Under the pieces are notes generated by a model. That model searched no databases, was not told the DNA's origin, and was given only the letters and a program-made list of their open reading frames with translations. The translations under genes were made by a program, and so were the position numbers. From positions 62,001 to 126,000 of the forward strand of contig JARGOX010000010.1 in the NCBI GenBank assembly GCA_029233925.1: 64,000 nt of DNA, given 5' to 3'. Source of the DNA: Rhizobiaceae bacterium (GTDB lineage Bacteria > Pseudomonadota > Alphaproteobacteria > Rhizobiales > Rhizobiaceae). Below, piece by piece: positions 1 through 64,000 of this stretch (within the stretch, counting starts at the first letter, position 1; every line of letters starts with the position of its first letter).

Positions 1-108
1 TTCAAGGGGCGGTTTGTTTGCGTGTTTACGGTGGCTGACGCCTTCCAGAAACAACCGGTTCCTGCAGAAATCAGACAGATTGTTGATCCGCTTTTGCCAA
101 AAGCATGA
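1..108 (+). CDS. C-terminal end of an acyl-CoA thioesterase-like protein (partial)
   Basis: An open frame enters the window from the left and ends at a TGA at 106-108, giving the last 35 residues of a protein. The tail reads GRFVCVFT, then AEIRQIVDPLL, which resembles the C-terminus of small hot-dog-fold acyl-CoA thioesterases (4-hydroxybenzoyl-CoA thioesterase type). The assignment rests on this short tail only. It precedes a BoxR-like regulator on the same strand. Thioesterases accompany some benzoyl-CoA (box) gene sets, which agrees with the call but does not prove it. The hot-dog catalytic residues lie outside the window. Confidence 0.5.
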   Translation, partial: FKGRFVCVFTVADAFQKQPVPAEIRQIVDPLLPKA

Positions 109-209
109 TGCATAATTTTGCCAGTATTCATGAACAACCGGTCAAATTTCATTGAAATTTTCCGCATTTCGCGCTAATTTTGCACTATTGTTCATATCAG
201 GCGGAGCGC
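100..209 (+). promoter_or_regulatory. Leader of the BoxR-like gene with TGCA motifs
   Basis: The region between the thioesterase stop and the regulator start is AT-rich. It carries TGCA at 109-112 and 181-184, plus the small palindrome TTCATGAA near 128-135 and a related TTGTTCA near 188. BoxR of other proteobacteria is known to bind TGCA-containing repeats, so autoregulation here is plausible. No convincing -35/-10 pair was identified. The start at 210 is preceded by an AGGCGGA ribosome binding site at 199-205, which decides against the earlier TTG at 180. Confidence 0.3.
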
Positions 210-1127
210 ATGGCGGAAATTACGAACTTCAGGGGCGAAGCGCAGATTGTCGAACAGATAGCGCCGATCGACTTGGTGGTGAACCAATTGATCCTGCGGG
301 TCGGCGACCGCGTGCGCAAAGCCCGTGAGCGTAGAGGCATCCCGCGTCGGGTGCTGTCCGAGATGTCCGGCGTTTCACCCCGCTATCTGGCGCAATTGGA
401 AACCGGCGAGGGCAATATTTCAATCGCGTTGCTGCAGCGCATAGCGGTTGCACTGGACCACAAGATTGAATGGTTTGTCGGTGAAGATGACCCTTGGACG
501 TCTGACGCATTGCGCGTCGCTGACCTGTATCGCCAGTCGAACGGGCAAATTCAGCAATCCGTCCTGCAATTGCTCAATCCAGTTACGCCCGGACGCAAAA
601 AGACCCGGCGTATCTGCCTGTTGGGGCTGCGCGGTGCCGGAAAATCGACATTGGGCACGATCGTCAGCGCCAGGTTGGGCGTGCCCTTCCTTGAGCTCAA
701 TCGGGAGATTGAAGAACACAGCGGCATGCCGGTCAACGAGGTCATCGCGCTCTACGGCCAGGAAGGCTACCGCAAACTGGAAGAACAGGCCGTTCAGCGT
801 GTGATCGCCATCCACGATACTCTTATTCTGGCAGTGGCCGGTGGCGTGGTCGGTGATCCCCTGGCCTACAACACGCTTTTGAATGGCTTCCACACGATCT
901 GGATCAAGGCCTCGCCCGAGGAGCATATGAGCCGTGTCCGAGCACAAGGCGATGAGCGTCCGATGATCGGCAATCCCGAAGCAATGGATCAACTCAAGGC
1001 GCTGCTTGCCAGTCGCGAGGCCATGTATGACCGGGCGACCGTCAAGCTGGATACGAGTGGAAAGACATTGGAGCAGTCGACCTGCGATCTGATGAACCTG
1101 ATTGAAGCGCAACAATTCCTGGCTTGA
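210..1127 (+). CDS. boxR: BoxR-like regulator: XRE helix-turn-helix fused to a shikimate-kinase-like domain
   Basis: A 305-residue protein. An XRE-type helix-turn-helix occupies about residues 30-90 (RKARERRGIPRRVLSEMSG and the following helix). A shikimate-kinase-like P-loop domain follows, with Walker A GLRGAGKST at about 139-147. This two-domain build and length are typical of BoxR, a regulator that senses benzoyl-CoA and represses the aerobic hybrid benzoate (box) pathway. The kinase fold serves as ligand-binding domain in that family. No boxABCD genes lie to the right, so they would have to be left of the window. ATG 210 is chosen because of its strong ribosome binding site. Confidence 0.85.
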   Translation: MAEITNFRGEAQIVEQIAPIDLVVNQLILRVGDRVRKARERRGIPRRVLSEMSGVSPRYLAQLETGEGNISIALLQRIAVALDHKIEWFVGEDDPWTSDALRVADLYRQSNGQIQQSVLQLLNPVTPGRKKTRRICLLGLRGAGKSTLGTIVSARLGVPFLELNREIEEHSGMPVNEVIALYGQEGYRKLEEQAVQRVIAIHDTLILAVAGGVVGDPLAYNTLLNGFHTIWIKASPEEHMSRVRAQGDERPMIGNPEAMDQLKALLASREAMYDRATVKLDTSGKTLEQSTCDLMNLIEAQQFLA

Positions 1128-1256
1128 AAAGCCGTCTGAAAATCGCGCTACTCTTGCGTTCCGCAAGGACGACACAGCCAGAAGCCCGTCCGCCTTGCCG
1201 GTTGGCTACAATGAATCGGCTGTATTGCACCTAAACAGGTTTCCAGGGAGAACTGC

Positions 1257-2965
1257 ATGCCCGTTTCGTTCCGTCGTGTAGGGCCGGTCGCAAACGTGGC
1301 GGTGGACAGCTCTTTGGTGGACGCCATGGGTATCGAAATGGGTATCGAAATGCGTCAGGGCCTTGCAGACGCGGTTTCCCGGGTCGCCAGACAAACCGGA
1401 CTTGAACGCGTCGTTCTGAGCGGCACGCGGCAGGCCTTTGCGATCGGTGATGATGCACGAGAGCCTGGTGCAGAGCCGATACAACCGCAATTGGTGGACA
1501 TTGTAGCAAAGATCGAGACATCCGTAGTGAACTGGATTGCTGCCATCGACGGCGCGGCACTGGGCGCAGGCTGCGCACTGGCCCTTGGCTGCCGCTTTCA
1601 TATTGCTTTGCCCGGCAGCGTGAAACCTTGATGCGTTTGCGGGGCAACCAACAGGCGCGCGCGCTTCGCCACATCGCCCGTGCTGAACATGAAGCCGGGA
1701 CCGCGATCTTTGCTGCAGATGTGCAGACGCCTGACATCCGCCATTGTGTCGTGGTCGGCGGCGGAACAATCGGGGCAGAGATCGCCTGCGCCCTGCTGAA
1801 TGCCGGGATAGGGACCACCCTGGTGGAAACCGATGATGAGAGCGTGGCGCGGGCGCGCAGCAATGTCGAGACCATGATTGCTGCAAGCCTGAAAAGGGGC
1901 CTGATTGATGGGGCCGGTGCAGCGGCGCGGCGCGGGAAATTTTCCGCCACCGTTGATTATTCCAGGGCGCAGGATGCGGATCTGGCCATTGAAGCGGCCT
2001 TTGAAAGCATCGAGGAGACGAAAAATGTCTTTGGCGCGCTTGAGCAGGTGATGCGTCCGGACGCGGTCCTGGCCACCAACACGTCCTGTCTTGACATCAA
2101 CGAGATCGCCCGTGAACTGCAGGATCCGGCACGCCTCGTCGGGCTGCATTTTTCCACGCCTGCCCACATGATGAAATTGCTGGAGATCGTCCAGGGTCGG
2201 GAAACATCCGCACGCGCTCTGATGCTTGGTTTTTCCCTGGCCGGAAAACTCGGCAAGGTTCCGGTCCAGGCCGGTGTCTGCGACGGCCTCATCGAAAATC
2301 GTATTGTCACGCGATACCGTGAAGCGGCGGATATTCTGCTGATGGACGGCACAAATCCCTGGGAGCTGGATGAAGCCATGGTTGCCTTCGGCTTTGCGAT
2401 GGGACCCTATGAGGCGCTGGACCTGTCCGGCCTTGATGTCGCCTTTGCAAACCGGCGCCGCCAGGAAGGCGCCCGCGACCCGAACCGCCGATATATTCCG
2501 ATCTCGGATCGCATGGTGGAGGAGGGGCGTCTGGGCAGGAAAGTCGGCGTCGGCTGGTACCGTTATCCCGGCGGCGGCGGAAAGGTGGTTGATCCCCTGA
2601 TCGAAGATCTGGTGCGCGAAGAAGCCTATTTCGCCAAGGTCGAGCGGATAGAGTTCAGCGATGATGAAATCCGCAGTCGATTGCTGCTGGCAATGATTAA
2701 TGAAGCGGCTGATATTCTGGACGAGGGCATTGCACATTCAGCCCGCGACATTGATCTGGTGAGCGTGTTCGGTTTTGGCTTTCCGCGTTGGCGCGGTGGT
2801 TTGATGTGGTATGCAGACAGACTGGGCGTCGAGGCAATTTACGAGCAATTGCGCGCACTGACGATCGAAGACCCGCTGATCTGGAAACCCAGCCGCCTGA
2901 TTGAAGCCTGCGCAAAGTCGGGCCGGACATTCTCGAGTTACAGACCTAGAGCGCGCCAGGCTTGA
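1257..2965 (+). pseudogene. FadB/FadJ-type enoyl-CoA hydratase / 3-hydroxyacyl-CoA dehydrogenase fusion, internally deleted and frameshifted
   Basis: The first part (1257-1631, 124 residues) is the N-terminal third of an enoyl-CoA hydratase, ending with the IDGAALGAGCALALGCRFHIA block. The frame then stops. In another frame from 1628/1631 a second ORF of about 445 residues starts with RALRHIARAEHEA, the linker that normally follows a complete hydratase domain, and continues into a 3-hydroxyacyl-CoA dehydrogenase with NAD-binding GGGTIG at about residue 42 and HFSTPAHMMKLLEIVQG. Roughly 150-170 residues of the hydratase, including its second half and catalytic glutamates, are missing at the junction near 1615-1630. 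The dehydrogenase part could still be translated as a separate protein and looks intact to its C-terminus at 2965. A 12-bp tandem duplication (1327-1350) adds MGIE twice near the N-terminus, another sign of decay. Confidence 0.75.
1628..2965 (+). CDS. 3-hydroxyacyl-CoA dehydrogenase (surviving C-terminal part of the fusion)
   Basis: This ORF of up to 445 residues (TTG 1628 or ATG 1631) holds complete NAD-binding and C-terminal dehydrogenase domains. It shows a Rossmann VVVGGGTIGAEIA, a TNTSCLDINEIA stretch, the catalytic-His region HFSTPAHMMKLLEIV, and two C-terminal dimerisation repeats including FGFAMGPYEALDLSGLD and FGFGFPRWRGG. The reaction would be NAD-dependent oxidation of a 3-hydroxyacyl-CoA to 3-ketoacyl-CoA, which fits between the ligase and thiolase of the neighbouring operon. 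Whether it is made is uncertain: it has no ribosome binding site of its own beyond translational coupling to the truncated hydratase ORF. It converges with the MarR gene, with only 7 bases between the stops. Confidence 0.6.
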   Translation: MMRLRGNQQARALRHIARAEHEAGTAIFAADVQTPDIRHCVVVGGGTIGAEIACALLNAGIGTTLVETDDESVARARSNVETMIAASLKRGLIDGAGAAARRGKFSATVDYSRAQDADLAIEAAFESIEETKNVFGALEQVMRPDAVLATNTSCLDINEIARELQDPARLVGLHFSTPAHMMKLLEIVQGRETSARALMLGFSLAGKLGKVPVQAGVCDGLIENRIVTRYREAADILLMDGTNPWELDEAMVAFGFAMGPYEALDLSGLDVAFANRRRQEGARDPNRRYIPISDRMVEEGRLGRKVGVGWYRYPGGGGKVVDPLIEDLVREEAYFAKVERIEFSDDEIRSRLLLAMINEAADILDEGIAHSARDIDLVSVFGFGFPRWRGGLMWYADRLGVEAIYEQLRALTIEDPLIWKPSRLIEACAKSGRTFSSYRPRARQA

Positions 2966-2972
2966 ATCAACT

Positions 2973-3470
2973 CTAGCCGGATTTTTCGGCAATCTCCGCA
3001 TCATCCGGGCAAAATCGTAAAAATTTGCGCAACAGCCGGATGAACTCCTGCTTTTCCTCAGGGGTCAATCCGTCCGGTCGTGCCGCATCATGCGCAAACA
3101 TGATGGCGGCCTTCTCTTCGACAAAGTTGCGTCCCTTGCGGGTCAGGTGCAGTTCGGCGACCCGGCGGTCGGTACGCCCCGTGCTGCGCCGCACCAGACC
3201 CTGCATGTCCAGTGACTTGATCAATTTTGTCAGATGCGCGGGTTTGAACCTGATCGCCTCTGCCAGTGTACCGTGATTGATGCCGGGATTGTGGTGGATG
3301 AGGATCAGCGCCGAGATTTGCCCTGGTTGAATCCCCTGATCTGAAAGTGCTTTCTTGAACTGTTGGAACACAAGAATCTGCGAAAGTGTAATCAGAAAAC
3401 CGGACGAATTTTCCAGGCCGCCAAAGTCCAGCTTTTCCAGGTCGGTTTGCTCGGGCCTCTTATCCGGCAT
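2973..3470 (-). CDS. MarR-family transcriptional regulator
   Basis: A 165-residue winged-helix MarR protein. The wing region is recognisable in TKLIKSLDMQGLVRRSTGRTDRRVAELHLTRKGRNFV, with the conserved DRR-type turn. It is the last gene of the minus-strand operon ligase-thiolase-MarR. MarR regulators of phenylpropanoid genes (FerC/FerR type) respond to the hydroxycinnamoyl-CoA thioester made by the ligase, so autoregulation through the 8-bp inverted repeat upstream of the ligase (6653-6682) is inferred. The start at 3470 is preferred over 3530 because AGGATG stands about 7 bases upstream and the extra 20 residues have no family counterpart. Confidence 0.8.
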   Translation of the reverse strand: MPDKRPEQTDLEKLDFGGLENSSGFLITLSQILVFQQFKKALSDQGIQPGQISALILIHHNPGINHGTLAEAIRFKPAHLTKLIKSLDMQGLVRRSTGRTDRRVAELHLTRKGRNFVEEKAAIMFAHDAARPDGLTPEEKQEFIRLLRKFLRFCPDDAEIAEKSG

Positions 3471-3557
3471 GAATGCGCATCCTATATTTATGTCTGACCT
3501 GTCTTCGCTTGAAATTGTAAAGCACGACATGAAAGCCGGAAGCCGGGGAATGGGTTC

Positions 3558-4757
3558 TCACGACACTTTGATGATGGTTGCCAATGCTGAATCGCCGGCT
3601 GCACAGCCTTGAAACAGCCCATATCCACCGCCCTTGAGCACCAGTTCCTCGATCATCTCGATAATTGCCCGCAAGCCCGTCGGACCTTGCGGATGGCCCC
3701 AGATCAAAGAGCAGCCGTAATTGTTCATGTCCTTCCAATCCAACCCGAATGCCCGCGCAAAGGCGATGTCATTCACGGCAAAGGGATTGTGGGATTTGAT
3801 CACCGAAATATCACCGATGGACAGGCCTGCTTGGGCCAACGCCTTGGCGCTGGCCTCGATGGGCGCTGCGGGCATGAATCCCTTGTCTTCGCGGCCCTGC
3901 CCGAATGATACGATCTCGATCCGGGCGGCATCTGACACAGGCGAGAGTTCCGCCGCCCGTTCGGCACTGGACACGACAACCATGCCGGCACTGCCATCGG
4001 CCGGGTGGGTCTGACCCGCGAACGTCACACTGCCGTCCGGGCGAACCGGGCGCAAAGCCGCGATTTTGGCTGCATCCGACGGATAAATGCCGCTGTCTCC
4101 GTGCAGCACCTTGACCGTCTTGCGAAAACGGGCGTCGGGGACCTCGAAATCACCGTCCATAAACAGCTTCTGAAAGGCACGATCATAATCGAGCGCCTTT
4201 TGGTACTGCTCGGAGCGATACAGAACGACTTCGTGTTGTTCCGCCGTGTCTATGCCTTCGCGGTGCGCGACATTTTCGGCTGTATCGAGCATCGAGCCCT
4301 TGGCCCAGGGGTCATGGTTGAAGCTGCCGAGCACCCAGTCTTCGGCGCTGCCGGTGCCGCCGGGATTGGAAGGGGCAGGGTAATAGACATGCGGTCCGTT
4401 CGAGGTGCGGTCCCCGGACACGACAAGTGCCGTAGCGGCCCCGCCCAGTGCAATCTCGCCAGCCGCTGTGCTCAGGAGCCGCGCGCCGGTTGCACAAGCC
4501 TGGTTGATCGTTGGCCCCGCCAGCCGCTCGGCACCGGCCATGGCCGTGAACCATGGCGTGCCGTAAAAGCAGTCTTTCTGCAGCACCGTCATGCCGTAGG
4601 CGGCGAAGTCGAACTGTTCTGCCGCGATATTTCGCTCTGCAAGCGCCTTCCTGGTGACATGGGCGGCAAATTCCATTGCATGCAGATGCGACAGATCACC
4701 CTGCCAACGGGCGAATGGTGTGGACCAATAGGCCCCGTAGGGAATGAATGCAGTCAT
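3558..4757 (-). CDS. Thiolase family protein (acetyl-CoA acetyltransferase-like)
   Basis: A 399-residue thiolase. The nucleophilic cysteine lies in NQACATGARLL (C88). The C-terminal half has SHNPFAVNDIAFARAFG in place of the usual NEAFA loop and GHPQGPTG for the GHPxGATG motif. The last cysteine block is GCAAGDSA, so the canonical CxGGGxG is modified. It belongs to the divergent, lipid-transfer-like or aromatic 3-ketoacyl-CoA thiolase branch. Lying 25 bases after the feruloyl-CoA-synthetase-like gene, it probably cleaves an aryl 3-ketopropionyl-CoA to aroyl-CoA plus acetyl-CoA. This would make the local phenylpropanoid route beta-oxidative (thiolytic) rather than aldehyde-releasing. Confidence 0.8.
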   Translation of the reverse strand: MTAFIPYGAYWSTPFARWQGDLSHLHAMEFAAHVTRKALAERNIAAEQFDFAAYGMTVLQKDCFYGTPWFTAMAGAERLAGPTINQACATGARLLSTAAGEIALGGAATALVVSGDRTSNGPHVYYPAPSNPGGTGSAEDWVLGSFNHDPWAKGSMLDTAENVAHREGIDTAEQHEVVLYRSEQYQKALDYDRAFQKLFMDGDFEVPDARFRKTVKVLHGDSGIYPSDAAKIAALRPVRPDGSVTFAGQTHPADGSAGMVVVSSAERAAELSPVSDAARIEIVSFGQGREDKGFMPAAPIEASAKALAQAGLSIGDISVIKSHNPFAVNDIAFARAFGLDWKDMNNYGCSLIWGHPQGPTGLRAIIEMIEELVLKGGGYGLFQGCAAGDSALATIIKVS

Positions 4758-4782
4758 GACATTCTCCGATGTTGTCCCCGGT

Positions 4783-6633
4783 TCATGCCGGCGTTATGAA
4801 TTGCTTCGCATCCTCGCCATAAAGCGTTTCCACGTCGCGGGTCCGGTTTGCCAGACATTGACGCTGGTTGAGATAGGCCTTGTCGGTGATCTCGCCGCTG
4901 TTGAGGTCGGGTGGCGTGAGCAGGAACCGCGCGCGGGCAGCATGTCTTGACGATCCGCCACCGGTTGATTTCAGTTTGTTCAGGCCTTCGGCAACGTGCT
5001 TGGTGACAGAAGGGTGTGCCAGAACGTCGGCCAAGGGCGCATCACCGGGCAGGCCGGCCCTGGCCCGGCAGGCGGCCTCATTCGGGAAAATCAGGAACCC
5101 GGCCGCCGAACGATTGTGACCGGCCACGACAATATCCTGGGCCAGCGGCGCCAGGGCGTCGACCCCGGCAACCCGCAATGCGCCTGCACTGACCCAGGTA
5201 CCCGATGACAGCTTGAAATCTTCGCTGACCCGTCCATCAAAAAACAATCCTTTGCCGGGGTCATCCTCATCGGCCAGACGCACCGCGTCACCCATCTTGT
5301 AATAACCTTCGTCGTCAAAGGCATCCTGTGTCAGTTCGTCGTCCTTGTAGTAGCCGGGCGTCACATTCGGACCCTTGACGCGGATTTCCATCTTGCCGGC
5401 ATTGGGAATCAGTTTCAAAGACACGCCGGGAACCGGCACGCCGATATTGCCCGTGCTGTCGGCCAGGAAATGACACAGGGTGGCCAGGGGCGCTGTTTCC
5501 GTCGATCCCCATGCGGCCATGATCGGAACCACATGGCCGGTCTCCTTGCGGGACATGTCGATCAGTCCGTCCCAGACATTGCCCTGCAATGCGGCAGCGG
5601 CGCTGAAGATCACCTTCATGTCAAAGAAAACGCGTCGCAACTCTGCATCATCCTGCAGGGCCTGAAAGAGGAAGTCGTATCCGCGCGGCACATTGAAGCT
5701 GAGGTTCGGCCGGATTTCCTTGAAGTTGCGGATAGTGGCATTGATGGCCCCCGGCGCAGGCTTGCCGTCGTCGATATAGATCGAGCCTCCGTTGCGCAAC
5801 ACCATATTGGTGGTGAAATTGCCACCAAAGGTGTGGCTCCAGGGCAGCCAATCGGCAATGATGGGCGGCTCGGTTTCCAGAAAGGGCCACAAGACGCGAA
5901 GGGCTTCCTGGTTCGACGTCAACATGCGGTGGGTGTTCCGCGCTGCCTTGGGCGCTCCGGTGGACCCCGATGTGAACAAAAGGCGTGCAACCGTATCGGG
6001 TGTTACCTGTGCGGCTGCAGCGGCGACAGCGGAAGAACTTTCCGGCCTGCTGGCATCCGTCAGGACCGTGTGCTCAATCGGCGCGGTGTCGTCGCCTTTG
6101 GACGTCAGGATCCTGCCACGATGCACCTGGCTGATGGATTGCAGCGCAGGGCCGAACTGGGCGATATCTGATACATAGATCAGCGACGGATCCAGCAGTT
6201 CAATCATGGATTTCAGCTTGGCGTGATCCGATGAGATCAGTGAATAGGCCGGAGAAACGGTTGCGACCGGTATTCCCGTGAAAATGGCGGCAAGGCCGAC
6301 AACGGCATGATCGATCGCATTTTCCGAAAGGATTGCAACAGGCCGGCTCTGGCTGGCGTCGTTTTCCAGCAGCCAACCCGCCAGATCCAGAATGCGCAAC
6401 AGCAGATCGGCGTAGGTCAGCTTGTCCCATTCGCCCTCGGCATTGCGTTCGGCCAGGAAAACCGTGTCGGGCCGGGTTTCGGCCCAGTGCACGATCCAGT
6501 CGCCGACACATCGCGCATGGTCTGGCAATGCGTATCCGCTTTCCAGATAGATCACGCCATCCGAACCATTTCGGCGAATAACGTGCGGCAGGGCAAAGCC
6601 ATTCTTAGAGCCCTTCTCAGACTGATCCATCAT
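4783..6633 (-). CDS. Feruloyl-CoA synthetase-like acyl-CoA ligase
   Basis: A 616-residue ANL-superfamily adenylating enzyme. The phosphate-binding loop LLFTSGSTGAPKAARNTHR is at about 219-237, AAWGSTETAP supplies the adenine motif, and GDAVRLADEDDPGKGLFFDGR the hinge region. The N-terminal block and the C-terminal SSRHAARARFLLTPP resemble Fcs/FerA of proteobacteria more than benzoate or fatty-acid ligases. The expected reaction is ATP- and CoA-dependent activation of ferulate, coumarate or a related side-chain acid in the cytoplasm. A strong AGGGAGG ribosome binding site precedes two adjacent ATGs (6633 and 6630). First gene of the operon with thiolase and MarR. The exact acid is not readable from sequence. 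Confidence 0.8.
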   Translation of the reverse strand: MMDQSEKGSKNGFALPHVIRRNGSDGVIYLESGYALPDHARCVGDWIVHWAETRPDTVFLAERNAEGEWDKLTYADLLLRILDLAGWLLENDASQSRPVAILSENAIDHAVVGLAAIFTGIPVATVSPAYSLISSDHAKLKSMIELLDPSLIYVSDIAQFGPALQSISQVHRGRILTSKGDDTAPIEHTVLTDASRPESSSAVAAAAAQVTPDTVARLLFTSGSTGAPKAARNTHRMLTSNQEALRVLWPFLETEPPIIADWLPWSHTFGGNFTTNMVLRNGGSIYIDDGKPAPGAINATIRNFKEIRPNLSFNVPRGYDFLFQALQDDAELRRVFFDMKVIFSAAAALQGNVWDGLIDMSRKETGHVVPIMAAWGSTETAPLATLCHFLADSTGNIGVPVPGVSLKLIPNAGKMEIRVKGPNVTPGYYKDDELTQDAFDDEGYYKMGDAVRLADEDDPGKGLFFDGRVSEDFKLSSGTWVSAGALRVAGVDALAPLAQDIVVAGHNRSAAGFLIFPNEAACRARAGLPGDAPLADVLAHPSVTKHVAEGLNKLKSTGGGSSRHAARARFLLTPPDLNSGEITDKAYLNQRQCLANRTRDVETLYGEDAKQFITPA

Positions 6634-6652
6634 CCATCCTCCCTGGAATTTC

Positions 6653-6682
6653 GCCAGATATTATCAGTTTGATTTATCTGGC
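6653..6682. promoter_or_regulatory. Inverted-repeat operator upstream of the ligase operon
   Basis: Two perfect 8-bp arms, GCCAGATA at 6653-6660 and TATCTGGC at 6675-6682, flank a 14-bp AT-rich spacer. The nearer arm is 20 bases upstream of the ligase start and lies in the likely promoter of the minus-strand operon. Position and symmetry fit an operator for the MarR protein encoded at the operon's end. The binding protein is inferred. Confidence 0.5.
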
Positions 6683-7162
6683 ATAAAACATTCTGATACA
6701 AGATAATAATCGTACATGATTTCAATATATTAACAATTGAAAATGAAAAAATATATATAAAATTGTTTATTTGGATACTAAATTTCGGGGGCAGCAAATG
6801 GCTTTGCGCCTGTTGAAAATGGCACTGCTATCGCGCTAACGGACATCCTGGGAAAAGCACAAGTGGGTGTTGACGTTTGGTTGTCGAAAACTTCGGTGGA
6901 GTGCCGTCAACTGCTGCCTTTTGCATTCCCACGCGCTGGTTGTACGCCGCTGCGCAAATTTGGACATTCACCCCGGGTGTCGGCAGTCGCCTGTTGAGCG
7001 GGTCGATGGCTGAGGGACAAAAGTGTGATCGTGCTCACAGGGCAGCGATGAACAGGCATCGATAAAGCCGATAAAAAAAATCTATCATAACGATTTTTAT
7101 TCCGAAATAGACAAGTGCCCCGGAAAAGTAGAGCGTTAAGAAAATGGCTACGGAGAAGCACG
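6683..7162. other. Intergenic region between the divergent ligase and ABC operons
   Basis: About 480 bases without a supported gene. The part near 6690-6780 is very AT-rich. An inverted repeat AAAAATC (7076-7082) / GATTTTT (7092-7098) with a 9-bp spacer lies about 65 bases upstream of the DUF3830 start and may be an operator or promoter element of that operon. Small ORFs here show no family resemblance. Confidence 0.3.
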
Positions 7163-7639
7163 ATGACTGAAAAGAAGCTCTATTTGGAATTTGTTGAAGC
7201 GGGGGTTCGGGGCACCGTCACTCTCTACTGGGAAAATGCTCCAAAAACTTGTGAGGCGATTTGGGGGGCACTTGAAAAGCCGATCCAATGGTCTTCCACC
7301 CACGCCATTTTTTCCGGACCGGAAATCATGATGGGTCTGCCGGAAGAAGCGCGCAATTTTGATCCATTGGCTTTGCCACCGGAAAACCAGACAGTCCTGC
7401 CGGAAGCCGGAGAGCTCCTGTGGTTCTACCAGCCGAAAAATTTCTTCAAGATTGACCCGAGTGAATTTTGGGAAATTGGCATGTTCTACGATGTGGGCGG
7501 CCGAACCTTTGGCCCCACCGGCTGGATTCCATGTACCTATTTTGGGCGCATGACCGAAAATCTGGATGCCGTCGCTGACCAGTGCCGGTTGATCCGCACT
7601 GAGGGTGCAAAGCTCGTTGAACTCGGACGTCTCGACTAA
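7163..7639 (+). CDS. DUF3830 family protein (cyclophilin-like fold)
   Basis: A 158-residue protein with the DUF3830 pattern: an N-terminal strand LYLEFVEAGVRGTVTLYWENAPKTCEAIW, a central THAIFSGPEIMM, and WFYQPKN leading to EFWEIGMFYD. Members are predicted to have a cyclophilin-like barrel and often accompany ABC importers and amidohydrolases, but no reaction is established to my knowledge. Here it is the first gene of a Pot-type ABC operon, 32 bases before the binding protein, so a role in processing or sensing the imported compound is inferred. ATG 7163 has a CGGAGAAG ribosome binding site, while the upstream 16 residues lack support. Confidence 0.75.
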   Translation: MTEKKLYLEFVEAGVRGTVTLYWENAPKTCEAIWGALEKPIQWSSTHAIFSGPEIMMGLPEEARNFDPLALPPENQTVLPEAGELLWFYQPKNFFKIDPSEFWEIGMFYDVGGRTFGPTGWIPCTYFGRMTENLDAVADQCRLIRTEGAKLVELGRLD

Positions 7640-7671
7640 CCAAGCCACACTAGAAACGGAAGGAACTTCTA

Positions 7672-8712
7672 ATGAAACTGGATTTTGCAAAAATGTTTCT
7701 CGGCGTTTCAGCGCTTTCGCTCATGGCGAGTGCTGCTGTTGCTCAGGAAAAGACACTGACCATCAACTCGTTCGGCGGCGCCTATGAAGAAGCGCACCGG
7801 GCTTGCATCATCACGCCTTTCGAACAGGAAACCGGCGCCAAGGTTGAAATCGTAACGGCCTATTCCGCCGATGCCTTCGCACAGGTACGTGCTCAAAAAG
7901 ACGCCCCCCAGTTTGATATCATTCACTTCTCGGGCGGCCAGGAAATTGTTGCGGCGAACGAAGGGCTTCTGGCGCCGATTGATGCGGCAAAGGTTCCAAA
8001 TCTGGCCAATGTCTATGATTTTGCCAAAGCCAATGTTGCCAAGGGTGAAGGGCCTGCCTACTCGATTGCTGCGATCGGCATGATCTACAACACGGAAAAG
8101 GCGCCATCGGCTCCGACCAAATGGACTGACATCATGGACCCGGCATTTGCCGAGCATCTGGTGCTGACCGATATTTCCAATGGTTATGGCATGCTGGGTT
8201 TCCTGATGATCAATCAGGTGAATGGCGGGACGCTGGAAAACATCCAGCCAGGTCTCGACGCCGTGACAAAGCTGCTTGAAGCCGGTGCGATCATCGTGTC
8301 GAAATCACCCGAAATCCAGCAGGAATTCGCCCAGAACGATGCCTGGCTTGCGCCTTATGCATCCGACTATGGCTATACGTTGCGCAAGGCCGGATTGCCC
8401 GCAGGATTTGTTCAGGGTGAAGAAGGAACGCCAGCAAGCCTGATCACGGTCAATATGGTTGCCAATCGGCCAAACGAAGACCTGGCGCTGAAGTTTATCG
8501 ATATCTCCGTCTCACCTGAGGCGCAGCAATGTTTTGCTGATGCGCTGCGCTATTCGCCAACCAATTCGAAGGCCGAGCTGTCTGCAGAAGTTGCAGCAGA
8601 TGTCGCCTATGGCGAAGATGGTGTCAAAGGTCTCTTGCGTTTCGACCCGATTGCCATTGAGGCCAATCGTGCTGCCTGGGTTGAAGCCTGGAACAAGACG
8701 ATTGCCCGTTAA
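7672..8712 (+). CDS. ABC transporter periplasmic substrate-binding protein, spermidine/putrescine-type (family 1)
   Basis: 346 residues with a clear Sec signal peptide (MKLDFAKMFLGVSALSLMASAAVA, cleavage after AVAQ expected near residue 25). The mature start KTLTINSFGGAYEEAHR and the region FDIIHFSGGQEIVAANEGLLAPID are typical of PotD/PotF-like binding proteins of importers for polyamines and small organic acids. The ligand is not predictable. It is followed by two permeases and an ATPase in the canonical order, forming a complete importer under apparent control of the LysR gene at 11586. Confidence 0.85.
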   Translation: MKLDFAKMFLGVSALSLMASAAVAQEKTLTINSFGGAYEEAHRACIITPFEQETGAKVEIVTAYSADAFAQVRAQKDAPQFDIIHFSGGQEIVAANEGLLAPIDAAKVPNLANVYDFAKANVAKGEGPAYSIAAIGMIYNTEKAPSAPTKWTDIMDPAFAEHLVLTDISNGYGMLGFLMINQVNGGTLENIQPGLDAVTKLLEAGAIIVSKSPEIQQEFAQNDAWLAPYASDYGYTLRKAGLPAGFVQGEEGTPASLITVNMVANRPNEDLALKFIDISVSPEAQQCFADALRYSPTNSKAELSAEVAADVAYGEDGVKGLLRFDPIAIEANRAAWVEAWNKTIAR

Positions 8713-8761
8713 GGCGCAAATCTGGATATGATCTGCTTTTAACCAACTCAAAGGACCGGAC

Positions 8762-9583
8762 ATGACCGACAGGCTTGAAAATATGGCTTTGGTTATGCCC
8801 GGTCTTTTATTGCTGGGACTGGCTTTTATTCTGCCGGTCCTGCAAATGCTGGTGCTCAGTGTTTCCGGACCGGATGGATTTACGCTCGAGCATTTTACCC
8901 GTTTTCTCAGTGACAGCTATTATCTGGGCATTCTGTGGCGCACGGTCCGCCTTTCCGCCCTCATTACCCTGATTACGGCGCTGATTGGTTTCCCGCTGGC
9001 ATACATCATGGCAAAATCCGGCCCGCGCCTGCGGCTTTGGTTGACCCTCATTGTTATCTTGCCACTGATGACCAGCGTCGTCATCCGTACATTCGGCTGG
9101 ATCGTTCTGTTGGGACGCTCTGGTATGATCCCATCAATGTTGCGGGATCTGGGGCTTGTGGGGCGCAGTTTTTCCATCATTCAGACAGAAAGCGCCATCG
9201 TTATCGGCATGGTGCAGGTCCTGCTGCCGTTCATGACTCTATCGGTTCTGGGCGTGGTGATGTCGATTGACGGGCGCCTTGAAGAGGCTGCGCGCACCAT
9301 GGGATGCAGCTTTATGAAAACCATCCGCACAGTGGTATTGCCCTTGAGTCTGCCGGGCATTGTTGCCGGTGGCCTGCTGGTGTTCACGCTCTCTGCCAGT
9401 TCGTTTGTCACGCCCAGCCTGCTGGGTGGCAGCCGCATTCAGGTTTTGGCCGGGTCGATTTACAATGCGGTGACCCAGACGCTGGAATGGGAATTCGCGG
9501 CGGCTCAAGCCGTCATCCTTTTTGTCGGTGTGGCGCTGGTTTTGGTGCCCTATCTCAGCGTGGCGGGGCGACGCAATGGTTAG
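8762..9583 (+). CDS. ABC transporter permease (PotB-like)
   Basis: 273 residues with six hydrophobic segments. The cytoplasmic EAA loop is readable as LEEAARTMGCSFMKTIRTVVLPLSLPGI, which docks the ATPase. This is the first permease of the Pot-type importer. An AAAGGA ribosome binding site lies a few bases before ATG 8762. Its end overlaps the start of the next permease by 8 bases, implying translational coupling. Confidence 0.85.
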   Translation: MTDRLENMALVMPGLLLLGLAFILPVLQMLVLSVSGPDGFTLEHFTRFLSDSYYLGILWRTVRLSALITLITALIGFPLAYIMAKSGPRLRLWLTLIVILPLMTSVVIRTFGWIVLLGRSGMIPSMLRDLGLVGRSFSIIQTESAIVIGMVQVLLPFMTLSVLGVVMSIDGRLEEAARTMGCSFMKTIRTVVLPLSLPGIVAGGLLVFTLSASSFVTPSLLGGSRIQVLAGSIYNAVTQTLEWEFAAAQAVILFVGVALVLVPYLSVAGRRNG

Positions 9584-10379
9584 TGGTACGCCCATCTGGG
9601 CCCGATATTTTGCGGTTATCTTCATCGTCTGCACCGCGCTGTTTTTGCTGGCGCCCCTGTTCGTCGTCATGGGTGTCTCGGTTTCTGAAAGCCAGTTCAT
9701 CAGTTTTCCACCTCAGGGCTTCACCCTGCACTGGTACGAAAAAGTGCTGAGCTCCGACGCCTATGTAAGCGCCGCCTGGACCAGTCTGTGGATTGCACTG
9801 ACGGTCACCATTGCCGCGTCGCTGATCGGCGGGGCGGCCGCGATTGCGCTGAACCGACGCAGTCTGCCAGCCAGCGGGTTGATGTCTGCAGCGCTGCTGT
9901 CGCCGCTGGTGCTGCCCACCATCATCTATGCCATCGGCATGTTGCTGCTGTGGAGCGCCATTTTTGGTCCGATCTCGCCATTGGCGCTGGCTATCGGTCA
10001 CACGGTGATTGCCTTGCCCTATGTGGTGCGCACCTGTCTGGCCGTTCTGGCGGACACGGATCCGTTTCTGGAGGAAGCTGCACGCACGATGGGGGCAGGG
10101 CGCCTTCAGCGTCTGGCCTTTGTGGTTCTACCGCAAATCAAGCCCGGTCTGCTGGCGGGCGGATTTTTTGCCTTCAATATCTCTTTTGATGAAGCTGTCC
10201 TGTCATTGTTTTTGCGCAAGCCCGGCCTGACGACCTTGCCGGTGCAGATATATGGGCAGCTTGAGTTCAGCCCTGACCCATCCGTGGCTGCTGTCTCCAC
10301 CATGATGATCGGGCTGACAATCGTGCTTTTGATCATCATCGACCGGACCCTCGGACTTGGAAAGATTGCGAGCGTTTAA
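9576..10379 (+). CDS. ABC transporter permease (PotC-like)
   Basis: 267 residues with six transmembrane segments and an EAA loop LEEAARTMGAGRLQRLAFVVLPQIKPG. The ATG at 9576 overlaps the previous gene; an earlier in-frame start at 9522 would add 18 non-hydrophobic residues lying inside the upstream gene and is rejected. It pairs with the first permease as the heterodimeric channel. Its TAA stop shares a base with the ATPase start (TAATG). Confidence 0.85.
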   Translation: MVSGTPIWARYFAVIFIVCTALFLLAPLFVVMGVSVSESQFISFPPQGFTLHWYEKVLSSDAYVSAAWTSLWIALTVTIAASLIGGAAAIALNRRSLPASGLMSAALLSPLVLPTIIYAIGMLLLWSAIFGPISPLALAIGHTVIALPYVVRTCLAVLADTDPFLEEAARTMGAGRLQRLAFVVLPQIKPGLLAGGFFAFNISFDEAVLSLFLRKPGLTTLPVQIYGQLEFSPDPSVAAVSTMMIGLTIVLLIIIDRTLGLGKIASV

Positions 10380-11437
10380 TGAGTGAAATCAATCTGAGTG
10401 ACATTCACAAGTCTTTTGGCAAAGTCGAGGTCATCCCCGGGGTGTCCTTCAGCGTCGAGCGTGGTGAATTCGTTTCGCTGCTGGGGCCGTCCGGCTGCGG
10501 CAAGACGACATTGCTGAGAATCGTCGCCGGACTTGAGACCGTCAGCTCGGGGCGTGTGGACATTGCCGGAACGGATGTGACACATCTGCCGCCGGAAAAG
10601 CGCGACATAGCGATGATGTTCCAGTCCTATGCCCTGTTGCCGCATCTCAGCGTTGCGGAAAATGTGCGTTTCCCCCTGCGCATGCGCGGGATAGGCAGTC
10701 GCGACGAACAGAATGAACGCGTCAAGACCGCTCTGGACACCGTGCAACTCAGCCATCTCGGCGATCGCCGCGCGCGCCAGTTGTCAGGCGGCCAGCAGCA
10801 AAGGGTGGCGCTGGCCCGGGCAATCGTTTCGCGCCCCAAAGTGCTGCTTCTCGATGAGCCGCTGTCCAATCTGGATGCACGCCTGCGCGAAGACATGCAG
10901 GTTGAACTCATCGAAATTCACAAGAACCTTGGATTGACCACCCTGTTCGTCACCCATGACCAGGAAGAAGCGCTCAGCCTGTCTGACCGGATCATCCTGA
11001 TCAAGGGTGGTCGCATAGAGCAGGAGGGCACGCCAGCCCATATTTATGCGCAGCCATCAACATCCTTCGCCTCCCAGTTTCTCGGGTCGGCCAATATGCT
11101 GTCGGCCGTGGTGGAAGACACCGGCAGCGGGCCAATGGCCGTACTGGGCGATGGGCAGCGCTTGCCGCTGGCATTGGATGAGGCGGCACGCGGTGCCGTG
11201 TCATTGGCGTTGCGCCAGGAAGATCTGGTTCTCTCGGATGCCAGCGATGCCAATGATGGGGGCGGTCTGAAGGCGAAAGTGCGTGCACGGGTGTATCTGG
11301 GCGCACGCAATCGCTACGTGCTGGAGCTTGCCGGTGCCTCGCTGCGGATTCTGACGGGCAATGATCAACTCTTTGCACGCGGTGATGATGTGAGCCTGAC
11401 GATCGCACACGAACGCATCCGGGTGCTTGCCCCCTGA
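10379..11437 (+). CDS. ABC transporter ATP-binding protein (PotA-like)
   Basis: 352 residues. Walker A GPSGCGKTT is at 36-44, Q-loop MMFQSYALLPHLS follows, the ABC signature LSGGQQQR is near 135-142, and Walker B VLLLDEPLSNLD comes next with switch histidine in VTHDQEEA. The C-terminal TOBE-like regulatory domain (from about 270) matches the length of PotA-type proteins. It powers the importer encoded by the three preceding genes. Last gene of the operon; the LysR gene begins 148 bases downstream on the same strand. Confidence 0.9.
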   Translation: MSEINLSDIHKSFGKVEVIPGVSFSVERGEFVSLLGPSGCGKTTLLRIVAGLETVSSGRVDIAGTDVTHLPPEKRDIAMMFQSYALLPHLSVAENVRFPLRMRGIGSRDEQNERVKTALDTVQLSHLGDRRARQLSGGQQQRVALARAIVSRPKVLLLDEPLSNLDARLREDMQVELIEIHKNLGLTTLFVTHDQEEALSLSDRIILIKGGRIEQEGTPAHIYAQPSTSFASQFLGSANMLSAVVEDTGSGPMAVLGDGQRLPLALDEAARGAVSLALRQEDLVLSDASDANDGGGLKAKVRARVYLGARNRYVLELAGASLRILTGNDQLFARGDDVSLTIAHERIRVLAP

Positions 11438-11585
11438 TTGCGCCAAATTGGCAGAGCCCCCGGGGCAAATGATTCCCTTTGATCAGAAAATGCGCTACGC
11501 TCACAAACGTCATTTGATGTTTGCCACCGATCGTAGCGTTGGCCGGGGCGAGGCCGTTGATCCTCGTTTTTCTGGGGAGTAGGTT

Positions 11586-12506
11586 TTGCGTGATCTGGAT
11601 ATGCGTACTTTTGTGCTGCTCGCACGTACCCGTCATTTCGGGCGCGCCGCAGAACAATTGAATACAACGCAGCCGGCGATTTCATCGCGCTTGACGACGC
11701 TCGAACAGGAACTTGGCTGCAAACTGATCCTGCGCGGCAATCGCGAGTTTCGCCTGACCCCTGAGGGGGAAAGGGCGCTGGAGGCTTTTCAGGACATTCT
11801 GGCGACAATAGAGGGGCTGCGCAATGGTGGGCAGGACCCCCAGACGCTGATGCCCGAAGTGGTGCGTATCGGCGCGATTGACTCAATCGCCTCGACCTGG
11901 ATGCCGCACCTTATCGAATCCCTGCACCGCATTGAGCCCAAGCTTCGGGTCGAGCTGACGGTTGACAGCACCGTGCGGCTTGTCTCCGAGATGGCGCGCG
12001 GCGAATTCGATCTGGTCTTCGGCCTTGACCCGGCTATTGGCGACGGATTTCGCAGTTTCAATGTCTGTGTCTGGCAAATGATCTGGGCGGGTTCCCCGAA
12101 ACTGATCGACAAGGACAGGACATACAGCGTTGATGAGCTTGCTTCCATGCCAATCATCACCTTCCCCAAGGACACGCCGCCCTACCGGCAGATTGCGCCC
12201 TATTTCCAGAACGAGCGCATTCTGGCCTCCAAACTCACCAGTTCGAATTCCCTGTTTGCAATCATCAATCTGTTGATTGATGGTTTCGGTGTCAGCGCCA
12301 TCCCCTCTGTCACGATACAGCGCGAACTGGACCGCGGCCTTTTGCACCCGATGAAAATCGTCAAACCGTTTCCGCCGATGCCCATTATCGGCACCTATCA
12401 GTCGACCACCCATCAGGACATCATCAATATGGTGGCTGAACAGGCACGCACATCTGCCAGCATGTTCTGCGAAAACACCGCCAATGGTGCGGCTTGGACG
12501 ATTTGA
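11586..12506 (+). CDS. LysR-family transcriptional regulator
   Basis: 306 residues. The N-terminal winged helix (MRTFVLLARTRHFGRAAEQLNTTQPAISSRLTTLEQELG) is canonical, followed by a LysR substrate-binding domain from about residue 90. The start is TTG 11586 with GGGGAG seven bases upstream; ATG 11601 would remove only five residues. It probably regulates the adjacent importer, although LysR targets are usually divergent and this gene is co-directional. The coding stretch around 12295-12375 has a near-identical copy at 21351-21433, part of a decayed second LysR gene. Confidence 0.85.
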   Translation: MRDLDMRTFVLLARTRHFGRAAEQLNTTQPAISSRLTTLEQELGCKLILRGNREFRLTPEGERALEAFQDILATIEGLRNGGQDPQTLMPEVVRIGAIDSIASTWMPHLIESLHRIEPKLRVELTVDSTVRLVSEMARGEFDLVFGLDPAIGDGFRSFNVCVWQMIWAGSPKLIDKDRTYSVDELASMPIITFPKDTPPYRQIAPYFQNERILASKLTSSNSLFAIINLLIDGFGVSAIPSVTIQRELDRGLLHPMKIVKPFPPMPIIGTYQSTTHQDIINMVAEQARTSASMFCENTANGAAWTI

Positions 12507-12756
12507 GCAGCATGCACAAGCACAATGGCGTTGCCTTGATAAAGAATTTCCATATCTGGCTGTTTTTAAACCGAGTTCCACGTTTGCCGACCGCTGCCGA
12601 AACCTGATAGGCAGACCTGTGTTTTGTCGGGGTGATTACCTTGTTGAGCGAACAATCCACTCGGATTGACAGATTCTGCAGACATAAAACCTGTGGCCGA
12701 ATCCGACTATCATATTGTCCGGCAATAAAGCGACACAGCTATACTATACAGCTATA
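12507..12756. other. Intergenic region between convergent LysR and IclR genes, with a 13-bp tandem duplication
   Basis: About 250 bases without a supported gene. At its right end CAGCTATACTATA occurs twice in tandem (12736-12748 and 12749-12761) followed by CAG, and the second copy contains the TAG stop codon of the minus-strand IclR gene (12757-12759). This looks like a slippage product, not a regulatory array. Confidence 0.5.
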
Positions 12757-13551
12757 CTATACAGAGCGTCGTGTCGTCTTCGGATAGCTCAATGAAAGAT
12801 TTGTTGCGGCTTCCTTCAGTCGGGGCAGGAACTCATCGACCAGATCAGAGATCTCACGGTCCATATTGTGGCAGCTGATACTGATCGAGGCGACGCAGTG
12901 ATTTTTGCGGTCAAAGATTGGAACCGCCACCGACTTTATCGTAAGATCGACACCGCTATCGTTGGTTGCGTAACCCTTCCTGCCCGCTTCAAGGATAATC
13001 TCCCGAAGTATCCCTTTGTCTGTAATCGTCTTGGGCGTCAGCATGGAGAGCGTGCTGCGGTCGAGTATATCATCCATTTCCTCGACCGGAAGTTGTGACA
13101 TCATCGCCCGGCCGGTGGCGGCCAGTGGGGCGGGGAAAGTGAGCCCAACAGTCATGGATGTATGGACAAAACCTTTGGCAGGCACGCCACATACAAAAAT
13201 TACATCGGTACCGTCGAGGACTGACGCCGAAGATGAAATGTGGATTGTTCCTTCAATGACCTGTTCCATGAATGGCATCATCAGGTCAGTCATGGCGACG
13301 GATGACAGGAAAGCATGACTTAGAGTGAGAATGCGCGGCTGAAGCTCGAACACGTTGCCGTTGATTTTTACATAGCCCATCCCCGCCAGGGTCAGGAGCA
13401 GACGACGCGCAGTTGCTCGCGAGAGGCCGGTTTTCTTGGCGGCCTCCGACAACGTCAGCCCGTTCCGGCCTCCGTCAAAGGCTTCAAGAACATGGAGACC
13501 GCGCTCAAAAGCGCGCACCCATTCCTTTTGCTCATCGACAGCTTTTGTCAT
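12757..13551 (-). CDS. IclR-family transcriptional regulator (PcaR/PobR-like)
   Basis: 264 residues. The winged helix is in NGLTLSEAAKKTGLSRATARRLLLTLAGMGYV, followed by an IclR effector domain with ATGRAMMSQLPVEEMDDIL and a C-terminal VAVPIFDRKNHCVASISISC. ATG 13551 has a CGGAGCG ribosome binding site; the upstream eight residues from 13575 are unsupported. It is divergent from the GMC dehydrogenase operon. The palindrome cluster at 13728-13775 in between is its likely operator. The PcaR/PobR subfamily often regulates aromatic or acid catabolism. Confidence 0.85.
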   Translation of the reverse strand: MTKAVDEQKEWVRAFERGLHVLEAFDGGRNGLTLSEAAKKTGLSRATARRLLLTLAGMGYVKINGNVFELQPRILTLSHAFLSSVAMTDLMMPFMEQVIEGTIHISSSASVLDGTDVIFVCGVPAKGFVHTSMTVGLTFPAPLAATGRAMMSQLPVEEMDDILDRSTLSMLTPKTITDKGILREIILEAGRKGYATNDSGVDLTIKSVAVPIFDRKNHCVASISISCHNMDREISDLVDEFLPRLKEAATNLSLSYPKTTRRSV

Positions 13552-13727
13552 GTCGCTCCGTCTGGCTGGAAACACTGCAGCTTAACCTTGCCTGCCGCAA
13601 TCATCAACACGTGATAACGCCGCTTCCAAGGATACAACATCCGCCGCTTTAATCCGAACTGCATCGTGGCGTCTAGACAATTCACAGGCTGTGATGGTGC
13701 GCACTGTTGACAACTTCGCCAAATTCA

Positions 13728-13775
13728 CAATATTGTTCATCTGTCGAACATATGTTCGTCTAGTGAACAATATTG
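13728..13775. promoter_or_regulatory. Nested palindromic operator between IclR and GMC genes
   Basis: A perfect 14-bp palindrome CGAACATATGTTCG (13745-13758) sits exactly in the centre of a second perfect pair of 12-bp arms, CAATATTGTTCA (13728-13739) and TGAACAATATTG (13764-13775). Both share the same dyad centre at 13751.5. The block ends 13 bases before the GMC start, so a bound regulator would cover the promoter or start region. GAACA/TGTTC half-sites recur, fitting a dimer-of-dimers IclR binding mode. Binding is inferred from position and symmetry. Confidence 0.65.
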
Positions 13776-13788
13776 GAATACTTACCGA

Positions 13789-15546
13789 ATGTCGAGTCTC
13801 TCGCAAACCTCTCTCAAGAACGTCGGCCGGCATCCGTCCGGTGACGCATTCGATATGATTGTGGTTGGGGCTGGGTCCGCCGGCTGCGTGCTGGCCAATC
13901 GGCTTTCCGCCGATGTGGGAAAACGCGTTCTCCTGATCGAGGCTGGCCAGGACACGCCGCCAGGCGCCGTTCCCACCGATATTCTCGATAGCTATCCACA
14001 CCGCGCCTATTACAACCCGAAATATCATTGGCAGGGTTTGAGGGTTGCCAACGGTGCAAAGCGCGCTGGGTCTGCCAATGCTGGTGACAAGGCCTATGAA
14101 CAGGGTCGGATCATGGGCGGCAGCTCCAGCATCAACGGCATGATGGCAATTCGGGGCTTGCCCACAGATTTTGAGGAATGGCAGGAACAGGGCGCTCAGG
14201 GTTGGACCTGGAACGACGTCGCACCGTTCTTCAGCAAGTTGGAAACCGATCTTGATATGGACGGAGCCATACACGGTGCGAATGGAAATCTGCCGGTACG
14301 CCGTATCCCGCGGGCTGATTGGCCTGGGTATTCCGAGGCGGCTTGCCGCGCCCTCGAAAACGCGGGCATTCCGTATCGGGAGGATCACAATGATGGCTCG
14401 TGTGAAGGTGTTTACCCGATGCCCATCAACAATCGTGATGACCAGCGGGTTTCTTCGGCCGCCGCCTATCTCACCCCGGAGATCCGAGCAAGAAAGAATC
14501 TGACCATCATTTGCGGTGTTCGTGTCGAGAAAATCGAGATCCATGAAGGCAGGGCAACAGGTGTGATAGTGCGCCAAAACGGTACGCGCGCCGTCTATTC
14601 AGCCCGTGAGATATTTATCTGTTGCGGCGCTCTGCATTCTCCAACCTTGCTGATGTGTTCCGGCATCGGAGATCCGGATCAACTGTCGGCGGCAGGGCTC
14701 GAAACAATCAAGGCCCTACCAGGTGTTGGCAGTAACCTGCAAGATCATCCCACGATTGGGATCGCCTCCTACATGCAACCCTCTGCACGACTGCCGCACG
14801 CGCTGCGTCGCCACCTGTTATTTGGCGCGCGATATAGCTCCAAGGTTGAAGACTGTGCCTTGGGTGATATGTATATCCTCTGTGCAAATCAGGTCGCCTG
14901 GCACAGCATCGGCAAGCAATTCGGGGCTTTGCTTGCATGGGTCAACAAATCCTATTCACGCGGCAAAGTACGCCTCAATCAAGGTGACCCTCATGGGGAG
15001 CCAACAGTCGATCTCAATCTACTCGATGACAAGCGCGATCTTGTGCGGCTGATGGATGCCGTGCGCTTTATCGCGCGGCTTTATGACTTCGCGCAATTGC
15101 GTGCGATTGCACCCGAGCCCTTTGCCGCGTCTTACAGCGAACGCGAGCGCCAGCTTGGAACGATCAATCTCAAGAACACGATGGTCGCCAAAGCTGGTGC
15201 CCTTTTGCTTGATTCAAGTCCGTTGGTCCGCCGCCTGTTGACACAAAAGCTGATAGCCCCGCAGGGCGACCTTTCTGCGCTGGTCGCGAATGAGGATCGG
15301 CTTGTTGAATGGACAATGAAAAGCGTCACCCATGGCTGGCACGCCTGCGGTACCTGCCGCATGGGTTCGCCCGGCGATCCCGCAGCTGTGCTTGATGCCG
15401 ATTGTCGGGTGATCGGTGTTGAGGGCCTGCGCGTCGTCGACGCGTCAGTGATGCCGACGATCGTGAGCGCGAATACAAATCTGACAACAATGATGATCGC
15501 TGAAAAAATTGCCGATCAGGTCACCACGAAGAGGTCTGGAGCATGA
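13789..15546 (+). CDS. GMC-family FAD-dependent alcohol dehydrogenase (choline-dehydrogenase-like)
   Basis: 585 residues. It has FAD-binding MIVVGAGSAGCVLANRLS from about residue 23, GMC signature 1 as GRIMGGSSSINGMMAIRG, signature 2 as CGALHSPTLLMCSGIG, and C-terminal catalytic region THGWHACGTCRMG with VVDASVMPTIVSANTNLTTMMIAEKIAD. The family oxidises primary alcohols to aldehydes, passing electrons to the respiratory chain. The product would be taken by the aldehyde dehydrogenase whose ATG overlaps this stop. Choline is only one possible substrate: isethionate dehydrogenases (IseJ) also belong here and are also linked to TRAP transporters. About 30 residues longer than BetA, mostly at the N-terminus. 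Confidence 0.85.
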   Translation: MSSLSQTSLKNVGRHPSGDAFDMIVVGAGSAGCVLANRLSADVGKRVLLIEAGQDTPPGAVPTDILDSYPHRAYYNPKYHWQGLRVANGAKRAGSANAGDKAYEQGRIMGGSSSINGMMAIRGLPTDFEEWQEQGAQGWTWNDVAPFFSKLETDLDMDGAIHGANGNLPVRRIPRADWPGYSEAACRALENAGIPYREDHNDGSCEGVYPMPINNRDDQRVSSAAAYLTPEIRARKNLTIICGVRVEKIEIHEGRATGVIVRQNGTRAVYSAREIFICCGALHSPTLLMCSGIGDPDQLSAAGLETIKALPGVGSNLQDHPTIGIASYMQPSARLPHALRRHLLFGARYSSKVEDCALGDMYILCANQVAWHSIGKQFGALLAWVNKSYSRGKVRLNQGDPHGEPTVDLNLLDDKRDLVRLMDAVRFIARLYDFAQLRAIAPEPFAASYSERERQLGTINLKNTMVAKAGALLLDSSPLVRRLLTQKLIAPQGDLSALVANEDRLVEWTMKSVTHGWHACGTCRMGSPGDPAAVLDADCRVIGVEGLRVVDASVMPTIVSANTNLTTMMIAEKIADQVTTKRSGA

Positions 15547-17021
15547 GCCAATCCGTTACAACGAACACGAATTCTGAACTCTATGCCCGATGCGGATTTT
15601 ACATTGACGGCCGTTGGATATTTCCTGATGACGCACGTTGTATCGATGTGGTTGATCCGGCGAGCGAGGAAGTCATCGGCAAAATTCCGTTGGCGCGCAA
15701 ACAAGATCTGGATGCTGCGGTAGCGGCGGCCGCGCTGGCCTTTGCCGATTGGCGGCGGTCTCATGCCTGGGACCGGGCCGCGATCCTGAAAAGGACGGCA
15801 TATTTGCTGCGCGAAAGGGCCGCCAGTCACGCTGGTATTTTCAGCCTTGAGCAAGGCAAGCCGGGTACTGAGGCACTGCGTGAAATTGGCATGGCAGCCG
15901 ATCATTTCGAGTGGGCTGCCGAGGAAGCCACCCGACTGGTCGGGCAGATCGTTCCAGCGCGTCCTGCAGGTACGGTCAGCGTTGTGGAACACCAGCCGGT
16001 TGGTGTGGTTGCTGCCTTCACACCGTGGAATTTTCCTGCTCTTCAGATTGCTGCAAAGGTTGCCTACGCTCTGGCTGCTGGCTGTACAATTGTTCTGAAG
16101 CCGTCGGAAGAAGCGCCAGGGATCGCTATGCTGATCGTGCAGGCGCTGCATGACGCCGGTCTACCCTCCGGTGCCATCAACCTGATCTTTGGAGAGCCGG
16201 CTGAAGTATCGGAACGCTGGCTTGCCTCGCCTGAAGTCAAGGCAATGTCGTTTACCGGATCCACCCGTGTTGGCAAATTGCTCGCGCCAATGGCTGCAGC
16301 TTCGCTGAAGCGCGCAACGCTTGAACTGGGTGGACATGCACCCGTCATCGTCTATCCCGATTTTTCACCAAAAGAAGCCGTCAGCCTGGCGGCTGCTGTC
16401 AAATTCCGCAATGCGGGGCAGGCATGTGTCTCGCCGAGCCGCTTCTTTGTACATAAGGAAATCTTGAATGATTTCACGCGGGAGATGGTCGCCTTCGCAA
16501 AATCTTTGAAACTTGGGCCGGGTAGCGATGAAACCACGACCATGGGGCCGCTGGTCAATCGCTCGCGCGTCGACGCCGCGGCTCGCCTCGTCAAGGATGC
16601 GCTCGACCGCGGTGCGATCCTGGAATGTGGTGGTGGGCAGCCGGCGGACCGCAACAAAGGATTCTTCTTCGAGCCGACGGTTCTTTCCAATGTCGCACAA
16701 GACAGCTTGATAATGATCGAGGAGCCCTTTGCTCCGATCGCCCCGATTGTGGCTTTTGACGACGACGACGATGTCATCGGCATGGCGAACGACGTGGAAT
16801 ACGGCCTTGGCGGGTACGTCCTGTGCAGGGATCCGGTTCTGGCGGAGCGGGCTGCCGAAGGGCTCAATGTCGGTATGGTCGGGATCAACAACCTCGCGCT
16901 TGCAGGCGCCGATACGCCCTTTGGTGGCGTCAAGGCCAGTGGTCTCGGCCGTGAAGGTGGTCCGGGTGCGCTGGAAGAATTTCTACAGAAAAAGATGACA
17001 AAGCGAGCCGTGACGGTCTGA
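15543..17021 (+). CDS. NAD(P)-dependent aldehyde dehydrogenase
   Basis: 492 residues, a typical length. The catalytic cysteine is C295 in FRNAGQACVSPSR and the general base glutamate E261 in LELGGHAPV. The coenzyme loop FTGSTRVGKLLAPMAAASLKR and the C-terminal GVKASGLGREGG are present. It resembles succinate-semialdehyde / lactaldehyde-type enzymes. It overlaps the GMC gene by 4 bases (ATGA), indicating tight coupling: alcohol to aldehyde to acid. Upstream enzyme and downstream PLP enzyme suggest an amino-alcohol or hydroxyamino-acid-derived aldehyde, but the substrate is not established. Confidence 0.85.
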   Translation: MSQSVTTNTNSELYARCGFYIDGRWIFPDDARCIDVVDPASEEVIGKIPLARKQDLDAAVAAAALAFADWRRSHAWDRAAILKRTAYLLRERAASHAGIFSLEQGKPGTEALREIGMAADHFEWAAEEATRLVGQIVPARPAGTVSVVEHQPVGVVAAFTPWNFPALQIAAKVAYALAAGCTIVLKPSEEAPGIAMLIVQALHDAGLPSGAINLIFGEPAEVSERWLASPEVKAMSFTGSTRVGKLLAPMAAASLKRATLELGGHAPVIVYPDFSPKEAVSLAAAVKFRNAGQACVSPSRFFVHKEILNDFTREMVAFAKSLKLGPGSDETTTMGPLVNRSRVDAAARLVKDALDRGAILECGGGQPADRNKGFFFEPTVLSNVAQDSLIMIEEPFAPIAPIVAFDDDDDVIGMANDVEYGLGGYVLCRDPVLAERAAEGLNVGMVGINNLALAGADTPFGGVKASGLGREGGPGALEEFLQKKMTKRAVTV

Positions 17022-17062
17022 GGGCGCACAGCTGACAGGTTTCATGAAAGGACGACAGACTT

Positions 17063-18214
17063 ATGAGTACAACAAGGGACCTTGGTCCGAATGAACGATT
17101 GATCGGGCTGCCCGGTTCTAGGGCGCAACTGGCGACACCGGCGCTGGTGATTGATCTGGATGTATTTGAAAAGAACGCTCAGACGATGGCCGGTATCTTT
17201 GCCGGCCGACCGGAGAGCCTGCGTCCGCACGCCAAGACCCATAAATGCGCCACCATTGCAAAGAAGCAAATGGAGCTGGGGGCGCTCGGGGTGTGCTGCG
17301 CAAAGCCTGGCGAAGCAATCAGGCTGGCCGAAGCCGGTGTCTCAAGTATTTTGCTGACCTCGCCCATCGTCGATCCTTGGAAAGTTGAGACATTGGTCGG
17401 GCTGAGGAAAGGGTTGACAGAACTGATGTTCTCAGTCGACAGCAATCTGGCCGTCGATTTGCTGGCAAACGCCGCCAGGAAAGTGGGTACGACGATTTCC
17501 GTGCTGGTCGATATCGGTGTCGGCAACAATCGCACCGGCGCGCGCGACAAGGAAGCAGCGGTGGCCCTGGGCAAGCATATCAAGACCCTCGACAGCCTGA
17601 AACTGCTCGGCATGCAGTGCTACGCTGGCCACGTGCAGCATATTGAGGACGCTGACGCGCGGCAGGCAGAAGCCGAGCGTGTGCTTGCCGGTATAGCGGC
17701 CACAAAGGCGGCAATGACAGAAGCTTTTGGTACATTGCAGATCGTGTCTGGCGGTGGCACCGGATCCTACGACATTGACATGGAAAACGGAGTGTTCACA
17801 GAATTTCAGGTCGGCTCATACCTGTTCATGGACGTCGAGTACAATGCCGTAAAGCGGCCTGACGGCTCGCCGGGACCTTTCCAGACATCTTTGTTTGTTC
17901 AAACGACAGTGTTAAGCGCCAATGTCGAACGGCGGGTGACCACGGATGCAGGCTACAAGTCTTTCGCAATGGATGGCCCAAGCCCGGTCATCTTCTCCGG
18001 TTGCTCCACAGAAGCTGATTACAAGTTTCTGGGTGATGAGCATGGCTGGGTGCATTTGCCTGTCGGTGCTGACGACTTGCGGGTAGGCGATGTGCTGAAC
18101 TGCGTTACGCCGCACTGCGACCCGACCGTCAATCTCTATGACGTTTACCATGTGGTGCGTGGCGATACACTCGTGGATATCTGGCCGATCGAAGCGCGGG
18201 GCTGCAACTGGTAG
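17063..18214 (+). CDS. DSD1-family PLP enzyme (D-threonine aldolase / D-serine dehydratase-like)
   Basis: 383 residues with an alanine-racemase-like N-terminal barrel. The PLP lysine is K58 in LRPHAKTHKCATIAKKQ. GGGTGSYDI binds the phosphate. The C-terminal beta domain has NCVTPHCDPTVNLYD, whose His and Cys match the metal ligands of D-threonine aldolase and eukaryotic-type D-serine dehydratase. Such enzymes cleave beta-hydroxy-D-amino acids to glycine plus aldehyde, or dehydrate them. With an aldehyde dehydrogenase 41 bases upstream, aldolytic cleavage followed by aldehyde oxidation is a reasonable pairing. D-threonine, phenylserine or 3-hydroxyaspartate could be substrates. Confidence 0.8.
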   Translation: MSTTRDLGPNERLIGLPGSRAQLATPALVIDLDVFEKNAQTMAGIFAGRPESLRPHAKTHKCATIAKKQMELGALGVCCAKPGEAIRLAEAGVSSILLTSPIVDPWKVETLVGLRKGLTELMFSVDSNLAVDLLANAARKVGTTISVLVDIGVGNNRTGARDKEAAVALGKHIKTLDSLKLLGMQCYAGHVQHIEDADARQAEAERVLAGIAATKAAMTEAFGTLQIVSGGGTGSYDIDMENGVFTEFQVGSYLFMDVEYNAVKRPDGSPGPFQTSLFVQTTVLSANVERRVTTDAGYKSFAMDGPSPVIFSGCSTEADYKFLGDEHGWVHLPVGADDLRVGDVLNCVTPHCDPTVNLYDVYHVVRGDTLVDIWPIEARGCNW

Positions 18215-18239
18215 CCATTATTGGAGATTAAGGGGAACC

Positions 18240-18749
18240 ATGGAAAAGGTATTTCGATATATCTGTCAATTTCTGATGCTGCTCGGTGGACTCGGCATTG
18301 TCCTGATGATGCTGAATGTATCCATTGATGTGTTGATGAAGGTGATCTGGAACACACCGATCCAGGGCACGATCGAAATATCGTCGTATTATTATATGGT
18401 TGCCATTGTAATGCTGCCGATGGCGCTGGTCGAACTCGACGACGAGCAAGTTGTCGTCGATCTCCTTTATAACCACTATCCTGCCTGGCTGCAGCGAAGC
18501 TGTCTCGTTGTGGCGAGTGCCGCAGCGATGGCAATACTTGCCGTCATGGCTTGGCGTACCGGTCAAGATGCAATCCGGGCTTTCAAAGTCGGGGAGGTTG
18601 TGATGGGCAGCCGGGAAATCATTGTCTGGCCATCGCGTATCATGTTGCCGCTGGGTTTCGGTCTTTCGGCAGTTGCAGCGTGCCTGCGCATGTGCCTGGC
18701 GCTGCTGGGCAGACCAATTACCAAGACATTCCATGAGGCTGCATCATGA
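18240..18749 (+). CDS. TRAP transporter small permease (DctQ-like)
   Basis: 169 residues with four transmembrane segments: FLMLLGGLGIVLMMLNVSI, YYYMVAIVMLPMALVEL, LVVASAAAMAILAVMA and IMLPLGFGLSAVAACLRM. ATG 18240 follows an AAGGGGA ribosome binding site. It belongs to the operon and is coupled to the large permease by an ATGA overlap at 18746. The DctQ subunit supports the DctM channel in sodium-dependent organic-acid import. Confidence 0.85.
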   Translation: MEKVFRYICQFLMLLGGLGIVLMMLNVSIDVLMKVIWNTPIQGTIEISSYYYMVAIVMLPMALVELDDEQVVVDLLYNHYPAWLQRSCLVVASAAAMAILAVMAWRTGQDAIRAFKVGEVVMGSREIIVWPSRIMLPLGFGLSAVAACLRMCLALLGRPITKTFHEAAS

Positions 18750-20056
18750 CCAATCTCGAAATCGGTTGTATCGGCATCGCATGCCTGTTCGGGCTTCTGG
18801 CTTTGCGCATATCCATCGGCGTCGCGCTGATGATCGTGTCATTCCTCGGGATCTGGATAATGCTCAACCTGACAGCGGCCTTCGGGATTGTCAGTGCATT
18901 GCCATTCAACCTGATCGGTGATTGGTCACTGACGGCCATTCCGATGTTTCTTTTCATGGGATTCATCGCGGCCAATACCGGCATGACAGCTGGAGCATTT
19001 GATCTGTTGCGACTGATCCTGAGACGCATTCCAGGCGGCCTGGCCTCCGCGGCAGTGGGCGCATGTGGCATGTTTGCCGCCGCATCCGGATCCAGTATCG
19101 CCACCACTGCAGCAATGTCCCGCATAGCGGTCCCGGAAATGCTGAAGGCCGGGTATCACCCTTCTCTGGCAACTGGAGTTGTCGCAGCCTCGGGGACTCT
19201 GGGTTCTCTTATTCCACCATCCATTTTGATGGTCTTGTATGGAATATTTACCGAACAATCGATTGGTCAGCTCTTTATCGCTGGCGTTATCCCGGGTGTT
19301 CTTTCGGCCGTTATCTACATTGGCATGATCACCGCTCGCTGCAGCCACAATCCGAAGCTGGCGCCCAGCACGTCATTTGATGTCCACAAGTCGCAACTGT
19401 TTGCGCTGATTGTTTCGGTCTGGCCATTTCCTGTCCTGGTGCTCGGTGTTTTGGGTGGCATTTTCGGCGGCTTTTTTACGCCGACTGAAGCGGGATCTGT
19501 CGGTGCATCTTTGGCATTGCTGGTAGCGATTGTCCGCCGCGAAGCAACAAGGGACGCTCTCTGGCTGGCTATTCGCCAAACCGTAGTCGCCACCTCTTCG
19601 ATCTTCTTTCTGACCATAGGCGCGGTCATGTTCACCCGCTTCATGGGATTATCCGGTGTTCCACAGGCCATGTCCGATGCAATGCTGGCGATTTCGGACA
19701 ACAAGATCGTAATCATCATCATGATCGCCGCACTCTACGTTGTGCTTGGCATGTTCATCGATTCCATTGGTCTGATGCTGCTTACCTTGCCTGTCGTACT
19801 GCCAGTGCTGGAGGCCGCAGATGTCAATCTGATCTGGTTCGGCATCATTACAATCAAGTTGCTTGAGATCGGTCTCGTCACACCGCCCGTCGGGCTGAAC
19901 CTCTATGTGCTGCACAGCGCGTTGGCGGGGCAGGTCCGACTTGGCCACATCATTGCGGGTGCGACTTGGTTTATCGCCATGGATCTCGTGACACTCGCTC
20001 TTCTGATCGCATTTCCTGCGATCAGTCTCTACCTGCCCTCATTGATGGCGGGCTAA
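18746..20056 (+). CDS. TRAP transporter large permease (DctM-like)
   Basis: 436 residues, almost entirely hydrophobic with about 12 transmembrane segments. DctM-family landmarks are present: AASGSSIATTAAMSRIAVPEML, SLIPPSILMVLYG, GGFFTPTEAGSVGA and the C-terminal LEIGLVTPPVGLNLYVL. Forms the sodium-driven channel with the small permease and the periplasmic protein encoded 26 bases downstream. It supplies substrate to the GMC/ALDH/PLP enzymes of the same operon. Confidence 0.9.
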   Translation: MTNLEIGCIGIACLFGLLALRISIGVALMIVSFLGIWIMLNLTAAFGIVSALPFNLIGDWSLTAIPMFLFMGFIAANTGMTAGAFDLLRLILRRIPGGLASAAVGACGMFAAASGSSIATTAAMSRIAVPEMLKAGYHPSLATGVVAASGTLGSLIPPSILMVLYGIFTEQSIGQLFIAGVIPGVLSAVIYIGMITARCSHNPKLAPSTSFDVHKSQLFALIVSVWPFPVLVLGVLGGIFGGFFTPTEAGSVGASLALLVAIVRREATRDALWLAIRQTVVATSSIFFLTIGAVMFTRFMGLSGVPQAMSDAMLAISDNKIVIIIMIAALYVVLGMFIDSIGLMLLTLPVVLPVLEAADVNLIWFGIITIKLLEIGLVTPPVGLNLYVLHSALAGQVRLGHIIAGATWFIAMDLVTLALLIAFPAISLYLPSLMAG

Positions 20057-20082
20057 TTCAAACCATAACAAGGGGTCTAGCT

Positions 20083-21210
20083 ATGCATACATTCAAGTCT
20101 ATGACGGGAGCCGTCGCTTTCATTGCTGTGTCAGTTGCCATGCCGGCACTGGCAACCGAATACAATGCCAACCACTTCTTCGCCGAACGACATTCGCTGG
20201 TACGCGGACCATATGTGGAATTCGCAAAGAAGGTCGAGGAAGCGACAGGTGGCGAGATTGCTTTCCGCGTGTTCTCTGGCGGCTCTCTGGTTCCTGCCAG
20301 TGCCTCGCTGCAGGGCGTCCGCGACGGGGTTGCCCAGGTGACCTATCATGCCGGCACGTATACGCCAGCGGAACTTCCCATCGAAAATCTGATCGGCAAT
20401 ATGGCCTTTTACAATACCGATCCATTCGTCATGGCCATGGCCTCCACAGAGTTCAGCATGACCAACAAGGCAGCGCTTGAGGAGTGGAAACGCAACGGAG
20501 TTGTGTTTGGCGGCGGTTATTCGACATCTGAGTACTACATGATCTGCAATCAGCCGATCCAGACTCTTGAAGATGTCAAGGGCAAGCGCATGCGCATGGC
20601 TGGCGGTGCCTGGTCGCGTTTCGCAGAATTTGTTGGCGCAGTACCGGTCTCCATACCTTCCAGTGAAATGTACACCGGTCTGGATACCGGCTCGCTGGAT
20701 TGCGCCGTGACGCCGGGCGACTCCATTGACAGCTTCAGCCTTGGTGATGTCATCAACTCGATGAATACGCTTGCCATCGGCAACTATTATGCTGGCTTCC
20801 TTTGGGGCTACAACGAGGCGTTCTGGAAAGGACTGTCCACTGAACAACGTGCTGTACTCTTCGACCAGATGGCCTATTTCATGGCCAAGGGTCGCGTTGA
20901 GTTCAGCGCTGATGTCGACAAGGCGATTGATACAGCCGTCGCCAACGGCATGAAAGTCTATGAACCCGATCAGGCTCTGGTTGATGCGCTGGCCGAGTTC
21001 GTGGCCTCCGACGAGGCGGCGCTGATTGCCAGCGCCAAGGAACGCGGTGTTACTGATCCTGAGGCGATCCTGACTGTTTTCAAGGCCATAGTGGACCGCT
21101 GGGACGCATTGCTCGAAGGTGTTGACCGCACCGACGTAGATGCGCTCGCAGAACTTGCCCGCACTGAAATTTATGGAAAAATTGATCCAGCCACCTATGG
21201 TGTCGATTAA
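20083..21210 (+). CDS. TRAP transporter substrate-binding protein (DctP-like)
   Basis: 375 residues with a signal peptide MHTFKSMTGAVAFIAVSVAMPALA. The mature protein begins TEYNANHFFAERHSLVRGPYVEF and contains the DctP-type stretch KGKRMRMAGGAWSRFAEFVGAVPVSIPSSEMYTGLDTGSLDC, where the arginine normally clamps the ligand carboxylate or sulfonate group. A start at 20083 with AGGGG upstream is chosen; the ORF extends earlier into the permease gene without support. Last gene of the operon, followed by a strong stem-loop. Confidence 0.88.
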   Translation: MHTFKSMTGAVAFIAVSVAMPALATEYNANHFFAERHSLVRGPYVEFAKKVEEATGGEIAFRVFSGGSLVPASASLQGVRDGVAQVTYHAGTYTPAELPIENLIGNMAFYNTDPFVMAMASTEFSMTNKAALEEWKRNGVVFGGGYSTSEYYMICNQPIQTLEDVKGKRMRMAGGAWSRFAEFVGAVPVSIPSSEMYTGLDTGSLDCAVTPGDSIDSFSLGDVINSMNTLAIGNYYAGFLWGYNEAFWKGLSTEQRAVLFDQMAYFMAKGRVEFSADVDKAIDTAVANGMKVYEPDQALVDALAEFVASDEAALIASAKERGVTDPEAILTVFKAIVDRWDALLEGVDRTDVDALAELARTEIYGKIDPATYGVD

Positions 21211-21232
21211 ACCCGATTGCCAAATGAACAAT

Positions 21233-21260
21233 GATACCGGCCACCAATACGGCCGGTATC
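21233..21260 (+). terminator. Stem-loop after the TRAP operon
   Basis: Perfect 10-bp arms GATACCGGCC (21233-21242) and GGCCGGTATC (21251-21260) enclose an 8-base loop, 22 bases after the DctP stop. There is no clear U-run, so it may protect the transcript's 3' end or terminate inefficiently. Confidence 0.55.
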
Positions 21261-21330
21261 ACCTCTTGCGTCTACAGCCATAGGCGTTCACGAGTGAAGT
21301 TTGAAAAGGCTGGCCGCAATGTTGATGCTG

Positions 21331-21457
21331 TTCATTTCTGGTGTCAGCGTCGTTGCCCTTGTGTCGATTCAGCGCGAACTGGATCGCGGCCTTTTTCACC
21401 CGATGAAAATCGTCAAACCGTTTCCGCCGATGCGACGATTTGAACAGCGTTCGTGAT
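21331..21457 (+). pseudogene. LysR-family regulator relic (C-terminal fragments)
   Basis: The reading around 21331-21435 translates as GVSVV, then SIQRELDRGLFHPMKIVKPFPPM, nearly the same as residues about 235-263 of the LysR protein encoded at 11586-12506. The DNA match spans about 80 bases with few differences (for example 21362-21433 against 12305-12376). Right after it the sequence jumps to CGACGATTTGAACAG, matching the LysR gene's very end (near 12496-12510), so about 110 bases between are deleted. The N-terminal domain is absent. A duplicated LysR gene has been reduced to its tail. Confidence 0.7.
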
Positions 21458-21490
21458 CAATCGTGTCGCTTGAAGCCAGCGCATGCAATC

Positions 21491-22465
21491 TCAATTGCTG
21501 GGCGCATGTCCAAAGCGGTCGCGGTAGTAGGATGCAAATCGTCCCAGATGTGAAAATCCGCAGGAATAGGCGGTCTCGGACACGCTTGGCGCATTGCGGC
21601 GATCCTGCAACAGGTAATGGGCCGCATCCAGGCGGGCGTTTCGCAGCACCTGCATGGGCGTCTTGTCAAACACCCGCTGAAACGATTTTTGCAGCGTGCG
21701 CACATTCACCTCTGCCGCCCTTGCAATATCCAGGACACTTATCGGCTCTCCCAGATTGGCGTGCATGTAATCAAGGGCACGGCGGATATCACGGGGGCGG
21801 GTTCCCCCGTCGGCCCGGGCGATAATGTGGGAAATATTGCTTTTCTGCAGGGTAAGAAGCGCATAGACAAGATCGTATTCGACCCGCAGATCGCTGCCTG
21901 ACAGGGTTTTGTGAAACAGTAAGCCACCTTCAATTGCCGCCGCACAGGCGGCAAAGGCGCGTTGCAGCTGCTGACCGTTCGGCCGGGTAAAGTCGACCTT
22001 CATATCAAATCGGATGGGGCCGGGCTGCGGTGCGCCGGTGAGCGTCTGGGCCACGGCCTCCAGATGCTGCCGGTCGATCTGAAACAGCAACTTGCGACAG
22101 TCCGCCCCCCAACGCAGCCGTGCCCTGCGGTCAGGGTTCAAAATGGTTCCGGCCAGGGCATGCGCTGTCATTTCCTCGCATCCATGCTCGACGCTGGCTT
22201 TGCCCGAGAGCGGCATCTGAAACAGATAGAACGATCCCAATTGACCCGGATCAACGGTGACTTCAGCCCCGTAGGACAAATAGTTCACCGACAATTGCCG
22301 TCCGCGCACCGCGTTGTGTGACACGCAAAGCTGTGTGTCACGGCTGCCCAGATCGAGACGATGATCACAAAACCTCTGCGACACCTGGAACCGCGCCTCA
22401 TCCAGGTCACGTGTGCGAAGCACGGGGTGTTGCGAAAAATACGTCCGCTGTTGCAGCGACATCAT
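21491..22465 (-). CDS. AraC-family transcriptional regulator
   Basis: 324 residues. The N-terminal half is an AraC-binding-like cupin domain (GSFYLFQMPLSGKASVEHGCEEMTA). Two helix-turn-helix units fill the C-terminus: EPISVLDIARAAEVNVRTLQKSFQRVFDKTP and PSVSETAYSCGFSHLGRFASYYRDRFG. The arrangement resembles activators of aromatic-degradation genes. It is divergent from the cupin/hydrolase/monooxygenase/Liv operon starting at 22620, which it probably activates. The intervening 154 bases (22466-22619) would hold both promoters. Confidence 0.85.
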   Translation of the reverse strand: MMSLQQRTYFSQHPVLRTRDLDEARFQVSQRFCDHRLDLGSRDTQLCVSHNAVRGRQLSVNYLSYGAEVTVDPGQLGSFYLFQMPLSGKASVEHGCEEMTAHALAGTILNPDRRARLRWGADCRKLLFQIDRQHLEAVAQTLTGAPQPGPIRFDMKVDFTRPNGQQLQRAFAACAAAIEGGLLFHKTLSGSDLRVEYDLVYALLTLQKSNISHIIARADGGTRPRDIRRALDYMHANLGEPISVLDIARAAEVNVRTLQKSFQRVFDKTPMQVLRNARLDAAHYLLQDRRNAPSVSETAYSCGFSHLGRFASYYRDRFGHAPSN

Positions 22466-22619
22466 TGCTGATAAAACTCCATCAAATGAGGCTAGACGAA
22501 TGCAGGTTTATTTCAAGCCCAAAACACTTGGCAAAAAAATCTGTTCGTTTTCCGGATAACGGGTTTGGCAATTTGGATGTATTCTCATCGGGAAAGCTCA
22601 AAAAAGGGGAATTTTGAAA

Positions 22620-23063
22620 ATGGAAAAAGGCGTGATCAGTGCCAGCAGCGGCTTGAACGACCAAAGCTGGAATGTTGTAGGGCAGACCTATGTGCCCAAA
22701 CTTCTCACCGACGATACTTTCGTCTGGCACGCCACCATCCCGGCTGACAGTTTTGTCCCGCCGCACATCCATCCCCATCAGGATGAATGGATCTACGTCA
22801 TTGATGGTGCGCTGGAGATTGAATTCATGGCTGACGTGCACAAGGCTGCGGCCGGCGCCACCGTGAGAATGCCGCGCGGCGAGGCACACGGCATCTTCAA
22901 CCGTTCCGGCAAACAAGCCACCTGCATTTTTGGCGTTGCCCCGTCGCGCAAGCTTTATGATCTTTTCATCCAGCTTGACGGTGTGACCGACCCGGCTGAA
23001 TTGGTGCGTATTTCGGCTCTGCATGAAGTCGATTTCCTGCCCCCACCTGATGCGGCGCAATGA
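22620..23063 (+). CDS. Cupin-domain protein, first of two paralogues
   Basis: 147 residues. A single cupin barrel with metal-binding motif PPHIHPHQDEWIYVIDG (about 41-57) and a second motif region PRGEAHGIFN. The two histidines and the acidic residue of motif 1 are intact, so a metal-dependent function (dioxygenase, isomerase or cyclase) is possible. The protein at 23913 is a clear paralogue sharing GQxYVPKxLTDDxFxWHAT and the VDFLPPPDA tail. ATG 22620 has AAGGGGA upstream; a TTG at 22614 is less likely. No reaction can be named. Confidence 0.75.
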   Translation: MEKGVISASSGLNDQSWNVVGQTYVPKLLTDDTFVWHATIPADSFVPPHIHPHQDEWIYVIDGALEIEFMADVHKAAAGATVRMPRGEAHGIFNRSGKQATCIFGVAPSRKLYDLFIQLDGVTDPAELVRISALHEVDFLPPPDAAQ

Positions 23064-23073
23064 GATCGTGACG

Positions 23074-23916
23074 ATGCAATCATTTGATTGGGATGACGCC
23101 TTTGCAAATATGGCGCATGTGGAAAATTCCCATTTGCTGCCGGATTTCTGGGCCAAACGCGCGGCGGTTTACCGCGCGGCTTTGTCCGGTGAGAAGCTGG
23201 AGGAGGACATTGCCTATGGGGATGGCCCGCGTCAGAAACTGGATATCGTCTGGCCGGAAGGTGCGGTTCAAGGCCTGGCTGTCTTTGTTCATGGCGGCTA
23301 TTGGATGCGCCTGGACAAATCATACTGGACCGATCTGGCCGAAGGCGCCCGCCTGCGCGGTTGGGCCGTCTGCATCCCCAGTTATACGTTGACACCACAG
23401 GCGCGCATTCAGGCGATCACCGCGGAAATCGGCAATGCAATTGCCGTTGCAGCGCGGCGTGTAGAGGGACCGATATGTCTTGCGGGCCATTCCGCCGGAG
23501 GGCACCTGGTCAGCAGAATGCTGTGCGATGACAGTCCGCTGCCACCGGATGTGCGTGCGCGTATCCGGCACACCCTGTCGATAAGTGGCCTGCATGACCT
23601 GCGTCCCCTGATGCACACGCAAATGAACGAAACACTGAACCTTGACGCAGCCGAAGCATCGCACGAAAGCGCCGTGCTGCACACTCCGGCTGGTGTCAGC
23701 CCGCTGACGTGCTGGGTGGGCGGCGGTGAGCGCCCGGAATTCATCCGGCAGTCACGCCTCATGACGCTGATGTGGCAGGGATTGGATGTCCCGACGCGCT
23801 GCCATATCGACGATGGGCACAACCATTTCACCATACTCGAGGGGCTGAAACAGGCAGATGCACCGATCACCGATGCTTTCCTCGGCGCCGCCACCTTCGA
23901 AGGGAACGACACATGA
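23074..23916 (+). CDS. Alpha/beta hydrolase, kynurenine-formamidase-like
   Basis: 280 residues. The oxyanion motif HGGYWMRLDKSYW, the nucleophile elbow GHSAGGHL, and the catalytic histidine region DDGHNHFTI are visible. The HGGYW and GHSAGGH forms are typical of arylformamidases and related small-amide or ester hydrolases. ATG 23074 is used, since the frame's earlier starts lie within the preceding cupin gene. Sandwiched between two cupin genes and upstream of a flavin hydroxylase, it could hydrolyse an N-formyl or ring-cleavage product of an aromatic N-heterocycle; this is inference. Confidence 0.75.
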   Translation: MQSFDWDDAFANMAHVENSHLLPDFWAKRAAVYRAALSGEKLEEDIAYGDGPRQKLDIVWPEGAVQGLAVFVHGGYWMRLDKSYWTDLAEGARLRGWAVCIPSYTLTPQARIQAITAEIGNAIAVAARRVEGPICLAGHSAGGHLVSRMLCDDSPLPPDVRARIRHTLSISGLHDLRPLMHTQMNETLNLDAAEASHESAVLHTPAGVSPLTCWVGGGERPEFIRQSRLMTLMWQGLDVPTRCHIDDGHNHFTILEGLKQADAPITDAFLGAATFEGNDT

Positions 23917-24380
23917 CGACATTGGAACCGGGAATCGTCAGATCCCAAGACAGTCTTGACGCGATCCGCTGGAACATTCTTGGGCAGATCTATGTGCCCA
24001 AGCAACTGACGGATGATTGTTTTTCATGGCATGCCACCTTGCCGCCAGGCACCTTCGTCCCCCCGCATATCCATCCCGATCAGGACGAATTTCTATACAT
24101 TCTGGAAGGTCGGTTCGATTTCATCCTCGATGGCAATGAGATGGTGGGCGAACCGGGGGATCTGGTAAAGCTGCCGCGCGGCATTCCGCACGGTATTTTC
24201 AACAACTCGGGTTATACCATCAAAACCCTGTTCTGGGTGACGCCTTCACTGCGGCTCTATGACCTGTTCTGGGCGCTTAACAACCTGGGACCGGATGCCA
24301 ATCCGGCTGAGGTCGTCGCCGTGTCTGCTGCGCATGCTGTCGATTTTCTGCCGCCGCCCGATGCAGGAGACGACGCATGA
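23913..24380 (+). CDS. Cupin-domain protein, second paralogue
   Basis: 155 residues with metal-binding motif PPHIHPDQDEFLYILEG and second motif KLPRGIPHGIFNN. Paralogous to the protein at 22620 over nearly its full length. Overlaps the hydrolase stop (ATGA) and is overlapped by the monooxygenase start (ATGA at 24377). Two active-site-complete cupins in one operon suggest a heteromeric enzyme or successive steps. Function unknown. Confidence 0.75.
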   Translation: MTTLEPGIVRSQDSLDAIRWNILGQIYVPKQLTDDCFSWHATLPPGTFVPPHIHPDQDEFLYILEGRFDFILDGNEMVGEPGDLVKLPRGIPHGIFNNSGYTIKTLFWVTPSLRLYDLFWALNNLGPDANPAEVVAVSAAHAVDFLPPPDAGDDA

Positions 24381-25627
24381 CAATCCTGATTGCCGGCGCA
24401 GGCATCGGCGGACTTGCCACCGCCCTCATGCTGCACCAGCGCGGCATCAAGGTCCAGGTGATCGAACAGGCCTCTCATGTGCGTGAGGTGGGGGTGGGTA
24501 TCAACACCTTGCCCCATTCCATCGCCGAACTGGCGCAGCTTGGCCTGCTGCCGAGGCTCGATGAAGTGGGGCTTCGCACCCGCGAATTGCGCTATCTGAC
24601 GCGAACCGGGCAGGAGGTATGGCGCGAATTGCGCGGAACCCACGCAGGTCACGACCATCCGCAATTCTCGATCCACCGGGGAAGGCTGCAGAAAGTCTTG
24701 CTGGATGCGGTGATTGAACGCATGGGGCCCGATGCCGTCAAAACAGGTCTGCGTCTGGCAGGCTTCGTGCAGGATGAAGCAGGAGTAAGCGCGCATTTTA
24801 CCGATGCGGAAGATGGCTGTTCCTCTCAGACCCTGCGCGGTGAGGTTCTGATCTGCGCTGACGGTATTCACAGCGTTGGCCGCCGCAGTTTTTTCCCCAA
24901 CGAAGGTTCGCCCAGCTGGGCGGGCGTAGTCATGTGGCGCGGCGCCGCCGAATGGCCGGTTTGGGAGGACGGAGAGACAATGGCCATTGCCGGTGGGCTG
25001 GGCGGCAAATTGGTGCTTTACCCCATCGCTCCCGTGCACGATGGTCGGCAATTGATGAACTGGGTCGTGAATATCCGTGTGGCAGATGCCAGCGTTTCGC
25101 CACCCCCGCCTGAAAGCTGGTCGAAGATGGCGCCGCTCTCCAAGGTGCTACCCTATGCCAAACGCTTTCACGTGCCCGGTATCGACCTGGAGGCGCTTGT
25201 GCGGGGCAGTGGTGCGATCTTTGAATATCCCATGGCGGACCGCGATCCCTTGCCCCGCTGGACGCATGGGCGTGTGACCCTGTTGGGCGATGCGGCGCAT
25301 CCGATGTACCCGGTGGGTTCAAACGGTGCGGCGCAGGCAATCCTTGATGCACGCTGTCTTGCAGATCTGCTGGCGCAGGCTGAGCATCCGCGCGAGGCGC
25401 TGTACCGCTATGAATTGGAGCGCTTGCCAAAGACTGCCGAGATCGTGCGCACCAATCGTATTGGCGGCCCCGAGCGGGTTATTGATGAGGTTGAAAAACT
25501 GAGCCCCGCAGGCTTTGATGATATTGATGAGGTTTTGAGCTATGCCGAGCGGCAGGCCATCGTCAAAGGCTATGCAAAAATGGCCGGGTTTGCGGCGCGC
25601 GAAAAGCCCCAGGAAAATAGTCGCTGA
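24377..25627 (+). CDS. FAD-dependent aromatic monooxygenase (PhzS/salicylate-hydroxylase-like)
   Basis: 416 residues. N-terminal FAD motif ILIAGAGIGGLATALMLHQRGI, middle CADGIHSVGRRSFF (the DG motif), and GRVTLLGDAAHPMYPVGSNGAAQAILDA (the GD motif binding ribityl/pyrophosphate). The C-terminal NRIGGPERVIDEVEKLSPAGFDDIDEV block is characteristic of the PhzS-like branch, known for 5-methylphenazine-1-carboxylate hydroxylation. An NAD(P)H- and oxygen-dependent ring hydroxylation or oxidative decarboxylation is expected. It is coupled to the cupin upstream and followed 96 bases later by a Liv-type importer. Confidence 0.82.
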   Translation: MTILIAGAGIGGLATALMLHQRGIKVQVIEQASHVREVGVGINTLPHSIAELAQLGLLPRLDEVGLRTRELRYLTRTGQEVWRELRGTHAGHDHPQFSIHRGRLQKVLLDAVIERMGPDAVKTGLRLAGFVQDEAGVSAHFTDAEDGCSSQTLRGEVLICADGIHSVGRRSFFPNEGSPSWAGVVMWRGAAEWPVWEDGETMAIAGGLGGKLVLYPIAPVHDGRQLMNWVVNIRVADASVSPPPPESWSKMAPLSKVLPYAKRFHVPGIDLEALVRGSGAIFEYPMADRDPLPRWTHGRVTLLGDAAHPMYPVGSNGAAQAILDARCLADLLAQAEHPREALYRYELERLPKTAEIVRTNRIGGPERVIDEVEKLSPAGFDDIDEVLSYAERQAIVKGYAKMAGFAAREKPQENSR

Positions 25628-25723
25628 CTATGATCTGACAATGTGTACAAATACGTCAAACCGGAGCGTCTTGATGCCCGGGAACACCAGGCCTCGCAAA
25701 GGGGCAGAACAGGGAGATACAAA

Positions 25724-26893
25724 ATGAAAAAGCACCTCAAACAATTGACGGCAGGTGTCGCGCTGAGTGCTGTGATGGGAACAGCAGCTTTTGCGGACGA
25801 TATCAAGATCGGCATGGTTGTCACCCTTTCGGGCCCACCTGCGGCTCTCGGCCAGCAGATCGTTGATGGTTTCCAGCTTGCCCTTGAACAAAAAGACGGA
25901 ATGCTGGGCGGTCAAAAGGTCGAACTGATTGTCGAGGACGATGAACTGAAGCCGGATGTGGCGCTGGTCAAGGCCACATCATTGGTGGAACGTGACAAGG
26001 TTGATTTTGTCGTTGGCACCGTCTTTTCAAATATGCTGCAGGCGATCTTCAAACCCATCGTCCAGTCAGACACATTTCTGGTCAGCCCCAATGCCGGCCC
26101 CTCGACCTTTGCCGGGCGCAACTGCAACCCCTATTTCTTTGTTACCTCCTATCAGAACAATCAAAACGCCGAAATCAGTGGCATGATTGCCAATGAGGAA
26201 GGATTCGAGAACGTCTTCACCATGGTCCCCAACTATCAGGCGGGCCGTGACAACATCGTCGGCTTCAAGCAGACCTTCAAGGGCAACGTGACGGATGAGG
26301 TTTTCACACCTCTTGGTCATCAGGATTTCTCGGCCGAGCTTGCGCGTATCTCGACATCAGGCGCCGATGCGATCTTTACCTTTATGCCCGGTGGCATGGG
26401 TGTCCGGCTGGTCAATCAGTTCGCCAATGCCGGCCTTTCGGAGAACATGAAATTCATGTCCGTCTTCACCACCGATGAAACCACATTGCCGGGCCAGAAA
26501 GATGCGGCAGTCGGCTTTCTTGCTGCGGGATCCTGGGCGCCGGACTTGCCCAATGACGCCAACGCCGCCTTTGTAAAGGCGTTTGAAGAGAAATACGGCT
26601 ACATCCCCGGATCCTATGCGATGCAGGCCTATGATACCGCCAGCCTGCTTGACAGCGCAATCGCCAAGACCGGCGGTGACATGAGCGACAAGGACGCCGT
26701 ACGTGCGGCCCTCAAGGAAGCTGATTTCACCTCCCTGCGTGGCGATTTCTCCTTCAACAACAACCATTATCCGGTGCAGGATTTTCACATGCTCAATGTG
26801 GTCAAGCGCGATGATGGCAAGTTCCATACCTCCTTTGTGCGAACCATCGCCAAGGACTATGCTGACAGCTTCAGCCAGAACTGCAAAATGTAG
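25724..26893 (+). CDS. Branched-chain amino acid/aromatic-type ABC substrate-binding protein (LivK-like)
   Basis: 389 residues with signal peptide MKKHLKQLTAGVALSAVMGTAAFA. The mature protein starts DDIKIGMVVTLSGPPAALGQQIVDGFQLAL and has VDFVVGTVFSNMLQAIFKPI in the hinge region. Many such proteins in catabolic operons bind aromatic acids instead of leucine, and the enzymes upstream make that more likely here. ATG 25724 is preceded by an AGGGAG site. A stem-loop directly after the stop separates it from the permease genes. Confidence 0.85.
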   Translation: MKKHLKQLTAGVALSAVMGTAAFADDIKIGMVVTLSGPPAALGQQIVDGFQLALEQKDGMLGGQKVELIVEDDELKPDVALVKATSLVERDKVDFVVGTVFSNMLQAIFKPIVQSDTFLVSPNAGPSTFAGRNCNPYFFVTSYQNNQNAEISGMIANEEGFENVFTMVPNYQAGRDNIVGFKQTFKGNVTDEVFTPLGHQDFSAELARISTSGADAIFTFMPGGMGVRLVNQFANAGLSENMKFMSVFTTDETTLPGQKDAAVGFLAAGSWAPDLPNDANAAFVKAFEEKYGYIPGSYAMQAYDTASLLDSAIAKTGGDMSDKDAVRAALKEADFTSLRGDFSFNNNHYPVQDFHMLNVVKRDDGKFHTSFVRTIAKDYADSFSQNCKM

Positions 26894-26908
26894 TCAGTAA
26901 GATCTTGA

Positions 26909-26949
26909 GGGGTGCCCGGCCGCAATGCGGGGCACCCCTTTGCTTTCAA
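26909..26949 (+). terminator. Attenuator-like hairpin between binding-protein and permease genes
   Basis: Perfect 9-bp arms GGGGTGCCC (26909-26917) and GGGCACCCC (26930-26938) with a 12-base loop, followed by TTTGCTTTC. It lies 16 bases after the LivK-like stop and upstream of the LivH-like start. It fits partial termination or 3'-end protection, giving more binding protein than membrane components. Confidence 0.75.
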
Positions 26950-26963
26950 AAGGTCAAATCTTG

Positions 26964-27890
26964 ATGTCCACGACACTCTTTCTAATTCTCTGCCTGAATG
27001 GGCTGCAGTACGGCATGCTGCTGTTTCTCATCGCAGCAGGGCTGACGCTTGTGTTCGGCGTGATGGGCTTCATCAATCTTGCCCACGGGGTTCAATACAT
27101 GGTGGGCGCATATCTGGCTTTCGCCTATGTGCAATTGACCGGCAGCTTCATGCTTGCGGTCATACTCTCCCTTGTTACTGCCTTGATCCTCGGGCTTTTG
27201 CTGGAATATTTCATTTTTCGTCATCTCTACAATCGTGACCATCTTGATCAGGTATTGGCGACCTTCGGCATCATCATCTTTCTCAATGAACTGGCCAAAG
27301 TCATCTTTGGTCCGGCAACGCTTTCCATCGCACCTCCGGAGTTTTTGTCCGGCTCCATCCAGCTGACAGAAACCTTGCGCTATCCAATCTACCGTTTCGT
27401 CACCATCATCGCGGGTCTCGTCGTTGCGCTGGGGCTTTATCTCACCATAAGCTTTACCCGCATTGGCATGCTGATCCGCGCTGGCGCCACATCGGCTGAA
27501 ATGGTCTCTGCCCTTGGGGTTAACATCCAGCGGCTCTTCATGATCGTGTTTGGCGTTGGCGCCATGCTGGCAGGGTTTGCAGGCGTCATCGCCGCACCGA
27601 TTTTTGCCATTGAACCGGGCATGGGAGACAATATTCTCATCGTTGCCTTTGTGGTGATTATCACCGGCGGGATTGGCTCCATCGGCGGTGCCTTTTTCGC
27701 CGCACTGCTCGTCGGTCTGATCGATACGCTGGGGCGCAGTCTTGCGACCGAGATTCTGTCAACCATCTTCAACCCTTCTTTCGCCAATCAGATCGGACCG
27801 GCACTGGCCTCCATGCTGATCTACATATTGATGGCCGCAATCCTGGTGTTTCGGCCCAAAGGGCTGCTGCCCGCCAAGGGAGTCTCCTGA
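26964..27890 (+). CDS. ABC transporter permease (LivH-like)
   Basis: 308 residues with about eight transmembrane segments. Typical LivH features are NGLQYGMLLFLIAAGLTLVFGVMGFINLAHG at the N-terminus, the GATSAEMVSALGVNI coupling loop and the C-terminal VVIITGGIGSIGGAFFAALLVG. Start ATG 26964 follows AAAGG. Its stop overlaps the LivM-like start at 27890. Confidence 0.87.
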   Translation: MSTTLFLILCLNGLQYGMLLFLIAAGLTLVFGVMGFINLAHGVQYMVGAYLAFAYVQLTGSFMLAVILSLVTALILGLLLEYFIFRHLYNRDHLDQVLATFGIIIFLNELAKVIFGPATLSIAPPEFLSGSIQLTETLRYPIYRFVTIIAGLVVALGLYLTISFTRIGMLIRAGATSAEMVSALGVNIQRLFMIVFGVGAMLAGFAGVIAAPIFAIEPGMGDNILIVAFVVIITGGIGSIGGAFFAALLVGLIDTLGRSLATEILSTIFNPSFANQIGPALASMLIYILMAAILVFRPKGLLPAKGVS

Positions 27891-28837
27891 TGGACCGGTC
27901 TCTGGTCACGGCTGCCGTCCTGTTCGGCCTTTTATTAGCCATGCCGTTCCTTCTGCCGCTGATCGGATCGGCCTATCTCTCCGGGCTGATCATCAAGGCC
28001 ATGCTGCTGGCCATCGCCGCGATCTCGCTTGATTTGCTGATCGGCCACGGCGGCATGATCAGCCTTGGACATGCTGCATTTGTGGGTGTGGGCGCCTACG
28101 CCACAGCCATCGCTCTGGAAAATGGTGTCGACGACATTTTTCTGCTGCTGCTCATTACACTTGCAGTCACAGGTCTGACGGCTCTTGTCTCGGGCGGTCT
28201 CGCACTGCGCACCAGCGGTTTGTATTTTCTGATGATCACGCTGGCTTTCGGCCAAATGATCTATTTCACGCTGACATCACTCGCGGCCTATGGCGGGGAT
28301 GATGGTCTGACCCTTTGGTCGCTCGCCACCGTATTTGGCAGCAATGTCCTGCAAAGCGGCAATGGCCTTTATTATCTTGTGCTGGGCACTTTATTTGCCA
28401 CATGGTGGGGCGTCTACCGCATCAGTCGCTCGCGTTTCGGTCGCGTCCTGCGGGCAGCACGCGATAATCCCGAACGGGCCGAAGTGATGGGGTATCCGGT
28501 TGTCCGCTTCCGTCTGATTGCCTACCTGATCGCTGCGATGATCGCTGGTGTGTCAGGCCTTTTGCTGGTGCAGCATGCGGAATTCGTCAGTCCTGCACTT
28601 GCCACCTGGCAGCGCTCCGGCGACCTGATCGTGGTCATTGTCCTGGGCGGTCTTGCGACCCGCAATGGCGCAATCCTCGGTGCCTTTTTCATTGTTATCG
28701 TCGAAGAGGTGCTGGGCTCCTTTATCCACGAATGGCGCCTTATCTACGGCCCGCTCCTGGTGTTGATGGTGCTCTTTGCCAAGGGCGGCATCAGCCATCT
28801 GCTCACGCCCAAGGGCGCAAAGGGCTATGCATCATGA
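27890..28837 (+). CDS. ABC transporter permease (LivM-like)
   Basis: 315 residues with eight or nine transmembrane segments. SLDLLIGHGGMISLGHAAFVGVGAYATAI is the hallmark of LivM, and GRVLRAARDNPERAEVMGYPV is the ATPase-coupling loop. Overlaps both its neighbours (ATGA with LivG-like). Forms the channel with LivH-like. Confidence 0.87.
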   Translation: MDRSLVTAAVLFGLLLAMPFLLPLIGSAYLSGLIIKAMLLAIAAISLDLLIGHGGMISLGHAAFVGVGAYATAIALENGVDDIFLLLLITLAVTGLTALVSGGLALRTSGLYFLMITLAFGQMIYFTLTSLAAYGGDDGLTLWSLATVFGSNVLQSGNGLYYLVLGTLFATWWGVYRISRSRFGRVLRAARDNPERAEVMGYPVVRFRLIAYLIAAMIAGVSGLLLVQHAEFVSPALATWQRSGDLIVVIVLGGLATRNGAILGAFFIVIVEEVLGSFIHEWRLIYGPLLVLMVLFAKGGISHLLTPKGAKGYAS

Positions 28838-29580
28838 GCACTTTGGAAATCCGCAAGCTGAACAAGAGTTTTGGTGCGCTCACGGTGAGCCGGGACATAT
28901 CCATTAGTATCGGCGAAGGTCAGTGCCACGCGCTCATTGGTCCAAACGGCGCCGGCAAGACCACGCTGATCCATCAGATTTCAGGTGTCCTGCGGCCTGA
29001 TTCCGGGCATATATTGCTGGATGGACAGGACATCACGCAGATGTCGGTCTCCAGACGCGTACAGGCAGGCCTCGGCCGAACATTTCAGATTACCTCGGTC
29101 CTGCCCAGCTTTACGGCGCTGGAAAACACCGCCATTGCCGCACAGGCCAAATCGGGCTCCAGCCTGCGTTTTTTCCGCGACGCTTCGCGCGAGACCGCGT
29201 TGAATGAAATTGCGCTGTCGACACTGCAGCGCGTTGGCCTTGCCGACCGTGCTGCCATACCGGCTGCCGATCTGTCGCACGGGGAATTGCGCCTGCTGGA
29301 GCTGGCTATTTCTCTTGCCGGCAAGCCAAAGTTCCTGTTGCTTGATGAACCCATGGCGGGATTGGGCCGCTCGGAAAGTGTAGCCCTTGTTGCGCTGCTG
29401 TCGGAACTGCGTGGCAGCCTGCCGATGCTTCTGGTGGAACATGATATGGATGCGATTTTCCAATTGGCCGATACCGTTTCCCTGTTGGTTGATGGCCAAG
29501 TGGTTGCCCGTGGCACGCCGGACGAGGTGCGCGCCGACGCCGCGGCGCGTGCTGCGTATCTGGGAGAGAATGCCGCATGA
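28834..29580 (+). CDS. ABC transporter ATP-binding protein (LivG-like)
   Basis: 248 residues. Walker A GPNGAGKTT lies at about 36-44, the LivG-type GLGRTFQITSVLPSFTALENTAIAA Q-loop region is present, LSHGELRLLELAISLAGKPKFLLLDEPMAGL includes signature and Walker B, and VEHDMDAI holds the switch histidine. The signature reads LSHGE in place of LSGGQ, normal for the LivG group. ATG 28834 overlaps the LivM-like stop; the longer reading frame to 28732 is rejected. Confidence 0.88.
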   Translation: MSTLEIRKLNKSFGALTVSRDISISIGEGQCHALIGPNGAGKTTLIHQISGVLRPDSGHILLDGQDITQMSVSRRVQAGLGRTFQITSVLPSFTALENTAIAAQAKSGSSLRFFRDASRETALNEIALSTLQRVGLADRAAIPAADLSHGELRLLELAISLAGKPKFLLLDEPMAGLGRSESVALVALLSELRGSLPMLLVEHDMDAIFQLADTVSLLVDGQVVARGTPDEVRADAAARAAYLGENAA

Positions 29581-30278
29581 GTGCGCTTGTCAGCATCGAG
29601 AATCTGCACGCAGGCTATGGGAACACCGAGGTGCTCTTTGGCGTCACCATGGATATTACGGCCGGACAGGTCACCACGCTCATGGGCCGCAATGGCATGG
29701 GCAAGACAACCACTGTGCGATGTCTGATGGGCCTGATAAAGCCCACAGCAGGGACGATCATCATTCACGGAAATGACATGACGGGTGAACCACCCTACCT
29801 GATCGCGCAGGCAGGCATTGGGCTGGTCCCCGAAGGGCGCCATGTTTTCCCCTCGCTCACCGTCAGCGAAAACCTGAGCGCCACCGCCCGCCGTAAGGCG
29901 GATGGGTGGAGCGAAGAGCGTATCTATGATGCCTTCCCCCGCCTTGCCCAACGCAAGAGCCACTTCGGTTTTCAGCTTTCCGGTGGTGAGCAGCAGATGC
30001 TGGCGATTGGCCGCGCCCTGATGACCAATCCGCAGCTGCTGATTCTCGACGAAGCAACGGAAGGGCTGGCGCCGCTGATCCGCGAGGAAATCTGGTCGAT
30101 GCTGGAAAGGCTCAAGCAGGACGGTCTGTCGATTCTGCTGATCGACAAAAACCTTGAAGAGCTGTCGCGCATTTCCGACCGCTATTTTGTCATCGAAAAA
30201 GGTGAAGTGGTCTGGAACGGCAGCTCCGCCGACTTCGACGCGCAGCGGGCCCATGTCGAACAGTTTTTACATCTTTAA
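29577..30278 (+). CDS. ABC transporter ATP-binding protein (LivF-like)
   Basis: 233 residues. Walker A GRNGMGKTT, LVPEGRHVFPSLTVSENL after the Q-loop, ABC signature LSGGEQQM, Walker B LLILDEATEGLAP and LLIDKNLEEL where LivF normally has VEQN. The last feature is a variation of the switch region: aspartate-lysine-asparagine replaces the usual Glu-Gln/His-Asn. It completes the five-gene importer. The protein ends at the usual LivF length. Confidence 0.88.
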   Translation: MSALVSIENLHAGYGNTEVLFGVTMDITAGQVTTLMGRNGMGKTTTVRCLMGLIKPTAGTIIIHGNDMTGEPPYLIAQAGIGLVPEGRHVFPSLTVSENLSATARRKADGWSEERIYDAFPRLAQRKSHFGFQLSGGEQQMLAIGRALMTNPQLLILDEATEGLAPLIREEIWSMLERLKQDGLSILLIDKNLEELSRISDRYFVIEKGEVVWNGSSADFDAQRAHVEQFLHL

Positions 30279-30448
30279 CGGCGTGGATGGCTCGGTCGGG
30301 AACCAACGGTCTCGAAACAGCATGCCGTGTTCTTGCGATCCTGCTGGCAGAGGGATAATAAGAGTGCATATCATTCTGTGAACTGGCTTGCGTCTCTTGG
30401 TCAAAGAATGGTTGCCGCCTTACCTCTGCGAAGTGGAATACACCTGAA

Positions 30449-31651
30449 ATGACGACTGCAACGCGCGCCCGAACCCATTTGACTGTTCTGGTGGTTCTGG
30501 GATCCGTTCATCTGCTAAACGATATGATGCAATCATTGATCCCTGCGGTCTATCCGATCCTCAAGGAAGCCTATGCGCTCGATTTCGTTCAGATCGGCAT
30601 CATAACCATGACATTCCAGCTCGCCGGAGCCATGCTGCAACCTTTGATCGGCATGGCAACGGACCGGCATCCTTTGCCCTATTCGCCCGTTGTCGGCATG
30701 ATGTTCACCCTTGTTGGGCTCGTCAGTCTCGCCTTTGCGCACAGCTATGCGGTGATCCTGCTCTCGGTGACGCTGATTGGTATCGGTTCGTCGATCTTCC
30801 ATCCCGAGGCGACCCGGATGGCGCGCTATGCCGGTGAAGGCCGTCAGGGGCTTGCGCAGGGTATCTTCCAGGTCGGTGGACAGGCCGGTGGCGCGCTCGG
30901 GCCGGTTTTTGCCGCGTTGATCATTGTGCCCTGGGGGCAGTCGAGCCTTGCGTGGTTTGCTTTGACCGCACTTTTGGCGATGACGCTTTTGACGTGGATT
31001 GGCAGCAAACAGCACCAGATCAGAGCGGAATTCACGGCCATGAGGGCGGCGATCAGCAAGAACGGCGCCGCGCCGGTGCAGCAGGCGCCCCTGACCATCG
31101 CCATAGGCCTCGTCGTTCTGACCTTTCTGATGTTCATCAAGAATGCCTATAGCGAGAGTTTCCGTTCCTTTTATACGTTCTATCTAATCGATCGGTTCGG
31201 CCTTTCGGTCCCGTCTGCGCAGATGATGCTTTTCATCTTCCTGCTGGCTGCAGCTGTCGGGGTGCTGATCGGCGGGATGGTTGGCGACCGGATAGGACGT
31301 TACCGGATAATCTGGATTTCAGTGCTGGGACCCTTGCCGCTCACATTGATCCTGCCCTACGCAGATCTGTTCTGGACAGGCGTGCTGACGATCGCAATCA
31401 ACCTGATCATGGCCAGCGCCTTCGCCTCGATCCTGATCTATGCCATCGAACTTCTGCCCAATCGGATCGGGTTGATCGGAGGATTGTTCTACGGTTTGAA
31501 CTTCGGTCTTGGCGGCATTGCAGCGGCTCTGCTGGGTGTGCTGGCGGACAGCTATGGCATTCAGACAGTCTACCAGATCTGCTCTTTTCTGCCGCTTGCA
31601 GGGTTAATGATCTGGTTCCTGCCTCGGATCGTCGAGGGCATTGGATCCTGA
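30449..31651 (+). CDS. fsr: MFS transporter of the fosmidomycin-resistance (Fsr) type
   Basis: 400 residues, 12 transmembrane segments. The block GIGSSIFHPEATRMARYAGEGRQGLAQGIFQVGGQAGGALGP is the family's best signature. Fsr proteins export fosmidomycin and probably other small acids or drugs through proton antiport. It stands 170 bases after the Liv operon on the same strand and may export a toxic intermediate of that pathway, or be independent. No regulator adjoins it. Confidence 0.85.
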   Translation: MTTATRARTHLTVLVVLGSVHLLNDMMQSLIPAVYPILKEAYALDFVQIGIITMTFQLAGAMLQPLIGMATDRHPLPYSPVVGMMFTLVGLVSLAFAHSYAVILLSVTLIGIGSSIFHPEATRMARYAGEGRQGLAQGIFQVGGQAGGALGPVFAALIIVPWGQSSLAWFALTALLAMTLLTWIGSKQHQIRAEFTAMRAAISKNGAAPVQQAPLTIAIGLVVLTFLMFIKNAYSESFRSFYTFYLIDRFGLSVPSAQMMLFIFLLAAAVGVLIGGMVGDRIGRYRIIWISVLGPLPLTLILPYADLFWTGVLTIAINLIMASAFASILIYAIELLPNRIGLIGGLFYGLNFGLGGIAAALLGVLADSYGIQTVYQICSFLPLAGLMIWFLPRIVEGIGS

Positions 31652-31759
31652 ATCGGGAGAAGTTGGGCATCGCAGGGCATCCAGAAAAGGTTTGTCACAT
31701 TAATACATACAGGCCAGTTGAGGTGACTCTGTCAGAGATTAAGCAGCCACAATCTCACG
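31652..31759. other. Intergenic spacer between the MFS gene and the IS6 relic
   Basis: About 110 bases with no gene. I see no clear IS6 terminal inverted repeat here, so the right-hand IS end relative to the transposase's C-terminus is lost or too degenerate to read. Confidence 0.3.
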
Positions 31760-32425
31760 CTACTCAGCGAAGGCTGTAATGCTCGATTGACGAAGAGTTT
31801 GTCGTAAGATCAGATGATGTTGCAAATTGAAATGTTCGTAGATGGCTTCATGGGCAAACACAAAAATGTAGCATTGATCCAGGTGATTTGAACCAACCCC
31901 TACGGCGTTCTCACCGACGCGTCGGTTGATGTGAAACTTCTGCTCAATTGTTTGGCCTGCCACCTGTGATGTGGATGTGGGGCAGCCCCAAGTCACTCAG
32001 GCAGCCAAAAATGAGTGCAGTTTTTATTGGCAATTTGTTGAAAATTGTATCCCCGTTTATTCATTAGTTATCCAGATAAGATTAAGGGCCGCACCTTTGT
32101 TTCGGCAGGATTGTGCAAGTCCTAAAAGGACATCCCCTTCATCATCTACGGCCCGCACAGGTATTTTTGCTTGTCAGCAATGCGAACGAACACCTCATCA
32201 AGAAACCAGCTTCCCGAAGTTTGACCTCTGCGAGAAGTGATGGTGACACCAATCTCCTGGCCGAATTTCAAAACCCGACGGCGGATCGCTTAAAAGCTGG
32301 CGTTAATCCCGCTTTCGGCCCGCATATTCCTCAATATCCCGAAAGCTCAATGGAGCCGACAATAGAGCCAGACCGCCCGCCGGAATATTGCCTGTGGGAT
32401 CCGATGGTAGGCGAAAGATTTTTTG
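31760..32425 (-). pseudogene. IS6-family transposase relic
   Basis: Read on the minus strand in shifting frames, an IS6-type transposase can be followed almost from end to end. Near 32420-32360 there is YHRIPQAIFRRAVWLYCRL, then LSFRDIEEYAG (about 32350-32320), AIRRRVLKFGQEIGV (about 32285), GSWFLDEVFVRIADKQKYL (about 32215-32160), VDDEGDVLLGLAQSCRNKGAALNLI (about 32150-32075), and the C-terminal AIYEHFNLQHHLILRQTLR (about 31850-31790). The first DDE aspartate lies in the LDEVFVRI block and the second in VDDEG. At least four frame changes or stops make it nonfunctional, and part of the middle is shortened. Confidence 0.75.
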
Positions 32426-32600
32426 GTCATTCGATGGAAATTACCTGTCGGAGCGACAATCGTTGAGTTAACGGGGCAATGCACTACGAAGGCCCGGATA
32501 TCCTATTCATCTTGCCTCCATGACGTTGAGATGAAGTGGAAATCCTCCATCGTTCATATTCTCACTTCCCTGACGCTGGCCCCGATGTCAGACATGCTAC
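32426..32600. other. Spacer between the IS relic and the sugar-ABC promoter
   Basis: About 175 bases; short frames give no recognisable protein. It contains GTTGAGTTAACGGGGCAATGC near 32463-32483, which might be a remnant of an IS end but does not match a known terminal repeat convincingly. Confidence 0.2.
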
Positions 32601-32637
32601 TTGACACTGAAATCGATACCATTTATGAAATCGATTT
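32601..32637 (+). promoter_or_regulatory. Sigma-70-like promoter with overlapping LacI-type operator
   Basis: TTGACA at 32601-32606 is separated by 17 bases from TATGAA at 32624-32629. GAAATCGAT is repeated at 32609-32617 and 32627-32635, and the second copy forms the perfect palindrome AAATCGATTT (32628-32637). One copy lies in the spacer and one on the -10 element, a good repressor layout for the LacI protein encoded at 36856. The coding start follows at 32709 with AGGGAGG. Confidence 0.6.
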
Positions 32638-32708
32638 GTAAGGAGAATTTTGTTGCGAAACGCTTGTCAGTCATGTCTGGACGGCGCTCGCTCAAGGGAG
32701 GAAAATGA

Positions 32709-33977
32709 ATGCATCTGTTTCAGAAATTGTTGAAAGCCGGATCCAGTCTGGCGCTCGCGGGCTCAATCTCGGCAGCACTGGCGGTGGGAGCTCACGCACA
32801 AACAGAATTGAATGTTGTTTGGATGGGGTGGGCCGAGGAGTCGGTCAAGCCGCTGATGGATTGGTTTGGGAAGGAAAATCCAGACATCAACCTGAATTAT
32901 CAACGGATCCCGTATAATGAACTCTTGTCGACGCTTGAGGTGCGTCTCGGATCCCGAACGCCGGAGCCAGACCTATATTCAGCTGACGCTTCTCTGACCG
33001 CGTCTTATGCCGCTCGCGGGCATCTTCTCGACTTGACGCCTTATTTCGCTGATGATCTCGATCGTTTCGACAGTGCTGCGCTTGGCGCGGCAAGCTACAA
33101 CGGCAAGATGTATGCGGGGCCGTTCGCCACGTCGATGCAGCTCATGTTCGTGAATGTCGATCTGTTCAAGAAAGCGGGTGTCGAGCTTCCGAGCACTGAT
33201 ATCGACGGGCGCTGGACCTGGGAACAGGTTCGAGAAGCCGCCAAGGCGATTGCTAAGCCGGAGGATAATCTCTGGGGTGTCCTTCTCGAGCAGTCTGATC
33301 GGCCCTATCAGTTGCTTCCGCTCATGCAATCCAAAGGCGCTCAATTGGTCAGCGATGATGGTCTGGAGGCGACTGGCTATGTCAATGGCGAAAAGTTCGT
33401 GGAGGCCACGCAATTCTACGCAGACCTCTTTGGAGCCGACAAAGTCAGTCCGCCGGGACTGTTCGAGCTGAACCTCGTTCAGGAGGTCTTTCATACGGGT
33501 CACGCGGCAATGATGGTCGGCGGGACCTGGAACCTCGGTCGCCTGGAAAAGAGCGCTGATTTCGAGTGGATTGCAGTGCCGCACCCCTATTTTGCTGGTG
33601 GTGTGCCTGTTACGCCGACAGGGTCGTGGCAGATAGGCATCAATCCAAGGACTGAGCACCTCGATGAGAGTGTTCGCTTCATGAAGTTCTTCATGCGCGA
33701 TGATGTGCAGGCTGAATGGTATAAGCTCCGGCCATATCCTCCGGTGCTCAAGGCCAATTGGGATAACCTTTCTGATCTGTTGAAGGGGAAGCCTTGGGAA
33801 ATTGCGAAGTATGAATTACAGAATACTGCTGTTCCGCGCCCGCCAATTCCGGGTTTCCGAGAGTATGAGGAAATTCTGAAGCTCGCATTTCGGGATATCC
33901 AACAAGGTGCCGATGTTCGCGAACGCCTTGATAAAGCTGCCCGGGAGATGGACCGCGAGTTAGCCAAGTACAAGTAA
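32709..33977 (+). CDS. ABC sugar-type substrate-binding protein (family 1)
   Basis: 422 residues with a signal peptide ending AVGAHAQT near residue 31. Mature sequence ELNVVWMGWAEESVKPLMDWFGKENPDI, EPDLYSADASLTASYAARG and VFHTGHAAMMVGGTWNLG are typical of UgpB/MalE-like proteins for carbohydrate importers. Ligand unknown; enzymes in the cluster (ribokinase, nucleoside hydrolase, GH116) point to a nucleoside, ribose or glycoside. A stable stem-loop separates it from the permeases. Confidence 0.87.
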   Translation: MHLFQKLLKAGSSLALAGSISAALAVGAHAQTELNVVWMGWAEESVKPLMDWFGKENPDINLNYQRIPYNELLSTLEVRLGSRTPEPDLYSADASLTASYAARGHLLDLTPYFADDLDRFDSAALGAASYNGKMYAGPFATSMQLMFVNVDLFKKAGVELPSTDIDGRWTWEQVREAAKAIAKPEDNLWGVLLEQSDRPYQLLPLMQSKGAQLVSDDGLEATGYVNGEKFVEATQFYADLFGADKVSPPGLFELNLVQEVFHTGHAAMMVGGTWNLGRLEKSADFEWIAVPHPYFAGGVPVTPTGSWQIGINPRTEHLDESVRFMKFFMRDDVQAEWYKLRPYPPVLKANWDNLSDLLKGKPWEIAKYELQNTAVPRPPIPGFREYEEILKLAFRDIQQGADVRERLDKAAREMDRELAKYK

Positions 33978-33985
33978 AATTTGCC

Positions 33986-34021
33986 ATCCGGGTCGCCGTC
34001 GTACACGTCTGCGGCCCGGAT
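33986..34021 (+). terminator. Intra-operon stem-loop between binding protein and permeases
   Basis: Arms ATCCGGGTCGC (33986-33996) and GCGGCCCGGAT (34011-34021) pair over 11 bases with one G-U pair, with a 14-base loop, nine bases past the stop. No U-run follows. A second small dyad TCGGGC/GCCCGA lies at 34066-34089. Probable 3'-end stabiliser or partial terminator, raising binding-protein levels over permeases. The 150-base gap holds no gene. Confidence 0.55.
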
Positions 34022-34127
34022 AATCGGGTCCCCACTGTTTTCATTCGCCGTCATTATCGTGCGCGTCGGGCATCGACGTGTACGCCCGATTGCGTGCACA
34101 GAATAAAAGGCAGTTCGAAGAACTCTC

Positions 34128-34979
34128 ATGCGCATCAATCCAGCTTACTACTTTCTCGCTCCCGCTTTTATGGGGCTCTCCGTATTCAAGATTTTTCCGA
34201 TCGGTGTAGCGATTGTGGGCAGTTTTTACGGTACCACGTTGATTGGGGAGAGTGTTTTTAGAGGGTTAGACAATTATCTGTCGATTTTCGGCGATCTTGA
34301 TCTTCTGAGGTCGTTCGGCATTACCCTGTTGTTCAATTTGATCGCCAATCCGCTGCAGATTGTGCTCTCGTTAATGGTCGCCTTACTGGTTTTTCGTCCG
34401 GGCCCGCTCATCGGCCTTTTCCGTTCAGTGTTGTTTCTGCCTGTGACCTTGTCTCTGGTGCTCACGGCGCTAATCTGGAACTTGCTTCTCGACCCCTATC
34501 TCGGTCCGGTAAATGCGGTGCTTGATGCAGTGGGAATAGGCCGCCAGGGATTCTTCAAGGACGAGGCGCAGGCGCTTGGCTCGATGGTCTGGCTCACCAC
34601 GTGGCGAGGTGTTGGCTACTGGATGCTATTCATGTTGGCAGGTCTCTACGCCATACCGGAATCTCTGTATGAGGCTGCGAAGATCGACGGCGCTTCATGG
34701 TGGCAGCGTTTCCGCCATGTCACGCTGCCTTTGATGCGTCGACCTATTGCTTTTGTCCTGGTGGCGTCGACCGCAATCAATATGCTGTTTTTTGCCCCAG
34801 TCTATGTGATTACCGCAGGCGGGCCAAACGGTGCGACCGACTTTGTAATGTTCCGTATTTACCAGGCAGCCTTCAACTACATTGATGTTGGTCGTTCTTT
34901 GGCGATGTCAACGGTCATGCTTGTCGTCGTGCTAGCTGTAGCGATAGTAGAGCTCTGGTTGATGCGTAGTGAGGATTAA
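34128..34979 (+). CDS. ABC sugar transporter permease (UgpA/MalF-like)
   Basis: 283 residues, six transmembrane segments, EAA loop YEAAKIDGASWWQRFRHVTLPLMRRP. The N-terminus is short, as in UgpA-type proteins. ATG 34128 lies 150 bases after the binding-protein gene. It pairs with the next permease. Confidence 0.85.
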   Translation: MRINPAYYFLAPAFMGLSVFKIFPIGVAIVGSFYGTTLIGESVFRGLDNYLSIFGDLDLLRSFGITLLFNLIANPLQIVLSLMVALLVFRPGPLIGLFRSVLFLPVTLSLVLTALIWNLLLDPYLGPVNAVLDAVGIGRQGFFKDEAQALGSMVWLTTWRGVGYWMLFMLAGLYAIPESLYEAAKIDGASWWQRFRHVTLPLMRRPIAFVLVASTAINMLFFAPVYVITAGGPNGATDFVMFRIYQAAFNYIDVGRSLAMSTVMLVVVLAVAIVELWLMRSED

Positions 34980-34983
34980 AGTC

Positions 34984-35826
34984 ATGCGATCACGAACTTC
35001 TGCCGCCCTTCTGCCGGTTGCCCGTTACACACTTTTGATAGTGCTGGCGATGATCATTTTGGCGCCAATCGTCTGGGTTGCCATATCGTCTGTCAGGCCG
35101 CCTGAGGAAATTTTTCTTTACTCACCGAAACTGTCCTGGCGGACCTTCATCCCAGAAACCTTCACTTGGGAGAATTACAGACTCCTCTGGGAAAGCGATT
35201 TTCCACGCGCGGTCACCAACACCTTGTTCGTAGCGTTCGCCACGGTCGCGCTCGGCATTCTGATCTGCTCCGCCGCTGGTTTTGCCTTTGCCGTGTTCGA
35301 CTTTCCTTTCAAGAATACCCTTTTTGTCGTGGTCATCATAACCTTCATCATGCCATTTGAAGCGATCGTTGTTCCGCTTTACGTCATGGTTCGCGACCTG
35401 AATTGGAATGATACCTATTTTGCTCTGGTCATGCCCGAGGTCGCGAGCGGTTTCATCATCTTTCTGTTTCGTCAGTTTTTTACGAAGGTCAGCAAAGAGC
35501 TGTTCGAGGCTGCCCGTGTTGATGGGGCGTCCTGGTGGCGAATCTATTGGGACGTGGCGATGCCGCTATCCTGGCCAACTGTAGTAGCCGCCGCCCTCAT
35601 GATGTTCATTCATCAGTGGGATGCATTTTTCTGGCCACTTGTCGCGGCCACATCGCCGGACTTGACGATGGTTCAAGTTGCGATAGCGCGTTACCTACAG
35701 TTCGAGCAGGCTGATTTCGGTCGTCTGTTTGCCGCGATGACCGTAGCATCCTTTCTCGCGATCCTCCCGTTCATGGCGCTGCAAAGATACTACATCCGCA
35801 CGATCGTTGATAGTGGAATCAAATAA
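34984..35826 (+). CDS. ABC sugar transporter permease (UgpE/MalG-like)
   Basis: 280 residues, six transmembrane segments, EAA loop FEAARVDGASWWRIYWDVAMPLSWP. The start ATG 34984 has GAGG nine bases upstream (34971-34974); a GTG at 34969 within the previous gene's end is possible. Second half of the permease heterodimer; the ATPase partner is not adjacent but encoded at 41477, after the catabolic genes. Confidence 0.85.
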   Translation: MRSRTSAALLPVARYTLLIVLAMIILAPIVWVAISSVRPPEEIFLYSPKLSWRTFIPETFTWENYRLLWESDFPRAVTNTLFVAFATVALGILICSAAGFAFAVFDFPFKNTLFVVVIITFIMPFEAIVVPLYVMVRDLNWNDTYFALVMPEVASGFIIFLFRQFFTKVSKELFEAARVDGASWWRIYWDVAMPLSWPTVVAAALMMFIHQWDAFFWPLVAATSPDLTMVQVAIARYLQFEQADFGRLFAAMTVASFLAILPFMALQRYYIRTIVDSGIK

Positions 35827-35849
35827 GTATAGAATAGGAGGTGTATTGC

Positions 35850-36830
35850 ATGCCGAAAGAACCGAGAGTTTTTGTACTTGGATCCTTTATTGTTGATCTG
35901 GCATTTCGGTGTAACGGGATGCCACGGAATGGTGAAACGATCCGTTCAGACGGATTTGTAATGGGGCCCGGAGGTAAAGGAACAAACCAGGCTATCGCAG
36001 CCCGCAGAAGCGGCGCTACAGTCTCGCTGCTGACAGCAGCAGGGACGGATCATCTTGCCGGACTAGCCAAAGACTTCCTTGAAGGAGAGCAGATTACCAC
36101 GCGATTTCTCCATCGATTCAGAGACTCCGGCACCGGGGCGGCCTTTATTCACGTGGATAGCATGACCGGTGAAAACCGTATCATCGTCTTCACTGGCGCT
36201 AACGAGTTCTTGAAGCCAGCACATGCGCAAGCTGCTGAAAGTGAAATATCTGCTTGCAGTGTTTTCTTGACTCAACTCGAACAGCCTGCGGAAACAGCCC
36301 GGGCAGGGCTCGAAATAGCACGACGTCATAACGTCATGACCATTTTCAATCCCGCACCGGCGCTGCCACTCGACCGCAGCATTATTGGGTTGTGCGACAT
36401 CATTACCCCGAACGAGACAGAACTGGCCTCGTTGTCAGGAATGCCTGTGGAAACGAAAGACGAGGTCCGTGCCGCTGCCAGAATGGTCAAGTCTATGGGC
36501 GCGAGACATGTTGTCGTTACGCTTGGCATCAAGGGAGCATATGTTCTCGGTGACGCAATGGATGATTTCGTCGCGCCTTTTACCGCGCCTAAGGTGGTGG
36601 ATACTGCCGGGGCCGGCGACGCGTTCAATGGAGCGATGGCCACTGCATTAGCAAATGGTGCGAGTTTGGGCAGCGCAGTTAGCCAAGGTTGCGCTGCGGG
36701 CGCGTTATGTGTCTCTATGCCGGGAACAGCACCGGCCATGCCAACAGCCGCCCAGATTGCTGAGCTCATCAAAATGCAATGCGGGGGGAGTGACCGCTTG
36801 GTGTTGACGCAGGCAAATGTACAGGTCTAA
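35850..36830 (+). CDS. PfkB-family carbohydrate kinase (ribokinase-like)
   Basis: 326 residues. PfkB signature 1 GPGGKGTNQAIAARRSGATV begins at about 39. Signature 2 DTAGAGDAFNGAMATALANG spans about 251-270, with catalytic aspartate D257. The GGKGTNQA and N-terminal GSFIVDL forms match ribokinases best. It would phosphorylate ribose freed by the nucleoside hydrolase of the same operon to ribose 5-phosphate. An AGGAGGTG ribosome binding site (35837-35844) lies six bases before the start, the strongest in the cluster. Confidence 0.85.
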   Translation: MPKEPRVFVLGSFIVDLAFRCNGMPRNGETIRSDGFVMGPGGKGTNQAIAARRSGATVSLLTAAGTDHLAGLAKDFLEGEQITTRFLHRFRDSGTGAAFIHVDSMTGENRIIVFTGANEFLKPAHAQAAESEISACSVFLTQLEQPAETARAGLEIARRHNVMTIFNPAPALPLDRSIIGLCDIITPNETELASLSGMPVETKDEVRAAARMVKSMGARHVVVTLGIKGAYVLGDAMDDFVAPFTAPKVVDTAGAGDAFNGAMATALANGASLGSAVSQGCAAGALCVSMPGTAPAMPTAAQIAELIKMQCGGSDRLVLTQANVQV

Positions 36831-36855
36831 CAAATTGTAACAGGTGAAAGATTCG

Positions 36856-37905
36856 ATGGTCTCGCAAAAACAAGCGATTGAGGAATTTCTGGCAAGTGGA
36901 AATTCCGTGAAGATCGCAGATGTGGCCAAGTTGGCCGGCGTCTCTTCGACGACAGTATCGCGCGTTCTCAATGGCCAGAATAAGCTGGTTTCGAAGAGCA
37001 CGTATCGCAGGGTGGAACGTGTCATAGGGGCGCTCAACTATCAGCCGGGTGCACTCGGTCGTGCGCTTCGGCAAGGCCAAAGTGACCTTGTTGCTCTGTT
37101 CATGCCGGATACCCAAAACCCCTACTACTCAGCCATCACGGATTCGATTGAAGTGTGTTTGCAGCAGGACGGCGTGAGTCTTGTTTTGTGCAACACGCGT
37201 GAGCAGCCTCTGGTACAGGACGCTGCTCTCCAGCTTGTCCTGTCGTTTCGAATCCGCTGTATTGTGATGCTCGGCGCGGTCGACAGTCCAGGCCTTCGAA
37301 GTGCCATTGGCGGGAGCGTGCCCGTACTCTTTATCAACAGAGCGCCTCCAGAAGGGGTTGTTGCCCCCTTCATCGGAATTGACAACCGAGCTGCCGGTTC
37401 GGATGTCGCCAAGCACCTCCATCAAAAGGGCCTGACGCGGGTCGGGGCAATCAGGGGTCCGCTGGGTTCTTCTGCAAGCCGGCTTAGGTTTGAGGGATTC
37501 CGGGACTCCATGGCCGATTTCGGCAAGCCGATCGAGCCGAACGATACCTGGCTGTCGGAATTGACTATACAGGCAGGTTATGAACTGGCCCACGAAGTGC
37601 TGAAAGACTCCGATCGACCGCAAGCCATTTTCTGCGCGAATGACCTGATTGCCTACGGATTTTACCGCCGTGCGGAGGAGTGTGGAGTCAAGGTGCCCGA
37701 AGAGTTGTTGCTTGTCGGTTTCGATGACAACCCGTTGAACCGCTGGTTGGCCCCATGGCTGACTTCCGTCAGCATCCCCTACGAAAGGTTCGGGCCGGTT
37801 GTTCGCGCGATGATTTCGGGCAACGAGGGCGATTATGCCGGACCAGTTCTGCTGGATCACCGGATTGTCGAAAGAATGAATACTACGATCGGAGATAAAC
37901 GGTGA
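36856..37905 (+). CDS. LacI-family transcriptional regulator
   Basis: 349 residues. HTH VKIADVAKLAGVSSTTVSRVLNGQNKLVSKSTYRRVERVIGALNYQPG, followed by a periplasmic-binding-like effector domain with VALFMPDTQNPYY and LLLVGFDDNPLNRWLAPWLTSV. The N-terminus carries about 20 residues before the HTH, more than usual. ATG 36856 with AGGTGA upstream is preferred over GTG 36844. It lies within the operon it probably represses, through the AAATCGATTT site upstream of 32709. Confidence 0.85.
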   Translation: MVSQKQAIEEFLASGNSVKIADVAKLAGVSSTTVSRVLNGQNKLVSKSTYRRVERVIGALNYQPGALGRALRQGQSDLVALFMPDTQNPYYSAITDSIEVCLQQDGVSLVLCNTREQPLVQDAALQLVLSFRIRCIVMLGAVDSPGLRSAIGGSVPVLFINRAPPEGVVAPFIGIDNRAAGSDVAKHLHQKGLTRVGAIRGPLGSSASRLRFEGFRDSMADFGKPIEPNDTWLSELTIQAGYELAHEVLKDSDRPQAIFCANDLIAYGFYRRAEECGVKVPEELLLVGFDDNPLNRWLAPWLTSVSIPYERFGPVVRAMISGNEGDYAGPVLLDHRIVERMNTTIGDKR

Positions 37906-38843
37906 CAAACATTATCATTGATTGCGATCCAGGACACGATGACGCTGCCGCCATTCTCTATGCCGCACACAATCTGAATATTACAGCGATCACCACGGTT
38001 TACGGCAACAACAGTTTGCAGGCGAGTACGCAAAACGCACTGGCTGTCCTGGAGCTGGCGAAGCTTCGCATCCCCGTATTCGCGGGAGAGGACAGACCTC
38101 TTTGCGGAAACGAGCGTCTTCCTGGAGATCTGCATGGCAAGTCCGGACTTGACGGTGCCGTCCTGCCTGAACCAAGTGCCGCCCCGCAGCCGGAAAATGG
38201 CATTGATGCGCTGATCGAGTATTCCCTGTCGGACGAAGGATGCGGGATCATTGCGCTTGGCCCACTCACCAATATTGCCCGAGCGATGCAATTGGATTCT
38301 TCTTTCGCCGGCAGGATGAAGTGGATTTCGCTCATGGGCGGTTCCACGACCGTAGGTAACAGCACAGCCGTGGCGGAATTCAACATCCATTGTGATCCCG
38401 AAGCCGCCGATATCGTTTTCCGATCCGGCGTGCCTATCAAGATGGTTGGCCTCAATGTTACTCGGCAGGTTGGCGTGGGGGAGGCCGAAATCGCTGCGCT
38501 GCGTGCAATGGGAGGGACCGCGGCTTCGGTTTTCGCAGATCTGTTTGATTTCTATCTCGAGCGCTCTCGCAGCATTTTTGGTTTGACGCATGCGAGTCTT
38601 CACGATCCGTGCGCCGTGGTGCCACTGGTCAAACCGGAGCTTATAACCTATCGCGACGCCCATGTAGCTATCGAACTCATCGGTGAACACACCCGCGCAA
38701 TGACGGTCTGCGACCTGCGAAATGTGCGGCTGGATAATCTTCAAACGATTACCGCTAGCCGCAAATCCAATGCCGACGTGGCCGTTGAGGTCCGTGGCTC
38801 CGACATCGTGCGCCATGTCTTCGAGGCCATTGGCGCATTCTAG
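37902..38843 (+). CDS. Ribonucleoside hydrolase (IunH/RihA family)
   Basis: 313 residues. The calcium- and ribose-binding motif DCDPGHDDA is at 7-15, TTVYGNNS follows, and C-terminal HASLHDPCAV has the conserved histidine-aspartate pair. The enzyme hydrolyses N-ribosidic bonds to base plus ribose. GTG 37902 overlaps the LacI stop (GTGA). Its product feeds the ribokinase. Base specificity cannot be read with certainty. Confidence 0.87.
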   Translation: MTNIIIDCDPGHDDAAAILYAAHNLNITAITTVYGNNSLQASTQNALAVLELAKLRIPVFAGEDRPLCGNERLPGDLHGKSGLDGAVLPEPSAAPQPENGIDALIEYSLSDEGCGIIALGPLTNIARAMQLDSSFAGRMKWISLMGGSTTVGNSTAVAEFNIHCDPEAADIVFRSGVPIKMVGLNVTRQVGVGEAEIAALRAMGGTAASVFADLFDFYLERSRSIFGLTHASLHDPCAVVPLVKPELITYRDAHVAIELIGEHTRAMTVCDLRNVRLDNLQTITASRKSNADVAVEVRGSDIVRHVFEAIGAF

Positions 38844-38873
38844 GTGCAAACATCACAAATGAAGAGTTTTAAA

Positions 38874-41453
38874 ATGGATACCGATAGGCGTGACGAATGG
38901 AGCGGACGGACGCTCGGACCGTGGAGTGGATCTCAACTGGATCATTGGGCGTTCCCGATGGGCGGCATCGGTGCAGGGATGATTTGCCTTGAAGGGCAGG
39001 GATCGCTTTCACATGTATCGCTTCGGCACCATATGGAACGGTTTCACGAGCCATTTGCATTCGCCTGTCTGAGTATTGATCGCAGACCCGAGCTCACCCG
39101 AGTTGTAGAGGGTGCGGTTCCCGGACATAAGATATTTGCCAGCCAGGGTGGTGGTCTTGGCTGTGTCGCGCGAACATTTGGGCTGCCACGCTTTGAGAAG
39201 AGTATCGCGCGTTCGCGTTTTCCCTTCGGTCGCCTGGACCTATCGTCCGACGATTATCCAATATCGGCTTCCGTCGTGGGCTGGAGCCCATTCACGCCGC
39301 CCAATCCCGATCCCTCCAGCATGCCCGTGGCTGGGCTCGAATATACCTTTTGTAATGACACCGATGAACTGCTTAACGGAGTTTTCTCCTTCCATGCCGC
39401 GAATTTTCTTGTTCAGCAGCCTGGGCAGCAGATCATCGCCGATTCTGTTCCCGGTCATCACGGGGTCTCGCGATGCGATCGGGGTTTCACGCTCTGGGAA
39501 GATGGGGGGGGAACCGCGCCGGCGCGGACAAGCGCATTTCGTGCAACCGTTTTGGACGGCGATGTTCACGTTAACCCGCGCTGGTTTCGTGGCGGTTGGT
39601 ACGACACTCAATCCATGGTCTGGCACAGCGCCCGTGATAGCGCACCAATCGACCGACCGGATTATGACGATGACGGTCCTGCTTCCCCTGGGGGAAGCCT
39701 GTTTGTACCACTCGAACTTCTCCCAGGCGAAGAAAAGAAGGTGCGGCTTCTGTTCTGCTGGCATACACCGTTCTCTGACCTGCGCTATGGCGCAGATGAA
39801 GTGGGTGCTGCCGGAAGTTGTTGTAGCCCAACGTCCGAATGTTGCGCTGAACATGAACCGGGAGAACGCGGCGGAATATCCCAACACATTGACAGCGAAT
39901 ATAAAAAGCCAATAACCCCGGCCTCGCCAACGGATTGTTATCGGCCTTGGTACACATCGCAATTCGAGAACGTGGCTGCGGTCGAAGAATATTGGCGGCA
40001 GGCCTACACCTCGCTGCGCGAACAGAGTAATTGTTTCGCTGATGCGTTCCACGACTCCACCCTTCCGCCGGTGATGCTGGAAGCTTTGTCGGCTAATCTG
40101 TCTATACTGAAATCACCGACGGTAATGCGGCAGGATGATGGACGTTTCTGGGGGTGGGAAGGATGCCGTGATACGGCCGGTTGCTGCTTTGGTAATTGTA
40201 CCCATGTCTGGAACTATGCGCAGGCTCTCGCGCATTTGTTCCCGGAACTTGAACGGAGTATGCGTGAATCCGAGTTCGGTGAATGCCAGAACGCGCTGGG
40301 ACACCAAATCTACCGTCATCCGTTACCGCTGCGCCCTGGGCTTCACGATTTTCTGGCCGTTGCCGACGGACAATTGGGTGGTGTGATCAAGGTCTATCGC
40401 GATTGGCGCATCAGCGGGGACAGTGATTGGCTTCGCTCTCTCTGGCCGTCGGTGAAGGCCAGTCTCGAATATTGCATTGCCGCCTGGGATTGCGATCGAA
40501 GCGGCAACTTGAGCGAACCGCACCATGTCACTTATGATATCGAGTTCTGGGGACCCGAAAGCCTGACATCCGGTTTTTATGCGGCGGCGTTGCGGGCCGC
40601 GATTGCGATGGCGGAAGCGCTCGGCGAATCCTCCATGGATTATCCGAGAATCCTGGACGCTGTGCTCGGCACTCTAAGCGAGCGGTTGTTCAACGGCGAA
40701 TATTATGAGCAGATAATCGAGTGGCGCGACAAGCGACGAGGCCCTCCTCAAGACCTCGTGCGCCATCCGAAATCCTCGCCTTATTGGCCTGAGGCTCTCG
40801 AAATTATGGAACGGGAAGGGCCGAAGTATCAATACGGGCCGGGATGTCTGGCAGATGGCGTTATTGGGGACTGGATGGCGCGTTGTGCCGGCCTTGGCGC
40901 CGTGATGGAAGAATCGGAGGTGCGTGGCCATCTGGCTTCAGTTTGGCGATATAATTTCCGCAACGACCTCTATGCACAGGAGAATCCGCAACGACCGGGA
41001 TATGCGCTCGGGCACGAGGCCGGCCTGCTCTTGTGCACCTGGCCGCGAGGTGGAGAACCTACTTTACCGTTCATCTATTCCAACGAGGTGTGGACGGGAA
41101 TCGAGTATCAGGTGGCTGCCCACACTGTGATGCTGGGCGATTTTGAAACGGCGGAGAAGATCGTCGCAGCCGTGAGGTCACGCTACAATGGCGCGCTTCG
41201 CAACCCCTTCAATGAATATGAGTGCGGTCACTTTTATGCCCGCGCGCTCTCATCTTGGGCCCTGCTTCAGGCGATGTCGGGTGTGCGATACGACGCGGTG
41301 GACCGCGCGTTGGTCGTAGACGGACCATCACGACGGGACGGCCGCTATTTCTTGTCGACAGGGTACGGATTCGGAATCGTGGAATGGAAAGACGGCATAC
41401 CGCTTTTAGACGTGCGCTCAGGCAGGATCCCCCTTGCCGACAATAATACTTAA
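38874..41453 (+). CDS. GH116-family glycoside hydrolase (GBA2-like, bacterial)
   Basis: About 860 residues with the two GH116 parts: N-terminal beta-sandwich beginning WAFPMGGIGAGMICLEGQG, and a C-terminal (alpha/alpha)6 catalytic barrel with GNCTHVWNYAQALAHLFPELERSMRE (about 439-464), ADGQLGGVIKVYRDW, VTYDIEFWGPESLTSGFYAAAL (about 552-573) and GCLADGVIGDWMARCAGL. D661 in the last motif is a candidate acid/base by family position. Known members are beta-glucosidases, beta-xylosidases or glucosylceramidases with retaining mechanism. No signal peptide is visible, so it is probably cytoplasmic and acts on imported glycosides. Start: ATG 38874 has AAGAG upstream; ATG 38859 and GTG 38844 are alternatives. 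An unusual partner for a nucleoside hydrolase. Confidence 0.8.
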   Translation: MDTDRRDEWSGRTLGPWSGSQLDHWAFPMGGIGAGMICLEGQGSLSHVSLRHHMERFHEPFAFACLSIDRRPELTRVVEGAVPGHKIFASQGGGLGCVARTFGLPRFEKSIARSRFPFGRLDLSSDDYPISASVVGWSPFTPPNPDPSSMPVAGLEYTFCNDTDELLNGVFSFHAANFLVQQPGQQIIADSVPGHHGVSRCDRGFTLWEDGGGTAPARTSAFRATVLDGDVHVNPRWFRGGWYDTQSMVWHSARDSAPIDRPDYDDDGPASPGGSLFVPLELLPGEEKKVRLLFCWHTPFSDLRYGADEVGAAGSCCSPTSECCAEHEPGERGGISQHIDSEYKKPITPASPTDCYRPWYTSQFENVAAVEEYWRQAYTSLREQSNCFADAFHDSTLPPVMLEALSANLSILKSPTVMRQDDGRFWGWEGCRDTAGCCFGNCTHVWNYAQALAHLFPELERSMRESEFGECQNALGHQIYRHPLPLRPGLHDFLAVADGQLGGVIKVYRDWRISGDSDWLRSLWPSVKASLEYCIAAWDCDRSGNLSEPHHVTYDIEFWGPESLTSGFYAAALRAAIAMAEALGESSMDYPRILDAVLGTLSERLFNGEYYEQIIEWRDKRRGPPQDLVRHPKSSPYWPEALEIMEREGPKYQYGPGCLADGVIGDWMARCAGLGAVMEESEVRGHLASVWRYNFRNDLYAQENPQRPGYALGHEAGLLLCTWPRGGEPTLPFIYSNEVWTGIEYQVAAHTVMLGDFETAEKIVAAVRSRYNGALRNPFNEYECGHFYARALSSWALLQAMSGVRYDAVDRALVVDGPSRRDGRYFLSTGYGFGIVEWKDGIPLLDVRSGRIPLADNNT

Positions 41454-41476
41454 TCTGGAAAGACGAGGTAACTGAA

Positions 41477-42559
41477 ATGGCGAAAGTAGCTTTCGACGCG
41501 GTCGAAAAACGCTTCGGTAATGTTGAGGTTCTCAAGGGCGTAAAACTGGATATCGAATCCGGTGAATTCGCTGTCATCGTGGGGCCGTCCGGATGTGGCA
41601 AATCGACAATGCTGAGAATCATGGCGGGTCTGGAGGAAATGAGCGGGGGCTCTGTCAGCATCGACGGACGCAATCTTGACGGCCTCTCGCCTGGCGAACG
41701 CGGCATCGCGATGGTTTTCCAGTCCTATGCGCTCTATCCGCACAAAACGGTTTTCGACAACATTGCTTTTCCGCTTCTTATCACCGGGGCGTCGAGAGAG
41801 ACAATCAAGCAAAAGGTGGATGAAGCCGCGCGCATTTTGCAGATTGAACATCTTCTGGATCGCAAGCCCCGGCAACTATCCGGTGGTCAGAAACAGAGGG
41901 TAGCCATTGGCCGCGCCATCGTGCGTCAGCCGAAAGTGTTCTTGTTCGACGAGCCGCTGAGCAATCTGGATGCTGATTTGCGCGGACAGATGCGCGCCGA
42001 GATCGTGCGGCTTCACAAGCTCCTGGGCGCCACCATGCTGTATGTGACGCATGACCAGATCGAAGCGATGACAATGGCTGATCGTATCGTCGTCATGAAG
42101 GATGGGGTGGTTCAGCAAATCGGAAAGCCGCTGGAACTCTTCGAGACGCCGGCCAACAAGTTTGTCGCTTCGTTCATAGGGTCCCCCAAAATGAATTTCA
42201 TCGATTGTTCCGCGACAGTGGCCGAAGACCGCTTGCAACTGATGCTTGGGGAAAGGAAATCTGGCATTTCTGTGCCAAACAAGTCCCAGTTTGCGCCATC
42301 TGAATTGCGGACCATGGGTGTTCGTCCGGACAGCATTGCGCTGGAGCATATTCCCAACGGATATACGCAACTCGATTTTGACGTTGAAAGAACGGAACTG
42401 CTTGGTTCCAGGACCCGCTATTTTGGTTCGGTCGCATCCGGTATTCCATTCGTCGTCGATGTAGAGGGAACACCTGGGCAGTTCGACGGTCGGACATGCA
42501 AGATCGGTCTGGCGCCCGAAAAAATGCATTTCTTTGACACGAACGGCTATGCTTTATGA
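41477..42559 (+). CDS. ABC sugar transporter ATP-binding protein (UgpC/MsmK-like)
   Basis: 360 residues. Walker A GPSGCGKST (36-44), MVFQSYALYPHKTV Q-loop, signature LSGGQKQR at about 134-141, Walker B VFLFDEPLSNLDADLR, and VTHDQIEAMTMADRI. The C-terminal TOBE/OB region (GVRPDSIALEH) is as in MalK/UgpC. Completes the importer begun at 32709, eight genes earlier, showing that the enzymes and transporter form one functional operon. Confidence 0.9.
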   Translation: MAKVAFDAVEKRFGNVEVLKGVKLDIESGEFAVIVGPSGCGKSTMLRIMAGLEEMSGGSVSIDGRNLDGLSPGERGIAMVFQSYALYPHKTVFDNIAFPLLITGASRETIKQKVDEAARILQIEHLLDRKPRQLSGGQKQRVAIGRAIVRQPKVFLFDEPLSNLDADLRGQMRAEIVRLHKLLGATMLYVTHDQIEAMTMADRIVVMKDGVVQQIGKPLELFETPANKFVASFIGSPKMNFIDCSATVAEDRLQLMLGERKSGISVPNKSQFAPSELRTMGVRPDSIALEHIPNGYTQLDFDVERTELLGSRTRYFGSVASGIPFVVDVEGTPGQFDGRTCKIGLAPEKMHFFDTNGYAL

Positions 42560-43104
42560 CCAGGCCCGCTTCATTGTCCATGATGCTGTCTGCATCATCA
42601 TGGTCTTGTAACGCTATCTCACGAGGATGATCGGATGCAGCGGGAGCCATATCTCGAGTGGAGGCTGTTTCTGCCGTTGCGGGGGCGGGCGCTGGACCAA
42701 CGATTGGTTCGGCGGGAGCGGGTATGATTGATCCACTTGGCATATCGACAGGAATTTATTGAGCAACGGGTCTTCCTGCCTCTTCAATCAGTTCAGAGTG
42801 CAGGAGCACTGCGTTGTCACGACGGGGCCGGTCCAACGTCCACGACCTGCATTCAGAAGTGCTGCCGTCTGGGCAGATAGAGCTGCTTGGTCTGTTGAGT
42901 GTCCCCCGCGTTTCGGGATCACTGAACTTTGCCATCAGGCCTAGAATCCGATTGCGATTTGGCGGTATGGCTTTGCCTCCCTTCAAGGTTGAAATCGTCT
43001 GGGAAACCAGCGTGATCAACTGAGTTTCAAGTCACGCAGCCAATATTTCCTTCCGCTCAATCTGGCCGATCTCTGCGTTTATGCCATGGGCTGTGAAGAG
43101 GCGG
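42560..43104. other. Intergenic region after the sugar cluster
   Basis: About 545 bases without a convincing gene. A weak stem ATGATGC/GCATCAT at 42580-42598 follows the ATPase stop. A 69-codon frame at 42814-43023 has no recognisable family and poor start context. Nothing else is supported. Confidence 0.3.
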
Positions 43105-43395
43105 TCAGCCTGTCAAAATGTCCATGGTACGCCTGCTCTTGGAGCTATCGCCATAGGCGATTTCGGCGGCGGCGACGCTGTTAAACTTGGTGCTGTGTGA
43201 GATTGACACTTTGTTCAGGATGGGCCTGGGGGCATCAGCAGAGATCATGGATTGTTTCATCCTCCGTATAAGATGTTCGCTGGCTCGGATAACCTCGGCA
43301 GCGATCGAATGGGCAAAATCCGGCGACTTTGTTCGCAGGCTGACTTCAATGCCGGAACAGCATCGGCCTGAAGCTGGATAGGCAGTCTCCGTCAT
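43105..43395 (-). CDS. Small hypothetical ORF
   Basis: About 96 residues, rich in serine and alanine, starting with ATG 43395 (or the adjoining GTG/TTG codons) with GAGGAG about 13-16 bases upstream. It contains FAHSIAAEVIRASEHLIRRMKQSMISADAP, a likely amphipathic helix. No family recognised, no neighbouring partner. It may be a chance frame in a gene-poor stretch. Confidence 0.25.
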   Translation of the reverse strand: MTETAYPASGRCCSGIEVSLRTKSPDFAHSIAAEVIRASEHLIRRMKQSMISADAPRPILNKVSISHSTKFNSVAAAEIAYGDSSKSRRTMDILTG

Positions 43396-43658
43396 CACCA
43401 ATACCCTGCTCCTCGCCTATTCGGCGTTGGTGTATCCATAGCGATACGCATTGTGGCAGCTTCTCTGATGTGAGACCTGAGCCTCCTCCAGCAGATGTTT
43501 CTATTTAAAGACAATTTGCTGTAACGATTGGGCAAAGAAAAAGCCTCAGATGGCGATAATATCCGCCATGGAGAAGGTCTCTCCGCGGCGAACGACCGGG
43601 GCTCTCGCACAGGCAGAAGCGCCAACGCCACTCCGCCATCACAACGAAGCAAAGTGCC

Positions 43659-45815
43659 TCAAAACGTAGTGCGCAGGTTCGCTGCGATCCAGGTGCTCGT
43701 GGTCTCGCCCGGACTGGTCACATTGCCGATAACCGAGAAGGTCGCGTCGCCAAAATTTAACTCAACACCGAGACCGGCTCGCACCCAGTTTTGTTCGTAA
43801 GGGGCGGCGGCAAAATCGAACGTGCCAAGGCCAATGACCTCGCCCGTGATGCTGCTGCCGGTAGATTCAAAACGATGTGCAGCCTCCAATGTGCCGATCA
43901 CATTGACAGTCTCGGTCACTGGAACGCGGGCATCAACCCCGATACGGGCTTCGGTTGAGGTGTCGCACAACTTGTTGAAACTGGCCGGAAACGCGCCACC
44001 GGTTTCCGTGTAGCCGTCCATGCAGCCGCGTGCGTATGACCCTTCAAGATAGGGTGAGACATAGGGCACGAAGTTCTCAAACTGCAAACGACCGCGGGCA
44101 CCGAAGCCGCGAATATCGGTCTCACCCGTGGAACTCGAAATCAGACCGCCATTGGCGCGGTAGTTGCGTGTGATGTCAGCGCCGCCGATGAGTGCGGTCC
44201 CGGTCAGCACGCCCCATATGCTGCCTGTGTTTGAGGTGTAAAGCTGCCCGATGGTTTCAAGCTTGGCATAGCCCGTCAAAACATTGGTGGCTCCTCCATA
44301 GGCAGAACTCTGGTTGTTGCCTGCAATGCCCACGGCGCCATTGATTTGCACCGCGCCAAAATTGCGTCCAATACCAATTTCGCCGAGGGCCACCGTGCCA
44401 TCGCGTGCGCCATGATTGTCACGCCCGAGATCTCCGCTGGTCCAGGCGATATTGCGTCCATCGGGCGCGCGTCGATCCAAGGGGCGGCTGCCCGCGCCAT
44501 TCAACAAGAGGCTGAGGCCGTTGGTAATCGTTGCATTTGTGGCTGCGGCATTGCCCAATGTCGCGGTCAGGTCGGTCATGGTGATAAGACCCACGCCACT
44601 GCTGCCGCCATCACCGCCGCCTGTGCCCCCGCCGCCTGTGCCCCCGCCATCGCCGCCGCCATCGCCGCCGTCACCGCCTCCTTCGCCGCCAGACGTATCG
44701 GTGGCATAATTGCAGGTTGAAGGGCCAGTGCCATTGCCACGTGCTATGTATAGATCAGAGCGCAGAAAGGGGCCGGCCCTGACTGGGAACGTGCTGCCAA
44801 CCACGACACTTCCGTCACAATTGGTCGCACGCGCTGTGTAGGTGCTGCCATCAGAAATTGTTACACCGCTCTGGCGCAACCATTCCTCGACACTGACAAG
44901 GCCTGTCGTTTCGTCCCAGCGAAAGCCTGAAGGGATACCTGGATCAGCAATGTCACCCACCAGAACCTGCCCGTTGCCGGAGACCCCATAGGCGATTGAC
45001 CCACGATCTGTCTGGCCAAGGGCTGAGACAACACCATCGACCCAGCGAACCGCCACCTGGCGCGTTTCGAATAGGGAACTGCCGCCGATAACTCTGCCAT
45101 CGTAGGACACGTCCAAAGCATTGGAGCTGCCGCCATTGAGCGTCTGCAGCGCCACCATGCCTGTGTCGTCGGTCCAGGAGAAAGCGCGCGGAATCGTTGG
45201 CGAGTCGAAACCCGAAGAAATACCGACGGCAAGCGCGCCATCACCGGATGTCGCGTAGGCAGATGCCGAGACTTCATCGTCATCAAGCTGGCCAAGGCTC
45301 TGCATGCCGCCCCCGCTCGTCCAGCGCATCGCACGCAACCGCCCGGCGCCATCATAGGAACTGCCGACAATGACATTTCCATCGGCCGAAATGCCCAGGC
45401 CGCTTGAATTGTTGGAGCCGAGTGAGCCAAGGTCCTGAAAACCGCCTGCATCGCTCCAGCGATAGGCGCGGTTGCCGGTGATGTCGGATTCAAAGATGGC
45501 ATTATTCGCAGTGCCGGTGATCACTGTACCATCGCCGGAAATGCCCAGCGCATCGAGCTTGAACAAAATACCGCGCGTGACGCCGCCCAGCGTGTTGAAC
45601 CCGGTGGCTTCGGTCCAGACCATTGCATGACTGGACGTGCCGCCATCCAGCGGATCCGTATTGCCGATCACCACTGAGCCGTCATCGGAAACACCCGTGC
45701 CATACACCCTTGTTGCGGTATTCAGGTAATCCGCGGCACCAGCGTGCAGGGCAACCAGACAAACGGTACCCAGCGCTGTTGCGCCCAATAGTTTTCTCAA
45801 TGCAGGTGATGTCAT
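43659..45815 (-). CDS. Autotransporter with HAF-repeat passenger
   Basis: 718 residues. A signal peptide (MTSPALRKLLGATALGTVCLVALHAGA) is followed by a passenger of about six or seven HAF-type repeats (units such as GISADGNVIVGSSY...AMRWTSGGGMQSLG), probably a beta-propeller. Next comes a glycine/aspartate-rich linker (about 375-408, GGDGG-type repeats). The C-terminal part is a type V autotransporter barrel ending in the expected terminal phenylalanine (NLRTTF). The barrel reaches the outer membrane and the repeats would be exposed or released. Only one CDTSTEA/GCMDG cysteine pair is seen in the barrel. Divergent from a two-component system. Confidence 0.8.
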   Translation of the reverse strand: MTSPALRKLLGATALGTVCLVALHAGAADYLNTATRVYGTGVSDDGSVVIGNTDPLDGGTSSHAMVWTEATGFNTLGGVTRGILFKLDALGISGDGTVITGTANNAIFESDITGNRAYRWSDAGGFQDLGSLGSNNSSGLGISADGNVIVGSSYDGAGRLRAMRWTSGGGMQSLGQLDDDEVSASAYATSGDGALAVGISSGFDSPTIPRAFSWTDDTGMVALQTLNGGSSNALDVSYDGRVIGGSSLFETRQVAVRWVDGVVSALGQTDRGSIAYGVSGNGQVLVGDIADPGIPSGFRWDETTGLVSVEEWLRQSGVTISDGSTYTARATNCDGSVVVGSTFPVRAGPFLRSDLYIARGNGTGPSTCNYATDTSGGEGGGDGGDGGGDGGGTGGGGTGGGDGGSSGVGLITMTDLTATLGNAAATNATITNGLSLLLNGAGSRPLDRRAPDGRNIAWTSGDLGRDNHGARDGTVALGEIGIGRNFGAVQINGAVGIAGNNQSSAYGGATNVLTGYAKLETIGQLYTSNTGSIWGVLTGTALIGGADITRNYRANGGLISSSTGETDIRGFGARGRLQFENFVPYVSPYLEGSYARGCMDGYTETGGAFPASFNKLCDTSTEARIGVDARVPVTETVNVIGTLEAAHRFESTGSSITGEVIGLGTFDFAAAPYEQNWVRAGLGVELNFGDATFSVIGNVTSPGETTSTWIAANLRTTF

Positions 45816-45818
45816 AAA

Positions 45819-45878
45819 TGGCCCCTATACGGATATGCCCATCCGAATTATATGCATTGAGATACAATGCAGGGGCCA
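45819..45878 (-). promoter_or_regulatory. Nested hairpin that can mask the autotransporter's ribosome binding site
   Basis: Outer arms TGGCCCCT (45819-45826) and AGGGGCCA (45871-45878) are perfectly complementary. Within them lies another perfect pair TGCATTG (45853-45859) / CAATGCA (45865-45871). On the minus-strand transcript the downstream outer arm contains the AGGGG ribosome binding site of the autotransporter (start 45815), so the pairing would sequester it. This requires a transcription start upstream of 45878 (higher coordinate). Translational control is inferred. Confidence 0.45.
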
Positions 45879-45892
45879 CAGGGTTTGCTCCA

Positions 45893-45908
45893 TCCCCTGT
45901 TCAGGGGA
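45893..45908. promoter_or_regulatory. Short dyad in the divergent autotransporter/kinase region
   Basis: TCCCCTG (45893-45899) and CAGGGGA (45902-45908) form a dyad with a two-base spacer, 74 bases before the kinase start. It may be an operator of the NarL-like regulator or a 5'-UTR hairpin. Confidence 0.35.
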
Positions 45909-45981
45909 GAGACGCCTGAAGGGACAAAGGGCTTTCTGTACAATCTGCGTTATAAACAATTTTTTGCAAATGAGGGGCAAG

Positions 45982-48141
45982 ATGCGAACCCGTCGCACGG
46001 CTACGCCGGCACTATTTGTTGCAGTTCCGATGATCATCGCAATGATGATTGCCGCCTGCGCTGTCTATGTCGCCCTCAATCAGCCGTGGCTGGGCCTTCG
46101 TTTTACCGCGACAGCCTCAAATGGCATAGAAATAATACACACGGCGCCGAGCGGCCCGTCGGCAGGCCTTCCCGAAGGTGCAACAATAACAGCTCTGACT
46201 GCCGAGAACGGAAACCGCATCGAACTGGTTCCGTTCGATGCGGTTGAGGATCCCGATACTGCCGCCAATTACGCAATCTTCAATGGATTTCTGGAGCGTC
46301 AACAGATTATTGCCGAAATTCTGCGTTCCCCACGGGTAATATTGAGTTTGAGCGATGGCAGCAATGTCACGGTTTCTCCGGGGAAACGTCGACCGCTTGC
46401 AAGCTTGTCTGTCGATTTCTGGATATTGATCGTCATTGGGCTTCTTGGGGTGCTGACGGGCGCCTGGACGCTTGCGTTCAGGCGCGAGGCCGATGTCGCC
46501 AGAATCTGGGCGCTCAATGGCGTGGCACTGTTGTTATCAACCTTCCCCGCAGCGATATTTCTGACCAGAGAAATCGCATTGAACGGCGCATTGTTCAGGC
46601 TCCTGTCGACGGTCAATTTTGCAGGGGCTTTGTCCTTTTGTGTTTTTCTGTTTGCATTGTTTCTCATCTACCCGCGCAGGTTGGTGCCGCTCTATTTGGT
46701 GGCTGCGCTTTTTGCACTTATACCCATTCTGGTTCTGATGCAGTACCTTCAGGTCGGCGCAAACGGCCCGGACATGGGGCGTTATCTTCCCATTGCGCTT
46801 TTTGCCACCGCGGCGTCGGTGGTTGCAATCATTCAATATCTGTTGGCCCGGGGTGATCCGGTAAAACGCGCCGGCGTGGCATGGTTTGGGGTTTCAATCG
46901 CCCTTGGTACCGGCATTTTTGTAATTCTGTACGTTGTGCCGAGTTTGCTGGGTCGGGCGCCTTCGGTTCCCCAGTGGATCGGTTACGCTTTGGTTCTTCT
47001 TGTCCACTCAAGTCTTGCGCTTGGTATTTTCAGATACCGTCTGTTTGAACTCGAGATATGGTCCTTTCGTATTCTCTTTTATGTCACGGGCACGCTGATT
47101 TTTGCTGTGCTCGATATGATGCTGGTCTCTGTTGTCGCCTTCGACGCCGTCCCGGCTTTTGGGCTCGCCCTGGCAGCGGTGGTCGTGTTTTATCTCCCGT
47201 TTCGCAACATGCTGCTATCGCGTCTGACACCGCCTGAAATGCAGCGCCAGGAGCTTTTCACCGAAGTAGTCGACGTCGCGGTCGCATCCTTTGGGGCCGA
47301 ACGTGATGCCCGATGGGAAGCGCTGTTGCGTCATGCATTCGAGCCATTGTCGATTGAAAAGACATTGCCGGTTGCAGAACCGGAAATCCACGAGGATGGC
47401 CTGGCGCTTCTGGTTCCTGGCCGGGACGTCGTGGCGCCCATGAAGCTGGGATATGCGTTTTCCGGACGCAGATTGTTTACCCGCCGGGAAACCGCTTTTG
47501 CTCAAGAGCTTTGCAACATGCTTGTTTACGCCATCGAAAGCCACAGCGCGTTTGAACGTGGCAAAGCGGAAGAGAGGGCCCGCATAGGCCGGGACATGCA
47601 CGACAATATCGGCGCCAAACTGCTGAGCGCACTGCATGGCACCAGGCCGGACAGCAAGGACGCCATGATACGCGATGCGCTGTCGGATTTGCGTGATATT
47701 CTCAACAATGTCACCGGCCTGCCTCAAACCATTGAGGAAAGTCTGGCCGAATTGCGCTTTGAGACCGCCGAGAGGCTATCTGCTGCCGGCCTTGCGCTTC
47801 AATGGTCCTCTCCTGATGAAGATGCGACTCCGCTTTGCCCGATTGCGGCCCATGCGCTACGGTCGATTGTTCGCGAGGGGATCAGCAATTCCATTCGTCA
47901 TGCCAATGCCAAATCTGTTGCCGTTGAAATAAAACATGTACAGCAGCAGCTCGAGTTGACCATAAGGGATGATGGGCAAAGTGCAGCGGGGGACCTGCAG
48001 CACGATATCAGCACCGGCAGCGGGCTTGCCGGCATTCGCGACAGGCTGGCGGCGCTCAAGGGTCAGTTGGATATCATCGACAGCGGGGCAGGCTTCACGC
48101 TGAAGGCCCATTTTCCAAGTGTTCAAGGGACGCGTACATGA
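45982..48141 (+). CDS. Sensor histidine kinase with PDZ-like sensor and multi-TM region (NarX/LiaS-type transmitter)
   Basis: 719 residues. Order: N-terminal membrane helix (about 8-30); a roughly 100-residue extracytoplasmic part containing GIEIIHTAPSGPSAGLPEGATITAL, which resembles a PDZ peptide-binding fold; seven or so membrane helices (about 140-390); then a HisKA_3 dimerisation region with phosphoacceptor H540 in RARIGRDMHDNIGAKLL; and an HATPase with REGISNSIRHANAKSV and GSGLAGIRDRLAALKG. The H-box and ATPase are of the NarX/DegS type, matching the NarL-type partner overlapping its end. ATG 45982 has AGGGG five bases upstream; a longer reading frame from 45835 crosses the divergent promoter and is rejected. 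Confidence 0.82.
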   Translation: MRTRRTATPALFVAVPMIIAMMIAACAVYVALNQPWLGLRFTATASNGIEIIHTAPSGPSAGLPEGATITALTAENGNRIELVPFDAVEDPDTAANYAIFNGFLERQQIIAEILRSPRVILSLSDGSNVTVSPGKRRPLASLSVDFWILIVIGLLGVLTGAWTLAFRREADVARIWALNGVALLLSTFPAAIFLTREIALNGALFRLLSTVNFAGALSFCVFLFALFLIYPRRLVPLYLVAALFALIPILVLMQYLQVGANGPDMGRYLPIALFATAASVVAIIQYLLARGDPVKRAGVAWFGVSIALGTGIFVILYVVPSLLGRAPSVPQWIGYALVLLVHSSLALGIFRYRLFELEIWSFRILFYVTGTLIFAVLDMMLVSVVAFDAVPAFGLALAAVVVFYLPFRNMLLSRLTPPEMQRQELFTEVVDVAVASFGAERDARWEALLRHAFEPLSIEKTLPVAEPEIHEDGLALLVPGRDVVAPMKLGYAFSGRRLFTRRETAFAQELCNMLVYAIESHSAFERGKAEERARIGRDMHDNIGAKLLSALHGTRPDSKDAMIRDALSDLRDILNNVTGLPQTIEESLAELRFETAERLSAAGLALQWSSPDEDATPLCPIAAHALRSIVREGISNSIRHANAKSVAVEIKHVQQQLELTIRDDGQSAAGDLQHDISTGSGLAGIRDRLAALKGQLDIIDSGAGFTLKAHFPSVQGTRT

Positions 48142-48779
48142 AGCAGGTGTTGATTGTGGAAGATGTTGCGGAAACGCGGAACTGGCTCAGCAATGTAGCG
48201 ATTGCCGCTTTTCCTGAATGCATCACAACCATGGCTGACAGCCTGCGGGCTGGACGGGCGGCCGTAGACAGGCACGTTTTCGATATGGCGTTGATTGATC
48301 TCAAACTGCCTGATGGCAACGGGTTGGACCTGCTTTCTCACATCCGGCAATCGGGCGCTTCAACACTTGCCGTTGTCACCACCGTGATGGCCGATGATGC
48401 CAATATTGTTGCCGCGCTGTCTCGGGGCGCCAGTGGTTATCTGCTCAAGGAACAGCCAGCCGAGCGCATCGTGCAACAGCTGACCCAACTGGCTGAAGGC
48501 GTTCCTGCGCTGTCTCCGTCGATTGCGCGCCGCATCATGGAACACTTCCGCCGCACGGGGCCGGTGGTCGAGGAGGCGTCAACCTTGACTGCGCGCGAGC
48601 GCGAAGTTCTAGCCTTGATCAGCCGTGGTTTGCGCAATATCGACGTTGCCGACGCGCTGGGGTTGTCGGAGAACACAATTGCCAGCCACTTGAAATCGAC
48701 CTATCGAAAACTCGGCATTTCGTCACGCGCAGAGGCATCCTGGCATGCCACGCGCATGGGGCTTGCGCCTGGAGATTAG
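48138..48779 (+). CDS. Response regulator, NarL/FixJ-like (receiver + LuxR HTH)
   Basis: 213 residues. The phosphoacceptor D54 is in DMALIDLKLPDGNG, the receiver lysine in YLLKEQPAE. A LuxR-type HTH follows: LTAREREVLALISRGLRNIDVADALGLSENTIASHLKSTYRKLG. ATGA-type overlap with the kinase shows they are a pair. The divergent autotransporter is the nearest likely target. Confidence 0.9.
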   Translation: MKQVLIVEDVAETRNWLSNVAIAAFPECITTMADSLRAGRAAVDRHVFDMALIDLKLPDGNGLDLLSHIRQSGASTLAVVTTVMADDANIVAALSRGASGYLLKEQPAERIVQQLTQLAEGVPALSPSIARRIMEHFRRTGPVVEEASTLTAREREVLALISRGLRNIDVADALGLSENTIASHLKSTYRKLGISSRAEASWHATRMGLAPGD

Positions 48780-49167
48780 GAAGATCACGCCGGCGGTACA
48801 AATCCGGTCGTTGCGGGACAGGTAGGCACGCAAACGCATCAATACGCCTGAAGAAATATTAAAAAACCCATAAATAACAGTGTGATAATTGGTCATGGCG
48901 TAATATGGCGAGATGCCATATTGTCGTAATTTCCCAATGATCTCTTCATTGTCTGTTTCCTCAAAATAAGAACAGACAGAATCCGGAATGGGGAGCCGTT
49001 CGATATCAGGCCATGCGCATTTGCAAATATTGTGTTTTGTGGCGCTGACGCCGGACGAGGCTCTTGCCGCTCGAAAGAGGGCAATATACGTAGACAAGTG
49101 TTTTTGAACTGCAGCTGTTACCGCCCCGCGTTGACGTTGCAAATGACCGACGCGGAGGAATCGCTCG
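48780..49167. other. AT-rich region with a possible minus-strand ORF
   Basis: About 390 bases of lower GC than the surroundings. An uninterrupted minus-strand frame (about 49035-48760) reads DIERLPIPDSVCSYFEE, then GKLRQYGISPYYAMTNYHTVIYGFF, protein-like but of no family I recognise and without a clear start. It might be the remains of an acquired gene. The cupin promoter at 49168 must also lie here. Confidence 0.3.
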
Positions 49168-49602
49168 ATGACGATCATGACAACCAGGACTGTAGCTTTC
49201 ATTGTAACCGGCGCCGTGTGTATGGCGGCAGGTTTTGCCCTGGCGAAGTCCACCTATCCACCGGTGCAGGTGCTCGTCTCCACTGAAAAGACAACCATTG
49301 GCCAGGACATCGTCTATCCCGATGGCACACCCAAGATCACCGGTGCGATCGTCACCATGCAACCCGGCGGCACGACAGGCTGGCATAAACATGATGCACC
49401 TCTGTTCGGCTGGGTGATGGAAGGCGAGGTCACCGTGGATTATGGCGACGCCGGCACAAAAACCTACAAAAAGGGCGATGCGTTTATCGAGGCGCTCGAG
49501 AGCTATCACAACGGCAAGAACACTGGCGAAACCATCACGCGGATCCTCGCGGTGTTCGCTGGTGCCGATGGCGTCCCCAACACGGTGATGAAGGCCGAAT
49601 AA
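49168..49602 (+). CDS. Exported single-domain cupin
   Basis: 144 residues. A hydrophobic N-terminus (TVAFIVTGAVCMAAGFALA) acts as signal peptide or anchor. The cupin core has GWHKHDAPLFGWVMEGEVTVDYGD and EALESYHNGKNTG, with three histidines and a glutamate in metal-ligand positions. Length and layout match small periplasmic cupins of unknown function. The ORF's first ATG is taken; ATG 49177 is equally possible. It stands alone. Confidence 0.75.
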   Translation: MTIMTTRTVAFIVTGAVCMAAGFALAKSTYPPVQVLVSTEKTTIGQDIVYPDGTPKITGAIVTMQPGGTTGWHKHDAPLFGWVMEGEVTVDYGDAGTKTYKKGDAFIEALESYHNGKNTGETITRILAVFAGADGVPNTVMKAE

Positions 49603-49995
49603 GGCGCAGCACGGTTGAAGGGCGCTGGTTTCTCGCCGATTCCGCCAACCGTCTGTTCCAGGCCTTTTGCATGCGACTCCCAATTGCTGCCATCGTATTC
49701 CGGTTTGAGCAGGCATGACTTCAGACTGATGCACCAATTGCCATAGGCGGCACATGCAAATCCGCACTGTCACTTGGCGACGATTTGGCTTTCGGCCAAA
49801 TCAGCGCCAGCGCAAACGGTGGTGAAGCAGGCCCGTGTCTGATGGGGTTACCTGTTAGCCGGCATTCATCGAGCCAGAAAAATCCTGGCCTTTCCCCCGA
49901 AGGGCTCAACGATCACGGCGAGGACCGCCGGGAAAGCGAGCCCCGAACAATGATTGATCCGACTTATGGCATGAAGTCAGTGGCGGTGCGTTGGA
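49603..49995. other. Intergenic region after the cupin
   Basis: Nearly 400 bases with only short shadow frames in both directions. No repeat, hairpin or family match noted. Confidence 0.3.
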
Positions 49996-50382
49996 CTACT
50001 TTTGCCTGACAAGTCTGCTGCACTTGGCCGAGGCGTCCTCGCCCGTCTCTGTATAACACAGGTCGATCACGTCTGGGCCGGCGAGCGAACCGGCGAAGGA
50101 GCCGTCCTCGTCAACGACCACCAGGACCCGCCCATCAGGGGTCATGCTGCCGTAGACGTCAGTGGTCTCATAGGCCCCGGGTGCGCCAAAGGACTTGACG
50201 GCTTTGAACGCGGTTCCCTGCTGTTCGCGAACCTCTATGATGAGCTCGTGCCGGTCCCAACCGTCCAGGGCGCCAACGCCATACTCCTCACCCTTCCAGG
50301 TGCCGATGAGAGAGACCGGGTCGGCGGCAAATGCCGGAGCAGCGAGAATGAGAGTGAGCGTCGCGATGATTATGGTTTTCAT
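49996..50382 (-). CDS. Small secreted protein of unknown function
   Basis: 128 residues with signal peptide MKTIIIATLTLILAAPAFAADP. The mature part SLIGTWKGEEYGVGALDGWDRHELIIEV and VYGSMTPDGRVLVVVDEDGSFAG looks like an all-beta, lipocalin-like barrel. Two cysteines near the C-terminus (DLCYTE and AKCSRL) could form a disulfide. ATG 50382 has AGAGG upstream, whereas the longer frame from 50637 has an unlikely N-terminus. No neighbour suggests a role. Confidence 0.6.
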   Translation of the reverse strand: MKTIIIATLTLILAAPAFAADPVSLIGTWKGEEYGVGALDGWDRHELIIEVREQQGTAFKAVKSFGAPGAYETTDVYGSMTPDGRVLVVVDEDGSFAGSLAGPDVIDLCYTETGEDASAKCSRLVRQK

Positions 50383-50762
50383 TTCAATTGCCTCTGTTTT
50401 GAATGACCATTCTCTGTTTGGCTCCTTCTTGTCAACGGCAAACAGCGCAATTCGCAGAAAGGTGGTTTCCCTTCGATCAGATTGAACCAGATTGCCTTCT
50501 GACGATTTTTGGCCCGGCGTCGCTTCATATGCCGATGGTGACTTGCACCGGTGGTGGGGTGCCGTCGCGGTGCGCAACCCGCCCGATTGGGGACCAAAAT
50601 CGCCACGGTCAAATGGTTCCTGAAGGCGATAAACCACCTCATCGTCACATCAATGTTGGGGCTGACCTCATGAGGGCCGCGTTGAATGTTATCCGGTGTT
50701 GGTATAACTGAATTGACGCTTCACACGACCAGATTGTCCCGCATTTTTCGCCCGAGGTTCCT
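50383..50762. other. Divergent intergenic region before the IclR gene
   Basis: 380 bases between the secreted protein and the IclR gene. No gene or clear symmetrical site noted; promoters for both flanking genes are expected here. Confidence 0.3.
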
Positions 50763-51479
50763 ATGGCAGAAATATCATCTACCGGTGACCAGATGCTGGT
50801 TGTTCTCGAGTGCGTGGCGGGTCGTGGTCCGTTATCTGCAACCCAGGTCTCCGAACTGTGTGGCCTGAACCGCACAATTGTGCACCGCCTGTTGAATACG
50901 CTTATAAAATCCCGGTATGTGCATAAATTGGCGCAGGGCTATGTGCTTGGCTCTGCGGCTTATGATCTGTCCAGATCAGCGACCAATAATTTGATGTATA
51001 TTGCGCGCGAGGCTATGGAGGTTTTGTCGTGCGAGCTGGACGAGACGATCATATTGCATTCCATTTCCGGTTCGGAAGCCATGGCAATTGATCAGGTCCT
51101 GAGCAAAAACCGTCTGTTAATGGTGCGCCACACACCCGGGTCGCGTCACGCCCTGCACCGTGGAGCCAGCGGCTGGGCGCTGCTTGCTTTTCAGACGGAC
51201 AAGTTCATTGAAAATTACACCAAAGCGCTTTGCCTACAGGATGCCGCGGCGGTTTCCAAACGGGTCAATGAGATACGAAAGCTGGGATATGCCCGGTCCT
51301 CCGATGAATTGCAACTGGGCGTTGCCGGACTGTTTGTACCCATTTTGAATGAACACAAATCATGCGACTTCAGCCTTGGTGTGCTGGTGCCTTCAAGTCG
51401 CGAACACGAATTGGACGGGATGGAGCAACGGCTAATGGATGTCTCCGGCCAGCTCACATTGAAAAACACCTCAGGCTAA
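50763..51479 (+). CDS. IclR-family transcriptional regulator
   Basis: 238 residues. HTH GPLSATQVSELCGLNRTIVHRLLNTLIKSRYV, then an effector domain with HSISGSEAMAIDQVLSKNRLLMVRHTPGSRHALHRGASGWALLA. It precedes the MhpA-like monooxygenase by 74 bases on the same strand. The dyad at 51503-51536 between them may be its binding site. Confidence 0.82.
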   Translation: MAEISSTGDQMLVVLECVAGRGPLSATQVSELCGLNRTIVHRLLNTLIKSRYVHKLAQGYVLGSAAYDLSRSATNNLMYIAREAMEVLSCELDETIILHSISGSEAMAIDQVLSKNRLLMVRHTPGSRHALHRGASGWALLAFQTDKFIENYTKALCLQDAAAVSKRVNEIRKLGYARSSDELQLGVAGLFVPILNEHKSCDFSLGVLVPSSREHELDGMEQRLMDVSGQLTLKNTSG

Positions 51480-51502
51480 AAGCTTGCCTGGTTTGGGTTG
51501 TG

Positions 51503-51536
51503 TTCGTATAACGGATTATATAGTCCGAAATATGAA
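51503..51536. promoter_or_regulatory. Imperfect 34-bp dyad upstream of the MhpA-like gene
   Basis: The stretch from TTCGTATAACGG to TCCGAAATATGAA is symmetrical around 51519.5. The central 16 bases CGGATTATATAGTCCG match their reverse complement at 14 positions, and the outer TTCrTAT/ATAyGAA arms add more. It ends 17 bases before the TTG start. Likely IclR operator. Confidence 0.5.
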
Positions 51537-51553
51537 CAAATGGGGTCCGGCAT

Positions 51554-53083
51554 TTGAAATACGACGTAATCATTTCGGGCTGTGGTCCCGTCGGCGCAAC
51601 CCTTGCTGCACTTCTTGGCAGTCACGGCCTCAACGTTCTTGTTCTCGAAAAATTCGAAACGGTCTTTGACAAGCCGCGCGCCATTGTACTCGATTGGGAG
51701 ATCATGCGGGTTTTGCAGATCTGTGGTATTGCGCACGATCTGGAGCCCTACACATCACCGCACACCGGCACAGATTTTCTCGGCGTCGAAGGACAGTTGA
51801 TAAAGCAGTTCGATCCCCTGCCTCCTCCATACCCATTGGGTTGGCCCGCAACGCTTATGTTCGTTCAGCCTGAATTGGAACGCCAGTTGCGTGCCAGGCT
51901 GATGTCGTTGCCATCTGTCGATCTGAAGCTGGGTGCAGGTTTGGATAGCTTCACGCAAGATGAGGCAGGTGTCACCGTTGCATATTCAGATATGACGACC
52001 GGTGAGATGCGCCACGCCACTGCGGATTATCTTGTTGGCTGCGATGGCGCAAACAGTCAGATACGCGACGCGTTGGAGATCGGGCTTACGGACCTTCAGT
52101 TTGACGAATGGTGGGTGGTGATCGACGCGTGGCAAATGCAGGACACGCCGCTGCCCACGAAAACCACGCAATATTGCTGGCCCTCGCGTCCTGCCACCTA
52201 TGTTGTTGGCCCCGGCACATTGCGTCGTTGGGAAATCAAGATCATGCCGGGTGAGACGCCGGATGAATTTCTCGACAAGGCAAAGTTGAACGCTGTGTGG
52301 GGCACCTATGTCGACACCTCGGCATTTGATTTGTGGCGCAGCGCAACCTATCGCTTCAATGCACGCGTGGCTGATCGATGGCGTGATAAAAGAATTTTCC
52401 TTGCGGGCGATGCGATGCACCAGACACCGCCGTTTCTGGGGCAGGGACTGTGCGCCGGTATGCGCGACGCCGCGAACCTGTCCTGGAAGCTCATCCGATC
52501 AAAAACGCATGGGGTGAGTGATGCATTGCTCGACACCTATCAAGCCGAACGGTTGCCCCACGTCAGCACAATTATCGAGCATGGCAAGCAGTTCGGCCTC
52601 ATCATCGGCGAGCTGGACGAGGATGAGGCCCGCAAGCGTGACACAGACCTGCGCGGCCAGCTTTTGTCCGGCAAGATGATCACGTCGCGTCAAAGTTTCA
52701 TTCCGAACCTGAAGACCGGTGTTTTGCATCCCGATGATCCGTTGGCCGGTACATTGATGGTGCAGCCGAAGATCATCCATGAGGGTAAGGAGACGCTGCT
52801 GGATGATGTTGTCGGAATGAATTTCCTATATGTCTCGACCGATGCAGAAGCCGGGTCATGGGCCGACAAACACATGGAGACGCTGACAAGACTGGGCGTG
52901 GACCAGGTCTCGATCGGTGCCGGTGGATACCGCGAGATTGATACATTTCTGCGTGACTGGGCCACTCAAAACAACGTGCGCGCCGCCTTTGTGCGCCCTG
53001 ATCGCTATGTTTACGGCGGTGTGGCTTCCGGCGACGATTTTGAAGCCAGACTGACGTCACTATGCGCCTTTCTGGAGTGCTGA
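51554..53083 (+). CDS. FAD-dependent aromatic hydroxylase (MhpA-like)
   Basis: 509 residues. FAD motif DVIISGCGPVGATLAALLGSHGLNVLVLEK at the N-terminus, CDGANSQIRDAL, and GDAMHQTPPFLGQGLCAGMRDAANLSWKL, the form found in 3-(3-hydroxyphenyl)propionate and related 3-hydroxyaryl hydroxylases. C-terminal thioredoxin-like domain region also present. Note FLGQG in place of the usual GGQG turn. Start TTG 51554 with GGGG about eight bases before. No ring-cleavage dioxygenase follows, so the rest of the pathway must be elsewhere. Confidence 0.82.
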   Translation: MKYDVIISGCGPVGATLAALLGSHGLNVLVLEKFETVFDKPRAIVLDWEIMRVLQICGIAHDLEPYTSPHTGTDFLGVEGQLIKQFDPLPPPYPLGWPATLMFVQPELERQLRARLMSLPSVDLKLGAGLDSFTQDEAGVTVAYSDMTTGEMRHATADYLVGCDGANSQIRDALEIGLTDLQFDEWWVVIDAWQMQDTPLPTKTTQYCWPSRPATYVVGPGTLRRWEIKIMPGETPDEFLDKAKLNAVWGTYVDTSAFDLWRSATYRFNARVADRWRDKRIFLAGDAMHQTPPFLGQGLCAGMRDAANLSWKLIRSKTHGVSDALLDTYQAERLPHVSTIIEHGKQFGLIIGELDEDEARKRDTDLRGQLLSGKMITSRQSFIPNLKTGVLHPDDPLAGTLMVQPKIIHEGKETLLDDVVGMNFLYVSTDAEAGSWADKHMETLTRLGVDQVSIGAGGYREIDTFLRDWATQNNVRAAFVRPDRYVYGGVASGDDFEARLTSLCAFLEC

Positions 53084-53592
53084 CAGGCCGAGGAAGGGGA
53101 CGGGAGAAAATCCCATCAACCCGGGGGGCGGTGGCCTTTCCGCGACAGGGCGTGTCTGATTCGCTCTGCCTGTTAATTGCGATGAGAAGCTGACGACGCG
53201 GAGCCTGCCAACGGGAAGCTTGCCAACGGGGAGCCTGCCAACGGGGAGCCTGCCAACGGGGAGCCTGCCAACGGGGAGCCTGAATGCCGACCTTTGCGGT
53301 GGAATGATTGCATCGAGAGAAAATTGTGTTTCGAAAGGGGAGGCGACGCGGCGCTTCCGGAGTGGAATATCGAAGGCCGGAAGCTGGTATCGTTGCTATC
53401 ACCAGACCGGCGAGAAGGAAGCGCCCAAGCAGCGCCAGCCCTCGCGTTGGCAGCTCAACGCGCATGGGGCTTCATTCTCCAGCTTCAACGAAGCGGCACT
53501 GGACATCACGCCTGCCGAGATTTTGTTAAATTTCGCTAATAAGCCGAGACGCTCCACTTCAATTGCGATTTCCTGGTCGGTTGCCATACAGT
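53084..53592. other. Gene-poor stretch with minisatellite after the MhpA-like gene
   Basis: About 510 bases. Besides the 15-bp repeat (separate entry), it contains a possible short minus-strand ORF joined to the XRE gene's end (53399-53596). Several overlapping frames in both strands are proline/arginine-rich and look non-coding. Confidence 0.35.
53204..53284. repeat. 15-bp minisatellite, five copies
   Basis: CCTGCCAACGGGGAG is repeated head-to-tail at 53204, 53219, 53234, 53249 and 53264, then a partial CCTGAA. The first two copies have one change each, the last three are identical. Being a multiple of three, it gives pentapeptide repeats in every frame (LPTGS on plus, QAPRW on minus), but no credible gene contains it. 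Confidence 0.85.
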
Positions 53593-53596
53593 TCAC
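53399..53596 (-). CDS. Possible small ORF downstream of the XRE regulator
   Basis: 65 residues starting with GTG 53596, which overlaps the XRE gene's TGA (GTGA), or ATG 53587 (MATDQEIAIEVERLGLLAKFNKISAG). The N-terminal half is helix-like and well composed, the C-terminal third is not. Translational coupling would allow expression. No family recognised. Confidence 0.25.
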   Translation of the reverse strand: MNCMATDQEIAIEVERLGLLAKFNKISAGVMSSAASLKLENEAPCALSCQREGWRCLGASFSPVW

Positions 53597-54483
53597 TTAT
53601 GGCGATCCAATATGTCACTGACGTTTTTAATCGCGTCATTCCCCTTCCAGCTGTTGCGCCATAGTTCCGCTGTTACCTCTTGATGGAGCTGCACCGAATC
53701 TTGCGCTGCTGTAATAGTCGCCACCCCCACACGAACATTTGCGTAGAGCCCAAGACGAAAGGAGCTTGTGGCAACCTGCGCCAATTTACCACTCCTGAAA
53801 ATTTGAAAACTTGCGCCTGGCAGAGAGTCTTCCACGATACCAATTTGAACCCCCATCGGTTGGTCGACCAAAAGTCTCAAAATGTTCTCCACCTCAATCA
53901 GCGCTGAAGTTTTCCTTTTTGCCAGTTCTTCACCTTCCAGGCCCTGTCTACCGACGATTCCCAAACCCAGAAATTGCTCCAGCTCTGCGGCAGATACAAG
54001 ACTTACGATGCTTGGGCGGCGGTCTCGGTAGGTTTCCTTGCGCTCCAACAGTATGGCGATTATCTGGTCCAGCTCTGAGTCAAAATTGCTTCTGTTGGCT
54101 GCTGCATGTGGCACACTTTCCGACAAAACATCACGCAAACATTTATCGAAATGATCTGTCGTCAGAAGAAACGATATTGGTCCGAACAAAACGCTGATTT
54201 GGTCGGCATTTGATTCCAGTTGATGCATTCTTTCATAGAAAGCCAAAGAGGAAGAGATAAACTCGGAACCGACACCCAAAAGGGATGCGAGTGAAATGCC
54301 GAGTAAATCTGCAATTTTACCCAAGGCGTCTACTCGGATGGGCTGTCCAGCTTCGTATCGATAGATCGCAGACCTGGACAATCCTGTTTTGGCGGCGACC
54401 TCTTCAGGTGACAGGTCTTTTGCAATCCGATGGGCTCTAATCCTTTCACCTACTTGCAATATGGTCTCATATTGAGAGAGCAT
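53593..54483 (-). CDS. XRE-family regulator with a large C-terminal domain
   Basis: 296 residues. HTH at about 12-67 (VGERIRAHRIAKDLSPEEVAAKTGLSRSAIYRYEAGQPIRVDALGKIADLLGIS). The remaining 220 residues (from GVGSEFISSSLAFYERMHQLE) resemble the ligand-sensing portion of regulators accompanying transport operons, but I cannot name a family. ATG 54483 has GGAG seven bases upstream, so the longer ORF to 54510 is rejected. It is divergent from the NitT-type transport/nucleoside operon, its probable target. Confidence 0.75.
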   Translation of the reverse strand: MLSQYETILQVGERIRAHRIAKDLSPEEVAAKTGLSRSAIYRYEAGQPIRVDALGKIADLLGISLASLLGVGSEFISSSLAFYERMHQLESNADQISVLFGPISFLLTTDHFDKCLRDVLSESVPHAAANRSNFDSELDQIIAILLERKETYRDRRPSIVSLVSAAELEQFLGLGIVGRQGLEGEELAKRKTSALIEVENILRLLVDQPMGVQIGIVEDSLPGASFQIFRSGKLAQVATSSFRLGLYANVRVGVATITAAQDSVQLHQEVTAELWRNSWKGNDAIKNVSDILDRHK

Positions 54484-55161
54484 TTTTTTCTCCGTTTGAA
54501 ATTTCAACAAATACTCAATGGAATGGTCATCGTGCCAACGGATTCTTCAGATTCATACAATTTGAGATTATTCTCAATATTGACATATCTGATAAGTCTG
54601 CTGCAGCTGTACCTGACTCCCTTGATCATATCTTCTCCACAGGTCGACGTCTCTATATACGACTATGACGCATGTCTCTATCGCTAAAGTGTTTTAAAAT
54701 GTGGTCAATACAAGCGTGAAGCAGATAAATAATGATTTAAGATCATATGTTTATTAAAAAACGAGCTGTTGCAAAAATTCTCAAATGATCGCCGTCCGGT
54801 CGGTGCAACAAAGGCAGGATAGCCCATCTCAGGCTGCTTGCTCACACTCCGGTTTCAATTGCAATTCCTGCTATTCGGATACTTTAAAGAATCGAGAATG
54901 AACATATATTGTCGCAGAAAGCCTCGATGTAAAAGTTTGTCCCAAAAATGGGATTATTCTTGACACTTGGAATTTTTGTATCATAGTCAGGCTAAGTCGG
55001 GACACTGCAAGTCCTGAAAATTGACCAGATGTTAAAGCGGATCGGCAACTTGATCACTGAAGACCAATAACCATTGGCGCCGCCACTGTTTGGTGGGCAT
55101 ATCGGTTAAATCCGTATTGACCGCTTGAAACCGACCCTATGCTTCATCGAAGGGGCTGAAC
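54484..55161. promoter_or_regulatory. Divergent control region of the nucleoside-transport operon
   Basis: About 680 AT-rich bases. The inverted repeat TTGAGA (54562-54567) / TCTCAA (54572-54577) with a 4-bp spacer lies 80-95 bases upstream of the XRE start, a candidate self-operator. TTGACA at 54960-54965 with CATAGT at 54982-54987 (16-base spacer) is a plausible promoter pointing to the ABC operon, leaving a leader of about 170 bases. No gene detected. Confidence 0.4.
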
Positions 55162-55908
55162 TTGATAAAAATTAAGGGCGTCACAAAAACGTTTGGGGTC
55201 GGTGCAGACAGGGTCAACGCTTTGACGCCAGTGGATATGCATATTGAAAAAGGCGAATTCATAGCAATCGTTGGCCCATCGGGGTGTGGTAAGTCTACGT
55301 TACTTCGTTTGATTGCAGGACTTGAAGATGTAACGGATGGTTCGATTGATCTGGGCTCAAAAGACAAGAAGAGGCCTGTCGGTTTCGTCTTTCAAGATGC
55401 CGTGCTTTTGCCCTGGAAAACGGTTGCAGAGAACATACGATTTCCACTGGATACTTCAGCCGTGCCCAGATCCGTCAGCGACGCAAAGGTCGCTGAGCTT
55501 ATCGCATTAATTGGCCTGACAGGTTTTGAGCGAGCATTGCCCAAACAGCTCTCTGGCGGCATGCGTCAACGCGCTGCGATTGCGCGCGCATTGGCAGATG
55601 ACCCGCCAATTCTATTGATGGATGAGCCGTTCTCGGCAGTCGATTTGTTGACTCGAGAAACGCTCAACGATGAACTTTTGAAAATTTGGGAGCAAACAGG
55701 CAAAACCATAGTGTTGGTTACCCATTCAGTTGAAGAAGCTGCCTATCTGGGTACGCGTGTGATGGTAATGAGTGCCAGGCCTGGAAGGCTGCGTAAAACA
55801 TTCAAGGCGGATATTCCCCAGCCGAGGAGTGAGGAGACCAAACGCGATCCAAGGTATCTTGACCTCGTCAGTGAGCTCAGAACGATGATGCGGGAGCCAG
55901 TGCTTTGA
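55162..55908 (+). CDS. ABC transporter ATP-binding protein, NitT/TauT type
   Basis: 248 residues. Walker A GPSGCGKST at 38-46, Q-loop GFVFQDAVLLPWKTVAENI, signature LSGGMRQR at about 131-138, Walker B ILLMDEPFSAVD, VTHSVEEAAYL with switch histidine. LPWKTV and the LSGGMRQR form mark the SsuB/TauB/ThiZ group. Starts with TTG 55162 behind GAAGGGG. First of six tightly packed genes, two of which are enzymes of nucleoside phosphorolysis. Confidence 0.88.
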   Translation: MIKIKGVTKTFGVGADRVNALTPVDMHIEKGEFIAIVGPSGCGKSTLLRLIAGLEDVTDGSIDLGSKDKKRPVGFVFQDAVLLPWKTVAENIRFPLDTSAVPRSVSDAKVAELIALIGLTGFERALPKQLSGGMRQRAAIARALADDPPILLMDEPFSAVDLLTRETLNDELLKIWEQTGKTIVLVTHSVEEAAYLGTRVMVMSARPGRLRKTFKADIPQPRSEETKRDPRYLDLVSELRTMMREPVL

Positions 55909-56672
55909 TCTCGAAGCTGAGAGCCTTTGGCGAATATGGGGTGGCCCTATCGCTACTCTTGTTTGCATGGTGGTACGCTACGGGGCCCATGGAGCTCCCA
56001 CACTATCTTTTGCCGACGCCACAGTCGGTCGGTGCAACGCTTTGGAAGATGCTTGTCGCGGGCGAACTGATCCATCACCAGCTGTTCACAATCAAAAATA
56101 TTCTACTTGGATTGTTAATCGGTACGCTGTGCGGTGTCCTGTTGGCCTACTTTTTCTTCAAGCTTCCAAGGCTGGGGCATGCTTTGGAGGGGCCGCTTGT
56201 AATCATGCAAACCGCACCGAAGATTGCGCTCGCTCCTTTGGTTATTATTTGGTTCGGCTTGGGTCTCACGGCCAAAATCGTACTTATTTTCAGCCTTGTG
56301 TTTTTCCCCGTATTCGCGGGCAGTTTAGCTGGTTTTCGTGGCATTGATAGCAGAATGCACGATTTGGCGCGGCTGCTGAAACTGCGCCCTTGGCAAAGGT
56401 TTTATCATATTGACCTGCCGGCGGCTCTGCCCGGTATTTTTGTTGGCATCAAAATTGGTGCGGTACAAGCGCTTGTCGGGGCAATTTTGGCTGAGTGGAT
56501 GTCAGGCAATCAAGGTCTCGGTTATCTGATGACTTTTGCATCAGCGACCTACAAAACATCCATTCTATTTGGCGCTGTTTTATTGACATCGTTGCTGGGC
56601 ATTTTGATGCACGCGCTTCTCAATACGATTGAGTCGACACTTTTGGCGTGGAGCATTGAAGATGACCGATAA
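55905..56672 (+). CDS. ABC transporter permease, NitT/TauT type (first)
   Basis: 255 residues, six transmembrane segments. FYHIDLPAALPGIFVGIKIGAVQALVGAILAEWMSGNQGLGYLM is the SsuC-type EAA region. Starts with TTG 55905 overlapping the ATPase stop (TTGA). Two different permeases in the operon (this and 58479) imply a heterodimer, while most NitT importers use one permease twice. Confidence 0.85.
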   Translation: MISKLRAFGEYGVALSLLLFAWWYATGPMELPHYLLPTPQSVGATLWKMLVAGELIHHQLFTIKNILLGLLIGTLCGVLLAYFFFKLPRLGHALEGPLVIMQTAPKIALAPLVIIWFGLGLTAKIVLIFSLVFFPVFAGSLAGFRGIDSRMHDLARLLKLRPWQRFYHIDLPAALPGIFVGIKIGAVQALVGAILAEWMSGNQGLGYLMTFASATYKTSILFGAVLLTSLLGILMHALLNTIESTLLAWSIEDDR

Positions 56673-57471
56673 ACACCGCCCGACAGCTCTGATGCCATTT
56701 TACAATGGAAGGCCACCACATCTGCCTTGCGGTCCCGGTGACTTGGCAAGGGACGTTCTTATCCCAGGCGATCCGGATAGGGTCAGCTTATTGGCCGACA
56801 TGCTGGACAATGTCGTAAGCTTTGGGCGCAAGCGCGAGTTTGCGGTGATAACGGGGACTTACAACGGGCATCATTTATCGATTTGCTCAAGCGGAATTGG
56901 TGGGCCTTCTACCGAAATAGCTTTGGTCGAATTGAGTATGCTCGGGGTGAAGCGCGTTATTCGCATTGGTGGCATGTCGGCGCTTGTTCCACAAATACAG
57001 ACTGGTTCCTTTCTGATCGTTGAGAATGCAATTGGACTGACAGGTGTCAGTGATTTGTATGGTGGGAAGGGTTCGCGATCCTACGCGGATGCCGGTTTGA
57101 CCAAGGCGCTTGTACAATCTGCGCGCAACCAGGGCCTGCCAGCGCGGGCAGGCACTGTAGCGACGACAGATAGCTACTATCTGGGCCAGGATCGGCCCAT
57201 TTCCCTGAATGAAAACGTTCCTGATACCGAGATCAGATACCTCGACCAATTTCGCGATGAAGGCGCTGTCGGCGTCGATATGGAAAGCCATGTCATTTTG
57301 TCCGTGAGCAAAAGACTGGGCCTGAAGGCAGCTTGCCTGCTCGGTGTGCACGGCAATCGGGCAACCAATGATTGGTTGGTTGATTACGAGAACACCCAGC
57401 GCAACCTGCTGTCCGTCGCCGGATCGGCGCTCAAATTTACCCCCAAAACTGAACTGTCACAACAGGAGTGA
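56662..57471 (+). CDS. Nucleoside phosphorylase (uridine phosphorylase-like, PNP/UDP family)
   Basis: 269 residues. Family elements: phosphate-binding VLIPGDPDRVSLLADML near the N-terminus, TGTYNGHHLSICSSGIGGPSTEIALVEL, RIGGMSALVPQIQTG, and VGVDMESHVILSVSKRLGLKAACLLG with the ribose-binding ME pair. Uses phosphate to split a nucleoside into base and (deoxy)ribose 1-phosphate. ATG 56662 lies within the permease's last codons (11-base overlap). Its product is the substrate of the phosphopentomutase at the operon's end. Confidence 0.85.
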   Translation: MTDKHRPTALMPFYNGRPPHLPCGPGDLARDVLIPGDPDRVSLLADMLDNVVSFGRKREFAVITGTYNGHHLSICSSGIGGPSTEIALVELSMLGVKRVIRIGGMSALVPQIQTGSFLIVENAIGLTGVSDLYGGKGSRSYADAGLTKALVQSARNQGLPARAGTVATTDSYYLGQDRPISLNENVPDTEIRYLDQFRDEGAVGVDMESHVILSVSKRLGLKAACLLGVHGNRATNDWLVDYENTQRNLLSVAGSALKFTPKTELSQQE

Positions 57472-57476
57472 AAGAC

Positions 57477-58475
57477 ATGTATGCCAAATTGAAATCTATG
57501 GTAGCCACACTATCTGTGGTCGCCATGTCGCTGGCAGGATCCCAAGCATTTGCCGCTGACAAAATCATCTTTCAAATCGATGGAGGAGCTGTTCCATTCT
57601 ATTCGCCCCTTTATGCGGGTGTCGAAAATGGGTTTTTTGAAGAACAGGACATTGATATTGAGTTCATCTACGCAGGTGCCTCCGATATTCTGACCAACAT
57701 AGCCGCCGGCAATGTACAATTTGGTTTTCCCAATGGTGACGCTGTGATCGCTGCTGTTGCAAATGGATTGCCTGTCAAAGTGGTCCACACCACCTATCAG
57801 CGTGGTATCGGCGCTTTGCTCGCCAAGACAGAAAGCGGTATCGAAACCTATGCGGATCTGAAAGGCAAAACCGTTGCGGTCACGTCGTTCGGAAGCCCGA
57901 ACTATCTCCAGTTGCAAGTTGGCTTGAAAAAAGCAGGGCTTTCACTCGACGATGTAAACGTCGAAATTGTTGCCGGTGGCGCAATTGTTCAGGCTCTGCA
58001 AAGTGACACTGTTGACGCGATCATTTTTTCTGAACTGAGAAAATATGCGCTCGAAGCAAATGGTTTCAATGTGAACATGATTTTGTCAAACGACTTCCTG
58101 CCATCATTTGGCAATGTCGTTGTGACAAGCAGTGACCTCCTTGCCAGCAACCCTGATCTTGTCAAGCGGGTCGCGAATGCCGTGACCAAATCATATGAAT
58201 GGGTTATCGATGGAAATGTCGACAAGGCACTCCAAATTTCGTTCGACAAATACACGCCTACCTGGGCCGATCAAAAGGATGTTCTTTCGACAGCTTTCAA
58301 CGAAACATTCGTCAAGTCCGTTTGGCAAAGCGCTTTGACCAAAGAAAAGGGCCTTGGCTCGGCTGATCTTGATGCATGGCAGCAGAATATTGATATTCTT
58401 GCAGAATATAACGTACTGGAAAATGCACCAAAAGCAGCGGATTTTGTTGTCGATCCTTCAATGATCGGCAAGTAA
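57477..58475 (+). CDS. NMT1/THI5-like ABC substrate-binding protein
   Basis: 332 residues with signal peptide (LKSMVATLSVVAMSLAGSQAFAAD). Mature portion KIIFQIDGGAVPFYSPLYAGVENGFFEEQDIDIEFIYAG is typical of NMT1/THI5/SsuA binding proteins, which bring pyrimidine precursors, riboflavin, sulfonates or formyl-pyrimidines. IAAGNVQFGFPNGDAVIAAVANGLPVKVVHT follows. In this operon a nucleoside ligand is inferred. Start ATG 57477 has AGGAG eight bases before; GTG 57468 is an alternative. Confidence 0.85.
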   Translation: MYAKLKSMVATLSVVAMSLAGSQAFAADKIIFQIDGGAVPFYSPLYAGVENGFFEEQDIDIEFIYAGASDILTNIAAGNVQFGFPNGDAVIAAVANGLPVKVVHTTYQRGIGALLAKTESGIETYADLKGKTVAVTSFGSPNYLQLQVGLKKAGLSLDDVNVEIVAGGAIVQALQSDTVDAIIFSELRKYALEANGFNVNMILSNDFLPSFGNVVVTSSDLLASNPDLVKRVANAVTKSYEWVIDGNVDKALQISFDKYTPTWADQKDVLSTAFNETFVKSVWQSALTKEKGLGSADLDAWQQNIDILAEYNVLENAPKAADFVVDPSMIGK

Positions 58476-58478
58476 GTC

Positions 58479-59216
58479 ATGCTTCTACGAGGTCTCCTGG
58501 GTCTTGTTGGTTTTGTCGCGCTCTGGAGCGCGGCAATTCCTCTTTTTGGTGTCCCCGATCACGTTCTTCCAAGCCCTCTGGAAGTGGTGGAGCGGCTTGG
58601 GTTTTTATACGATCATGGCAATCTATTGATGCACATTGAAGTGACGCTAATCGAGATATTCTGGGGTTTCACGATCGGTCTCGTGTTGGGCGTTTTATTT
58701 GCCGTGATATTTGCCAGAGTTCCATTTTTGGAAAGAATTTCGACGCCGTTGATATTGCTGCTACAAACCGCACCCAAGATTGCAATTGCACCTTTGCTGT
58801 TGCTTTGGCTGGGATTGGGCGCAGCCCCAAAAGTTGTTCTCGTTGCGATAGTTACATTCTTCCCGGTTATGACAGCGATGCTGACCGGCATCAAATATGT
58901 CAACAAATCCTATATTGATCTGGCCGATGTTTTGAAACTCAACAGCTGGCAGCGTTTTTTGTACATTGAATTTCCTTCCGCAATTCCAACTCTTTTTGCC
59001 GGCGCAACGGTTGCAACAACCCTGGCGATGACCGCTGCGGTGATTGGCGAATTAATGGGGGCCAACAAGGGAATTGGCTTTCTGCTTGCCACAGGGCAGG
59101 AGGATGCCGACACAGCCACCGTGATCGCCATGGTCATCTTGTTGTCCGCAATCGGTTGGGCGTTTTACGCCCTTCTGGATTATCTGCGCGTTCGTATGGA
59201 AGATCGGTATTCATGA
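58479..59216 (+). CDS. ABC transporter permease, NitT/TauT type (second)
   Basis: 245 residues, six transmembrane segments, SsuC-like with LLLQTAPKIAIAPLLLLWLGLGAAPKVVLVAIVTFFPVM and LNSWQRFLYIEFPSAIPTLFAGATVATTLAMTAAVIGELMGANKGIGFLL. It is clearly paralogous to the first permease in its MQTAPKIALAPLVIIWFGLG segment. Coupled to deoB-like by ATGA. Confidence 0.85.
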   Translation: MLLRGLLGLVGFVALWSAAIPLFGVPDHVLPSPLEVVERLGFLYDHGNLLMHIEVTLIEIFWGFTIGLVLGVLFAVIFARVPFLERISTPLILLLQTAPKIAIAPLLLLWLGLGAAPKVVLVAIVTFFPVMTAMLTGIKYVNKSYIDLADVLKLNSWQRFLYIEFPSAIPTLFAGATVATTLAMTAAVIGELMGANKGIGFLLATGQEDADTATVIAMVILLSAIGWAFYALLDYLRVRMEDRYS

Positions 59217-60481
59217 CTGATCGCTTGAGTGATTGCGGCGATGATGCCCGTGAATTGCAACGCACAACAGGAACAAGCAGCCGACGGGTTTTTCTATGTG
59301 TTCTGGATTCTGTCGGTTGTGGAGGCGCTGCTGACGCTGACAAATTTGGTGATGGCGGCGCGAACACCTTGCTGCATATCGCTGAGGCATGTGCCAACGG
59401 TCTTTGTGAGGAGGGACGCACCGGCAAGCTTCATCTGCCAAACCTGTGCAGTCTTGGATTGGGTGCTGCAATTGAAAAATCTTGCGGAGTGGCAGCACCT
59501 GGCCTTCCATTGCCAAAAATCGGGGCGCAATGGAGTGTCCTTGAGGAGCGCTCAAATGGGAAGGATACACAAACGGGCCATTGGGAACTGGCTGGCAAGG
59601 TTTTATCGCAAAACTGGCACTATTTTCCGGATACGGAACCGGCGTTCCCCAATGACCTCATGGAGCGTTTTTTTGCCCTTTCCGGTATAGATGGATCACT
59701 CGGCAACGTTCATGGATCCGGCACCGAGATGATCACACGATACGCTGAAGAACATGTGCTTACAGGACAGCCAATTATCTACACGTCGGCGGATAGTGTC
59801 CTTCAAATTGCAGCTCACGAAACAGAATTCGGCCTCCAGCGTCTCTACGAAACATGCCTGTGTGCGGCGGAAGTGTTTCACCCCTTGCGCGTGGGTCGCA
59901 TTATAGCGCGCCCATTCGCGGGCAATGCTGGAACAGGATTCACAAGAACGAACAATCGCAGAGACTTTGCAATTCCACCACCAGATGGGACGATCTGTGA
60001 CCGCGTTGTAAAATCAGGTGCCAGGGTCCATGCAATTGGGAAGATCGGTGATATCTTTGCCCACCAGGGTATCAGTGAGGTTATAAAAGGCGAAAATGAT
60101 ATGGTTTTGTTTGATCGATTGATTGAACAAATCGAGAGCGCTGGCGATGGCGACCTGGTTTTTGCAAATTTTGTCGAGTTTGACAGCCTGTATGGCCACA
60201 GGCGTGATCCAAATGGATACGCACGGGCATTGGAAGTGTTTGATGGGCGCCTCCGCGATGCCATCAAGTTACTGCGTGAAGGCGATCTGCTCATGCTGAC
60301 GGCGGATCATGGCAATGACCCTACGTGGGGTGGTTTTGATCACACGCGTGAACGTGTTCCACTCCTTTTGGCAAGTTCACCCACATATCCTCCATTTGAT
60401 TTTCCACACTTGTCTGAAATTCGACCATTTGACACTGTGTCCAAACTCGTTGTGCATCATCTGAACCTGCTGGATCGATAG
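59213..60481 (+). CDS. deoB: Phosphopentomutase
   Basis: 422 residues in the alkaline-phosphatase superfamily. CVLDSVGCGGAADADKFGDGGANTLLHIA provides metal ligands, SNGKDTQTGHWE contains the probable activated threonine T119, VHGSGTEMITRYAEEH and VFANFVEFDSLYGHRRDPNGY belong to the cap and active site, and TADHGNDPTWGGFDHTRERVP closes the metal site. Converts ribose or deoxyribose 1-phosphate to the 5-phosphate, which follows the phosphorylase step directly. About 20-25 extra residues at the N-terminus precede the conserved core. Confidence 0.92.
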   Translation: MTDRLSDCGDDARELQRTTGTSSRRVFLCVLDSVGCGGAADADKFGDGGANTLLHIAEACANGLCEEGRTGKLHLPNLCSLGLGAAIEKSCGVAAPGLPLPKIGAQWSVLEERSNGKDTQTGHWELAGKVLSQNWHYFPDTEPAFPNDLMERFFALSGIDGSLGNVHGSGTEMITRYAEEHVLTGQPIIYTSADSVLQIAAHETEFGLQRLYETCLCAAEVFHPLRVGRIIARPFAGNAGTGFTRTNNRRDFAIPPPDGTICDRVVKSGARVHAIGKIGDIFAHQGISEVIKGENDMVLFDRLIEQIESAGDGDLVFANFVEFDSLYGHRRDPNGYARALEVFDGRLRDAIKLLREGDLLMLTADHGNDPTWGGFDHTRERVPLLLASSPTYPPFDFPHLSEIRPFDTVSKLVVHHLNLLDR

Positions 60482-60955
60482 TTCCCTTTTTTTCGATATC
60501 TTTTGTCAATTCTGGATTGCACTGTCTGTGAACTGTGTTGTCCTGAGAATTTGGTCACGTAGAGAATCTTTCACAGGCGCTGCACGGTAAGCGCTAGGCC
60601 GGTCCCACATGCCAATCGCTATGTTGATTTGCGAGAACGTCTTTTCCGGAAATTTGGAAGGGAGTTTCTCCATGGGAGCCTCCACAGAGCTATACGGTGA
60701 TATTGATGTTGTTCTGCCCGCAAGAGGGCAATGTCGCTGGCCTGATCGTAAGCGCAAAAGATCTTTGAAACGACCTTGATGAGCGGAATTCAATGCGAGC
60801 TTGCTACGTCGGATTCGTATTCAGTGGCGGCAAGAACCAAACATATGGGGGCGAGGGGGAGAGCCAGGTCACGCCCAAAAGCCGAGGCTATGGTTTTCAA
60901 AGTAACCAGTGATTGATAGTCTTTGAACCAAATGATTTTTGTGAGTGAAGCAAAT
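60482..60955. other. Spacer between the nucleoside operon and the tRNA-Gln fragment
   Basis: About 470 bases. A minus-strand frame at 60506-60793 (FSQINIAIGMWDRPSAYRAAPVKDSL) has no recognised family and a doubtful start. No terminator hairpin could be identified after deoB beyond a short T-run at 60486-60493. Confidence 0.3.
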
Positions 60956-61002
60956 TGGCTGGGGAACCTGGATTCGAACCAGGACTAACGGAGTCAGAGT
61001 CC
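60956..61002 (-). other. 3' half of tRNA-Gln(CUG): attachment-site remnant of an integrated element
   Basis: On the minus strand, bases 61002-60956 give the 3' half of tRNA-Gln: the anticodon loop CTCTGAC (anticodon CUG), the 3' strand of the anticodon stem TCCGT, the variable loop, a complete T arm (CCTGG/TTCGAAT/CCAGG) and the acceptor 3' strand TTCCCCAGCCA with encoded CCA. To the right of 61002 similarity stops abruptly, so the 5' half is missing. This is the usual mark left when an element recombines into the 3' end of a tRNA gene: the displaced 3' piece stays at one border, while the intact tRNA is rebuilt at the other. Orientation places the element to the right, beyond 64000 in part. 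Confidence 0.75.
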
Positions 61003-61031
61003 CGACTACCCACTTGTTATAGAACTGCTTT

Positions 61032-61049
61032 TTCTCCGAAATCGGAGAA
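61032..61049. promoter_or_regulatory. 18-bp palindrome just inside the element
   Basis: TTCTCCGA (61032-61039) and TCGGAGAA (61042-61049) are perfect arms around AA. The right half includes the CGGAGA ribosome binding site of the first ORF, so a bound protein or folded RNA would block its expression. Likely operator or translational hairpin of the element's early region. Confidence 0.5.
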
Positions 61050-61057
61050 TGCCCCTT

Positions 61058-61240
61058 ATGCAAAATCAAAGGGTTACAACAAAAGTTCCAACTGATAATC
61101 GGCTTTCCGAAGCGGCTCGCTGGTACGCAGAAAACTGCCAAAATAGTACGCGGGCATTCGTTCCACTACTTCGACGGAAATTCGGTCTGACAGCTTTACA
61201 GGCTATCCAAGCTGCCCAGATGGCACGCGAGTTGCGCTGA
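61058..61240 (+). CDS. Small phage-element ORF, probable helix-turn-helix protein
   Basis: 60 residues: MQNQRVTTKVPTDNRLSEAARWYAENCQ at the start, then FVPLLRRKFGLTALQAIQAAQMARELR, which resembles a short recognition-helix protein. ATG 61058 has CGGAGA nine bases upstream. Its TGA overlaps the next gene's ATG (TGATG), so both are co-translated. No family named. Confidence 0.5.
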   Translation: MQNQRVTTKVPTDNRLSEAARWYAENCQNSTRAFVPLLRRKFGLTALQAIQAAQMARELR

Positions 61241-62046
61241 TGGCCCGGCTTCAAGAAAATGATATTTTGTTCGCCTACAAGGCACTCAATATCATGCCTG
61301 GTCTGTCAAGTAATACGCGCCGTGTTGGGGGGTTGTTGATCGACCATTTCAATCGCAAAACAGGCCAATGTGACCCCAGTATTGGCCGTCTAGCGCGGAT
61401 TCTTGATATAAACCGGGCAACCGTCATACGCGCCACTGCTGAGCTGTGCAGCGACGATTGCGGACTGTTTGAGAAAGTGAGTCATGGCGGGCTGTCACAT
61501 CGTGCGAGCTATTTGCCGAATTGGGCAAAGTTTCGTGAATTTGTCGCTGATTTGGGAGCCAGAATGAAGACCGGCGAGGGTCCGGCAAAAGTCGCAAAAC
61601 TGCGACGTTCAGAGTCGCAAAACTGCGACGTTAAAGGTCGCAATACTGCGACCCAAACCAATCTAATAAACCAATCTAATAAACCAATCTGCACTTTGAG
61701 CACTGAGTCTCAGTATGCAAAACCGCGAGTTCTGAGACCCGCTGAGCCTATGAATGGGCTTTTGAAAGGGAACAAGCCGCCAGGTGCTCGTACCCTTCTC
61801 CTGCCCATCAATGGAGGCAAGTCTGTATCGAAGGGGAAAGCGGCATGGTGCTCAGCGGAACGACGCTTGGACCAGGATATCCGAGCATTTGGCGAGGCCA
61901 AGTACGCTGATTGCATCGAGCGCATGACACCCGCACTGATGCAATCAGCTACACAGGCTGAGATGGAACGGCGGGGATCTGGCGGCTTGTTTGTCCTGGA
62001 AGTGTTGAATTATCCAACAGGTGGGCGGCGTCATGGCAGCGATTGA
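61240..62046 (+). CDS. Replication-initiator-like wHTH protein with an internal origin-like repeat region
   Basis: 268 residues. The N-terminal third is a winged helix: NTRRVGGLLIDHFNRKTGQCDPSIGRLARILDINRATVIRATAEL. The middle (about 115-150) is low-complexity and coincides with DNA repeats (61591-61690). The C-terminal third (KAAWCSAERRLDQDIRAFGEAKYADCIERM) is helical. The build, an initiator with iterons inside its own gene, resembles lambda O-type phage replication proteins, although sequence identity to them is not evident. No polymerase or helicase motifs. Function as initiator is inferred. Confidence 0.6.
   Translation: MARLQENDILFAYKALNIMPGLSSNTRRVGGLLIDHFNRKTGQCDPSIGRLARILDINRATVIRATAELCSDDCGLFEKVSHGGLSHRASYLPNWAKFREFVADLGARMKTGEGPAKVAKLRRSESQNCDVKGRNTATQTNLINQSNKPICTLSTESQYAKPRVLRPAEPMNGLLKGNKPPGARTLLLPINGGKSVSKGKAAWCSAERRLDQDIRAFGEAKYADCIERMTPALMQSATQAEMERRGSGGLFVLEVLNYPTGGRRHGSD
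61591..61652. repeat. Three palindromic 23-bp iterons inside the initiator-like gene
   Basis: GTCGCAAAACTGCGAC occurs at 61591-61606 and 61614-61629, and GTCGCAATACTGCGAC at 61637-61652. The spacing is exactly 23 bases each time. Each unit is itself a perfect dyad (GTCGCA/TGCGAC, four-base centre). Since 23 is not a multiple of three the protein sequence is not repeated in register, so selection is on DNA. Candidate initiator-binding iterons. Confidence 0.8.
61655..61690. repeat. 13-bp AT-rich direct repeats next to the iterons
   Basis: AAACCAATCTAAT at 61655-61667 and 61668-61680, and the first ten bases again at 61681-61690. Period 13, not in codon register. Directly adjacent to the three iterons, they look like the easily melted element of a replication origin. 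Confidence 0.75.
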
Positions 62047-62308
62047 AAAGGAAAATGAACCTATGCTTTTCGACTTTGTGCAGCTTGAATGCACCGCCTG
62101 CGGGGGAACGTTTAGCGTCCCAAAGCGGCCAGGCGGTCGTTCTGCCTATTGTTCAGCAGGCTGCCGATCCATTGGTGTGGCCAATGCCAATCGTCGCTAT
62201 CGGAAAAATGTAAAGCGGCGATTGGATCAAGGTCAGGCAAGCGATCGAGCGTTTGCTGATGCCTTGATGGCAGCAGTGATGGTCAAGAATGAGAGGGGGG
62301 GCGGGTAA
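62033..62308 (+). CDS. Small zinc-ribbon-like protein of the element
   Basis: 91 residues. CTACGG near the N-terminus and YCSAGCRSIG form a CxxC/CxxxC zinc-binding pair, followed by a basic segment NANRRYRKNVKRRLDQGQA. Typical of small phage DNA-binding proteins of unknown role. Overlaps the previous gene by 14 bases. ATG 62021 is also in frame. Confidence 0.55.
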   Translation: MAAIEKENEPMLFDFVQLECTACGGTFSVPKRPGGRSAYCSAGCRSIGVANANRRYRKNVKRRLDQGQASDRAFADALMAAVMVKNERGGG

Positions 62309-62514
62309 AAGTCTGGAAACTTTCCCGGCGCAGACCGGCGTCATCCACAGTGAGAGATTTTTTTCCTGACTAAGTCGTTTTTTTTAAGAAACAGAGACGG
62401 TCGATAACGGAAATAATATAAGCCATTGAAAATAAACGAAAAAAAATAGCAGAAAGCAAGTGATCGGAAAAATTAGTGAATTTTTCCACCAAAGCCAAAA
62501 TGGAGAAAACACCG
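62309..62514. other. AT-rich intergenic segment in the element
   Basis: About 200 bases with runs of T and A (for example near 62360-62390 and 62440-62450) and no hairpin of note. Probably promoter for the next ORF. No gene. Confidence 0.3.
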
Positions 62515-62790
62515 ATGAATGAGCACCACGAGAACCATGAAAACGCCGAAGAGATGGCGCTCCATATCGCCCAGGTTAGGGCGGTTACAGCAGCCGTCTC
62601 CAAGCTTTCTACAAATTTGGCACCGATTCAATTCAGCCCGGAGGCTGTGTTGGAAGGAGCAGTCAAAGGCGGCGCTATTGCGCTCCTGGCGCAGGCCGAT
62701 GTGACCACAGACGATGTGGCGACTGTACTTGACAATCTTGCTCAAAGTTTTCGCGAACTTGAACGTCCAAACCTATATGTGGTACAGTGA
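62515..62790 (+). CDS. Hypothetical protein of the element
   Basis: 91 residues, starting MNEHHENHENAEEMALHIAQVR, histidine/glutamate-rich at the N-terminus, mostly helical after that (VLEGAVKGGAIALLAQADVTTDDVATVLDNLAQSFREL). Start ATG 62515 has GGAGAAAA five bases before it, while ATG 62500 or GTG 62476 would be upstream. No family recognised. Confidence 0.5.
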   Translation: MNEHHENHENAEEMALHIAQVRAVTAAVSKLSTNLAPIQFSPEAVLEGAVKGGAIALLAQADVTTDDVATVLDNLAQSFRELERPNLYVVQ

Positions 62791-62822
62791 TTCAGTTTTC
62801 ATGATTTGAATCGAAACTCATG

Positions 62823-62912
62823 GCATGCGTGACGCTGCCACAATTTCGGTCTGCACGTTACCAGACGGCACGCATGACGCTGCCGAAACCGGCACGCATG
62901 ACGCTGCCGAAA
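62823..62912. repeat. 24-bp repeats upstream of the capsid gene
   Basis: CGGCACGCATGACGCTGCCGAAA occurs at 62866-62888 and 62890-62912 (period 24). A degenerate unit GCATGCGTGACGCTGCCA at 62823-62840 precedes them. They lie about 220 bases upstream of the capsid gene in a stretch (62791-63131) without a supported ORF. Confidence 0.65.
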
Positions 62913-63131
62913 ATTTCCACATAATTCAACCTCTTCGGAGGCTTTGGTATCGTGTCTTGAGATTTGCACGACATTTGCTCGCAGAGTTTGCCGGGTTATC
63001 TTGCCGGCAACTTGCGATATTCAACACATCCTGGTGAAAACCTGGCGCCGTTGAATAGATCAAAAGCAGATGTTTGATAATCCATTAGTCGGATCGGAGC
63101 CTGCCGAGATTAGCAAGAAAGGGTCAGGCCT

Positions 63132-64000
63132 ATGACCAAACATTTATCAACACGCGGACTTATAGTCGCTCACGCAAATGCCAACAGCGCTGGAATGTTG
63201 AATGCACTCAACAGCGCGTTCGGCGAATTCAAGCAAAAACATGGAGGAGATATCTCAAGTCTTCAAATTGAAATGGACAGGATTAACGCCGACATAGCAG
63301 CCATGCGTCTTGGCGGAGGCGGCGAAGACCGCGTATCAAACGCCGACAATCGCCGTGCACAGGCAGCTCTTGTGGAGTTCATGCGACACGGGCGGCCAGA
63401 CGCCATGCAGGCAATTACACCGATGGCTGAGATGAAGACGGATGGAGGTCCGGAAGGCGGTTTCACAGTACCGAAAGAGATTGATCAGACAATCCAGGAC
63501 CAGATGTTGGAAATCTCGCCGATTCGTGGCTTGGCGAGCGTAGTGACAACAGGAACGAGCGATTATCACAAGCTGGTGAATAAGCGAGGTGGAGCGTCTG
63601 GATGGGCGGGTGAGCGAGATCCGCGCACTGAAACGGATACGCCATCTCTCGGCGATATAAAGCCGCCCATGGGTGAGCTGTGGGCTTATCCGTCACTGAC
63701 GAACTGGATGATGGATGACAGCCAATTCAACTTGGAGATGTTCATTCGCGACAACGTGACAGACGAGTTCGCGTTGCAAGAATCTACGGCCTTCGTCACT
63801 GGGGATGGTAACAATAAACCGCTCGGAATTATGAGCGTCGACACGTCCGAAACGGGGGATGACAACCGCGCCTTTGGCACCCTTCAGTTTGTCAAGACTG
63901 GTGTTGCTGCGGCACTGAGTGACGCCACGCATAATGGCGTGGATGCACTTATCGACCTGGTGCACTCCGTAAAGCCGAGTTACCGGGCTGGCCCTGGGGT
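63132..64000 (+). CDS. HK97-type phage major capsid protein (N-terminal 289 residues)
   Basis: An open frame from ATG 63132 to the window's edge. Residues 1-100 are helical (a delta/scaffold domain, SLQIEMDRINADIAAMRLGG with coiled-coil character). From about 115 the HK97 fold begins: GGFTVPKEIDQTIQDQMLEISPIRGLASVVTT, then GWAGERDPRTETDTPSLGDIKPPMGELWAYPSLTNWMMDDSQFNLEMFI, and the hallmark AFVTGDGNNKPLGIM at about 220-234. AGAAAGGG precedes the start. Portal, protease and terminase genes are not upstream, as they are in ordinary HK97-type phages. The C-terminus is outside the window. Confidence 0.88.
   Translation, partial: MTKHLSTRGLIVAHANANSAGMLNALNSAFGEFKQKHGGDISSLQIEMDRINADIAAMRLGGGGEDRVSNADNRRAQAALVEFMRHGRPDAMQAITPMAEMKTDGGPEGGFTVPKEIDQTIQDQMLEISPIRGLASVVTTGTSDYHKLVNKRGGASGWAGERDPRTETDTPSLGDIKPPMGELWAYPSLTNWMMDDSQFNLEMFIRDNVTDEFALQESTAFVTGDGNNKPLGIMSVDTSETGDDNRAFGTLQFVKTGVAAALSDATHNGVDALIDLVHSVKPSYRAGPG

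Follow-up and report, generated by a model that had tools for sequence, protein, structure and literature searches.

What does an ABC importer of the NitT/TauT type carry when its genes are joined to those of a nucleoside phosphorylase and a phosphopentomutase? We address this question for an operon in the genome of a Rhizobiaceae bacterium, within a stretch of 64,000 nucleotides (contig JARGOX010000010.1, positions 62,001 to 126,000) that was analysed as a whole and is called the window here. By combining domain and family models, comparison of 25 loci and a search for operator sites, we arrive at a reading drawn from sequence and gene context, to which we give a probability of roughly 60%: the operon would be a dedicated route for the uptake and cleavage of orotidine (orotate riboside). 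The main rival ligand is uridine.

A NitT/TauT-type importer joined to two nucleoside enzymes

An open reading frame check recovered the six forward-strand genes of the original prediction at the coordinates it had given, and Pfam returned the domain make-up it had described, with one ABC_tran ATPase, two BPD_transp_1 permeases and one protein each of the PNP_UDP_1, NMT1 and Metalloenzyme families. The operon (+ strand throughout) encodes an SsuB/TauB-like importer ATPase (55162–55908; PF00005, 116.9 bits), permease 1 (55905–56672; PF00528, 78.6 bits), a nucleoside phosphorylase of the uridine phosphorylase branch that we propose, with the help of a site alignment, to be an orotidine phosphorylase (56662–57471; PF01048, 112 bits), an NMT1/THI5-type substrate-binding protein (57477–58475; PF09084, 125.8 bits against a cut-off of 20.5), permease 2 (58479–59216; PF00528, 101.7 bits) and the phosphopentomutase DeoB (59213–60481), whose identity is given by NCBIfam model NF003766 (454.7 bits, cut-off 256). 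With the ATG starts preferred from the sequence for the phosphorylase (56662), the binding protein (57477) and DeoB (59213), neighbouring genes overlap by 4–11 bases or stand 3–5 bases apart. An XRE-type HTH regulator, which the original prediction had left out, is encoded divergently to the operon (53593–54510, − strand; Pfam HTH_3, 48.6 bits), and its start may be internal, near 54483. Riboswitch control was considered and rejected, as an Rfam scan of the window gave no family at gathering score. Elsewhere, the genome encodes DeoA, PNP, Add, Upp and another DeoB (at G000:C7, 53% identical to that of the operon), which we count in favour of orotidine.

The binding protein, permeases and ATPase all exceed their Pfam cut-offs and place the importer in the NitT/TauT-type class. 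The binding protein, one of 24 NMT1 matches in this genome, has an N terminus that resembles a signal peptide by eye and stays below the cut-off of the aliphatic sulfonate-binding family TIGR01728 in NCBIfam (97.8 bits against 163.5). Its predicted model, with a mean pLDDT of 76.9 and used for fold comparison only, has 4NMY, with bound thiamin, and 3IX1 as its nearest folds. Such ThiY-type proteins (3IX1 with FAMP, 4NMY with thiamin) and yeast Thi5 share its fold and Pfam family and bind ligands with a pyrimidine ring, but the identity is about 20%, the importer genes here are united with those of a phosphorylase and DeoB, and no gene of the operon passes a thiamine-family cut-off in Pfam or NCBIfam, NMT1/THI5 itself apart. 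Nucleosides are taken up by BmpA-type ABC importers. Passages of PMC13328217 also name CNT and NHS as nucleoside importers. If our reading is right, nucleoside uptake is what the window's importer has in common with the BmpA/Nup-type ABC and CNT/NHS systems, although these belong to protein families other than NMT1/THI5.

The gene order is conserved

The arrangement is not chance: the order permease, phosphorylase, binding protein, permease recurs in 23 of 25 loci, each with the phosphorylase gene between those of permease 1 and the binding protein, which supports the orotidine reading. An ATPase gene precedes this order in 22 of the 23 (in L026 only the N-terminal part of one was found, on the opposite strand), and permease 1 of L055 is divided between two open reading frames. 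The two remaining loci are near-identical Enterococcus plasmids, where the phosphorylase gene lies divergently beside the importer, together with deoB. Across all 25, deoB is downstream on the same strand in 11 (split into two open reading frames in L026), divergent in 2 and absent from the fetched stretch in 12; the fetched stretch holds a homologue of the XRE-type regulator in 16. Genes of the high-GC loci L058, L063 and L064 were assigned from alignments.

Binding protein and phosphorylase are both present in 25/25 loci, and in the order sample the phosphorylase is carried by all ten genomes that have the binding protein. The proposed co-occurrence thus holds, and the coupling of a NitT/TauT-type importer to nucleoside phosphorolysis, as originally predicted, gains support from a linkage kept across loci. 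Because 23 of the 25 loci come from one class, and many from one genus, they are not independent cases, which tempers their weight for orotidine.

A conventional NitT/TauT importer that takes up a thiamine precursor, a sulfonate or a similar compound, with the enzymes in the operon by accident, would agree with thiamin- and FAMP-binding proteins being the nearest solved folds. We consider it highly improbable, as the enzymes stay with the importer both in Alphaproteobacteria and, in another gene arrangement, on the Enterococcus plasmids, and as the SsuA_fam cut-off is missed.

Orotate genes accompany the importer

The neighbours and surroundings of these operons point to orotate as the base that would be released. 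Class-1 PyrD (dihydroorotate dehydrogenase) is found in 18 of 19 binding-protein-positive genomes, in 13 of the 19 within 10 kb of the binding-protein gene. In the order sample, the sole control for the PyrD base rate, PyrD at E ≤ 1e-60 is present in 5/5 positive and 16/214 negative genomes (Fisher p about 5e-6, not corrected for kinship). These figures, like the PyrD, PyrC, PyrE and carbamoylase proteins of these operons passing their NCBIfam cut-offs, favour orotidine. Against it, orotate genes often occur without the nucleoside operon, since 16 of the 214 negative genomes have this PyrD; genome G523 has importer and phosphorylase with no PyrD match at E ≤ 1e-10; and four of six plasmid records (SOG26, Microvirga and two Enterococcus), which cover the plasmids and not the chromosomes, have no PyrD at E ≤ 1e-20. 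The PyrK proteins, too, count against it, falling below their NCBIfam cut-offs; the PyrK Pfam domain PF10418 exceeds its cut-off in proteins of L027, L063 and L054. An open reading frame at L054:13488–14390 was rejected as a gene of its own kind, PyrK being encoded there on the opposite strand. On the Enterococcus plasmids, an MFS protein is nearest to aromatic-acid symporters.

In the window's genome the orotate operon (G000:C3; locus L100) lies on a different contig from the ABC operon, which speaks against orotidine. It encodes class-1 PyrD (361.7 bits, cut-off 269), PyrC (428.4, cut-off 293), PyrE (389, cut-off 245) and a carbamoylase (273.4, cut-off 204), all by NCBIfam, with a PyrK that stays below its cut-offs (best 126.1 bits against 219–314). 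The PyrD gene shares this operon with the genes of a TRAP importer. DctP, the binding protein of that importer, matches PDB 4NN3 at 443–444 bits, with 203 of 313 aligned residues identical, which counts in favour of orotidine. 4NN3, a close relative, is presented as a TRAP binding protein crystallised with orotic acid in the relevant passages of PMC11668362 and again as an orotic-acid protein in those of PMC5812351. Orotate would be the cargo of the TRAP system, whereas the window's ABC operon would carry its nucleoside.

The linkage to orotate genes could also mean that the ABC importer carries orotate itself, or dihydroorotate, while the phosphorylase and DeoB have their role in handling a different, internal nucleoside. 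This is improbable: the orotate operon of this genome is already provided with a TRAP importer that has a 4NN3-like binding protein, in L050 a TRAP importer adjoins the ABC operon, and in 23/25 loci the transporter genes enclose that of the phosphorylase.

A uridine phosphorylase relative with an altered pocket

The phosphorylase scores 145.2 bits against the uridine phosphorylase model TIGR01718, below the cut-off of 280.3, yet this is still its best NCBIfam model. Aligned to E. coli Udp (b3831), also of the PNP_UDP_1 family, all 24 clade phosphorylases keep H8, R30, R48, R91, Q166, R168, M197, E198 and R223. Of these, Q166, R168 and R223, which we take to be the uracil-binding residues, fit the orotidine reading. 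Unlike Udp, the clade has T94G, F162Y and I228W in 24/24 members and I220 replaced by H in 23 and by R in one, which likewise favours orotidine; T94, F162 and I220 presumably make up the rest of the Udp pocket, and the changed residues may give space for a C6 carboxylate. The AlphaFold prediction for the phosphorylase, made from a six-row alignment, was set aside as too poor (mean pLDDT 61.5).

The same alignment bears on uridine. The operon may import uridine, or pyrimidine nucleosides generally, and use a divergent uridine phosphorylase, with the orotate genes linked through a common pyrimidine regulon; the retained uracil-facing residues, the best-scoring model despite its missed cut-off, and the lack of any other Udp-like match in this genome at E ≤ 1e-30, which also counts against orotidine, would all suit this. 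We nevertheless find it unlikely, as the four further pocket-region positions are altered in 24/24 members, the linkage is to orotate genes, a Pfam scan of 40 neighbour open reading frames found no cytidine deaminase family, and the dehydrogenases scanned in L054, L027 and L100 pass a dihydroorotate dehydrogenase cut-off and not that of PreA (dihydropyrimidine). A different acidic or modified pyrimidine nucleoside that goes through the same steps, such as a 5-substituted uridine, is distinctly improbable: the changed positions 220, 221 and 228, if we picture their geometry rightly, could point towards C5 just as towards C6, but the NCBIfam cut-offs assign PyrD, PyrC and PyrE of these operons to the orotate pathway.

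Paralogous regulators and similar operator sites

Within its own genome, the window's XRE-type regulator has its closest paralogue (53%) at the orotate operon, and the ABC and orotate operons have similar operator palindromes. The proposed operator is a perfect palindrome, TTGAGATTATTCTCAA, at 54562–54577 (no strand), and no other place in the 6.1 Mb genome matches TTGAGANWWTTCTNRA exactly, a result of less weight because this pattern was composed after the L100 site was seen. Two further operator-like sites, also without strand, lie at 54769–54784 (17.6 bits) and 54948–54963 (17.4 bits), the latter sharing bases with the hexamer TTGACA of a promoter-like match (54960–54987) that is itself weak (four such matches found, against a mean of 2.3 in shuffles).

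The operator matrix was built from six sites before ABC operons, none of them before pyrK, and compared with 20 dinucleotide shuffles per locus; the L027 site, in a region shared with pyrK, was left out of this final matrix, having been part of an earlier one that was used with mononucleotide shuffles. The best match lies beside a regulator gene and above the shuffles in four of five unlinked orotate loci (L100, L101, L102 and L104), in favour of orotidine. In L103 no operator match exceeds the shuffles, and the same is true of L060, L022, L064, L106 and L107; both results count against orotidine.

A proposed route for orotidine

Orotidine is the best ligand candidate because both the neighbouring genes and the operator sites suggest that orotate is the base set free. 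On this reading, the NMT1-type protein would capture orotidine in the periplasm and the two permeases and the ATPase would bring it into the cell, where the Udp-like phosphorylase would convert orotidine and phosphate to orotate and ribose 1-phosphate, and DeoB the latter to ribose 5-phosphate. In the window's genome the freed orotate would enter the separate orotate operon, which has its own TRAP importer, and either be salvaged to OMP by PyrE or be reduced to dihydroorotate by PyrD/PyrK; PyrC would then open the ring to N-carbamoylaspartate, from which the M20 carbamoylase would release aspartate. Coordination of the two operons would come from their paralogous XRE regulators and the resemblance of their operators. 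Clostridium oroticum degrades orotate reductively. The steps proposed here, from orotate through dihydroorotate and N-carbamoylaspartate to aspartate, are the same, but L100 adds a TRAP importer and PyrE, and linked loci have these genes beside the nucleoside operon.

Among the matches listed from openly licensed PMC literature, covering titles and abstract starts, neither an orotidine importer nor an orotidine phosphorylase is described. At about even odds, we propose that an orotidine-specific NitT/TauT-type importer and an orotidine phosphorylase turn extracellular orotidine into a source of carbon, nitrogen and pyrimidine, in a system of scattered occurrence among Alphaproteobacteria that has a rearranged form on Enterococcus plasmids, where the MFS protein might move the freed orotate. 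According to passages of PMC8745165, uraemic patients have high orotidine levels in their blood. A few purified proteins would be enough to put the ligand assignment to a direct test, and other NMT1 importers could perhaps be annotated from their neighbours and operators in the same manner. If true, the reading would give a very common importer family a new class of ligand, the uridine phosphorylase branch a new activity, and orotidine a bacterial fate.

An importer operon with a phosphorylase and a phosphopentomutase

The ABC operon (plus strand, 55162-60481) consists of six ORFs for an ABC ATPase, a permease, a PNP_UDP_1 phosphorylase, an NMT1/THI5 binding protein, a second permease and a phosphopentomutase (DeoB); all six genes of the original prediction are present, with the domains it described. 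Adjacent genes overlap by 4-11 bases or are separated by 3-5 bases (ATG starts chosen from sequence), and an XRE-type regulator gene lies divergently at 53593-54510. DeoB scores above its NCBIfam cut-off, the phosphorylase below that for uridine phosphorylase (145.2 vs 280.3 bits) and the binding protein below that of the SsuA family (97.8 vs 163.5 bits, NCBIfam).

At 53220-53290, PTGSL repeats form an in-frame short tandem repeat that starts the ORF after an FAD monooxygenase gene. Just past the operon, the tail end of a tRNA-like sequence is discernible by eye at 60960-61010, where ARAGORN finds none, followed by two ORFs (61240-62046 and 62021-62308) with no Pfam match; tail and ORFs possibly mark the edge of a mobile element.

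Distribution and gene order

The binding protein belongs to a sharply bounded clade. Of the best 30 of 461 plasmid records, six match it at 64-74% identity (Neorhizobium, Agrobacterium, Microvirga), two from Enterococcus at 43.6% and the remaining 22 at no more than 30.4%, and a tally over all 461 has seven at 60-80%. The clade is rare in whole genomes: counting the window's own genome in each sample, it occurs in 10 of 397 order genomes (E ≤ 1e-60) and in 2 of 385 class, 1 of 398 phylum and 7 of 101 family genomes (E ≤ 1e-40). The phosphorylase matches at E ≤ 1e-30 in 12 of the 397 order genomes, comprising all ten binding-protein carriers and two weak matches (33-36% identity). When 25 loci were compared in a matrix (two being near-identical Enterococcus plasmids), 23 had the phosphorylase gene directly upstream of that for the binding protein and in the same orientation. 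Both counts bear out the proposed association of phosphorylase and importer.

A deoB gene comes next on the same strand in 11 of the 25 loci, is divergent in two and absent from the stretch in 12; of these 12, the ten whose genomes were searched (the other two being plasmid records) each carry a DeoB match at another place, which in four cases contains a stop. The own genome also has a DeoB match outside the window, and its contig C7 holds a classical nucleoside cluster (DeoB, Add, Upp, DeoA and PNP, each above its curated cut-off); the window DeoB therefore duplicates a function.

Some loci depart from the common layout. The Enterococcus plasmids (L029, L031) are rearranged into a PucR-type regulator, a four-gene importer and a divergent MFS-phosphorylase-deoB set, the MFS protein being nearest to aromatic-acid symporters, under cut-off. 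A decayed-looking copy on the Neorhizobium sp. SOG26 plasmid (L026) is without an intact ATPase and has deoB as two ORFs and a shortened M20 ORF. In Neorhizobium galegae the operon is adjoined by another NMT1-type importer and by a second member of the window's regulator family (L030:9938-13628).

Orotate genes beside the operon

The next genes at the Cohaesibacter and Agrobacterium loci encode a class-1 dihydroorotate dehydrogenase (PyrD), a PyrK-like subunit and an M20 carbamoylase. The locus of genome G1154 additionally has PyrC and PyrE; matches to both also occur in the linked G040 and G1145 loci, and G1101 has a PyrC piece. With the Agrobacterium query, PyrD occurs at E ≤ 1e-110 in 16 of 17 binding-protein-positive genomes (all but G523) and within 10 kb of the binding-protein gene in 11; Pseudooceanicola spongiae and an Ahrensia MAG also have it, both within 10 kb by contig ranges, giving totals of 18/19 present and 13/19 linked. 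Chance 10-kb linkage would come to about 0.4% per genome (random placement, 5 Mb). PyrD adjoins the importer in two of six plasmid records and is missing from four, among them the SOG26 plasmid, which keeps an M20 stretch. As a control, PyrD was found at E ≤ 1e-60 in 21 of 219 order genomes, that is, 5/5 binding-protein carriers and 16/214 others (Fisher p about 5e-6, which kinship inflates); carrier status came from the 397-genome order search, to which the 219 appear to belong, judging by the handles listed.

Small ORFs of about 105-148 codons lie near M20 or PyrE genes (L054:10771-11217, L102:5059-5445, L062:15791-16108, L100:5194-5532), and similar ones occur in L101, L103 and L106. Those of L054 and L102, the two scanned, have no Pfam match. 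The L062 ORF aligns with residues 445-542 of the Agrobacterium M20 (552 residues), and the L100 ORF also matches that protein, so the small ORF may represent a domain split off from the longer carbamoylase.

The own-genome orotate operon and operator-like sites

PyrD of the own genome lies on another contig, C3 (locus L100), in a row interpreted as regulator paralogue / DctP-DctQ-DctM-PyrK-PyrD-M20-PyrC-PyrE-small protein, with DctQ and DctM named by size and order only. Its DctP matches PDB 4NN3 at 443 bits (next match 163) and is identical to it at 203 of 313 aligned positions; PMC11668362 gives 4NN3 as bound to orotic acid, and PMC5812351 places orotic acid among TRAP ligands. In G040 (L050), the ABC operon adjoins a TRAP-PyrK-PyrD-M20-PyrC row. 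The base released by the phosphorylase is thus probably orotate.

Upstream of the ABC operon stands TTGAGATTATTCTCAA. A first operator matrix comprised seven sites before ABC operons, including an L027 site in a region common with pyrK; a second, of six sites, left that site out and was compared with 20 dinucleotide shuffles per locus in five loci with unlinked orotate genes (L100, L101, L102, L103, L104). With six sites, the best match exceeded the shuffle maximum in L100 (19.2 vs 15.1 bits), L101 (23.4 vs 16.1), L102 (23.4 vs 14.4) and L104 (18.8 vs 13.7), and in L103 fell under it (11.5 vs 11.9). In L100, L101 and L102 the site is flanked by the regulator and TRAP genes (TRAP genes of the latter two named by size and order); in L104 it is flanked by the regulator gene and an ORF of 356 codons, and the second and third matches there (12.9 and 11.8 bits) precede pyrK. 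The boxes are 18 bases apart in several loci. L063 has a match between pyrK and pyrE (12.8 vs 10.4 bits); matches in L060, L022, L064, L106 and L107 are not above their own shuffles.

The pattern TTGAGANWWTTCTNRA, written after the L100 site had been seen, matches the own genome exactly once, at the window site, and with one mismatch in 17 rows; among these are the window site read in the opposite direction and a site at the orotate promoter. At E ≤ 1e-15 the same genome encodes just two paralogues of the regulator, one (53%) at the orotate operon and the other (38%) at a further TRAP locus. In L112 (own-genome contig C17, 33000-48000), a third regulator of the family stands beside a DctP-type gene, a short-chain dehydrogenase and an amidohydrolase.

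Residues and candidate ligand

In an alignment of 24 clade phosphorylases with four Udp proteins, E. coli b3831 among them (E. coli Udp numbering), H8, R30, R48, R91, Q166, R168, M197, E198 and R223 are kept in all 24. Every one of the 24 also carries G94, Y162 and W228; at position 220, 23 have H and one has R. From Udp structures, we take Q166, R168 and R223 to read the 2,4-dioxo face, common to uracil and orotate, and positions 94, 220 and 228 to face the remainder of the base and the phosphate. Added space at these three positions, together with a polar or basic side chain, might suit a 6-carboxylate. The Enterococcus phosphorylase (32% identity), encoded apart from the importer genes, has all four changes.

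The predicted fold of the binding protein (mean pLDDT 76.9) is nearest to thiamin-bound 4NMY and FAMP-binding 3IX1, at about 20% identity, both with ligands that contain a pyrimidine ring. Residues invariant in 19 clade members include Q7, D9, N60, D62, Y81, Q82, S114, N116, R162, Y164 and N187 (mature numbering), of which R162 could meet a carboxylate.

Among the matches listed from the open PMC literature, no orotidine importer or phosphorylase appears by title or abstract start, and nothing there joins NMT1, nucleoside phosphorylase and ABC transporter; novelty is provisional, this check having covered open PMC papers. The main rival ligand, uridine, has room because the own genome holds no other Udp-like phosphorylase at E ≤ 1e-30. 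The nucleoside reading of importer and phosphorylase is supported overall, and we would put the probability that orotidine is the ligand of the ABC operon at about 60%.
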